Assembly: GCA_944371605.1 (NCBI GenBank)
Contig: CALVXU010000013.1
Location: 1 to 36,086 of the forward strand
DNA: 36,086 nt
Origin: an uncultured Bacilli bacterium
Lineage (GTDB): Bacteria; Bacillota_I; Bacilli_A; RFN20; CAG-288
Reading direction: 5' to 3'
The notes beneath the pieces were generated by a model. The model worked only from the letters and a program-made list of their open reading frames with translations, ran no database searches and was not told the DNA's origin. Each line of letters opens with the position of its first letter. The first letter of the stretch is position 1. The translations under genes were made by a program, and so were the position numbers. Of the stretch, positions 1 through 36,086 are shown one piece after another.

Positions 1-2
1 GT

Positions 3-206
3 GAGCTTTTGACTGAAGCGCTCGGGCTTGATACATTTATGTTTCAACCACAAGTTATCGGTGCTCGCAGCAGAGTTTTCACTGATTGTTTGGGAGCAAT
101 ACTTTTATCAAATGAGGCGTATCTAGAGAATCAAGAGACCGCCTTGCGGCATAAAAAAGATAGAATTATCCAGACTGATAATTTCGGTAGATATAGTAAG
201 GAGTAA
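3..206 (+). CDS. ftsA: Cell division protein FtsA, C-terminal fragment (5' end outside window)
   Basis: The reading frame is open through the left edge and stops with TAA at 204-206, so only the last 67 or so residues are visible. FtsA is an actin-like ATPase that tethers FtsZ filaments to the membrane. The stretch around VIGARSRVFTDCLGAILL resembles the end of the FtsA ATPase domain, where a conserved basic loop precedes a Thr/Ala-rich helix (family knowledge). Position directly in front of ftsZ supports the call. The last 25 residues are charged and do not look like the usual amphipathic membrane-targeting helix, so membrane attachment may be weak or different. A TTG at 9 could serve as a start but is almost certainly internal. 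The gene is too short here to exclude another actin-like protein. Confidence 0.7.
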   Translation, partial: ELLTEALGLDTFMFQPQVIGARSRVFTDCLGAILLSNEAYLENQETALRHKKDRIIQTDNFGRYSKE

Positions 207-211
207 TGATT

Positions 212-1474
212 ATGGAAGATACAAATGTCAAACCTATCTTTGATGAAGAAGGACTGAAGGCTAACGCAAGAATCAAAGTTATCGGTGTTGGCGGTGGTGG
301 TTCTAACGCAGTCAATCAAATGATTAAAAATAAACAAGACGAAGTCGAATATTGGGTTTTTAATACCGATAGTCAGGCTCTTGCTAATTCGCCTTGTGAA
401 AACAAACTCGTCCTAGGTCGAAATGTCACCAAAGGTTTGGGTGCTGGCGGTTTACCAGAAATGGGGCGCAAGGCCGCTGAGGATTCATACGAAGATATCA
501 AACTGGTCGTCAATGGCGCAGATATGATTTTTATCGCGGCTGGTGAAGGTGGAGGAACTGGAACCGGTGCTGCTCCTATCGTGGCTAAGGCTAGTAAAGA
601 AGCTGGTTGTTTAGTTCTTGGCATCGTCACTAGACCATTTACTTTTGAAGGAAAAAATAGGCGTTCTAACGCGCTTGAGGGCATCAACGAACTCACTAAA
701 AATGTCGATGCATTAATCGTTGTTTCTAATGATAAATTGATGTTTAATAATGGCTCCATGACTCTAGTAGATGCTTTTGGTGCTTCTGATATCATTTTGG
801 CTAGCTCTGTGTCTACTGTCACTGACTTAATCCTTAAACACGGCATTATCAATTTGGATTTCGCTGATGTAAAGAGCACTTTATCAAGTCGTGGACTTGC
901 TTTGATCGGCATCGGATATGGCGAAGGAAAAGATAAAGCTATCCAAGCAGCTACTAACGCAATAAATTCTCCTCTTTTAGAAGCTTCAATCAAAGGCAGC
1001 CGTTCGATGATCATCAATATCACAGTAGCAGATGATACCACATTAGATGATGTTCAATATGCGATCAATTATATTACTGAAGCTGCTGGTGGCAATAATG
1101 AGGAAAATGGTGTGAATATCATCTTTGGTGTTCAAATGGATGAGAGATTGCACGGAAAGATGAAAATTGCTATCATCGCTACTGATTTTGTGAACAAAAT
1201 AGATCTGTCTAAAACTGGGACTATGCCATCAAAACCTCATGTTATGGTCAGCCCTTCACCTGTTCAAAAAGAATCCGAAAATGAGCCACAGCTCGTCAGT
1301 AAAGTTAGACAGGAGATGAAGGAAAAAGAAGAATCATCGATCTTGCCTGATTATTTAAAAAATCTCTTCGCTCAAAAGGATAATTCTCAATCGGATATGT
1401 CAGTCGAAGAAACATCAAAAAGCGATAAAGCCGATAATACACAAACTATTCCTGTACCGAAAGGCGAAAATTAA
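212..1474 (+). CDS. ftsZ: Cell division GTPase FtsZ
   Basis: Tubulin-like GTPase that polymerises into the cytokinetic ring. The nucleotide-binding glycine loop VGGGGSNAVNQM lies at about residues 25-36 and the tubulin signature GEGGGTGTGAAP near residue 111; a T7-like region and the NLDFADVKS segment follow. An in-frame ATG at 206 overlaps the ftsA stop, but AAGGAG at 198-203 stands 8 nt before the ATG at 212 and only 2 nt before 206, so 212 is preferred. The protein is about 420 aa, somewhat longer than usual. The middle is divergent: the expected GLGAGANPEVG is GLGAGGLPEMG, and the segment after NDKLM is shortened. An FtsA/SepF-binding-like peptide (ILPDYLKNLF) occurs about 35 residues before the end instead of near the C-terminus. 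The gene lies 5 nt after ftsA and 3 nt before pheS. Confidence 0.95.
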   Translation: MEDTNVKPIFDEEGLKANARIKVIGVGGGGSNAVNQMIKNKQDEVEYWVFNTDSQALANSPCENKLVLGRNVTKGLGAGGLPEMGRKAAEDSYEDIKLVVNGADMIFIAAGEGGGTGTGAAPIVAKASKEAGCLVLGIVTRPFTFEGKNRRSNALEGINELTKNVDALIVVSNDKLMFNNGSMTLVDAFGASDIILASSVSTVTDLILKHGIINLDFADVKSTLSSRGLALIGIGYGEGKDKAIQAATNAINSPLLEASIKGSRSMIINITVADDTTLDDVQYAINYITEAAGGNNEENGVNIIFGVQMDERLHGKMKIAIIATDFVNKIDLSKTGTMPSKPHVMVSPSPVQKESENEPQLVSKVRQEMKEKEESSILPDYLKNLFAQKDNSQSDMSVEETSKSDKADNTQTIPVPKGEN

Positions 1475-1477
1475 ACT

Positions 1478-2524
1478 ATGGATATAAATGAAATTAAACT
1501 TGCAATTGAAAAAGAACTAGGCGCCTGTCGCGCTGATATCGTAAAGGTTGTTGATCAATCTTCTCTCAACGATTTTAAAGGTCTTCATCTCGGTAAAAAG
1601 AGCGTTTGTTCAGCATTGTTTTCGCAGATGCGAAATGTCCCTTCCGAGTCAAAGCAAATCGTTGGTAAATTGGTTGTTGATTTACGCCAAGAAATAAGCG
1701 AAATGTTTAACAAGAAAGAAACTGAACTTAAAAACATCGCTTTAGAAAAGCAATTACAAAATGAGAAAGTAGATATCAATTTACCTGGATATTCAACCAA
1801 ATTAGGAAGTAAACATCCATTTTTTGCAGTGGTCGATGATATAACTGATTTTTTTGTAGGCCTCGGCTATGATATCGCTGATGGCCCTGAAGTCGAGTCT
1901 GACCACAACAATTTTGAGATGATGAACATTCCTAAGGATCACCCAAGTCGGGATATGCAAGATTCTTTTTCAATCACAGATGAATTGGTTTTGCGTTCTC
2001 ATACCTCAGCTGTTCAAGCACGTGTTATGGCTGCGAGTAAAGGGGTTGGTCCTATCAAAGTCATCTGCCCTGGTAAGGTCTACCGACGTGATAATGATGC
2101 CACTCATTCACATCAATTCGGCCAAGTTGAAGGATTGGTCATTTCTGAAGATGCGACTTTTGCAAATCTTTTAGAAACTCTTACCTTGCTGTTGAAACAT
2201 CTGTTCGGCGATAAGCGCAAAGTTCGTTTTAGGCCATCTTATTTTCCTTTTACAGAGCCGTCTATCGAAGCAGATATCTCTTGCTTTGAGTGCGGTGGGA
2301 CAGGCTGCAAATTCTGTAAAAATACGGGATATATTGAAATCTTAGGGGCGGGCATGGTCCATCCGAATGTCTTAAGATTGAACGGATTCGATGATTCAAA
2401 ATATCAAGGGTTTGCATTTGGCATCGGTATCGATCGTGTTGCTATGCTCAAATATAACATCGATGATATCAAACGTTTTTATACTAATGATATTCGTTTT
2501 CTTAGCGAATTTTATAAGGAGTAA
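1478..2524 (+). CDS. pheS: Phenylalanyl-tRNA synthetase alpha subunit
   Basis: Catalytic class II subunit of the alpha2-beta2 enzyme that charges tRNA-Phe in the cytoplasm. A coiled-coil arm covers roughly residues 1-100. Class II motif 2 is around KVICPGKVYRRDNDATHSHQFGQVEG, and the C-terminal FGIGIDRVAML is motif 3. The FRPSYFPFTEPSIE active-site stretch is intact. A four-cysteine insert (CFECGGTGCKFCKNTGY, about residues 269-285) follows it, a type of putative zinc knuckle known from other Bacillota PheS. The length of 348 aa is normal. The gene lies between ftsZ and pheT with only 3 nt on each side, so it is probably cotranscribed with ftsZ. The ribosome binding site is weak (AAAGG about 14 nt upstream). 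No T-box leader is present because there is no room for one. Confidence 0.97.
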   Translation: MDINEIKLAIEKELGACRADIVKVVDQSSLNDFKGLHLGKKSVCSALFSQMRNVPSESKQIVGKLVVDLRQEISEMFNKKETELKNIALEKQLQNEKVDINLPGYSTKLGSKHPFFAVVDDITDFFVGLGYDIADGPEVESDHNNFEMMNIPKDHPSRDMQDSFSITDELVLRSHTSAVQARVMAASKGVGPIKVICPGKVYRRDNDATHSHQFGQVEGLVISEDATFANLLETLTLLLKHLFGDKRKVRFRPSYFPFTEPSIEADISCFECGGTGCKFCKNTGYIEILGAGMVHPNVLRLNGFDDSKYQGFAFGIGIDRVAMLKYNIDDIKRFYTNDIRFLSEFYKE

Positions 2525-2527
2525 ACT

Positions 2528-4888
2528 ATGTTATTCTCATATTCTTTATTATCTAAATTAGTTGATTTAAAGTCTTATAGCCTTGAAGATGTTGTTCATC
2601 GATTGACTTTTTCTGGTTTTGAAGTCGAGGATTATCATCATTTAGCTTTGGCTAGCAAATTAGTTATCGGTCAAATTTTATCCTGCGAGCCAGTTGAAGA
2701 ATCCGACCATCTCCATGCATTGAAGGTCGATTGCGGTTCGGAGGGTGTGCTTGATATCATTTGTGGAGCTAAAAACGCTCGAACTGGTCTAAAAGTCATC
2801 GTCGCTTTGCCAGGCTGCGAATTAAAAGCTTTGGGGATAACTATTAAAAAGGGCTATATTTGCGGTCGAGAATCCAATGGTATGTGCTGCTCATTAGTCG
2901 AGCTTGGACTCGATAAATCTTTGCTGTCTGAAAAAGAGATCAGCGGCATTCATGAGCTAAATGCTGATGCGCCAGTCGGGTCTACGGATGTTTTAAATTA
3001 CTTAGGTCTTAATGATCAAGTTTTAGATATCAATGTTCTGCCGAACAGACCTGATTGTTTGTCTTATATCGGCATGGCTAGAGAAATTTCCGCTCTTCTC
3101 GGAGTTCCTTTCAAAGAACTTCCTCGAATTGATTTACATCAATTTCCATCTAAATTTATTTTAAAGTCTCATACTGATAAATGCCCGCGATTCGATTGCT
3201 TGGGTGTCGATCAAATAATCGCTAAAAAAGAAACGCCGAACATTATCAAATCCTTTTTATTGGCTTCCGGCATTCGCTCGATTTCCCCAATTGTGGATTT
3301 AGGCAATTTTTCCATGCTTTTGACTGGTCAACCTCTAAATATGTATAATGCAAAACTCAATCCGTCATTAACCTATCAAGTCTTTGATGATTATGAAGGT
3401 ATGTTCACTGCCTTTGATGGCAAGGAATTAAAACTGAAAACCGGTGATTTAGTCGTTTTTGATGATAAGAAACCTATTTGTTTAGCTGGAATCCTGGCTG
3501 GTCAAAACGAGAGTATCACTGATGAGACTGATTCTATCGCGATTGAGGCCGCAAGTTTTTATCATGCGAATATCAGGCATACGGCTATTCGACTCGGTTT
3601 ATCTTCTTTTTCTCAACAGCTTTTTGGAAAGTCTCGTAATCCATATATGATCGATGAGGCTTTGGAGATGACAATCAGTCTTTTACCACTATTTTTTGAA
3701 CATTATCGTATCTTCTCTTACAGCACTTATAACAACCTTCCGTCCAAAGAGACCAAGATTGATTTTTCACTAGAAAAGATGAACCATCGACTCGGCAGTT
3801 CTTATACTGATTCCCAAGTTTCCGAAGTTTTAAAACGCTATCGAATCAAAAAGGAAGGCGATTTGCTTTATCCGCCAATCGATCGTGTGGATTTGAAAGA
3901 ACAATGTGATATCGAAGAGGAAGTATTTCGATTTTATGATGCCGATGAGATTCATCCTTCGCTTAAAAATTCTCCTATCACTGCTGGTAAATTATCATAT
4001 GAACAAAAATATCGCCGACGTATCCGAGAATTTTTAGTCAACAAAGGCTTTAATGAAATACTATCTTTTACTTTGATCGATGAAAAAATGGACAAGGATT
4101 TCCGTGTTTTTTCTCAAGAGCCTAGCTATCGCATACTCAATCCGATGACCAAAGACCATGAATATGTCCGCAGCGATTTACTCGCCTCAATGAAGAGCAT
4201 ACTAGAATATAATATCGCTCATAAGCAGACGGATTTGCAATTGTTTGAAGTTTCGCATGTTGACACTGCTCATGGAACCGAATTGTATCTTGCTTTAGGC
4301 TTGAGTGGGAATAACTATTTGACTGATTTAGTCAATCCGAGACCATATGACTTTTTTGATTTAAAAGGTATCATCGCTGACATTTTATCTTTATTGGGTA
4401 TCAATGATTCTCGTTATCAATTAGTTTATAGTCAAAACAAATCATTCCATCCAATGAACAGCGCAGATATTCATATCGGCAAATCGCTGGTCGGAACATT
4501 CGGTCGGCTTCATCCTTCAATCAGTAAAACACCTTTATTAATCGGCGAATTAAATTTAGGCTACCTATTATCTTTAAAGAGTGGAAAAACCAAATTTGTC
4601 CCTTATTCATCCTATCCTATGGTCAGACGTGACTTATCTTTTGCTCTCAATACGAATGTCACTTATCGCGATATTCTCAATGTGATACATAAAGCTGGAG
4701 TTTCTGATTTGAAGGATGTTAAACTTTTCGATTTATTCAAAGAAAAAGATTCGGATGTGACTTATATCGGTCTCAGTATTTATCTAGGAAAAGACGGTAC
4801 TTTGAAAGAAGATGAAATATTAGGAGATGTCAATAAAATCATTGCTGCTTTAAAAGATAAATTATGTTTAAAATTAAGGGGTGAATGA
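2528..4888 (+). CDS. pheT: Phenylalanyl-tRNA synthetase beta subunit
   Basis: Editing and tRNA-binding subunit that pairs with PheS. In order: an EMAP/Trbp111-type tRNA-binding domain at about residues 40-150 (GQILSCEPVEESDHLHALKV), B1 and B3/B4 editing-region domains, a B5 domain, a class II-like core (ILNPMTKDHEYVRSDLL), and a C-terminal FDX-ACB domain from about residue 695 (YSSYPMVRRDLSFAL). The length of 786 aa is typical of the bacterial subunit. AAGGAG 6 nt before the ATG at 2528 supports the start. It follows pheS by 3 nt and overlaps the next gene, thyX, through an ATGATG/TGA junction, so translation is likely coupled. Nothing unusual was seen apart from the operon partners. Confidence 0.97.
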   Translation: MLFSYSLLSKLVDLKSYSLEDVVHRLTFSGFEVEDYHHLALASKLVIGQILSCEPVEESDHLHALKVDCGSEGVLDIICGAKNARTGLKVIVALPGCELKALGITIKKGYICGRESNGMCCSLVELGLDKSLLSEKEISGIHELNADAPVGSTDVLNYLGLNDQVLDINVLPNRPDCLSYIGMAREISALLGVPFKELPRIDLHQFPSKFILKSHTDKCPRFDCLGVDQIIAKKETPNIIKSFLLASGIRSISPIVDLGNFSMLLTGQPLNMYNAKLNPSLTYQVFDDYEGMFTAFDGKELKLKTGDLVVFDDKKPICLAGILAGQNESITDETDSIAIEAASFYHANIRHTAIRLGLSSFSQQLFGKSRNPYMIDEALEMTISLLPLFFEHYRIFSYSTYNNLPSKETKIDFSLEKMNHRLGSSYTDSQVSEVLKRYRIKKEGDLLYPPIDRVDLKEQCDIEEEVFRFYDADEIHPSLKNSPITAGKLSYEQKYRRRIREFLVNKGFNEILSFTLIDEKMDKDFRVFSQEPSYRILNPMTKDHEYVRSDLLASMKSILEYNIAHKQTDLQLFEVSHVDTAHGTELYLALGLSGNNYLTDLVNPRPYDFFDLKGIIADILSLLGINDSRYQLVYSQNKSFHPMNSADIHIGKSLVGTFGRLHPSISKTPLLIGELNLGYLLSLKSGKTKFVPYSSYPMVRRDLSFALNTNVTYRDILNVIHKAGVSDLKDVKLFDLFKEKDSDVTYIGLSIYLGKDGTLKEDEILGDVNKIIAALKDKLCLKLRGE

Positions 4889-5787
4889 TGAATACATTTA
4901 ATTTGATAGAAGATAGTGCTACCTATATTGAGAGCTCGGATTTTTTTGATAAAATCGCTTTAGTCGCTCACAACTGCTATCAAGTCAAAGAAAAAGACCA
5001 TGATAGCAATGTCGCTTTTATCTCTAGATTGATCAATAATCATCATTTAGCGATGATTGAACATTATCGTTTTCTCTTCAAAATTGATAAAGAACATTAT
5101 CTCGCCTTTAAAGATTTGGGTTGCCCTTTTATCAAGCTTATCAAACCGGTTAATAGCTTGACTAATATTTATTTGTTATCGACCTCGTTACGGCCTTTAT
5201 TGGAAGGTAAAAGCGAGAGAGAAATCGCTCTCTATCATTATTTGGAACGCGCTTTGCCTGATGAGATCAGAACGGTTCTTTTTCCGCAATTACCTTTGGG
5301 GGAATGTGCTGTGTTAAGTCGATTAGAAGAATACGAATCGCTTCTATCTCCTGAACAATATGACGAGTTAGCGTTTTATACATACCAATTGATAACTGAT
5401 CGTGGTGTGACACATGAGCTAGTTAGACATCGCCCATGTTCTTTTGCTCAAGAATCCACACGATATTGCAATTATACAAAAGATAAGTTTTCCAATACTT
5501 TGACGTTTATCAAGCCGTTGAGATATCAAGATTTTCAAAAAACTTTTGATGACTATTATCAAGCGGTGACTGATACTTATTTTGAATTGATAAATAATGG
5601 TGCTAAACCCGAAGAAGCCCGTGCCGTTCTTCCAAATTCGTTGAAAGCCTCAATCATGGTTTCAGCGGATTTAACTGAATGGAAACACATCTTCTCTTTA
5701 AGAATCTCTCCTTTTGCTCATCCAGATATCTCACGAGTGATTTCTAAAGTTAAAGGCGATATGGAGATGAGAGGATTTCTGAAATGA
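4885..5787 (+). CDS. thyX: Flavin-dependent thymidylate synthase ThyX
   Basis: Makes dTMP from dUMP using FAD, NADPH and methylenetetrahydrofolate; it is an alternative to ThyA. The diagnostic RHR-x7-S signature appears as RHRPCSFAQESTRY near residues 182-195. An upstream IEHYRFLFKI matches the FAD-binding EHxxF segment. At 300 aa it is longer than many ThyX proteins (commonly 210-250 aa); the extra length is between the two motifs. Start codons at 4885 and 4888 both overlap the pheT stop. AAGGGGTG at 4876-4883 is very close to both, so the exact start is uncertain. The gene overlaps the following DUF177 gene by an ATGA junction. Presence of thyX suggests, but does not prove, that thyA is absent from this genome. 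Confidence 0.94.
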   Translation: MMNTFNLIEDSATYIESSDFFDKIALVAHNCYQVKEKDHDSNVAFISRLINNHHLAMIEHYRFLFKIDKEHYLAFKDLGCPFIKLIKPVNSLTNIYLLSTSLRPLLEGKSEREIALYHYLERALPDEIRTVLFPQLPLGECAVLSRLEEYESLLSPEQYDELAFYTYQLITDRGVTHELVRHRPCSFAQESTRYCNYTKDKFSNTLTFIKPLRYQDFQKTFDDYYQAVTDTYFELINNGAKPEEARAVLPNSLKASIMVSADLTEWKHIFSLRISPFAHPDISRVISKVKGDMEMRGFLK

Positions 5788-6263
5788 AGCCGCAAACCAT
5801 CCCTCTTAAAAAGTTTGATACGATAGAAGAACCATTAATGGTCGATTTTTCACTGAGTGATGAAGAGAAAAAAAGATTTGTCGGCACTTATGATATCAAA
5901 AATATTTCCTGTTCCTATACGCTGAATGGTAGCGGTGCATTTTATAGTATCGATATATTTGTCGAAGCCGACTTCACTGTTTTAGATAATCATAATTTTA
6001 AACCAGTGACAGTTCATGTCAGCGATGATGCCTCATTGACTTTAGATATCGAGAATGCTGAAAATAGCGATATTGAAAAAGCTTATGATGGCTATTATGA
6101 TTTGCGTCCAGCATTTTTATCATTGCTCTTTTCAATGATTCCTCTTGATTACTCATCTGAACCATTAGATAAGATTGAAAATTCTGATTTTACTTTTATG
6201 TCTGAAGATGAGTATCAAGAAGAAAAGGCTAAAAGAAATAATCCTTTCTCTCAATTAGACTGA
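5784..6263 (+). CDS. yceD: DUF177/YceD family protein
   Basis: Small acidic cytoplasmic protein of the DUF177 family. Members usually sit directly before rpmF (ribosomal protein L32), and family members are linked to 23S rRNA or ribosome processing. The features seen are the N-terminal strand-rich region, a central acidic segment, the conserved YYDLRPAFLSLLFSMIPLDY region, and a C-terminal RNNPFSQLD that matches the typical family ending (NPFxxL). The length of 159 aa is normal. It starts inside the thyX stop (ATGA), with AGAGG upstream. The usual rpmF partner does not follow: the gene ends 22 nt before a terminator and the next gene is mraZ. Function is inferred from the family only. Confidence 0.82.
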   Translation: MKPQTIPLKKFDTIEEPLMVDFSLSDEEKKRFVGTYDIKNISCSYTLNGSGAFYSIDIFVEADFTVLDNHNFKPVTVHVSDDASLTLDIENAENSDIEKAYDGYYDLRPAFLSLLFSMIPLDYSSEPLDKIENSDFTFMSEDEYQEEKAKRNNPFSQLD

Positions 6264-6285
6264 TTTTTATATTTTTGTATCCCAC

Positions 6286-6313
6286 TCCTGACCCAAGCGG
6301 TCAGGATTTTTTT
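6286..6313 (+). terminator. Rho-independent terminator after the ftsA-yceD operon
   Basis: An 8-bp perfect stem (TCCTGACC at 6286-6293 pairing with GGTCAGGA at 6299-6306) with a 5-nt loop is followed by seven T residues. It lies 22 nt after the yceD stop and separates this operon from mraZ. Confidence 0.93.
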
Positions 6314-6427
6314 GTTATTTTCTAAAAATATTGTCAATTAACCATGAATAGTTGATTACCAACTTAGAATTTTTGATGAGTTGTTGATGGATAGATAGAC
6401 TAAATAATAAAAAATATCATGAGATTA

Positions 6428-6456
6428 TTGCATTTTAGTGGGGTAAAGTGTAAAAT
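6428..6456 (+). promoter_or_regulatory. Predicted sigma-A promoter of mraZ
   Basis: A -35 box TTGCAT (6428-6433), a 17-bp spacer and a -10 box TAAAAT (6451-6456) fit the housekeeping consensus. Transcription would start near 6463, leaving a leader of about 18 nt without a clear Shine-Dalgarno sequence before the mraZ ATG at 6481. Confidence 0.7.
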
Positions 6457-6474
6457 AGTGGGCGAAAGTGGTAA
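6435..6474 (+). promoter_or_regulatory. Four-box MraZ operator overlapping the mraZ promoter
   Basis: AGTG occurs four times at exact 10-bp spacing (6437, 6447, 6457 and 6467). The units read TTAGTGGGGT, AAAGTGTAAA, ATAGTGGGCG and AAAGTGGTAA. MraZ from other bacteria binds direct repeats of a TGGG or AAAGTG-type core spaced by one helical turn upstream of its own gene (established). The array covers the spacer, the -10 box and the transcription start, so repression by MraZ is the expected outcome. Confidence 0.8.
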
Positions 6475-6480
6475 TCAGCA

Positions 6481-6921
6481 ATGTTTTATGGTCAGAAAGA
6501 AGCGGCTATCGATGAAAAAGGACGTTTAGTTCTACCGGCCTTATATCGTTATGATATTCAAGGTCAAAATTGTTTTGTTTGCTATGGTTTAGACGGTTGC
6601 ATTGAGCTTTACCCCCAAAGCATCTTTGAAAAGATTGAAGCTAACTTCAGCAGCAATTCTTTTGAAACTGATGCTAAAGCTCGTCGTGTAAAACGTGTAT
6701 TCTTAAGCAATTCATACAATGTTTCTATCGATTCCCACAATCGTATTTTGATTCCTAAAACATTAGTTGAAAAAACTAATACCGGAAAAAAGGTCGTTAT
6801 TCTTGGTATCGGTGATCACTTGCAAATTTGGGATCAATCTGCCTATGAATCAATCAGCCTTGAAGAAGAGAAGAATTTTGCTTCTGATGCCCAAAGTTTA
6901 GTCGCAAATGGTGATGAGTGA
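6481..6921 (+). CDS. mraZ: Transcriptional regulator MraZ
   Basis: DNA-binding protein with two AbrB/SpoVT-like repeats that forms a ring and controls the division/cell-wall cluster. Both signature motifs are present: DEKGRLVLPALYR near residues 11-23 and DSHNRILIPKTLVEK near 81-95. The length of 146 aa is normal. The ATG at 6481 has no good ribosome binding site (the leader is AAAGTGGTAATCAGCA), so translation may start in a leader-poor way. It overlaps rsmH. Four spaced boxes just upstream form its likely own operator. In contrast to classical clusters, ftsA-ftsZ lie upstream in a separate operon. Confidence 0.96.
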   Translation: MFYGQKEAAIDEKGRLVLPALYRYDIQGQNCFVCYGLDGCIELYPQSIFEKIEANFSSNSFETDAKARRVKRVFLSNSYNVSIDSHNRILIPKTLVEKTNTGKKVVILGIGDHLQIWDQSAYESISLEEEKNFASDAQSLVANGDE

Positions 6922-7870
6922 ATTTAATTATCACCAACCAGTTTTGCTCGAAGAAGTATTAAGCTTTCTTCCTCTAAAAAAGAAACTGGTCTATGTCGAT
7001 ATGACATTAGGCAGAGCTGGACATGCTTCAGCAATCTTGTCTAATCTGTCAAAAGGGTCGGTATTTTATGGCTTCGATAAAGATGTTCAAGCTATACAAT
7101 ATTCAAAGAAAAAACTTTCTCAATTCGAGAAGAAAGTAGACCTGAATTTTGTTCAAAGCCCTTATTCAACTGCTATAGATTTTTTGAAAAATAGCGGATT
7201 GAATGGCGCTGACTTCATTCTATTCGATATAGGTGTATCTTCGCCGCAATTCGATGATCCTCAAAGAGGTTTTTCTTACCGCTATGACTCTTTCTTAGAT
7301 ATGAGAATGAATCAAGATCAAGAATTGACAGCGTATAAAGTTATTAACACCTATACAGAAGAACAACTGAACCATGTCTTTCGTGACTTGGGACAGTGTG
7401 AGAACTATCACCGTGTGGTGAAAGCTATATTGGAAACTAGGGAAAAGAAACCGATAGAAACCACTTATCAATTAGTCGATATCATCAAATCGAACTTACC
7501 GGCATATGAACTGAAAAAGACCGGTCATCCAGCCAAACAGTTCTTTCTAGGAATTCGATATGAAGTTAATGGTGAGATCGATGAATTGCATATGGGGCTT
7601 AATAAAGCCGTCAGTTTCTTAAATCCTGGTGGTCGAATCGTCATTATCACCTTTAATTCTGAAGAAGACAGGATAGTGAAGAAGATCTTTCAATCTGTCA
7701 GTAAGCCTAAACCGACTAATAAGTATTTACCAGAAGAAAAAGAGGTTCTAGATTATATTCAACTGACAAAGAAACCCTTGAAAGCATCTCAAAAAGAGCT
7801 AGAAACTAATAACAGAGCTAAATCGGCAATCCTCCGAGCTCTAGAAAGGAAAAGAAAAGATGAGAGATAG
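6914..7870 (+). CDS. rsmH: 16S rRNA (cytosine-1402-N4)-methyltransferase
   Basis: SAM-dependent enzyme that methylates N4 of C1402 in the 16S rRNA decoding centre. The N-terminus NYHQPVLLEEVL, the SAM-binding segment DMTLGRAGHA (usually GxGGHS, slightly altered here), FILFDIGVSSPQFDDPQRGFSYR, and the C-terminal PGGRIVIITFNSEEDRIVK and NNRAKSA segments all match the family. An in-frame ATG at 6908 is possible, but the ATG at 6914 gives the typical MSEF..H start. Neither has a strong ribosome binding site, and both overlap the mraZ stop, which suggests translational coupling. Length is about 318 aa, normal. Confidence 0.95.
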   Translation: MSEFNYHQPVLLEEVLSFLPLKKKLVYVDMTLGRAGHASAILSNLSKGSVFYGFDKDVQAIQYSKKKLSQFEKKVDLNFVQSPYSTAIDFLKNSGLNGADFILFDIGVSSPQFDDPQRGFSYRYDSFLDMRMNQDQELTAYKVINTYTEEQLNHVFRDLGQCENYHRVVKAILETREKKPIETTYQLVDIIKSNLPAYELKKTGHPAKQFFLGIRYEVNGEIDELHMGLNKAVSFLNPGGRIVIITFNSEEDRIVKKIFQSVSKPKPTNKYLPEEKEVLDYIQLTKKPLKASQKELETNNRAKSAILRALERKRKDER

Positions 7871-8096
7871 GTTACACCGAACAGGTGTGAAAAAAGTTAA
7901 CCATCTTATCAAAACTGCAAGCGTCACAATCGCTTGCTTAGTCTTTTCTTTTGCACTATTAATCACAGTGATATGTATCAATGTCACAGCTCAAAATAAA
8001 TACTTGAATGAAAATGTCGTCAGTAATTACATCCAAGTGAATTATCAAACTAGTGATGATGATAACACAATTTTGTTAGATCGCAGTACTAAATAA
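7860..8096 (+). CDS. Small single-pass membrane protein at the ftsL position
   Basis: A 78-aa protein directly after rsmH, overlapping it by 11 nt, with AAAGGA before the ATG. It has a basic N-terminus (residues 1-18), one hydrophobic segment at about 19-42 (ASVTIACLVFSFALLITVICI), and a short polar outside tail rich in Asn and Asp. In the conserved order mraZ-rsmH-ftsL this is the place of FtsL, a divisome protein of the same topology. FtsL proteins are very divergent. This one is short and shows no obvious leucine zipper or coiled coil after the membrane segment, so the call rests on position and topology. No ftsI or murein genes follow; the operon ends here. Confidence 0.6.
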   Translation: MRDRLHRTGVKKVNHLIKTASVTIACLVFSFALLITVICINVTAQNKYLNENVVSNYIQVNYQTSDDDNTILLDRSTK

Positions 8097-8121
8097 CTGC
8101 TTGTGATACCTCCTTTCTAAA

Positions 8122-8141
8122 TATGCTATTAACTTAGCATA
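8122..8141. repeat. Short inverted repeat in the ftsL-like 3' region
   Basis: TATGCTA (8122-8128) and TAGCATA (8135-8141) form a 7-bp perfect stem with a 6-nt loop. It stands between a 13-nt sequence like the 16S rRNA 3' end (8108-8120) and the terminator. Its role is unknown. Confidence 0.5.
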
Positions 8142-8142
8142 C

Positions 8143-8172
8143 AAAAAACCGCTCTCCTCAAGCGGTTTTTTT
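8143..8172. terminator. Bidirectional terminator between the ftsL-like gene and thrS
   Basis: AAAAAACCGCT (8143-8153) pairs with AGCGGTTTTTT (8161-8171) around a 7-nt loop. A T-run follows on the plus strand and an equivalent T-run exists on the minus strand. It lies between convergent genes and can stop transcription from both sides. Confidence 0.93.
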
Positions 8173-8199
8173 GTTTATTTGTTCGACAATTAATTATCC

Positions 8200-10125
8200 T
8201 TATTTTCGATAACAAGCACGAGTTTTGATGTCGGTTTCAACTAATTTGATAAAGTCTTTAAGACTTGTTGTCTTGGCCTCTTTAGAGCCATGAATACGAT
8301 AGTTAATAGTATTATCTAAGGCTTCTTGTTTGCCGATGACGACAGTATATGATACTTTCATAGTTTGAGAATCATGGAATTTGTATCCTAGTTTTTCATT
8401 TCGATCATCAAGGGAAGCTCTGATACCTAATTTGTTCAAGTGGTCTAAAACACGTTTAGCATATTTCATCTGCTCGATATCAGTGTTGTTGACAACTAAG
8501 AGTCTGACTTGTTCAGGAGCTAGCCAGGTTGGGAATGAACCTTTGAAATTTTCAGTGATGATGCCGACAAACCTTTCGATGGATCCAAAGATAGCGCGAT
8601 GTAACATGACGGGTTCTTTTTCTTGGCCATCTTTGTCGATATAGGTGCATTTGAAGCGATGAGGCAACTGCATATCCAATTGAATGGTTCCGCATTGCCA
8701 AATACGATTTAATGAATCTTTAAACTTAAAATCTAATTTTGGACCATAAAAAGCTCCATCTCCTGGATTGATTTTATAAGGTATGTGATTTTCTTGTAAA
8801 CATTCTTTTAAAGTGGCTTCAGCCTTATCCCAAGTAGAAATCTTTCCAACGTATTTATCAAGAGGTCTCGTCGAAAGTTCAATATGGTATTGTAAATTGA
8901 ATAATGAATAGACCTCATCAAATATTTTCAACAATTTACGAATTTCATCACCGATTTGATCAAATGCGATGAAGATATGAGCATCATCTTGAGTGAATGA
9001 ACGAACGCGGAACAAACCATTTAAAGCTCCAGAAGCTTCATGTCGATGAACTAGACCTAATTCGGCGACACGATATGGCAAATCACGGTAAGAATGGAGT
9101 TGATTCTGGTAAACGAGAATAGCGCCTGGACAATTCATCGGCTTGATCGCAAAAGGCTTTTTATCGACTTTCGTGATATACATATTATCTTTGTATTCAC
9201 GCCAGTGGCCTGAAGTCTCCCAAAGGGTTCTTGATAAAATTTGTGGTGTCATGACCATGTTATAGCCATTTTTCATCATCAATTCCCAATAATAATTTTC
9301 TAATTGATGACGCAACAACATGCCATTGGGTAACCAAAAAGGAAGGCCAGGTCCATAATCAGAAATCATGAATAAACCCATTTCTTTACCGATTTTTTTA
9401 TGGTCGCTTTCTTTTCTTTCTTCCAATAGATGCAAATAATCATCCAATTCTTTTTGAGAGAAAAAAGCAGTCCCATAAATTCTTGTCAAAGAATCGTTGT
9501 CTTTATTTCCTTGAAAATAACAAGCTGATGTTGAAAGCAGTTTGACAGCTTTGATTTCACCAGTAGACTTTAGATGAGGGCCGAGACATAAATCTGTAAA
9601 ATCACCTTGGCTATAAATGGAAATTGACGCATTTTTATCTTTTAGTTCATCGATATGAATCGATTTGTATTTTTGATTTTTGAAAATATCCTTCGCTTCT
9701 TCATAAGAGATATCACGTCTTGAAATCGTTTCGTTTTTCTTGATGATAGATAACATCTCTTTTTCGATTTTAGGCAAATCTTCAGTCTCGGAAATCGGAC
9801 TGCTGAACTTGATGTCATAGAAGAAGCCTTCTTCCGTCGCAGGTCCATAAGCAAACATCGCATCAGGATATAAATGCTTGACAGCTTCAGCCAAAAGGTG
9901 CGCAGCAGAATGACGCAAAACTTCCATCGCTTCAGGTGAAGATTTAGTTATGACTTCAAAGTTGCAATCATGTGTTATCGGTTCGGCCAAATCTTGCAAT
10001 TTATCGTCGACTTTAACACAAATAGCAGCTTTAGCTAAAGAGATAGAAATTGTTTTGCAGGCTTCAAGGCCAGAAATATTGTCTTTAACTTCTTTTATAG
10101 AATGATCAGGTAATACTAATTTCAT
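8200..10125 (-). CDS. thrS: Threonyl-tRNA synthetase
   Basis: Class II synthetase that charges tRNA-Thr. In order: an N-terminal TGS domain (residues 1-60), a second editing domain with HSAAHLLAEA near 72, the class II core with motif 2 VHRHEASGALNGLFRVRSFTQ, motif 3 FGSIERFVGIITENF, and a C-terminal anticodon-binding domain (VRLLVVNNTDIEQ). The zinc ligands expected in ThrRS are visible in KPMNCPGA, QDDAHIF and MLHRAIFGS. The length of 641 aa is normal. GAAGG about 10 nt upstream supports the start at 10125. It is the last gene of a pyk-ROK-thrS operon and lies 43 nt from the ROK gene, too close for a T-box leader. Confidence 0.97.
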   Translation of the reverse strand: MKLVLPDHSIKEVKDNISGLEACKTISISLAKAAICVKVDDKLQDLAEPITHDCNFEVITKSSPEAMEVLRHSAAHLLAEAVKHLYPDAMFAYGPATEEGFFYDIKFSSPISETEDLPKIEKEMLSIIKKNETISRRDISYEEAKDIFKNQKYKSIHIDELKDKNASISIYSQGDFTDLCLGPHLKSTGEIKAVKLLSTSACYFQGNKDNDSLTRIYGTAFFSQKELDDYLHLLEERKESDHKKIGKEMGLFMISDYGPGLPFWLPNGMLLRHQLENYYWELMMKNGYNMVMTPQILSRTLWETSGHWREYKDNMYITKVDKKPFAIKPMNCPGAILVYQNQLHSYRDLPYRVAELGLVHRHEASGALNGLFRVRSFTQDDAHIFIAFDQIGDEIRKLLKIFDEVYSLFNLQYHIELSTRPLDKYVGKISTWDKAEATLKECLQENHIPYKINPGDGAFYGPKLDFKFKDSLNRIWQCGTIQLDMQLPHRFKCTYIDKDGQEKEPVMLHRAIFGSIERFVGIITENFKGSFPTWLAPEQVRLLVVNNTDIEQMKYAKRVLDHLNKLGIRASLDDRNEKLGYKFHDSQTMKVSYTVVIGKQEALDNTINYRIHGSKEAKTTSLKDFIKLVETDIKTRACYRK

Positions 10126-10168
10126 AAATTTAACCTTCTTTCAATAATCATTAAAAAAACGAATTCAT

Positions 10169-11041
10169 TCAGTCAAGCAATGGTAAACAAGCCGCACCGC
10201 AAATACCTACATCCTGAGCAAATTTAGCAATTTTAAAACGGATAGGGTTGAGATGCCATGATGCGATAGAAGCATTAGATACTTTCTGTAAGTCATCTAA
10301 GAAAACATCAGCAGATTGAATAACACCACCGCTTAAAGCATATGATTGACAATTAAATAAGATATGTAGATTGCCAAACCAAAGGCCCAATAATCTCAAC
10401 CATATATTATAAACTCTCATAAATTTCTCATCATTCATGCGAACATGATTGAAAAATTCAGCAGCACTTTCGACGTGTACACCATTCAAGGCACATAGCC
10501 TAACTATGCCTTTACCTGAACAGAGATATTCAGTCTCGTATAATTTTTCATTATATTCAATCATCATTCTCCCACCTTCAAGTGGTAAATCAATCATTTC
10601 ACCATTATGAATAATACCTAATCCGATGCCAGAAGAAATCGTGATGAATGCTGAATCAGTGAAACCTTTGTTGACGCCATAATATGCTTCGACAAGGGCT
10701 GAACAGTTTCCATCGTTAGCGATACGGATTTTGGCATTAGGATAAGTATCAACAAAGCGAGAATAAAAATCATACCCCAATTCAAGTCCGAGATTTCCAC
10801 ATCTACCAACTTGATTATGAGAGACTACTCCGCAGATGGAGACACCGATGCCACGGATATCAGTATGAGCTTCTTCGGAGACCTCAGTGATTAATTCCTT
10901 CATTCTTTCAAAAAGCTTTTCTCCATCATCATGAACAGTAGGTCCTCTTCTTACAGCCAAAATGTTCATATCTTTATCGACAACAGCGGCGCGGAGATTA
11001 GTGCCTCCGCAATCAATAGCAATTACTTTATCTAAATTCAT
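10169..11041 (-). CDS. ROK-family sugar kinase (possible glucokinase)
   Basis: ROK kinases phosphorylate glucose or other hexoses with ATP. The phosphate-binding DCGGTNLRAAVVD is at residues 10-22, the catalytic-region ANDGNCSALVEAYYG follows in the middle, and ISSGIGLGIIHNGEM is the second phosphate loop. The family zinc-binding block (normally CxCGxxGCxE after a GH motif) is absent: the corresponding region reads EGGRMMIEYNEKLYETEYLC, so His becomes Arg and the cysteine cluster is gone. No DNA-binding domain is present, so it is not a ROK repressor. The start lies 6 nt after the pyk stop without a clear ribosome binding site. The link with pyk suggests a glycolytic role, but the substrate cannot be named from sequence. 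Confidence 0.8.
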   Translation of the reverse strand: MNLDKVIAIDCGGTNLRAAVVDKDMNILAVRRGPTVHDDGEKLFERMKELITEVSEEAHTDIRGIGVSICGVVSHNQVGRCGNLGLELGYDFYSRFVDTYPNAKIRIANDGNCSALVEAYYGVNKGFTDSAFITISSGIGLGIIHNGEMIDLPLEGGRMMIEYNEKLYETEYLCSGKGIVRLCALNGVHVESAAEFFNHVRMNDEKFMRVYNIWLRLLGLWFGNLHILFNCQSYALSGGVIQSADVFLDDLQKVSNASIASWHLNPIRFKIAKFAQDVGICGAACLPLLD

Positions 11042-11047
11042 AATCTT

Positions 11048-12511
11048 TTAGTCGAAATCGACTACCCCATTTTCATTTAACGTCAAAACTTTTAAAAAGT
11101 TTGTCTTTCCAGCTCCGACTGGTGTGCCTCCAGTCAAAATTATTTTAGAGCCGTTAGGAAGATTATAATCTTTGGCTATTTTTAATGATAGAACTTCCAT
11201 CTCTTCAACAAACTGCGGAACCTTATTGACTTTATATGGATAATTTGCGTAGTAAAGCATACTATGCGCTAATACATCATCATCAGAGGAAACGACGAAG
11301 ACTGGGCAGACAGGACGAGTTTTAGAAATTCTCACAGCAGTAGAACCACTAACTGAAAAACAAACGATCAATTTTGCATTAACCAACTGAGCAGTATCAG
11401 AGACAGCGGCAGCGATAGCATCGTTAGTCGTCTTCGAAGAAGATTCAAAAGCTAGATGGGAAGATTTTTCATAATCAAAGCGTTCTTCCATCGTTTTAGC
11501 GATTCTAGCTTGCATTTGAACCGCTTCGACTGGATAGTCGCCATTAGCAGATTCGCCAGATAACATAACTGAATCTGTTCCTTCTTCGATGGACCACGCG
11601 ACGTCAGATACTTCAGCTCTTGTCGGATATGGATTGCGAATCATAGAATCCAGCATTTGTGTCGCAGTGATGACTGGTTTTCCTAATTGACGACATTTTT
11701 CGATAATAGCCTTTTGATAAACTGGAACCATCTCTGGCGGTATTTCGATACCCAAATCACCTCTAGCGATCATAATACCATCAGATTCTTTGATGATATC
11801 ATCAAGGTTTTCGATAGCTTCCGTATTTTCAATTTTGGAAAAAATCAAGATATTATCACCACCATGTTCATGGAAAAGATTGCGAATTTCATGAATATCT
11901 TTGACATTTCTAACAAAAGAAGCAGAGCATAAGTCAACATGATTTTCACATCCAAAGATGAGATCAGATTTATCTTGCTCTGATAGATAATCCATAGTCA
12001 AATGAGCTCCAGGGCAATTGACACCACGGCGATCATTACATGTGTGATCGTTTAATGCTTCGACTATGAGTTCACGAGTGTTTTCATCTTTATCTTTGAC
12101 AACAAGTTCTAAGTTTCCATCATCCAATCGAATATGTGAGCCGATCAAAGCATCATCATATAAATTGGTATATGTGACACCAAAAGCTTTGTTATCACCT
12201 AATTTATCAGTGCCCATATAAATTCTGATTGTGTCACCAGCTTTGAATGACGCTTTACCAGAGACAAATTTTCCAGTTCTAATTTCAGGACCTTTTGTAT
12301 CTAAGCAGATAGGGATGATCAAGTCCTCTTCTTTTTCAATCTCTCTTAAAGTTTGAATCTTCTTAAGTTGTTCTTCGTGATCACCATGAGAAAAATTAAG
12401 TCTCATGCATGACATACCATTGGCTAGTAGTTTTCTCATAGTCTCTTTATCTTGAGAAGCCGGCCCGATAGTACAGACTATTTTGGTTTTTTTGTCAATG
12501 AGATATTTCAT
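11048..12511 (-). CDS. pyk: Pyruvate kinase
   Basis: Last glycolytic step, converting phosphoenolpyruvate and ADP into pyruvate and ATP. The N-terminus TKIVCTIGPASQ and RLNFSHGDHEE, the middle FSKIENTEAIENLDDII, the signature IIARGDLGIEIPPEMVPVYQK and PVITATQMLDSMIRNPYPTRAEVSDVA are all intact. The length of 487 aa fits the core enzyme without the extra C-terminal phosphohistidine-like domain found in Bacillus. AAAGGAG stands about 9 nt before the ATG at 12511. It is the first gene of a minus-strand operon pyk-ROK-thrS behind a good predicted promoter. Confidence 0.97.
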   Translation of the reverse strand: MKYLIDKKTKIVCTIGPASQDKETMRKLLANGMSCMRLNFSHGDHEEQLKKIQTLREIEKEEDLIIPICLDTKGPEIRTGKFVSGKASFKAGDTIRIYMGTDKLGDNKAFGVTYTNLYDDALIGSHIRLDDGNLELVVKDKDENTRELIVEALNDHTCNDRRGVNCPGAHLTMDYLSEQDKSDLIFGCENHVDLCSASFVRNVKDIHEIRNLFHEHGGDNILIFSKIENTEAIENLDDIIKESDGIMIARGDLGIEIPPEMVPVYQKAIIEKCRQLGKPVITATQMLDSMIRNPYPTRAEVSDVAWSIEEGTDSVMLSGESANGDYPVEAVQMQARIAKTMEERFDYEKSSHLAFESSSKTTNDAIAAAVSDTAQLVNAKLIVCFSVSGSTAVRISKTRPVCPVFVVSSDDDVLAHSMLYYANYPYKVNKVPQFVEEMEVLSLKIAKDYNLPNGSKIILTGGTPVGAGKTNFLKVLTLNENGVVDFD

Positions 12512-12569
12512 TCTGACACTCCTTTGAAATAAAATTGTTTCTTCTTTTTAAATAAAAAATACCTAAAAT

Positions 12570-12598
12570 ATTTTATACATATATATATGAAAAAACAA
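12570..12598 (-). promoter_or_regulatory. Predicted pyk promoter
   Basis: Read on the minus strand: -35 TTGTTT (12598-12593), a 17-bp spacer, and -10 TAAAAT (12575-12570), inside TGTATAAAAT. It is 59 nt from the pyk ATG, which leaves room for a leader with a good ribosome binding site. Confidence 0.65.
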
Positions 12599-12669
12599 TA
12601 AAACACATATCTGTTAAAGCACTTTTTTGATGCTTTTTTTGACTTGTTTTAAATCTTATTCGTCATATT

Positions 12670-12678
12670 TGTTATAAT
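12670..12678 (+). promoter_or_regulatory. Extended -10 promoter of dnaB giving a leaderless transcript
   Basis: TGTTATAAT is a perfect extended -10 element (TG at 12670-12671, TATAAT at 12673-12678). The dnaB ATG starts at 12685, where transcription itself should start. No good -35 box is seen at the usual spacing, as expected for extended -10 promoters. Confidence 0.68.
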
Positions 12679-12684
12679 TAAATT

Positions 12685-13911
12685 ATGAAAATTATTGAAC
12701 CAGATTCAGCATTTAAACTTTTATGTTCATTCACGTTATCTTCTACTGATCAAGAAGTTTTAAGCTTGTTATATTTGCCGATAATCAAAAGCGACGCTTT
12801 TTCGCTATACCATTATTTTTTATCTTTAAAATCAGTTGACTATTCTTATATATACCATGATGATGCGCTTAAAAATCTCGGATTTGATGAAAGCAAGTTC
12901 TTAAACGCTAGATCCGCTTTAGAAGGAATAGGTTTACTAGAAAGTTTTCGAAAAAAAGAAATAAAAGATGATAGCAAGATTTTATACTTTTACAAGTTGT
13001 TGCCACCAGCAAATCCTAAAAAGTTCTTTTCTGATGTGCTATTTACTAATCTGTTATCTTCATTAATAGGAAAAAAGCGATTTTTTGAAGTCTTTAATCA
13101 TTTTAAAATCAAAGATGAATTTGATGAAAAACAATTCATCGATTATACTTCACAATTCAAAGATGTTTATTTGCATCAAATAAAATCCACTGGTGTGATT
13201 TCATCTGATGATACTGAAGAATTAGCTGATAAGGATTATAAGAAAGTGGCTGCTTTTACCAGTGAAGAACTCAAAAAAAGAATTCAGATTAATAATTATC
13301 AGTTCATAATAAGTGAAGACCTCTTAAACAAAGTGACTGATACTTGTATTTTATATGGCATTGACCTTGAAAAATGTCTTCAATTATTATCTAAAAATAC
13401 TGATTCGGACGGAAAGATATATTTTGATAGATTTGTCGATGATTGCCGATTGATCAACAATTATATAACCGAGTCTTCTGAATCGTCTAAAGAGTTATCT
13501 AATGACTCTAAAGCTAATCAGCTGATTTCGGTTTTAACAACAATAACTCCGCAATATTTTTTGCAGATTAAATTTAATATAAAAAAGTTGCCTCCATATA
13601 TTTATGAGGAAATAGAAAAGTTAAAATCAGATTTCAATCTACCTAATTCACTGATTAATGTGATATTAGATTATTCGATACGCAAAACAAATAATCGATT
13701 TAATAGTTTATTCATCGACAAAGTGGCTTTGACGATTAAAAGTGCAAAAATCGTAGAGCCTTATGAGGCTATGGTATTTTTAAATTCTTCTGATTTTAAT
13801 GCTATAAAAAAGAAGAGAACCAAAAGTGTGTCTAAGAAAAAACTTTCCGAAAACGAAATAGAAGTCTCTGAAAATGATATATCTGCGATTAAGGATATGA
13901 TGAATTTATGA
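12685..13911 (+). CDS. dnaB: Replication initiation/membrane attachment protein DnaB (Bacillus type)
   Basis: Co-loader of the replicative helicase in Bacilli; this is not the helicase itself. The N-terminus resembles the DnaB N-domain (LSSTDQEVLSLLYLPIIKSDAFSLYHYFL), and the C-terminal part (about residues 280-370) resembles the DnaB/DnaD C-terminal DDBH2-like domain, with LPNSLINVILDYSIRKTNNRF. The length of 408 aa is a little less than the approximately 470 aa of the Bacillus protein. The next gene is dnaI, overlapping by 4 nt (ATGA), the order known in Bacillus. The start codon is at the predicted transcription start and no ribosome binding site is present. Confidence 0.88.
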   Translation: MKIIEPDSAFKLLCSFTLSSTDQEVLSLLYLPIIKSDAFSLYHYFLSLKSVDYSYIYHDDALKNLGFDESKFLNARSALEGIGLLESFRKKEIKDDSKILYFYKLLPPANPKKFFSDVLFTNLLSSLIGKKRFFEVFNHFKIKDEFDEKQFIDYTSQFKDVYLHQIKSTGVISSDDTEELADKDYKKVAAFTSEELKKRIQINNYQFIISEDLLNKVTDTCILYGIDLEKCLQLLSKNTDSDGKIYFDRFVDDCRLINNYITESSESSKELSNDSKANQLISVLTTITPQYFLQIKFNIKKLPPYIYEEIEKLKSDFNLPNSLINVILDYSIRKTNNRFNSLFIDKVALTIKSAKIVEPYEAMVFLNSSDFNAIKKKRTKSVSKKKLSENEIEVSENDISAIKDMMNL

Positions 13912-14864
13912 GTGAACAAATCAAGAAAGTATCTGACGTTTTCAAGTCACCTAATGTAGTTATCAATCCCATCAAACTTGAAAGACTAAAAACACAGGTT
14001 AATAAGATTTTAGATGAGAATATAGATTTGAGAATTAAATTAAACAAATTAGATCTTACTAGTGAAAATGTCGATAATAATTTAGGAAGCATTTATCAGT
14101 ATTTATGTGACAATTTAATTTGTAAAGCATGTGATAAAAATTTATTTAATTGCCCTAAAGCTGACCATTTTGGATACTATTATGAATTAGATGCTAGTGG
14201 TCAGTATCTGAAATTACATCTATCACAATGCTCTTTATTACAAAGCCAAAATAAGATTTTATCGAACCTCATCGCCTATGAGGAAAATTCGTTAAATGTT
14301 TATTTAAATTCACAAAAGCTATTGAACTTGCTCTCAAAAAAAGACAATTTATATCTTCTCAAATCGGTAGCCAAAAGTGCCGTATATATATCAAAACATT
14401 TTCCTAAACATGATTCAACAGAAAAAGGACTGGCATTATTTCAAATAAATAAGACCACATATATCAGCATGCTTTTATCTCTAGCTGCCTATTTGAATTG
14501 CCGCAAAGGCTATAAAGTAGCTTACTTAGATGCTTTTGATTTATTGCAATTGTTCACCTCAAAAAATATCGATAAGCAGGAATTAGGAGCTAATTTACTT
14601 AATAAGGCGAGTAATGCTAATACTTTAATTTTGTCTAACTTAGATCAAATACCTAGATATCTAAGGGAAGTCATCGATAATTATTTATTTCCTTTATTGA
14701 GCAATCGTAATAAGGTCAATAAAATCACCTATATCGATTTGGGTAAATATAATAGCTCAACCGCTCTATTTAAGCACTTGTTTTTTCATTCAACTCATTT
14801 GAATGAAGTTTTAAAACTAGTTGACGAACTATTTGATGATTACATTATAAATGATTTGTCATAA
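13908..14864 (+). CDS. dnaI: DnaI-like helicase loader with degenerate ATPase motifs
   Basis: In Bacilli, DnaI is an AAA+ protein that loads the replicative helicase. The N-terminal half keeps the coiled helix and the zinc-binding pattern: Cys67, Cys72, Cys75, Cys82 and Cys108 in a layout similar to the family C-x2-C-x6-C plus a distal Cys. The C-terminal AAA+ region is recognisable but apparently inactive. The P-loop position KGLALFQINKTTYIS (from residue 173) lacks the GxxGxGK glycines, and the Walker B position TLILSNLDQIP (239-249) has Ser-Asn where Asp-Asp/Glu is expected. The length of 318 aa is normal and the reading frame is intact, so this is a preserved gene rather than debris. It is the second gene of a dnaB-dnaI pair and has a weak ribosome binding site within the dnaB end. 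Confidence 0.8.
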   Translation: MSEQIKKVSDVFKSPNVVINPIKLERLKTQVNKILDENIDLRIKLNKLDLTSENVDNNLGSIYQYLCDNLICKACDKNLFNCPKADHFGYYYELDASGQYLKLHLSQCSLLQSQNKILSNLIAYEENSLNVYLNSQKLLNLLSKKDNLYLLKSVAKSAVYISKHFPKHDSTEKGLALFQINKTTYISMLLSLAAYLNCRKGYKVAYLDAFDLLQLFTSKNIDKQELGANLLNKASNANTLILSNLDQIPRYLREVIDNYLFPLLSNRNKVNKITYIDLGKYNSSTALFKHLFFHSTHLNEVLKLVDELFDDYIINDLS

Positions 14865-14915
14865 TTGCTGAATATTTCCTTCATTTGTTATCAATAATAG
14901 ATGGAGGATTATATC

Positions 14916-16172
14916 ATGGTTTATCAAAGTGATTCGTCTGATTGTGGAAAAGCATGTGTTAGAGATATCGTCTCTATTCAATTTGAAGATGAAATATATC
15001 ACCATCAACCATTAAAGAATTCGTGTTCATCATTTTTAGAAATGCGAGAAAGCCTATGTTTGAATGGATTAGTTTATGCTTCATACCAAATTGATGATTT
15101 GGACGCGATTAATAAAAAGCAATTACCTGCTATTGCCCAGGTGAAATATGGTGAAATTTATCATTTTGTGGTTATCAAAAAAATAAGCAAAAATAGTTTG
15201 TTGCTTGATGATCCAAGCTTTGGTGAATATGAAATTCCTAAAGAAGAATTCTTGTTGATTTTTACACATAAAGCGATGCTTTATGAAGATAAATCACACC
15301 CACCAGTTAAAGATAAGATTAATATTTTCCCTCTTTGGAGCAAAATAATCTATTTTATGCTTTTCCTCTTTGAGTCTTTAAGCTTTTTCTTTTGTTTATA
15401 TTTTATAAATCAAGAAGATGCATTATTTTTCTCCATCATTTCAGGTTTTTTAGCGCTGATATTGATTTTTTGTCAAATCATCCTCAGCAAGAAAATACGA
15501 AAACAGTTTGATCGAGATATCTTCATTCCGTATTTGAAGCATACAAGATCTAAGGATGATGGACTAGCTTTGTCAAAATACCTTGATTCATTATTGAGTA
15601 AGGCGAACAGATTTGTGTCCTATGGCGTTCTAGCCGTCTTAGGATGCTTGATACTGACTAGCAATGGGTTTTATTTTGCAATGATGAGTGTACTAGCAAT
15701 CTTAGTCGGAATTTTAGAGATAACTTTTAAAAGGATGAGAAATTATGTCAATCATTATTGTTCGATTAAAGAGAGTTATTTTTTTGATTCTTTCAAATCT
15801 AATAACGCGATATCAACTAAAGATTATTTTGCTTCCGAAAGAAAAGCCAATAAGTTTGCTATCTCATATTTAGGACTGAAAATATTAGAAATTCTTTTCT
15901 TCTCATTATTAGTGTATATTTATATGTCATTGATCAATTTTTACGCTATTAACTTCTTTTTGTTCAACGTTGTTCTTTTAACTACTATTCAACAAACCAC
16001 AAATAAGTTAGTCACTTCTTATTTAGATGATTCAGAGGAAACGATATATTTAAATAAATTAAGTGTTCCGATAAATTGTTTTATGCTTAAGAATAATCTT
16101 ACTTTGGGCTATACTAATAATACTGGAGGCAGTAAAAATGAAAAAGCCCATACATCAGATAGATTATCTTGA
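14916..16172 (+). CDS. C39 peptidase-membrane protein without an ABC ATPase domain
   Basis: The N-terminal 125 residues form a C39 (bacteriocin-leader) peptidase domain: Gln4 and catalytic Cys10 in QSDSSDCGKACV, His83 in HFVVI and Asp99 in DDPSFGEY, the expected set. Six hydrophobic segments follow at about 144-164, 170-190, 233-249, 252-271, 318-338 and 342-360, the layout of an ABC exporter membrane domain. In complete C39 exporters an ATPase domain of over 200 aa comes next. Here the protein ends about 58 residues after the last segment, shortly after NNLTLGYTNN, which looks like the first strand of such a domain. GGAGG at 14903-14907 is 8 nt before the ATG at 14916; an ATG at 14901 is disfavoured. 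The tail overlaps ybeY-cdd by 35 nt. No substrate peptide or separate ATPase gene is nearby. Confidence 0.8.
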   Translation: MVYQSDSSDCGKACVRDIVSIQFEDEIYHHQPLKNSCSSFLEMRESLCLNGLVYASYQIDDLDAINKKQLPAIAQVKYGEIYHFVVIKKISKNSLLLDDPSFGEYEIPKEEFLLIFTHKAMLYEDKSHPPVKDKINIFPLWSKIIYFMLFLFESLSFFFCLYFINQEDALFFSIISGFLALILIFCQIILSKKIRKQFDRDIFIPYLKHTRSKDDGLALSKYLDSLLSKANRFVSYGVLAVLGCLILTSNGFYFAMMSVLAILVGILEITFKRMRNYVNHYCSIKESYFFDSFKSNNAISTKDYFASERKANKFAISYLGLKILEILFFSLLVYIYMSLINFYAINFFLFNVVLLTTIQQTTNKLVTSYLDDSEETIYLNKLSVPINCFMLKNNLTLGYTNNTGGSKNEKAHTSDRLS

Positions 16173-16998
16173 TAAAACTCATCAAAATAAAAAACTGATT
16201 AAACTATTTCAATTGATTTTTGATTATGTTTTAGAAAAATTGGATAAGAAAGGTGATTTCGAATTATCTTTATCACTAGTCAATGCTAAAGAACAACAGG
16301 AATTGAATAATAAGTATCGCCAAATAAATCGACCTACTGATGTTTTAACTTTCCCATATGAACAGAACAATACCGATGTAATAATTGATTTAGGTTCCAT
16401 AATCATTTGTCCTGAAATCGCTAAAAAACAGGCTAAAGAGTATGATCATCCATTCGAGCGTGAATTAGCTTTTCTTTTCATCCATGGGTTGCTGCATATT
16501 TTTGGATATGACCACATCAAAGAGGATGAAGCAAAAGTGATGTATGAATTACAAAATTCATTGTTAAACAACTTACCATATGATTTTTATACCGATATGA
16601 CTAAATTAAAAAAAGAGTTGAATAAAGCTCAAAATATGAGTATTGCGAAGTATTCTCATTTTAGAGTTGGGGCAGTTGTTGTGACTAAAGACTTTAAATA
16701 TCATCTTGGCTTTAATATCGAAAATGCTTCTTATCCTGCAACTGTTTGTGCTGAACGTGTTGCTCTATTCTCTACGTATGCTCAAGGATATAAAAAAGAA
16801 GATATCGTTGCGCTAGGTTGTATTACTGATTCCAAGCATATCGGAACTTGTTGTGGTGTGTGTCGACAAGTGATGTCAGAACTGATGCCGATGCACGCTC
16901 CGGTTTATATTTATTCAGCTAATTTTAAAGAAATGCTTAGGACTACTGTCAGTGAACTTTTACCATTCGCTTTTACACCCGAGGATCTGAATAAATGA
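16138..16998 (+). CDS. ybeY-cdd: Fusion of YbeY endoribonuclease and cytidine deaminase
   Basis: Residues about 1-150 are YbeY, a metal-dependent RNase for 16S rRNA maturation and ribosome quality control: NRPTDVLTFPY and HGLLHIFGYDH, with His116, His120 and His126 as metal ligands. Residues about 155-286 are a cytidine deaminase: YSHFRVGAVV, GFNIENASYPATVCAE (Cys204, Glu206) and CCGVCRQV (Cys239, Cys242), so zinc ligands and the catalytic Glu are intact. One uninterrupted frame links both. In Bacillus the order is ybeY, dgkA, cdd, era; here dgkA is missing, ybeY and cdd are joined, and era follows with a 4-nt overlap. GGAGG 10 nt upstream supports the start at 16138, inside the preceding gene. 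A GTG or ATG near residue 154 could also give a free deaminase (inference). Confidence 0.93.
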   Translation: MKKPIHQIDYLDKTHQNKKLIKLFQLIFDYVLEKLDKKGDFELSLSLVNAKEQQELNNKYRQINRPTDVLTFPYEQNNTDVIIDLGSIIICPEIAKKQAKEYDHPFERELAFLFIHGLLHIFGYDHIKEDEAKVMYELQNSLLNNLPYDFYTDMTKLKKELNKAQNMSIAKYSHFRVGAVVVTKDFKYHLGFNIENASYPATVCAERVALFSTYAQGYKKEDIVALGCITDSKHIGTCCGVCRQVMSELMPMHAPVYIYSANFKEMLRTTVSELLPFAFTPEDLNK

Positions 16999-17873
16999 AA
17001 AAGGTTGGACATGTTTGCGTCTTTGGCCGCGCTAATGCGGGCAAATCGACTTTAATAAATAAAATTTTAGGTTTCAATCTTTTACCAATGACTTCTAAAC
17101 CGCAGACAACGCGTGAAAACGTAAAAGCTATATATAACGATGATGAAAGTCAAATCATTTTTGTTGACACTCCTGGCATTTTTAAACCTCATGGAAAATT
17201 AGGAACCATACTTTTAAAAACCGCAAAAAGCTCACTGGAAGGTGTCGATGTCATCGTTTATGTTGTCGCCGCTGATGAAGCACCAAACTTTGAACTGACG
17301 CAATTGCTTTCTAAGATTGATATTCCTATCATCTTAGCTTATAACAAAATCGATAAAGTCAATGTCAAAATCGGTGAAGATAGATTATCTCGTTATTTGA
17401 ATTCTTTTGGTAAAAAAGCGATTGATGTAGTTCATCTATCAGCTAAAAATGGATATGGCCTTGACGATTTATTATCTAAAATCAAAGCTTTGCTTCCTTT
17501 TGGCCAAGAGGAATATAGCACTGAAATTGTTTCTGATCGACCGAGAGAATATATCATCAGCGAAATGATTCGTGAACAATGTATGATCTTTTTGAAAGAA
17601 GAGGTGCCACATTCGATTTTCATCGATATCAAGCACATTCAAGAGGAAGAAGATCGACTTGAAATAATCGGTGATATCATTGTTGAAAAGGATTCAGAGA
17701 GAGGAATATTGATCGGAAAAGGCGGCAAAATGATTTCGAAGATTTCACAGGCTTCGGAAAAAAGAATCTATGATTATTTTGGATTACCTACTTCAGTTCG
17801 CATGCTTGTCAAGACTATTAAGGATTGGCGTAATGATGACCGTTACTTAAAAAAATTCGGATTTGAAGAATGA
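16995..17873 (+). CDS. era: GTPase Era
   Basis: Essential GTPase that binds the 3' end of 16S rRNA during 30S assembly. G1 GRANAGKST near residue 11, G2 around KPQTTRENV, G3 VDTPG, G4 NKID and G5 LSAKNGYG are in order. A C-terminal KH domain begins near residue 195, with the RNA-binding GILIGKGGKMISK. The length of 292 aa is normal. It starts in an ATGA overlap with ybeY-cdd, and its own end overlaps recO by ATGA, so the three are almost certainly cotranscribed. It functionally matches YbeY, which also processes the 16S 3' end. Confidence 0.97.
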   Translation: MKKVGHVCVFGRANAGKSTLINKILGFNLLPMTSKPQTTRENVKAIYNDDESQIIFVDTPGIFKPHGKLGTILLKTAKSSLEGVDVIVYVVAADEAPNFELTQLLSKIDIPIILAYNKIDKVNVKIGEDRLSRYLNSFGKKAIDVVHLSAKNGYGLDDLLSKIKALLPFGQEEYSTEIVSDRPREYIISEMIREQCMIFLKEEVPHSIFIDIKHIQEEEDRLEIIGDIIVEKDSERGILIGKGGKMISKISQASEKRIYDYFGLPTSVRMLVKTIKDWRNDDRYLKKFGFEE

Positions 17874-18610
17874 TTAAGAAGCCATTAAATAATTTGACCG
17901 GTATCGTTTTGAATATTTCTCCTTATGGAGAAGATTCTGCCATTGTTGTTTTAGGTACTACAAATGGTTTATTAAATTTTGTTTCTAAACATCTTTATAA
18001 AATGAAAAATGCTATCAAACCTCTTTCAAATATCGGCACATTAGTCAATATCGATTTTCAACCTATTGATGAGACGATGAACATCGCTACATCTGCGAAT
18101 ACTATTCTTGATGTCACATCATTATATTCTTCGCTAGCATCAAGCTCATTTTTGTTTTTTTTAGCACAGCTATCTGTTCTTTTATTTTCGGAAGGTGATT
18201 ACTATCCTCTAAATGATGTCGAGTATTTATTAAATTCTTTAAAAAATGATGCTGATCCTTTATCTGTCTCATTACTACTTATCGGGTCTTTTTACAAAAG
18301 CTTAGGTTTAGTTCAAAACGTTAATTCTTGTGTCAGATGTAAAAGAACCCAAAATATCGTTACTTTTGATTTGAAAAGCGGTGGCTTTATCTGTGCTGAC
18401 TGCCTTGATAATCAGTCGATGGTGAAAGATAAAGAAGAATTATATGTTTTTAAATTTGTTTTTTCAGAAATAAATTCCATTAATGTCAACAGAAAAGTAC
18501 CAAGATATAGTGGGATGAAATTATTAAAAGAATTAACTCAATATTTATTGGAGTATTATGATTTAAAAAAATGTGAATCTCTTGAATTGTTTATGAACAG
18601 TTTAATTTAA
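17870..18610 (+). CDS. recO: DNA repair protein RecO
   Basis: Mediator that helps RecA onto single-stranded DNA in the RecFOR pathway. The N-terminal OB-fold (GIVLNISPYGEDSAIVVLGT) is followed by a helical part and a four-Cys zinc site: CVRCKRT and CADC, about residues 154-187. The length of 246 aa is normal for Bacilli. It overlaps era by 4 nt. The gene ends before a 35-nt gap containing TATAAT (18618-18623) and the strong glyS ribosome binding site. Confidence 0.9.
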   Translation: MIKKPLNNLTGIVLNISPYGEDSAIVVLGTTNGLLNFVSKHLYKMKNAIKPLSNIGTLVNIDFQPIDETMNIATSANTILDVTSLYSSLASSSFLFFLAQLSVLLFSEGDYYPLNDVEYLLNSLKNDADPLSVSLLLIGSFYKSLGLVQNVNSCVRCKRTQNIVTFDLKSGGFICADCLDNQSMVKDKEELYVFKFVFSEINSINVNRKVPRYSGMKLLKELTQYLLEYYDLKKCESLELFMNSLI

Positions 18611-18645
18611 AATTTAATATAATAATTTGTTGGAGGAAATCAAAA

Positions 18646-20034
18646 ATGAACAGATTTTCATTTGAAGAAATCACTACACATTTAATCACTTCTGGCTTTG
18701 TTTATCCCGGAAGCGAAATATATGGTGGATTAGCTAATTCTTGGGATTATGGACCCTTGGGAACTTTATTAAAAAATCATCTTAAAAATCTTTGGACCAG
18801 ACATTTTGTCCGTGGTATTGAATATAATGTGCAAATCGATCCAGCTATCATCATGAATCCTCGAGTATGGGAAGCGACTGGGCATGTCGCTAATTTCCAT
18901 GATCCTTTAGTCGATTGTAAGTATTGTCATAGCCGTTATCGAGCTGATGATTTGATCAAGGATCAAAAACCTGAATTAGATGTCGATAATATGCAGTTAG
19001 AAGAATTAAATGCTGAAATACAAAAAGGTGAAATCGTCTGTCCTAAATGTGGAAAAGCTGAATTCACTCCTATTCGTCAATTCCAAATGATGTTCAAAAC
19101 TTTTATGGGTGTCACCGAAGATAAAAGTTCAGTAGTCTATTTGCGACCTGAGACTGCTCAAGGTATTTTTGTCAACTTTAAGAATGTATTAAGAACTACT
19201 AGACGCAAATTGCCTGTCGGTATTTGTGATATCGGAAAATCTTTCCGAAATGAGATCACTCCAGGTAATTTCACATTTAGAACCCGCGAATTTGAACAGA
19301 TGGAAATCGAATTCTTTTTCAAACCTGGTGAAGATCAAAAATGGTTTGAATTTTATAAAGATAATTGTAAATCATTTGTTGAGAGACTAGGTCTTCGTGA
19401 TGAAAATGTGAGATTCCGTGATCATGAGCCGGCCGAATTAGCTTTCTATTCTCAGGCTACGACCGATATCGAATATGATTTCCCTACCATGGGCTGGGGT
19501 GAACTTATGGGTATCGCATGCCGTGGTGACTATGATTTAAAGCGTCACATGGAATCTTCCAAGGCTGACTTGACTTATCTTGATCCTGAGACTAATACTC
19601 GTTATATCCCACATGTTGTTGAGCCTTCATTCGGATTAGATCGTTTGATGTTAGCGCTTCTTTGTGATGCTTATGATGTCGAGACACTCGCTGATAACGA
19701 TAGTCGTATCGTCATGCACTTAGCTTATGAATTAGCACCCTATACAGTTGCGATTATGCCTTTAAGTAATAAGCTGTCTGATAAAGCGAAAGAAGTGTTT
19801 AATTTGTTAAAAGTTGATTTCGATTGTATATTTGATACAACAGGTTCAATCGGAAAACGATATCGTCGTGAAGATGCTATCGGCACTCCTTTCTGTATCA
19901 CTTATGATTTTGATTCAGAGACTGATCATATGGTAACAATACGTGAAAGAGATTCGATGAAACAAGAGAGAATCCCCATCACTGAGATCAAAGAATATAT
20001 ACGAAAAGCATTGGATTCTCATTTGGTAAAATAA
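18646..20034 (+). CDS. glyS: Glycyl-tRNA synthetase (alpha2, single-chain type)
   Basis: Class II enzyme of the one-chain eukaryote/archaea-like type, also used by many Bacilli, instead of the GlyQ/GlyS pair of Bacillus subtilis. GFVYPGSEIYGGLANSWDYGP is the family signature, and FQMMFKTFMGV, YLRPETAQGIF, the motif 2 region SFRNEITPG and motif 3 EPSFGLDRLMLALL follow. A zinc-like pair (CKYCHSRY and CPKCGKAE, between about residues 90 and 140) is present. The length of 462 aa is normal. TTGGAGG stands about 9 nt before the ATG. A TATAAT is just upstream but no -35 box, so a separate promoter is only possible. The stop overlaps dnaG (TAATG). No T-box leader. Confidence 0.97.
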   Translation: MNRFSFEEITTHLITSGFVYPGSEIYGGLANSWDYGPLGTLLKNHLKNLWTRHFVRGIEYNVQIDPAIIMNPRVWEATGHVANFHDPLVDCKYCHSRYRADDLIKDQKPELDVDNMQLEELNAEIQKGEIVCPKCGKAEFTPIRQFQMMFKTFMGVTEDKSSVVYLRPETAQGIFVNFKNVLRTTRRKLPVGICDIGKSFRNEITPGNFTFRTREFEQMEIEFFFKPGEDQKWFEFYKDNCKSFVERLGLRDENVRFRDHEPAELAFYSQATTDIEYDFPTMGWGELMGIACRGDYDLKRHMESSKADLTYLDPETNTRYIPHVVEPSFGLDRLMLALLCDAYDVETLADNDSRIVMHLAYELAPYTVAIMPLSNKLSDKAKEVFNLLKVDFDCIFDTTGSIGKRYRREDAIGTPFCITYDFDSETDHMVTIRERDSMKQERIPITEIKEYIRKALDSHLVK

Positions 20035-22010
20035 TGGATAATAACATATTTAAAGAAGTTGCCGATAAATCAGATATTGTTAAAGTTGTCAGCTATTTTT
20101 TGGGCAGTCAACAAGTTAAACGCAAGGGTAAGGTTTATTATTCTATCTGTCCTTTTCATAACGATCATCATCCATCGATGCGAATTGATCCTGAGCGTAA
20201 TATTTTTAAATGTTTCACTTGTGGTGAAGGCGGTGATTCGATTTCGTTTGCTGAAAAATATGGTCATTTAAGTCCTATTGACGCCTTGAAGAAAGTGGCT
20301 GAAATCTGTTCGATTCCTTTGAATTTAAAATCGTTTTCCAATGCGCGAGTTAAAAGCCTAAAAGACGAATATCCTAAAGAGGTTGATGCACTTGTAAAAT
20401 TATCAGAATTTTATGAATTGACTTTAAAAACAAGTGATGGAACTAAAGGTCGTCAGTATTTGGAATCACGCGGGATTGATGAAACCATTTGCAAACATTT
20501 TCATATCGGTTTTGCACCTAGCGATAGCAAATTAAGCATTGAGATGTTAAGAAATAATGGATTTGATATCGCTACTTTAGAAAAGGCAGGCATCATCGGC
20601 AATTCTTTTAATTTAGTCGATAGATATGAGAATCGATTGATGTTTCCAATAACTGATAATTATGGAAATGTCGTCGGTTTTTCTGGGCGCAGAATCACTG
20701 ATGATCAGCCTGGCGGAAAATATATCAATTATCCAGAAACTCCTCTCTTTGTCAAAAATAAAATCATGTATCATTTTGACAAAGCTAAGGAGACTATAAA
20801 TAAAGACAAATTCATCTACTTGGTTGAGGGATTCATGGATGTCATCGCTTTTGTTCGCTCGGGCATCAACTCAGTAGCTGGACTGATGGGAACGGCTTTG
20901 ACAGATGAACATTTACAAGCTTTATCAAATTCTAAAGTTCAAGTCAGATTAGCATTGGATTTTGATGAGCCTGGTCAATTAGGAGCTGAGAGAGCGATTC
21001 AAAGTTTGATCAATCACCATATTCAGTTCAAAATTGTTCGTCCTTATAAGAAAGCTAAAGATGCTGATGAAATATTGACTAAATTTGGTAAAAAAGGTTT
21101 GATTTCGGTTTATTCTAAATTACTAGATCCAGTTTTATTTTTATTAGCGAGACACTTGAAGGGAAGACAATTGCTCAGCGATTCTGATCAGATTGAAAAA
21201 TTTTTGACTTCTGCTCGAGCAGCTTTTAATAGTCTCAGTGCGATTGAACAATCACGTGATCTGAAAACTATTTCACAGGTCACTTTATTAGATGAAAATG
21301 TAATTTTGAAATTCTTAAAAGCTGATGAAGTTAAGCAAAGCAAAGTTAATGATTCAAATGGTTTTAAACCGAGAAAATTTTTTCCGCATGAAGAAGCTAA
21401 ACCATTCGTCAATTTCACTGTTGGTGGAAAGTATAAAAACATCAATGCGTTTGGCGATTATTTAAATGAGCTATCTACAATTAATACTTATGAAATACCT
21501 ACAGAAATGGTTAAATTAGAAGCTAACATTTTGCTTGATATAATGGAAAATAGACAAGCATTTGACCTTTATTTTTTAAGTCATATAACTCTGTTCTATC
21601 TACCATTTTATCAATTATCTTCTCTCATCAATGAGTTCTATTCTCTTAATCCTGATGCCACTTGTCTTGAGGATGAAGATATCGATAATTTATTATCAAT
21701 CATCAATATGAATAATAGTGTCAGTGTTGTTGATGATGACGATGCTTTTGATGTCTCAGACTATAATCGGGATTTGAATTTATCAAATAGCGAAAAAGAA
21801 CTACTTTCCAAACTATTAGAGTTGAGAAAACAAAAAGTTTCTTATTACGATTCATCCGAATTTTCAAAATTGATTGAGAAGGAAAAGACTTTTGCAGAAT
21901 ATGTTTCATATTATCGTAATGCGATTGCTGATGGAACGGCTGAAAACACTGATGTCAAATTAAAATTAGCTCAATATCGTCGAATATTGAGATTTAATGG
22001 GGATAAGTGA
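20034..22010 (+). CDS. dnaG: DNA primase DnaG
   Basis: Makes RNA primers for replication. An N-terminal CHC2 zinc finger (Cys39, His42, Cys60, Cys63) starts the protein, followed by the TOPRIM catalytic domain with YLVEGFMDVIA and the acidic LALDFDEPG. The C-terminal third is divergent and would contact the replicative helicase. Length is 658 aa, a little longer than the approximately 600 aa of Bacillus DnaG; the extra residues are in an acidic, Asp-rich linker around residues 545-575. It overlaps the glyS stop and has no ribosome binding site, so it is probably coupled. It is normally followed by rpoD; here a 2.2-kb insert intervenes. Confidence 0.96.
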   Translation: MDNNIFKEVADKSDIVKVVSYFLGSQQVKRKGKVYYSICPFHNDHHPSMRIDPERNIFKCFTCGEGGDSISFAEKYGHLSPIDALKKVAEICSIPLNLKSFSNARVKSLKDEYPKEVDALVKLSEFYELTLKTSDGTKGRQYLESRGIDETICKHFHIGFAPSDSKLSIEMLRNNGFDIATLEKAGIIGNSFNLVDRYENRLMFPITDNYGNVVGFSGRRITDDQPGGKYINYPETPLFVKNKIMYHFDKAKETINKDKFIYLVEGFMDVIAFVRSGINSVAGLMGTALTDEHLQALSNSKVQVRLALDFDEPGQLGAERAIQSLINHHIQFKIVRPYKKAKDADEILTKFGKKGLISVYSKLLDPVLFLLARHLKGRQLLSDSDQIEKFLTSARAAFNSLSAIEQSRDLKTISQVTLLDENVILKFLKADEVKQSKVNDSNGFKPRKFFPHEEAKPFVNFTVGGKYKNINAFGDYLNELSTINTYEIPTEMVKLEANILLDIMENRQAFDLYFLSHITLFYLPFYQLSSLINEFYSLNPDATCLEDEDIDNLLSIINMNNSVSVVDDDDAFDVSDYNRDLNLSNSEKELLSKLLELRKQKVSYYDSSEFSKLIEKEKTFAEYVSYYRNAIADGTAENTDVKLKLAQYRRILRFNGDK

Positions 22011-22025
22011 AGACAGTTGTAGCAT

Positions 22026-22055
22026 AGGATTGGTGTGACTAGTCTAAATCCTTTT
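22026..22055 (+). terminator. Possible weak terminator after dnaG
   Basis: AGGATT (22026-22031) pairs with AATCCT (22047-22052) and T-rich sequence follows; the loop contains the palindrome GACTAGTC. The stem is only 6 bp and the loop long, so the call is tentative. If real, the following cassette is a separate transcription unit. Confidence 0.35.
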
Positions 22056-22179
22056 ACACTATTTATATGTGATGTATTTCTTGTTAATAATGGCTTTATT
22101 TACACTAAAAGTTTGAGAATATATTAAATTTTATTGTTTATTATAGGTATTTAAATTTTTTTACTTTTTTGAATTTGGT
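22056..22179. other. AT-rich spacer between dnaG and the MazG-DUF2075 cassette
   Basis: This AT-rich spacer has no coding potential and no clear secondary structure. It has T-runs and scattered TATATT-like sequences. It is one of the longest gene-free parts of the window and lies at the insertion side of the cassette. No direct repeat or attachment site was recognised. Confidence 0.5.
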
Positions 22180-22215
22180 TTTACATATTTGCATACACAT
22201 TTTGATAAAAATGTG
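22180..22215 (+). promoter_or_regulatory. Predicted promoter with overlapping palindrome in front of the mazG-like gene
   Basis: TTTACA (22180-22185), an 18-bp spacer and GATAAA (22204-22209) give a plausible promoter. CACATTTT (22196-22203) and AAAATGTG (22208-22215) form an 8-bp perfect inverted repeat around GATA, overlapping the -10 box. Such a placement suits a repressor operator. The ATG at 22229 is only about 13 nt after the predicted start and has no ribosome binding site. Confidence 0.5.
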
Positions 22216-22228
22216 CTAAATTTATGTT

Positions 22229-22555
22229 ATGGATAAATTAGAAATTTTACGCAAAGAAATTGATAAATTTGTAGAAGAAAGAGATTGGAAAAAGTTTCAT
22301 TCTCCCGCAAACTTAGCAAAATCTATCTCGATTGAATCAAATGAACTTTTAGAATGTTTTCAATGGGATGAACAAAATTATGACTTGAATGCAGTTAAAG
22401 AAGAGCTTGCCGATGTCATAAACTATTGCATACAAATGTCACAAGTATTAAATCTAGATATTTTTGAAATTGTATTAGACAAATTAGAGAAAACAAAAGT
22501 TAAGTATCCCATCGATAAATGTAAATCCAAAGCGACAAAGTATAATAAATTATGA
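22229..22555 (+). CDS. MazG-like nucleotide pyrophosphohydrolase (RS21-C6 type)
   Basis: A 108-aa helical enzyme of the all-alpha NTP pyrophosphatase superfamily, which cleaves (d)NTPs to (d)NMP and pyrophosphate. The RDWKKFHSPANLAKSISIESNELLECFQW block matches the RS21-C6/MazG-like group closely. The metal ligands are Glu36 and Glu39 in SIESNELLE, and Glu59 and Asp62 in EELADVINY. It has no second MazG repeat and is of the short type. Its stop overlaps the following DUF2075 gene by ATGA. Ile codons are largely ATT and ATA, unlike ATC-rich neighbours such as glyS, suggesting acquisition from elsewhere. It could be housecleaning or nucleotide depletion; the substrate is unknown. Confidence 0.86.
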   Translation: MDKLEILRKEIDKFVEERDWKKFHSPANLAKSISIESNELLECFQWDEQNYDLNAVKEELADVINYCIQMSQVLNLDIFEIVLDKLEKTKVKYPIDKCKSKATKYNKL

Positions 22556-24414
22556 TTGTTTATTCAGGTAATATTAATAATTTCCACCAAGATGTAATAA
22601 ATGGTATTATTGCAGAACGCATCGAAGAAGGCTTTCGAAAAAATGGTATAAATCACAATAATCCACGCGAGCACCGTGCATTCGCTAACTCATTACCTCA
22701 AATCGATTCTATTTTTGATCCTGCGTTTGGAATCAATCGTGATTTGAATATAGCAATAGAATTTCAAATCCCATTAACCTCTAAACGAGTGGACTTCATC
22801 ATATCTGGAAAAGATAACAACGATAATCGAAATGCAATTATTATTGAATTAAAGCAATGGGAAGATATTGAATTAAGTAATAAACAAGATATTGTTATAA
22901 CTTTTATTGCCGGAGCTCTTAGAGAAGAAATACATCCATCGTATCAAGCTTATAGCTATGCTAAAACGATTGAAAATTTCAATCAATTTGTCCAAGAAGG
23001 TAATATTCATGTTATCCCATGTGCTTTTTTACACAATTTCATAGAGTCAAATCGAAGCAAAATTGAAGATATAAGATATGTAGATATCATTCATGAAGCC
23101 CCTATATTTTTGCAAGCTGACAGAAAAAAATTGGCTGAATTTATCAAAAAGTATGTCACTAAGGCGGATGATGGTGAGATATTATATGAAATTGAAAATG
23201 GTAGAATTAGACCGTCATTGTCGTTGCAAGATGAACTTGAAAAGATGATTAAAGGCAATGATTCTTTTGAGTTGCTTGATGAACAAAAGATAGCTTATGA
23301 AACAATTTTAGAAATATTAAATGAGAGCTTAAAAGACAACACAAAACATACTTTAGTAGTTCAAGGCGGACCTGGTACTGGCAAATCTGTGATTGCAATA
23401 AAAATTTTAGCAAAGTTAATAAGAAAAGGTTTTAATGTCGTATATACTTCTAAAAACCAAGCGCCACGCGAAGTTTACTATAAAAAACTTTCAAATGGTG
23501 ATTATAAAAAGAGCTATATTAAAAATCTATTTAAGGGCAGTGGAGCATTTGTTAATTCGACATCTAATGAATTTGATTGCATATTAGCAGATGAAGCACA
23601 TAGATTAAATGAAAAATCTGGCTTATACTCTAATTTAGGTGTGAATCAAATTAAAGAAATTATTAATGCCTCGAAAATAAGCGTCTTTTTTATCGATGAG
23701 GATCAAAGGATATCTTCAAAAGACATAGGTTCTATTGAAGAAATATCAAAATGGGCTAACTTGCTAAATTCAAAAATTCACCTTGGAAATAATTTAAAAT
23801 TGTCATCACAATTCAGATGTAATGGAAGCGATGCTTATTTAGCTTTTTTAGATAATTTATTAGAAATTAGAGAAACTGCAAACACTTCACTAGATAATAT
23901 AAATTATGATATCAAAGTATTTGATAATCCAAAATTGATGATGGATGAGTTGAGAGATAAAAATGCTGTTAACAATAAGACAAGGGTTTTGGCTGGATAT
24001 TGCTATGATTGGATTAGCAAAAAAGATAAAACGAAATTCGATATTATAATTGGCGATGATTTTAAAGCTCAATGGAATTTTAGTAATACTACAACTTGGG
24101 CAATTGATGAAGATTCTTTTGAACAAGTCGGATGCATTCATACGTGTCAAGGCTTAGAATTTGATTATGTTGGAGTGATTATTGGAAAAGATTTAATTTT
24201 TAGAAATGGGAAAATTCAAACTGATATAAAAGCTAGGGCTTCAACTGATAAGTCTTTGTCGGGTTTTAAAAATAATCCAAAGCATGCTAAAGATTGTGAA
24301 ACCATTATTAAAAATACTTATAGAACTTTATTATCTCGTGGTCAAAAAGGATGCTACATTTATTGTGAGGATTATGCATTAAGTAAACATATAAAAGAAA
24401 TGTTAAATAGATGA
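22552..24414 (+). CDS. DUF2075 nuclease-helicase
   Basis: A 620-aa protein of the DUF2075 family. The N-terminal part (about residues 1-210) has a PD-(D/E)XK-like pattern: Asp in SKRVDFIIS (about residue 80) and Glu-x-Lys in IIIELKQW (about residues 97-104), then a conserved HPSYQAYSYA. The C-terminal part is a superfamily 1-like NTPase: Walker A GGPGTGKSVIA (near 273), Walker B LADEAHRLNEKSG (near 345), a QFRCNGSD motif near 425, and HTCQGLEFDYVGVIIG (near 530), resembling motif V. All motifs are intact. No transmembrane segment. It is coupled to the mazG-like gene by ATGA. A nuclease attached to an NTP-driven motor fits nucleic-acid restriction or RNA processing; the actual target is unknown. 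Confidence 0.85.
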   Translation: MIVYSGNINNFHQDVINGIIAERIEEGFRKNGINHNNPREHRAFANSLPQIDSIFDPAFGINRDLNIAIEFQIPLTSKRVDFIISGKDNNDNRNAIIIELKQWEDIELSNKQDIVITFIAGALREEIHPSYQAYSYAKTIENFNQFVQEGNIHVIPCAFLHNFIESNRSKIEDIRYVDIIHEAPIFLQADRKKLAEFIKKYVTKADDGEILYEIENGRIRPSLSLQDELEKMIKGNDSFELLDEQKIAYETILEILNESLKDNTKHTLVVQGGPGTGKSVIAIKILAKLIRKGFNVVYTSKNQAPREVYYKKLSNGDYKKSYIKNLFKGSGAFVNSTSNEFDCILADEAHRLNEKSGLYSNLGVNQIKEIINASKISVFFIDEDQRISSKDIGSIEEISKWANLLNSKIHLGNNLKLSSQFRCNGSDAYLAFLDNLLEIRETANTSLDNINYDIKVFDNPKLMMDELRDKNAVNNKTRVLAGYCYDWISKKDKTKFDIIIGDDFKAQWNFSNTTTWAIDEDSFEQVGCIHTCQGLEFDYVGVIIGKDLIFRNGKIQTDIKARASTDKSLSGFKNNPKHAKDCETIIKNTYRTLLSRGQKGCYIYCEDYALSKHIKEMLNR

Positions 24415-24429
24415 TTTTTTAAATTGTTT

Positions 24430-24458
24430 TTGTGTCCAATATTTGTTAAGAATATAAT
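24430..24458 (+). promoter_or_regulatory. Predicted rpoD promoter P1
   Basis: TTGTGT (24430-24435), a 17-bp spacer and a perfect -10 TATAAT (24453-24458). This would give a leader of about 140 nt before the rpoD ATG. Confidence 0.68.
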
Positions 24459-24487
24459 CGATTTATTCGTCACATAAGTTTTAATAT

Positions 24488-24496
24488 TGATATAAT
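24488..24496 (+). promoter_or_regulatory. Predicted rpoD promoter P2 (extended -10)
   Basis: TGATATAAT is a perfect extended -10 (TG at 24488-24489, TATAAT at 24491-24496) 33 bp downstream of the end of P1. No good -35 box. The upstream decamer TTATTCGTCA (24463-24472) also occurs before dnaB. Confidence 0.55.
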
Positions 24497-24607
24497 CTAC
24501 AATAAATACCATCAACTATTCATTTTTTTATATCAGTGCTATAAATTTTCTTTTTAAACTTGAAAAAAGTGAATTTCTATTTAATACTTAAAATGGAGGT
24601 TTTTTTG

Positions 24608-26206
24608 ATGCCAAAGATTGAAAACACTAAAAAGACCAAAGGAATTGAAAGTAAAAAGTCTTCGAAAACTGTCGTCGATAAGTCAAAGAATTCAAAAGAA
24701 TTAAAAAAGTCTAAACCGAAGAAAGAGACTGAGAAAAAAACTTTAAATACTTCTAGTATTAAAGAATCTAAAAAAGTTAAAGCTCCTACTAAAAAGACTA
24801 AAGAACAAAAAACTGTCGAAAAAGTTTCTACTCCAACGAAAAAAATTAAAGTTGAAAAGAAAAAAACAGATAAAGTTGTAAATAAATCTAAAAAGGCAAC
24901 TATCAAAAATGCACCTAAAAAGGTTAGTGATAGTGCTGAAAAAGTGACTGAAGTTCTTGAGCCGAAGAAAAATATTTCAAAAGATAAAGCTTCTACGAAT
25001 GCTAAGCCAGCAAAAAAAGAAAAGATTTCTAATGTCATGCAATTAGCAAAGCATAACATGGAATTGATGTCATTAGATGATATAAAAGAAGTTATTTTAG
25101 AAAAACATAAAGCAAATGGTGAGCCCATCACTAATGAAGAATTAGATAAGTATACTGCTCATCTACAATTAAGCGATGATGCTTTTGCTGATTTACTCTC
25201 ATTCTTTAATGACAATAATTTGATGCTAGAAGATCAGATGAATAACCTCGATAATGAAGATGATTTACCTCCAGTAAATGATGAACTCGATAAGTCAGAT
25301 GATGAGGAAGATGAGTTTGTTGAGGAAGAGGAAACGTTTGTCGATTATACAATTCCTCAAGACATCAAAAATAATGACCCTGTTAAACAATATTTGCATA
25401 AGATAGGCGCCTATCAAGTTTTAAAAAGTAAAGATGAAGAAGTCGAATTAGCTAAACGTGTTTTAGATGGAGATGAGGATGCTAAGGATGAACTGATTCA
25501 ATGCAATTTAAAACTTGTCGTCTCAATCGCTAAACATTATGTTAATCGCGGCATGGACTTTTTAGATTTGATACAAGAGGGAAACTTGGGCTTGATCAAG
25601 GCTGTTTCTAAGTTTGATTATACACGTGGTTTTAAATTCTCAACCTATGCGACATGGTGGATCAGGCAGGCTATCACTCGTGCCTTAGCTGATCAGGCAC
25701 GAACGATTCGTATTCCTGTTCATATGGTTGAAACGATCAATAAGATCACTCGCGCTCAAAGAAAACTCGTACAAAAATTAAATCGTGATCCCACAGCTGA
25801 AGAAATCTCAGAAGAGTTAGGTGGTGTTTTGCCTGCTTGGAGAATCAGAGAAATTCAACAGATTGCTTTGGATCCGCTCTCGTTAGAAAAACCTGTTGGT
25901 GAAGAAGAAGACTCACATGTCGGCGACTTCATCGAAGATAAGGATAATATTTCTCCGTATGAATATGCTAACAGATCCATGGAAACTGAGAGAATCAATG
26001 AAGTATTAGCCCAGTTGACTGATAGAGAAGCACGTGTCATCAGACTCCGTTATGGCTTAGAAGACGGAAGAACGCATACGCTTGAAGAAGTCGGTAAAGA
26101 GTTTAACGTGACTAGAGAGCGTATCAGACAGATTGAAGCTAAAGCATTAAAGAAGTTGCGCCATCCTGCTAGAGCAAAATTATTGAGGGACTTCCATAAC
26201 GATTAA
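24608..26206 (+). CDS. rpoD: Housekeeping sigma factor RpoD (SigA) with Lys-rich N-terminal extension
   Basis: Primary sigma-70 factor. From about residue 155 a region 1.1-like segment ([23 protein letters not shown]), an acidic linker, region 1.2 ([17 protein letters not shown]), regions 2.1-2.4 ([41 protein letters not shown]), region 3 and region 4 ([28 protein letters not shown]) follow. The first 140 residues are extremely Lys-rich: 48 Lys of 140 by my count, with Ser, Thr, Glu and Pro and no hydrophobic core. Such a tail is absent from Bacillus SigA. GGAGG at 24595-24599 is 8 nt before the ATG at 24608, so an upstream in-frame start at 24560 is rejected. Two promoters precede it. trmK begins inside its last codons. 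Confidence 0.96.
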
Positions 26207-26861
26207 GCTATCTGAACGCTTGCAAAAAGCGTGTGATTTAGTTCGAAAAAATGCCGTGGTTTTGGATGTTGGTGCAGACCACGGTTTTTGTGCTACTTAT
26301 TTAGCAGAAAAGGGTCACAAAGTGTATGCTTCTGAAGTCAAGAAGGGGCCTTTTCAAATTTTGCAATCAAATCTTCAACTGACTGAATGGGGGAAAACAG
26401 TTAAATCACTTTTAATGGACGGATTAGAGATGTTGCCAAATGATGTTGATACAGTTTTAATACTGGGAATGGGTGGGAAAACAATCGCTGATATTCTTAA
26501 ACGTTCTGAAAACAAGCTGTCTCAACTCAATGACATCATTATCGAACCGCAAAGTGATTTTTCATCACCGATTCAATTTTTGTTAGAACATCAATTTTAC
26601 AATAGTGATGGATGTTATATATTTGAAAAACATTATTATCCACTGCTTCGCTTCAGTAAAGGAGAAAATGGTGATACCAACAGATTTGCGATTATGTACG
26701 GACCAATCCCATATCATAATCATGATGATAATTTGCTAAAATATTTAACTGAAAAAGTAACAGTGATTGAGTCGCTTCCTAAGAGTATTCAATCTCTTCA
26801 TTATGATGAATTACAAGATTTGAGGTCATTAATCGATGAATTTAAAACAAATAATTGCTAA
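26196..26861 (+). CDS. trmK: tRNA (adenine-22-N1)-methyltransferase TrmK, probable non-AUG start
   Basis: SAM-dependent enzyme that makes m1A22 in tRNA. The SAM-binding [19 protein letters not shown] and the [19 protein letters not shown] region match the family. The usual family N-terminus is K-LS-x-RL; here IKLSERL is encoded upstream of the first standard start, a TTG at 26220. In that frame the nearest upstream stop is a TGA at 26184-26186, and no ATG, GTG or TTG lies between. The candidates are ATA at 26196 (7 nt after GAGG at 26185-26188, giving MTIKLSERL) and ATT at 26202. I chose 26196; 26220 would cut off the conserved motif. The gene overlaps rpoD by 11 nt. The Nif3-like gene follows with overlap, as in Bacillus. 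Confidence 0.85.
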
Positions 26862-27624
26862 ACTATCAAAATATTGTCCGCTGTGCACACAAGAAGAGTG
26901 GGATTATTCTGGTTATCAAACTGGTGAAAAACATAATCGTGAGGTTAAAAAAATCCTTTTAGCATTAGATTTCACTGAAAAGATTTATGAGGCAGCTTTA
27001 GACTTTAATCCCGATTTAATCCTCACACATCATCCTTTTTTCTTTGGCAGAAAAGAAGAGATTATGATTGAAGATCCTTTGAAAGCCGAATTAACTGATA
27101 AAGTTAACTCTTCACTTCATTGTCCGATTTATTCATATCATACAAATTTTGACAAAGCTCCATATGGAATGAATTATTCGATTCTTAATACGATGGGATT
27201 TAAAGATATCAAATCGATTGTAGATTCTTTCTTATGGGTGGCTGATGCTGAATCTCCTATCACTTATGAAGAGCTAGTGACAAAATTTATCGATTTCACA
27301 GGATTTAATTATCTTTTGGGCTTAAAAAATAGTTCAAAGAAGATCAAAAGAATTGCGTTTGTCGCTGGCAGTGGTTCATCAGAGTTTCACAAAGCTTTTG
27401 AACTCGGTGTTGATTGTTTTGTAACTGGTGATTGTCCACATCACGTTCGTTTAGACCTAAATAGATATAAGATGAACTATATCGAGGTCCCACATGAAAT
27501 CGAAGAAAAAGGTTTCTTGATTGGAATGAGCGAAATATTGAGCAATATCGACAACAGTTTTAATATTAAAAAGTACAGATTTGAAAAACCATTTGAATTA
27601 TTAGGAGTGGCATATGACAAATAA
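26836..27624 (+). CDS. Nif3-like dinuclear metal-centre protein
   Basis: DUF34/Nif3 family, the YqfO position of Bacillus; family members bind two metal ions in a hexameric ring, but function is not settled. LTHHPFFFGR near residue 65, YSYHTNFDKAPYGMN near 100-114, and GDCPHHVRLD near 200 carry the His and Asp metal ligands. The length of 262 aa corresponds to the short form without the inserted PII-like domain of the longer Bacillus protein (about 370 aa). It overlaps trmK by 26 nt and the next gene, a sigma factor, by 11 nt. GAGGT lies upstream of the ATG. Confidence 0.88.
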   Translation: MNLKQIIAKLSKYCPLCTQEEWDYSGYQTGEKHNREVKKILLALDFTEKIYEAALDFNPDLILTHHPFFFGRKEEIMIEDPLKAELTDKVNSSLHCPIYSYHTNFDKAPYGMNYSILNTMGFKDIKSIVDSFLWVADAESPITYEELVTKFIDFTGFNYLLGLKNSSKKIKRIAFVAGSGSSEFHKAFELGVDCFVTGDCPHHVRLDLNRYKMNYIEVPHEIEEKGFLIGMSEILSNIDNSFNIKKYRFEKPFELLGVAYDK

Positions 27625-28444
27625 CATGACCGATGATGAAAAAGAGTTCGAAGAATATGTCGAACAAGTCGATAGCTCAATCTCATCTAAAGATAATATG
27701 AAAAAGCTTCAGCAATATCATGATAATCCAACAATCGAATTGAGAAATGATATCGTCGTTGATAATCTCGGTCTAGTCATCTCTATCGCTAAAGATTATG
27801 CCAATACAAATCATATCGAAATCATGGATTTGATACAGGAAGGATCATTGGGACTGATCAACGCAGTTGAAGATTATGATATCAATAAGGGTTTTGCTTT
27901 TTCGACTTTTGCGACTCCATATATTAAAAATGCGATACGTGCATACCTTTCAAAACATTCGCATTTGATCACTATCCCTTCTTGGGTTCAGTCAAAAAAA
28001 AGAAAGGTTCAAAATGCTGTTGACACCCTTACAATGCGTCTAGAAAGAACTCCGACTTCTCAAGAAATCGTCGACTTCCTCAATGATGGAACAACTGTGA
28101 ATGATATTGATAATTTACTTTTTTATTATAAAGATGTTTATTCGCTTGATTATAATCTATCAGAGAATAATGACGATAAATTATCTTTGTATGATTTGAT
28201 TGCAGATGATAGCTGTTCACCATCTGAGCTAGCCTTATTAAAAGAAAAGAAGGCATTATTAAAAGAAGCTATCAGCATTCTGCCAGAACGCTCTCGAGAA
28301 ATTCTTTTAGCCCGTAATTCTCCAGATGGTCAAAAGACATTGAAAGAATTAGCTGATAAATATCATTTGTCAAATGAACGCATTCGACAGCTTGAGGCTA
28401 GTGCAAAGGCTAGCGTGATCAAATATATAAAAGAGCGTCTTTAA
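27614..28444 (+). CDS. Second sigma-70 family factor
   Basis: A 276-aa sigma factor without a long N-terminal tail. Region 2 (VDNLGLVISIAKDYANTNHIEIMDLIQEGSLGLINAVEDYD, FSTFATPYIKNAIRAYL) is recognisable at about residues 48-115, region 3 at about 118-155 (SHLITIPSWVQSKKRKVQNA), and region 4 near 215-270 (SREILLARNSPDGQKTLKELADKYHLSNERIRQLEASAKAS). Region 2.4 differs from RpoD (ATPYIKNAI against ATWWIRQAI), so promoter choice may differ. It does not look like SigF, SigG, SigE or SigH by eye. AGGAG 6 nt before the ATG supports 27614. It overlaps the Nif3-like gene by 11 nt and runs 26 nt into ispH at their converging ends. In Bacillus nothing similar lies here. The regulon is unknown. Confidence 0.87.
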   Translation: MTNNMTDDEKEFEEYVEQVDSSISSKDNMKKLQQYHDNPTIELRNDIVVDNLGLVISIAKDYANTNHIEIMDLIQEGSLGLINAVEDYDINKGFAFSTFATPYIKNAIRAYLSKHSHLITIPSWVQSKKRKVQNAVDTLTMRLERTPTSQEIVDFLNDGTTVNDIDNLLFYYKDVYSLDYNLSENNDDKLSLYDLIADDSCSPSELALLKEKKALLKEAISILPERSREILLARNSPDGQKTLKELADKYHLSNERIRQLEASAKASVIKYIKERL

Positions 28445-29279
28445 TATTTTTTGCTAAAGTTTCGACCTCTAATTTTGATGCACTGGTTGCCGAAGTGATA
28501 TAGATATCTTTATTTTGTAGTTGATCAAGATTCAAATCAGAGATTTTAAGCGCAATCATGATTTGAATTGACGGAAATCTTTGTTTTATCGCACGATAAA
28601 TTTCATTGGCATTAGATGAACTCTTATCGCCAGCCACAATTACAAAGCTTTTGTTGATATCGACATTTTCCAAAAATTTGATGCACTGTAAATAACGCTT
28701 TTGATAGAACGGGCAAATCTCATATGAGATGACTTCATATTTTTTTAGGAGTATTTCTTTTGCTTCGATCAATTTCTTTTCGGAAATTGTGGTCTGCGGT
28801 ATCAGATAAATTTTTGGAAGCAGTTTCATCTGTTCGATTTGTTCGACTAAGTCTTTGGTCACATCTAGTAATAGTAGTTTAGAAAAATGTGATAAAAAAC
28901 CGATAGTTTCCTGATGATTTGGCTTTCCCAAAAAAATGAATGAAGCTTCTGTATCGATGACTTTTTCTAGTTCCATATATCTTTTTGTGATCAAAGGACA
29001 GGTCGCATCTATTATTTCCGCTTTAGCACTATACTTGGTCTCATCTTCGATTTTGTGACCGTGAGCTGAAAATACAACTATTGAGTTATCTTGAACTTCG
29101 GTCTCATCTGATATCAATTCACTATCGGTTTCTTCAAGAATCGTTTTATTAGCTTCATAATTATGAATCAAAGGATGATTCAAATATAACTTCTTATTCT
29201 TTTTTGCAGCCTGATAAAGTTTTTTGATTGCTGTCTCAACACCAAAACAATAACCATAATCACTGATAATTTTAACCAT
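28419..29279 (-). CDS. ispH: 4-hydroxy-3-methylbut-2-enyl diphosphate reductase IspH (LytB)
   Basis: Last enzyme of the MEP pathway to isoprenoids, with a [4Fe-4S] cluster. The three cluster cysteines are in GYCFGVETAIKK (Cys11), IDATCPLITK (about Cys94) and ICPFYQKRY (about Cys189). HPLIHN, FSAHGH, PQTT and the substrate-binding GDKSSSNANEIY are also present, and HQE keeps the catalytic His-x-Glu pattern. The length of 286 aa is normal for the Bacillota type. The gene has no ribosome binding site at its ATG (29279); the upstream sequence is AT-rich with -10-like elements nearby, so leader length is short. It is divergent from apt and convergent with the second sigma gene. Confidence 0.93.
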   Translation of the reverse strand: MVKIISDYGYCFGVETAIKKLYQAAKKNKKLYLNHPLIHNYEANKTILEETDSELISDETEVQDNSIVVFSAHGHKIEDETKYSAKAEIIDATCPLITKRYMELEKVIDTEASFIFLGKPNHQETIGFLSHFSKLLLLDVTKDLVEQIEQMKLLPKIYLIPQTTISEKKLIEAKEILLKKYEVISYEICPFYQKRYLQCIKFLENVDINKSFVIVAGDKSSSNANEIYRAIKQRFPSIQIMIALKISDLNLDQLQNKDIYITSATSASKLEVETLAKNIKDALLYI

Positions 29280-29341
29280 AACAATAATTTTTTTTATATA
29301 ATAATACAGTATATATAAAGTATATCAAAGGAGGGCTAAAA
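29280..29341. promoter_or_regulatory. Divergent promoter region between ispH and apt
   Basis: The AT-rich stretch contains TATAAT at 29297-29302 and TATAAA at 29314-29319 on plus for apt, and TATTAT with a distant TTGATA on minus for ispH (spacing about 19). The apt side has a strong ribosome binding site, AAAGGAGGG at 29327-29335, while ispH has none. Exact starts cannot be fixed by eye. Confidence 0.45.
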
Positions 29342-29851
29342 ATGGACTATAAAAAATATATCGGTATCACTGAAGATTTTCCAAAAAAAGGCATCTCGTT
29401 CAAAGATATTTCACCTCTCTTACGAGACTCTGAAGCCTTCCATTCTTGCATTGATGATTTAGCGAAATTAGCTGAGGAATACAAACCTGATATCATTTGC
29501 GGCCCTGAATCTCGGGCGTTCATTTTTGGATCAGCACTGGCTTATAAAATGGGTATTGGTTTTGTCATGGCTAGAAAAGCTGGAAAATTGCCAGGTGTCA
29601 TTTATCAAATCACTTATCAATTAGAGTATGGAACAGCTACATTAGCGATTCCTAAAAATTCTTTTAAACCTGGACAAAGAGTTCTTTTAGTAGATGATTT
29701 GATGGCGACTGGCGGAACTTTTTCAGCTTTGAAGGAACTTGTGAGCATGGCAGGTGGTAATCCAGTCGGTGCTTTAACAGTCATCAATTTGAAAGATTTA
29801 GACGGGGCTAAAAATTGTGGGCTTAAATGCTCAACGCTTTTAGATTTATAA
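29342..29851 (+). CDS. apt: Adenine phosphoribosyltransferase
   Basis: Salvages adenine with PRPP to AMP. The PRPP-binding motif VLLVDDLMATGGT is near residues 118-130, and the N-terminal FPKKGISFKDISPLL and GPESRAFIFG are typical. The length of 169 aa is normal. A strong ribosome binding site precedes the ATG. It is the first gene of apt-rel-hisS-aspS, an order known from Bacillota. Confidence 0.96.
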   Translation: MDYKKYIGITEDFPKKGISFKDISPLLRDSEAFHSCIDDLAKLAEEYKPDIICGPESRAFIFGSALAYKMGIGFVMARKAGKLPGVIYQITYQLEYGTATLAIPKNSFKPGQRVLLVDDLMATGGTFSALKELVSMAGGNPVGALTVINLKDLDGAKNCGLKCSTLLDL

Positions 29852-29854
29852 CAT

Positions 29855-32065
29855 ATGCAAATCACCAACCACATCGCGACATTTGAAGAACTAAAAAAAG
29901 TTTATACTGCTTATATCACTGATCAAAAAGATCAAGCTTTGATTGAAAAAGCTTATCTTTTTGCTGAAAAAAAGCATTCTGGTCAGGTCAGAAAATCAGG
30001 TGACCCTTATATCACTCACTGCTTAGGTGTAGCTTTGATATTAGCTAAAATGCATGTCGGACCTCAGACTATCATCGCAGGTCTTTTGCATGATACGATT
30101 GAGGATACCGGTACTACTAAAGAAGAAATCGTCGCATTATTTGGCGATGAAGTCGCTCAACTGGTCGATGGACTGACAAAAGTTACCAGATTATCCGATT
30201 ATAAAAATGTCGAATTCACTGCGGAAAATCACCGTAAGATTTTTGTTGCGATGGCTAAGGATGTGCGAGTGATCATAGTTAAACTCGCTGACCGTTTGCA
30301 TAATATGCGCACATTGCAATTCCAACCTGTTGAAAAGCAAAAGCGCATCTCAAAGGAAACGCTTGAAGTCTATGCCCCTATCGCTCATCGTTTAGGTTTA
30401 TATCAAATTCAAACAGAGCTAGAAGATACCTCATTGTTTTATCTTGAACCAGAAAAATATCATGATATCGAGAATAAACTCCATATTTTAATCGTTGATG
30501 CTAAGCAAGCTTTAGAAAAACTTAAAAATGAATTGATTGATATTTTAACACCTACGAAAATACCATTTGAGATAAAAGATCGCGTCAAATCGATTTACTC
30601 AATTTATAAAAAGATGTATTTGAAAAATTATTCTTTTGAACAAATATATGACATCATGGCGTTAAGGATAATCACTGAGAGCGAGCAGAATTGTTATGAG
30701 ACATTAGGATATGTTCATGCTAACTTTAAGCCTGTTCCTGGGAGATTTAAAGATTATATCGCAATGCCAAAACCTAATATGTATCAGTCCTTACATACGA
30801 CTATCATCACTGATACAGGACATTTTTTTGAGATTCAGATCAGAACTAAAAAGATGGATGAGTTAGCTGAATCTGGCGTTGCTGCTCATTGGAGATATAA
30901 AGAAGGCACTTCCTATGATCCTAAGAGGGAACAGATGGAAATAGAGAATCAGTTGCATTGGTTCAAGGACTTTGTGTCGATGTCACACGAAGAAGCTAAT
31001 AGTGAACAGAATGCCAAGGATTATGTCGAAACACTATCTCATGATATTTTTGACGCTAATGTCTATGTGTTTACGCCTAAGGGGAATGTGATCTGTTTGA
31101 CAAATGGCTCAACACCGATCGACTTTGCGTATCGTATTCATTCAGATATCGGTGAACATTTAGTCGGAGCTAAAGTTAATAATATTTTAGTTCCTATCTC
31201 CACTACTCTAAAGACGGGTGATATCGTTGAAGTTATCACTAGTAAAAATGGTTGCCCAAACTCGCAATGGCTAAATATCGCTAAGACTAATTTCGCTAAA
31301 AATAAAATTCGAAAATATTTGGTTAAACAAAATGCGGATTATGTCCGAGAAGATAATATTAAGAAAGGGAGACAAGCTCTAGTCGATGCTTTACGCGAAA
31401 GAAAGTTGCAGATCGATGTCACTAAACTAGTGACGAAGAAGGTGTTAGAGCATTTCCGTGTACAAAATATCGATGATTTATTCAATTTGATCGGCAATCG
31501 AAATGTTCTTCCATTCCAAATAATTGAAATATCAGAAGCGGTTGATTACTCAGCAAAACCATCGGCCGAAAAGATGACTGAGCAAATCAATAAAAAGCAG
31601 ATCAAAAAGAATACTACTGATGCTGTCGTTTTAGAAAATGGAGATACCATTTTAACGAATTTAGCCGCTTGTTGTCTTCCGATACCTGGCGATGAAATCA
31701 TCGGTTTTGTATCGACTGGACAAGGTGTAAAAGTTCATCGAAAAGACTGCCCTAATATTAAAAAATCTGAACAAGGACGTCTTATCAATGTGAAATGGAA
31801 CTATGACAGTTTAAAACAGCGACTATATTCTGTTGACTTAGCTGTGCAGTGTCATGATAGAGGTGGATTGTTGATTGAGATCTTGAACGCTCTCAATGCT
31901 CAAAATGCTCAGATTTATAAAGTGAATGCAAAATTGCATCCTTCGAATAACACAACTACTATCACGATGACTATACTTGTGAAAGACATTGATACATTAA
32001 ATCACTATATCAATGTTATCAGTTCAGTAAAATCCGTCTATCAAATCGATAGAATTTATCATTGA
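29855..32065 (+). CDS. rel: Bifunctional (p)ppGpp synthetase/hydrolase Rel
   Basis: Makes and degrades the alarmones (p)ppGpp in the stringent response. Domains in order: HD hydrolase (about residues 30-180; HSGQVRKSGDPYITHC and GLLHDTIEDT), synthetase (about 235-345; YDIMALRIIT and GRFKDYIAMPKPNMYQSLH), TGS (about 395-455; VYVFTPKGNVICLTNG), a Cys-containing zinc-finger-like region (ACCLPIPGDEIIGF), and a C-terminal ACT domain. Both catalytic halves look intact. The length of 736 aa is normal. The ATG is 3 nt after the apt stop without a ribosome binding site, so translation is probably coupled to apt. dtd, often next in Bacillota, is absent. Confidence 0.97.
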   Translation: MQITNHIATFEELKKVYTAYITDQKDQALIEKAYLFAEKKHSGQVRKSGDPYITHCLGVALILAKMHVGPQTIIAGLLHDTIEDTGTTKEEIVALFGDEVAQLVDGLTKVTRLSDYKNVEFTAENHRKIFVAMAKDVRVIIVKLADRLHNMRTLQFQPVEKQKRISKETLEVYAPIAHRLGLYQIQTELEDTSLFYLEPEKYHDIENKLHILIVDAKQALEKLKNELIDILTPTKIPFEIKDRVKSIYSIYKKMYLKNYSFEQIYDIMALRIITESEQNCYETLGYVHANFKPVPGRFKDYIAMPKPNMYQSLHTTIITDTGHFFEIQIRTKKMDELAESGVAAHWRYKEGTSYDPKREQMEIENQLHWFKDFVSMSHEEANSEQNAKDYVETLSHDIFDANVYVFTPKGNVICLTNGSTPIDFAYRIHSDIGEHLVGAKVNNILVPISTTLKTGDIVEVITSKNGCPNSQWLNIAKTNFAKNKIRKYLVKQNADYVREDNIKKGRQALVDALRERKLQIDVTKLVTKKVLEHFRVQNIDDLFNLIGNRNVLPFQIIEISEAVDYSAKPSAEKMTEQINKKQIKKNTTDAVVLENGDTILTNLAACCLPIPGDEIIGFVSTGQGVKVHRKDCPNIKKSEQGRLINVKWNYDSLKQRLYSVDLAVQCHDRGGLLIEILNALNAQNAQIYKVNAKLHPSNNTTTITMTILVKDIDTLNHYINVISSVKSVYQIDRIYH

Positions 32066-32073
32066 GGTGAAAT

Positions 32074-33324
32074 ATGGCAAATGAAATCAAAAGACCACGC
32101 GGAACTCTAGATTATTTTGGAAGAGAAGAGGATTTGAAGAATGCGCTTCGCGATGTTTTATTAAACACTGCTTCTTTATATGGCGCAAGCGAGATGTCAG
32201 TCCCGATTTTTGAAGAAAGCCGATTGTTCCATCGCACAGCTGGAGAAAGTTCTGATATCGTCTCGAAAGAAACATTCGATTTAGTTAAAAAAGGTGATAA
32301 AAACTACACATTGCGACCTGAATTCACCGCCTCTATCAACCGTGCTATTTTAGAAAATAAGCTTTATACTTCTCCTGATCTCCCACTAAGATATTCTTAT
32401 TTTGGCCCAGTCTTTCGTTATGATCGCCCACAGGCGGGACGATTGAGAGAATTCCACCAATTCGGTATCGAATTTGTCGATAATATCATCGATATCGCTT
32501 CGACCTTAGATGCTTTATTATTGTCTTTACGCGCTTGTGAAAGAGCATTAGGAAAAGATATCTTGATCAAATTAAATTTCTTAGGTTCATTCACATCTCG
32601 TGAAAACTATAAGAAGGCTCTTTATGCGTATTTTAAACCACAGATCGACAGCATGTGTGATGATTGCAAACGCCGTTTGGAACTCAATCCTTTGCGCATT
32701 TTAGATTGTAAAGTTGAAGATGATAAAGTTATCGCTATGAAGGCGCCAAAAATCATCGATTATTTAACAGAAGAAGATAAGACTGAATTTGATAGAATCA
32801 TCAAAGTTTTAGATGAAATCGGAATCAATTATCAAATCGATGATGGCTTAGTAAGAGGATTAGATTACTACACTGGCTTAGTATGGGAATTATATGATTC
32901 GAATAATACATCAATAGGTGCTATCGGCGGTGGTGGAAAATATTCGAATTTGATGAAAGAAATCGGTGGACCTGATTTCGAGGGTATCGGATTTTCATTG
33001 GGCGTTGAAAGATTGATTCTTTGTCTATCTGAAGAACAAAAGAATAAGTTGTTAAATAGTAAGAGCACTGATATCTTCATCATCGACTTATCCAAAGATG
33101 GAAGAATCTTAAAACTAGCTGAAAAATTACGTGGACTAGGTTTAAAAGTCAGCTTAGCTTCCTATTCAAAAGGCTTAGGTGGGGCTTTTAAAATGGCAGA
33201 TAGAACGTTCGCTGAATATGTGATACTAAATGATCATGATGGATTGAAACTAAAAAATATGAAGTCTCGCGAACAGAATAACGTTACTGAAGAAGAAATA
33301 ATCGATAAATTTACTAAGAGGTGA
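32074..33324 (+). CDS. hisS: Histidyl-tRNA synthetase
   Basis: Class II enzyme that charges tRNA-His. KRPRGTLDYFGREE at the N-terminus, motif 2 YFGPVFRYDRPQAGRLREFHQFG, the histidine-specific RGLDYYTGLVWE and motif 3 GIGFSLGVERL are present, followed by an anticodon-binding domain. The length of 416 aa is normal. GAGGTGA directly precedes the ATG. It follows rel by 8 nt, is followed by aspS, and no T-box leader is found. Confidence 0.97.
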   Translation: MANEIKRPRGTLDYFGREEDLKNALRDVLLNTASLYGASEMSVPIFEESRLFHRTAGESSDIVSKETFDLVKKGDKNYTLRPEFTASINRAILENKLYTSPDLPLRYSYFGPVFRYDRPQAGRLREFHQFGIEFVDNIIDIASTLDALLLSLRACERALGKDILIKLNFLGSFTSRENYKKALYAYFKPQIDSMCDDCKRRLELNPLRILDCKVEDDKVIAMKAPKIIDYLTEEDKTEFDRIIKVLDEIGINYQIDDGLVRGLDYYTGLVWELYDSNNTSIGAIGGGGKYSNLMKEIGGPDFEGIGFSLGVERLILCLSEEQKNKLLNSKSTDIFIIDLSKDGRILKLAEKLRGLGLKVSLASYSKGLGGAFKMADRTFAEYVILNDHDGLKLKNMKSREQNNVTEEEIIDKFTKR

Positions 33325-33329
33325 ACACG

Positions 33330-35072
33330 ATGTTAAGAACACATAATTGTGGAGAATTAAGACTTGAAAATGTTGGCGAAGAAGTGATTCTTTGTGGTTG
33401 GGTTGATACGATCAGAAATTTGGGGAGTTTGGTGTTTGTCGACTTAAGAGATAAATATGGGCTGACACAACTGAATATCGATCCGAAGTTATTTGAAAAC
33501 TTAGCGATCAAAAATGAGTATTGTATTCAAGTTAAGGGCGTCGTTAGAAAACGTCAAGAAATTAACCCACATCTTCCGACGGGTGAGATTGAGCTAGCTG
33601 TTAGCAATATCACTGTATTTTCTAAGTCAAAATTACCGCCATTTGAGATCAAAGATGATACCAATGCTTTAGAAGATACTCGTATGGAGTATCGCTATTT
33701 AGATTTAAGACGCCCGATCATGCAAAGATATATGAAAATACGATCTGACCTCAGTCGATATGCTAGAGAATATTTATATCAAAACGATTTTCAAGAGATA
33801 GATACTCCGACACTGATCAAATCGACTCCAGAAGGTGCGAGAGACTTTTTAGTCCCTAGCCGTATATATAAAGGATGCTTTTATGCGTTACCACAATCTC
33901 CCCAACTTTATAAACAATTATTGATGATCGCAGGAACTGATCGTTATTTCCAGTTGGCACACTGCTATCGTGACGAAGATCAAAGAGCTGATAGACAACC
34001 AGAATTTATGCAAATCGATTGTGAGATGTCATTTGTTGATCGTGATGACGTCTTAAAAATCATCGAGGGTTTGCTTAAATATGTCTTCAAGAAAACAATC
34101 GATGTTGATTTGCCTGATTTCGTACGCATGGATTATAGTTATGCGATTGATAAATATGGGTGTGACAAACCGGATATGCGTTTTGAAATGCTCCTCAATG
34201 ATGTTACTGATTCTTTACAAAATTGTGGATTTAAGGCTTATGATGGTAAAACTATCATCGCTTTGAAGGTCGATGATTATGCTGATAAGGTATCGCGAAA
34301 GCATCAGGATGCTGATAATTTATTAGCGAAAAAGTATCGTGTTTTCGGAGTATCACATCTCAAATATGAAAATGGTCAATTCGTCTCTTCGATAGTCAAA
34401 AATATCAATCAAGAAAATTTAGAAAAATTAGCTGCTAGATTAGACGTCAAAGATAATGACTTGCTCATCATCTGTGCCGATTCTGATGCCACTAGAGCTA
34501 AAAGCGCTCTAGGAGCATTGAGACTCGCCTATGGAAAAGAGATGGGCTTGATAGATAAAAACGTCTATAAACCGCTCTTTTTAATCAACTGGCCGATGTT
34601 TGAAAAAACTGCAGAAGGAAATTATGAATGTCTTTCTAATCCGTTCACAAGACCTGTTGATGAGGATTTACCATTCTTAGAAACCGATCCTTCAAAAGTT
34701 CGTTCTACTTCTTATGATACCGTCATCAATGGCGTTGAACTCTCTTCAGGAGCTTTGAGAATTCATGATTCTGATGTTCAGAAAAAAGTGTTTGAAATCA
34801 TCGGCTTATCAGATGAAGATATCGAGACTCGCTTCGGCTTTTTAGTCAAAGCTCTGCAATATGGTGTTCCTCCAGAAGGCGGCTTCGGTATCGGAGTTGA
34901 GCGTTTAGCAATGGAGTTGGCTAAGACAGATAACGTCAGAGACGTTGTCGCTTTTCCAAAAAATCTTAAAGGATTTGAACCTCTTTCGTCATGCCCTTCC
35001 AAAGTACCAGAAGCTGACACCGATGTCTTAGGACTTAAAATTGTTGAGGATGAGCAAAATGGACAATCTTAA
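33330..35072 (+). CDS. aspS: Aspartyl-tRNA synthetase
   Basis: Class II bacterial-type AspRS. An N-terminal OB anticodon-binding domain (LRTHNCGELR, GWVDTIRNLGSLVFVDLRD), the core with LPQSPQLYKQLLM, motif 2 (FQLAHCYRDEDQRADRQPEFMQID), an inserted GAD-like domain in the middle, and motif 3 (GFGIGVERLAMEL). The length of 580 aa is normal. A GTG at 33321 is possible, but AGAGGTGA (33316-33323) precedes the ATG at 33330 at good spacing and this gives the typical MLRTHxCGEL start. The 3' end overlaps the helicase gene. Confidence 0.97.
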   Translation: MLRTHNCGELRLENVGEEVILCGWVDTIRNLGSLVFVDLRDKYGLTQLNIDPKLFENLAIKNEYCIQVKGVVRKRQEINPHLPTGEIELAVSNITVFSKSKLPPFEIKDDTNALEDTRMEYRYLDLRRPIMQRYMKIRSDLSRYAREYLYQNDFQEIDTPTLIKSTPEGARDFLVPSRIYKGCFYALPQSPQLYKQLLMIAGTDRYFQLAHCYRDEDQRADRQPEFMQIDCEMSFVDRDDVLKIIEGLLKYVFKKTIDVDLPDFVRMDYSYAIDKYGCDKPDMRFEMLLNDVTDSLQNCGFKAYDGKTIIALKVDDYADKVSRKHQDADNLLAKKYRVFGVSHLKYENGQFVSSIVKNINQENLEKLAARLDVKDNDLLIICADSDATRAKSALGALRLAYGKEMGLIDKNVYKPLFLINWPMFEKTAEGNYECLSNPFTRPVDEDLPFLETDPSKVRSTSYDTVINGVELSSGALRIHDSDVQKKVFEIIGLSDEDIETRFGFLVKALQYGVPPEGGFGIGVERLAMELAKTDNVRDVVAFPKNLKGFEPLSSCPSKVPEADTDVLGLKIVEDEQNGQS

Positions 35073-36086
35073 ATTTTCAAGTTTCAATTTAAAACAAGAG
35101 ATTTTAGTCGCACTTGAGAACTCTGGATTTATCAACACCAGCACGATCCAATCTAAATGCTTACCTCCTCTTTTAAAAGGAGAAAACGTATTGGGTTTAG
35201 CTCCCACAGGAACAGGTAAGACTTTGGCATATCTAGTTCCTCTCATCAATAATTTGGATAAAACTAAACACTTACAAGCGATCATAATCGCGCCAACAAT
35301 CGCACTGATGGATCAGATTCGCGATGTTGCTTCGAATTTGCTTGACGCTTTATCCTATCCTAAGACTTCTTTAAAGGTCATTAAAAACAAAAAGGATTTT
35401 AATCGTTCTGATCCGCTGATAATAATCACTACTCTTTCACAACTCAAAGATTTATATTCGCGCTATGCGGTTAATAATTTGAAGTATGTGATCATCGATG
35501 AAGGCGATATGATCACCTTTGATGGCTTTGAAGAAGAACTAGTTATCTTAAAGAATCCTATCAATCGTGGTATTGTCTCCTTTTTTTCGGCTTCTTTAAA
35601 TCTCCAAGATATCGCTAAGATTAAAAAATATTTTAAGATTAAGAATATCATTGATGTGAGATCTTCTTCTATCACAGCTGATAATGTTAAACACCATTTT
35701 GTCAATATTCGTAGCGTAGAGAAATATATGGCATTAAAACTTTTACTCCGTGAATTAAAACCATATAAAGGCATTGTATTTTGCTCTTCTAAAAAAGAAC
35801 TCTATAATCTTGATAAACGATTGAAAGAAGAGAATATTGCTCATCTCTTGATCAGCGGTGATCTTGATAAAAGAGAGATAAGGCAGATCATCAAGAATTT
35901 TAATGATCCGAAAAATCATCTCTTAATCGCCTCCGACTACGCCTCGCGTGGTTTAGACATCCCTGATATCGATTGCGTTATTTCATATGACTTGCCTGAT
36001 AAAACTGATTACTACTTCCATCGTGCCGGTCGTTCTGGACGTTTTGATAGATCGGGTGATTCCTATATCATTTATTCTGAAGATGA
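35059..36086 (+). CDS. DEAD-box-type RNA helicase (3' end outside window)
   Basis: The frame runs open to the right edge; 342 residues are visible. A Q-motif-like segment (GFINTSTIQSKCLPPLL) leads, then motif I APTGTGKT, Ia APTIALMDQ, II DEGD, III SAS, IV IVFCSS, V ASRGLDIPDID and VI HRAGRSGR. DEAD is DEGD and SAT is SAS, moderate variants that keep the catalytic Asp-Glu. ATGs at 35050 and 35059 are in frame; GAGG at 35046-35049 is 9 nt before 35059, so that start is preferred. It overlaps aspS by 14 nt. It probably unwinds structured RNA in ribosome assembly or mRNA decay; the C-terminal tail that would separate family members is missing here. Confidence 0.9.
   Translation, partial: MDNLKFSSFNLKQEILVALENSGFINTSTIQSKCLPPLLKGENVLGLAPTGTGKTLAYLVPLINNLDKTKHLQAIIIAPTIALMDQIRDVASNLLDALSYPKTSLKVIKNKKDFNRSDPLIIITTLSQLKDLYSRYAVNNLKYVIIDEGDMITFDGFEEELVILKNPINRGIVSFFSASLNLQDIAKIKKYFKIKNIIDVRSSSITADNVKHHFVNIRSVEKYMALKLLLRELKPYKGIVFCSSKKELYNLDKRLKEENIAHLLISGDLDKREIRQIIKNFNDPKNHLLIASDYASRGLDIPDIDCVISYDLPDKTDYYFHRAGRSGRFDRSGDSYIIYSED

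Follow-up and report, generated by a model that had tools for sequence, protein, structure and literature searches.

What AAA+ helicase loaders use ATP for remains a matter of debate. ATP turnover by the loader normally helps its release and the activation of the helicase. In E. coli, DnaC carrying the K112R change loads DnaB on ssDNA in vitro as well as the wild type does, and the helicase-binding domain of DnaC on its own is about half as effective; all of the DnaC ATPase mutants activate unwinding worse than does the wild type (PMC8213410). Two arginines in Box VII of DnaC, R216 and R220, are the arginine coupler and the arginine finger, respectively, and mutation of the finger disturbs function in vivo (PMC8213410). 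In B. subtilis, the C-terminal tail of DnaB contacts the DnaI CTD (PMC13326638), and DnaI release has been tied to the joining of DnaG and DnaE to the helicase (PMC13220808). Here we describe the dnaB-dnaI locus in a window of 36,086 nucleotides from an uncultured member of the Bacilli. Its GTDB family, here called f1, consists of uncultured gut bacteria and appears to load its replicative helicase with a DnaI whose ATPase site was erased in evolution, the remainder of the protein being retained.

The dnaB-dnaI locus

The dnaI gene is an ORF of 318 codons with an ATG start and an intact frame, and its first 4 nt are also the last 4 nt of the upstream dnaB-type gene. The features of the two genes are as follows.

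12685-13911, + strand: dnaB-type helicase-loading gene, adjoining dnaI (PF07261, 3e-05; NF053829, 8.7e-28)
13864-13908, + strand: C-terminal tail of DnaB, ending in ISAIKDMMNL, a putative DnaI-binding peptide (tail common in the order)
13908-14864, + strand: dnaI orthologue without AAA+ ATPase motifs, 318 aa (ORF, DnaI_N/2k7r match, AlphaFold, Foldseek)
13965-14252, + strand: N-terminal zinc domain of the helicase-binding type, residues 20-115 (phmmer to 2k7r; NF006505)
14121-14231, + strand: conserved zinc-ligand cysteines C72, C75, C82 and C108 (alignments)
14442-14465, + strand: former Walker A (P-loop) site, reading QINKTTYI, residues 179-186 (family alignment, regex test)
14622-14651, + strand: former Walker B site, reading TLILSNLDQI (alignment)
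14706-14708, + strand: R267, a conserved arginine preceding the sensor-1 strand, kept in 20/21 f1 members
14790-14837, + strand: former Box VII region, in which the equivalents of the DnaC coupler and finger arginines (R216/R220) are both missing

The intact frame and preserved operon reported in the first-pass annotation were borne out by the ORF, by the overlap and by the f1 genomes, where dnaB adjoins dnaI at all 21 loci and the dnaI frame is unbroken in all 21 sequences found. The same adjacency was seen at nearly all of the loci examined in the order. Most of the DnaB proteins of the order, that of the window included, end in a short acidic-hydrophobic C-terminal tail.

Other genes of the window were also noted. 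Directly 3' to dnaI, the 423-aa product of 14901-16172 has a C39 peptidase domain and an apparently membrane-spanning region; it resembles the leading part of an ABC transporter of the bacteriocin type, and no ATPase domain was detected in it. A single ORF at 16138-16998, just 5' to era, is a fusion of endoribonuclease YbeY (PF02130) and cytidine deaminase (PF00383). Between dnaG and the gene for the primary sigma factor, at 22229-24414, a MazG-like gene overlaps a Schlafen-group-3 helicase gene.

Identification of the protein as DnaI

Sequence searches with the window protein gave weak matches to DnaI. Pfam matched DnaI_N only weakly (E 0.19) and no AAA domain at all; the NCBIfam DnaI model PRK08939/NF006505 was matched weakly at 0.0035, below the model cut-off, and phmmer found the N-domain of B. 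subtilis DnaI (2k7r) weakly, at an E value of 0.049. A match to PF04997 (0.014) was judged to be due to chance. A search for related loci with the protein as query retrieved no relatives, and the 14-sequence alignment A1 contained no segment of sufficient conservation for scanning. Cysteines 72, 75, 82 and 108 were each found in 20/21 f1 sequences and were invariant in alignment A1. The first-pass annotation had counted Cys67 among the zinc-binding residues as well; this residue is not conserved, and the other four stand.

The structure of the protein was predicted with AlphaFold from an alignment of 50 DnaI sequences of the order and outgroups, and the resulting model had a mean pLDDT of 93.7 and a pTM of 0.87. 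When the model was compared with the PDB using Foldseek, the best matches were AAA+ domains of DnaI and primosome proteins: 2qgz (1.7e-07), 4m4w (3.5e-07), 2w58 (1.6e-06) and 5he8 (3.5e-06). For 2qgz and 2w58, which are isolated AAA+ domains, the target-normalised TM was 0.74-0.76. Matches to IstB, DnaC and DnaA followed those to DnaI. The predicted model thus contains an AAA+ fold of the initiator clade at the C-terminus, and the strand-loop-helix is kept at the former P-loop (strand 174-179, helix 185-199). Because of this predicted fold match and the dnaB-dnaI operon, the window protein is identified as the DnaI orthologue. When five members of the order were scanned with PF01695, none (0/5) reached the cut-off and only the member with intact motifs was matched at all; motif-based annotation with this model overlooks ATPase-less loaders of this kind.

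Loss of the ATPase motifs

A gap-free alignment to an intact DnaI (GLYLYGSFGSGKT) placed the G-G-K-T of the P-loop at Q179, T184, Y185 and I186 of the window protein, and the Walker B acids at S243 and N244. The loss of the P-loop glycines (ALFQINKTT, residues 176-184) and the replacement of the Walker B acids by Ser-Asn (ILSNLDQ, residues 241-247), both proposed in the first-pass annotation, were thereby confirmed. The KT of INKTT was considered as a remnant of a shifted P-loop and rejected, since it lacks the glycines and is present only in the window's genome (G000) and its nearest relative (G012). A functional P-loop elsewhere in the protein had been named as a finding that would speak against the loss; no [AG]x4GK[ST] was found at any position in the 21 f1 sequences.

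Throughout f1 the column of the Walker lysine is occupied by P, S, E, I, D or a gap, and the first Walker B Asp is retained in only 4/21 sequences. In genus g1, 11/14 sequences have [ND]-x-[DNE]-x-x-P in place of the DDxGxE of intact DnaI at Walker B. Most f1 sequences also lack the ISM lysine that corresponds to the ssDNA-contact residue K143. R267 is also found in every intact DnaI of the dataset. Judged from these alignments, the joint loss of the P-loop, Walker B, the Box VII arginines and the ISM lysine amounts to a coherent removal of the entire ATPase apparatus.

Distribution of the loss in the order

Whole-genome searches and locus retrieval yielded 140 distinct DnaI sequences. The f1 sample comprised 23 genomes, 61-94% complete, and 21 of these had a DnaI match; the two without a match are 75% and 61% complete. 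Even with arginine accepted in place of lysine ([AG]x4G[KR][ST]), no P-loop pattern was present anywhere in the 21 f1 proteins. Whether the loss is clade-wide had been raised at the outset: the P-loop is absent from 21/21 f1 DnaIs, and f1 forms a single clade (SH-aLRT 97) when the Walker A, Walker B and Box VII columns are excluded from the tree, so that one P-loop loss at the base of f1 suffices. Since the loss is common to 21 species-level genomes, it is not the product of chance or sequencing error.

Outside f1, a canonical Walker A was found in all DnaIs of f2 (3/3), f3 (16/16), f4 (4/4) and f6 (1/1), and in 44 of the 67 from f5; in the latter family the Walker A lysine has been replaced by arginine in 15 and the motif lost in 8. 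The single DnaI of f8 has lost Walker A. A canonical Walker A is likewise present in each of the 20 true outgroup DnaIs, which come from Erysipelothrix, Longibaculum, Acholeplasma-like and other records; named outgroups were gathered through ThrS. Examples of the K-to-R form in f5, GxxxxGR[ST], are L228, L142, L174, L204 and L223; the named L040, L041 and L048 have it too. The same change in E. coli DnaC abolishes ATPase activity; in these DnaIs it is natural. Genus g9 of f5 (G026, G065 and G124) is a separate clade (SH-aLRT 99) in which the P-loop was lost independently. Its DnaIs (L014, L143 and L145) read GASNNRKIQ or GGASKRKLD at the P-loop, and the first Walker B Asp is also replaced. The fewest changes on the tree were 6 for the lost state and 10 for the K-to-R state, counted on a quick tree with several long branches and unreliable inner joins. 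Within f1, the tree has very long terminal branches.

The Box VII arginines show a different distribution. In column counts from one alignment, in which f4 is possibly shifted by one residue, the finger of the R-x3-R pair was found in 19/20 outgroup sequences and its coupler in 18/20; the finger was found in 0/21 f1 sequences, from which the coupler is absent too, and was missing from all 83 sequences of f3 and f5, two large sister families. As most of these 83 sequences keep the P-loop, the finger seems to have been lost before it. We incline to the view that f1 and, independently, at least a few other lineages of the order load the helicase with an ATP-free DnaI, reached stepwise through loss of Box VII, then a K-to-R change in the P-loop and then loss of all the motifs.

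Constraint on the altered protein

When G000 was compared with G012, substitutions in DnaI were mainly synonymous (pN 0.21, pS 0.71), and the former AAA part (pN 0.18, pS 0.77) was no less constrained than the N-domain; pS is near saturation in this pair, and dN/dS is therefore not quoted. The pattern is one of purifying selection and upholds the earlier claim that the protein is under use. DnaI nevertheless evolves fast, as its identity between these two genomes is 65% versus 95% for DnaA and 73.5% for DnaB. Genus-wide, conservation of the AAA-like part is lower than that of the N-domain (0.23 versus 0.30), which suggests that part of the AAA-like domain is under relaxed constraint; the reverse pattern, with the N-domain the less conserved, was seen in f3, f5_g24, f5_g30 and f5_g27. 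The genus-wide values are in keeping with an old active site that is less constrained than before, in a fold that is retained.

Search for other loaders

The first-pass annotation had also asked for a second, intact DnaI or DnaC gene, and none was found in the window's genome or in 22 f1 relatives, all of them draft genomes. None of the 23 f1 genomes contained a further zinc-domain match of the DnaI type. PF01695 (IstB/DnaC) matched one DnaA-sized protein in most of these genomes, IS21 IstB genes and short remnants; the full-length IS21 IstB genes adjoin an IstA-like transposase gene. An IstB-like match on G000:C31 was rejected as a loader, being a frame of 77 aa that we read as a remnant, and a short extra match in G003 proved to be an IS21 IstB beside IstA. 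IS21-type elements with IstA-like genes and an IstB with an intact P-loop are present in G003, G013, G020 and G006 (L230-L233), and IS21 remnants on G000:C31 (L018) and in G015. No match to DciA (PF05258) was found in the window's genome, which is 89.9% complete, and none above cut-off in the 23 f1 genomes, where there was one sub-threshold match; half of 14 control genomes match this model. An intact loader may lie in an assembly gap of any single draft genome, but it is unlikely that one is hidden in this way across all 23.

Other replication proteins of the window's genome have their motifs intact, namely DnaA (GLGKT, VDDIQ and RLVSRF) and the P-loop of the replicative helicase (SVGKT). C30 encodes a DnaB_2 protein of the size of DnaD. 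As dnaB, dnaG and dnaA occur too, the set of genes for the start of replication is not obviously smaller, although the first-pass annotation proposed a simplified primosome.

Proposed mechanism and alternatives

We consider it probable that the window gene is the DnaI of f1 and that its AAA+ domain is a pseudo-ATPase that works in three steps. The zinc N-domain would bind the replicative helicase and hold or open the helicase ring. The C-terminal domain, its AAA+ fold kept, would neither bind nor hydrolyse ATP, and would act as an adaptor, docking on the DnaB tail and so delivering the helicase to the DnaA-DnaD-DnaB complex that forms at the origin. Primase binding, together with ATP hydrolysis by the helicase itself, would then bring about the release of DnaI and the activation of the helicase. 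Binding of the helicase and of DnaB by the window DnaI, and helicase loading independent of ATP, are what we infer from its domains, locus and altered motifs, and a nucleotide-free AAA+ adaptor on DnaB with a zinc domain handling the helicase would be the most economical model. Since mutation of the finger is harmful to DnaC in vivo, compensation must exist in f1.

The persistence of a constrained gene bears on whether dnaI could instead be a decaying vestige, with loading taken over by DnaB, DnaD and DnaA or by spontaneous ring assembly. The very long f1 end branches and the low genus-wide identity of the AAA-like part would be expected of such decay, but the frame is intact in 21/21 sequences with four zinc ligands kept, the G000-G012 changes are mainly synonymous even in the former AAA part, and the operon is maintained; we think this quite unlikely. 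Even less can be said for a gap in the genomes, in which an intact loader lies unsequenced or on a mobile element and the window gene is an accessory paralogue. The f1 genomes are indeed only 61-94% complete, and 4/23 carry an IS21 IstB with an intact P-loop, yet 0/23 have a second zinc-domain DnaI-like match, the extra match in G003 is itself such an IstB, and it is the altered gene that occupies the standard dnaB-dnaI locus, leaving this explanation the faintest of chances.

Two other alternatives keep ATP in the reaction. Clamp loaders and ORC contain pseudo-ATPase subunits beside active ones, and by analogy with such mixtures the ATP might be used by a partner, DnaI being mixed with DnaA, which retains an intact P-loop, Walker B and Box VII, or with some other undetected AAA+ protein. 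We regard this as unlikely, because the DnaI finger arginines able to act on a partner's site have been lost as well, and in B. subtilis, DnaI and DnaA are reported to have no interaction (PMC13220808). Nucleotide might also still be bound by a non-canonical loop and so work as a switch in the absence of normal Walker motifs; the retained strand-loop-helix layout and the predicted model as a whole are compatible with ligand binding. The loop residues vary in f1, however, as the Walker lysine column illustrates, and no conserved substitute motif is found at the former P-loop, which makes such binding highly improbable.

Comparison with known loading systems

The window DnaI is like the DnaI of Bacillus, Geobacillus and Staphylococcus (2w58, 4m4w, 5he8, 2k7r) in its domain order, zinc N-domain, predicted AAA+ fold and operon with dnaB, but unlike them it is without Walker A, the Walker B acids, the Box VII arginines and the ISM lysine. 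As loaders without ATP turnover that load in vitro, the E. coli DnaC K112R and R220D proteins and the isolated helicase-binding domain (PMC8213410) would be close functional parallels; these are laboratory-made and weak in helicase activation, whereas the motif loss in f1 is natural, complete and fixed in the family. DciA would be alike in loading without a loader ATPase but has an unrelated fold. In clamp-loader delta and in ORC subunits, the ATP site has been lost and the AAA+ fold remains as a scaffold; these non-catalytic subunits work beside active ATPases, whereas an active DnaI subunit was not found in f1. ATP-free loading by DciA and pseudo-ATPase AAA+ subunits elsewhere are already known. 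An earlier report of an ATPase-less DnaI was not met with in the literature searched, the coverage of which was partial, and within that coverage what seems new is an apparently sole, family-wide DnaI without ATPase motifs. If the proposed mechanism is true, ATP turnover by the loader is dispensable in nature and other partners drive the release of helicase and loader from one another. Family f1 is then a natural experiment on the purpose of ATP use by helicase loaders, and its DnaIs, together with the intermediate forms of the sister lineages, make up a natural series of proteins with which the ATP requirement and its compensation can be probed.
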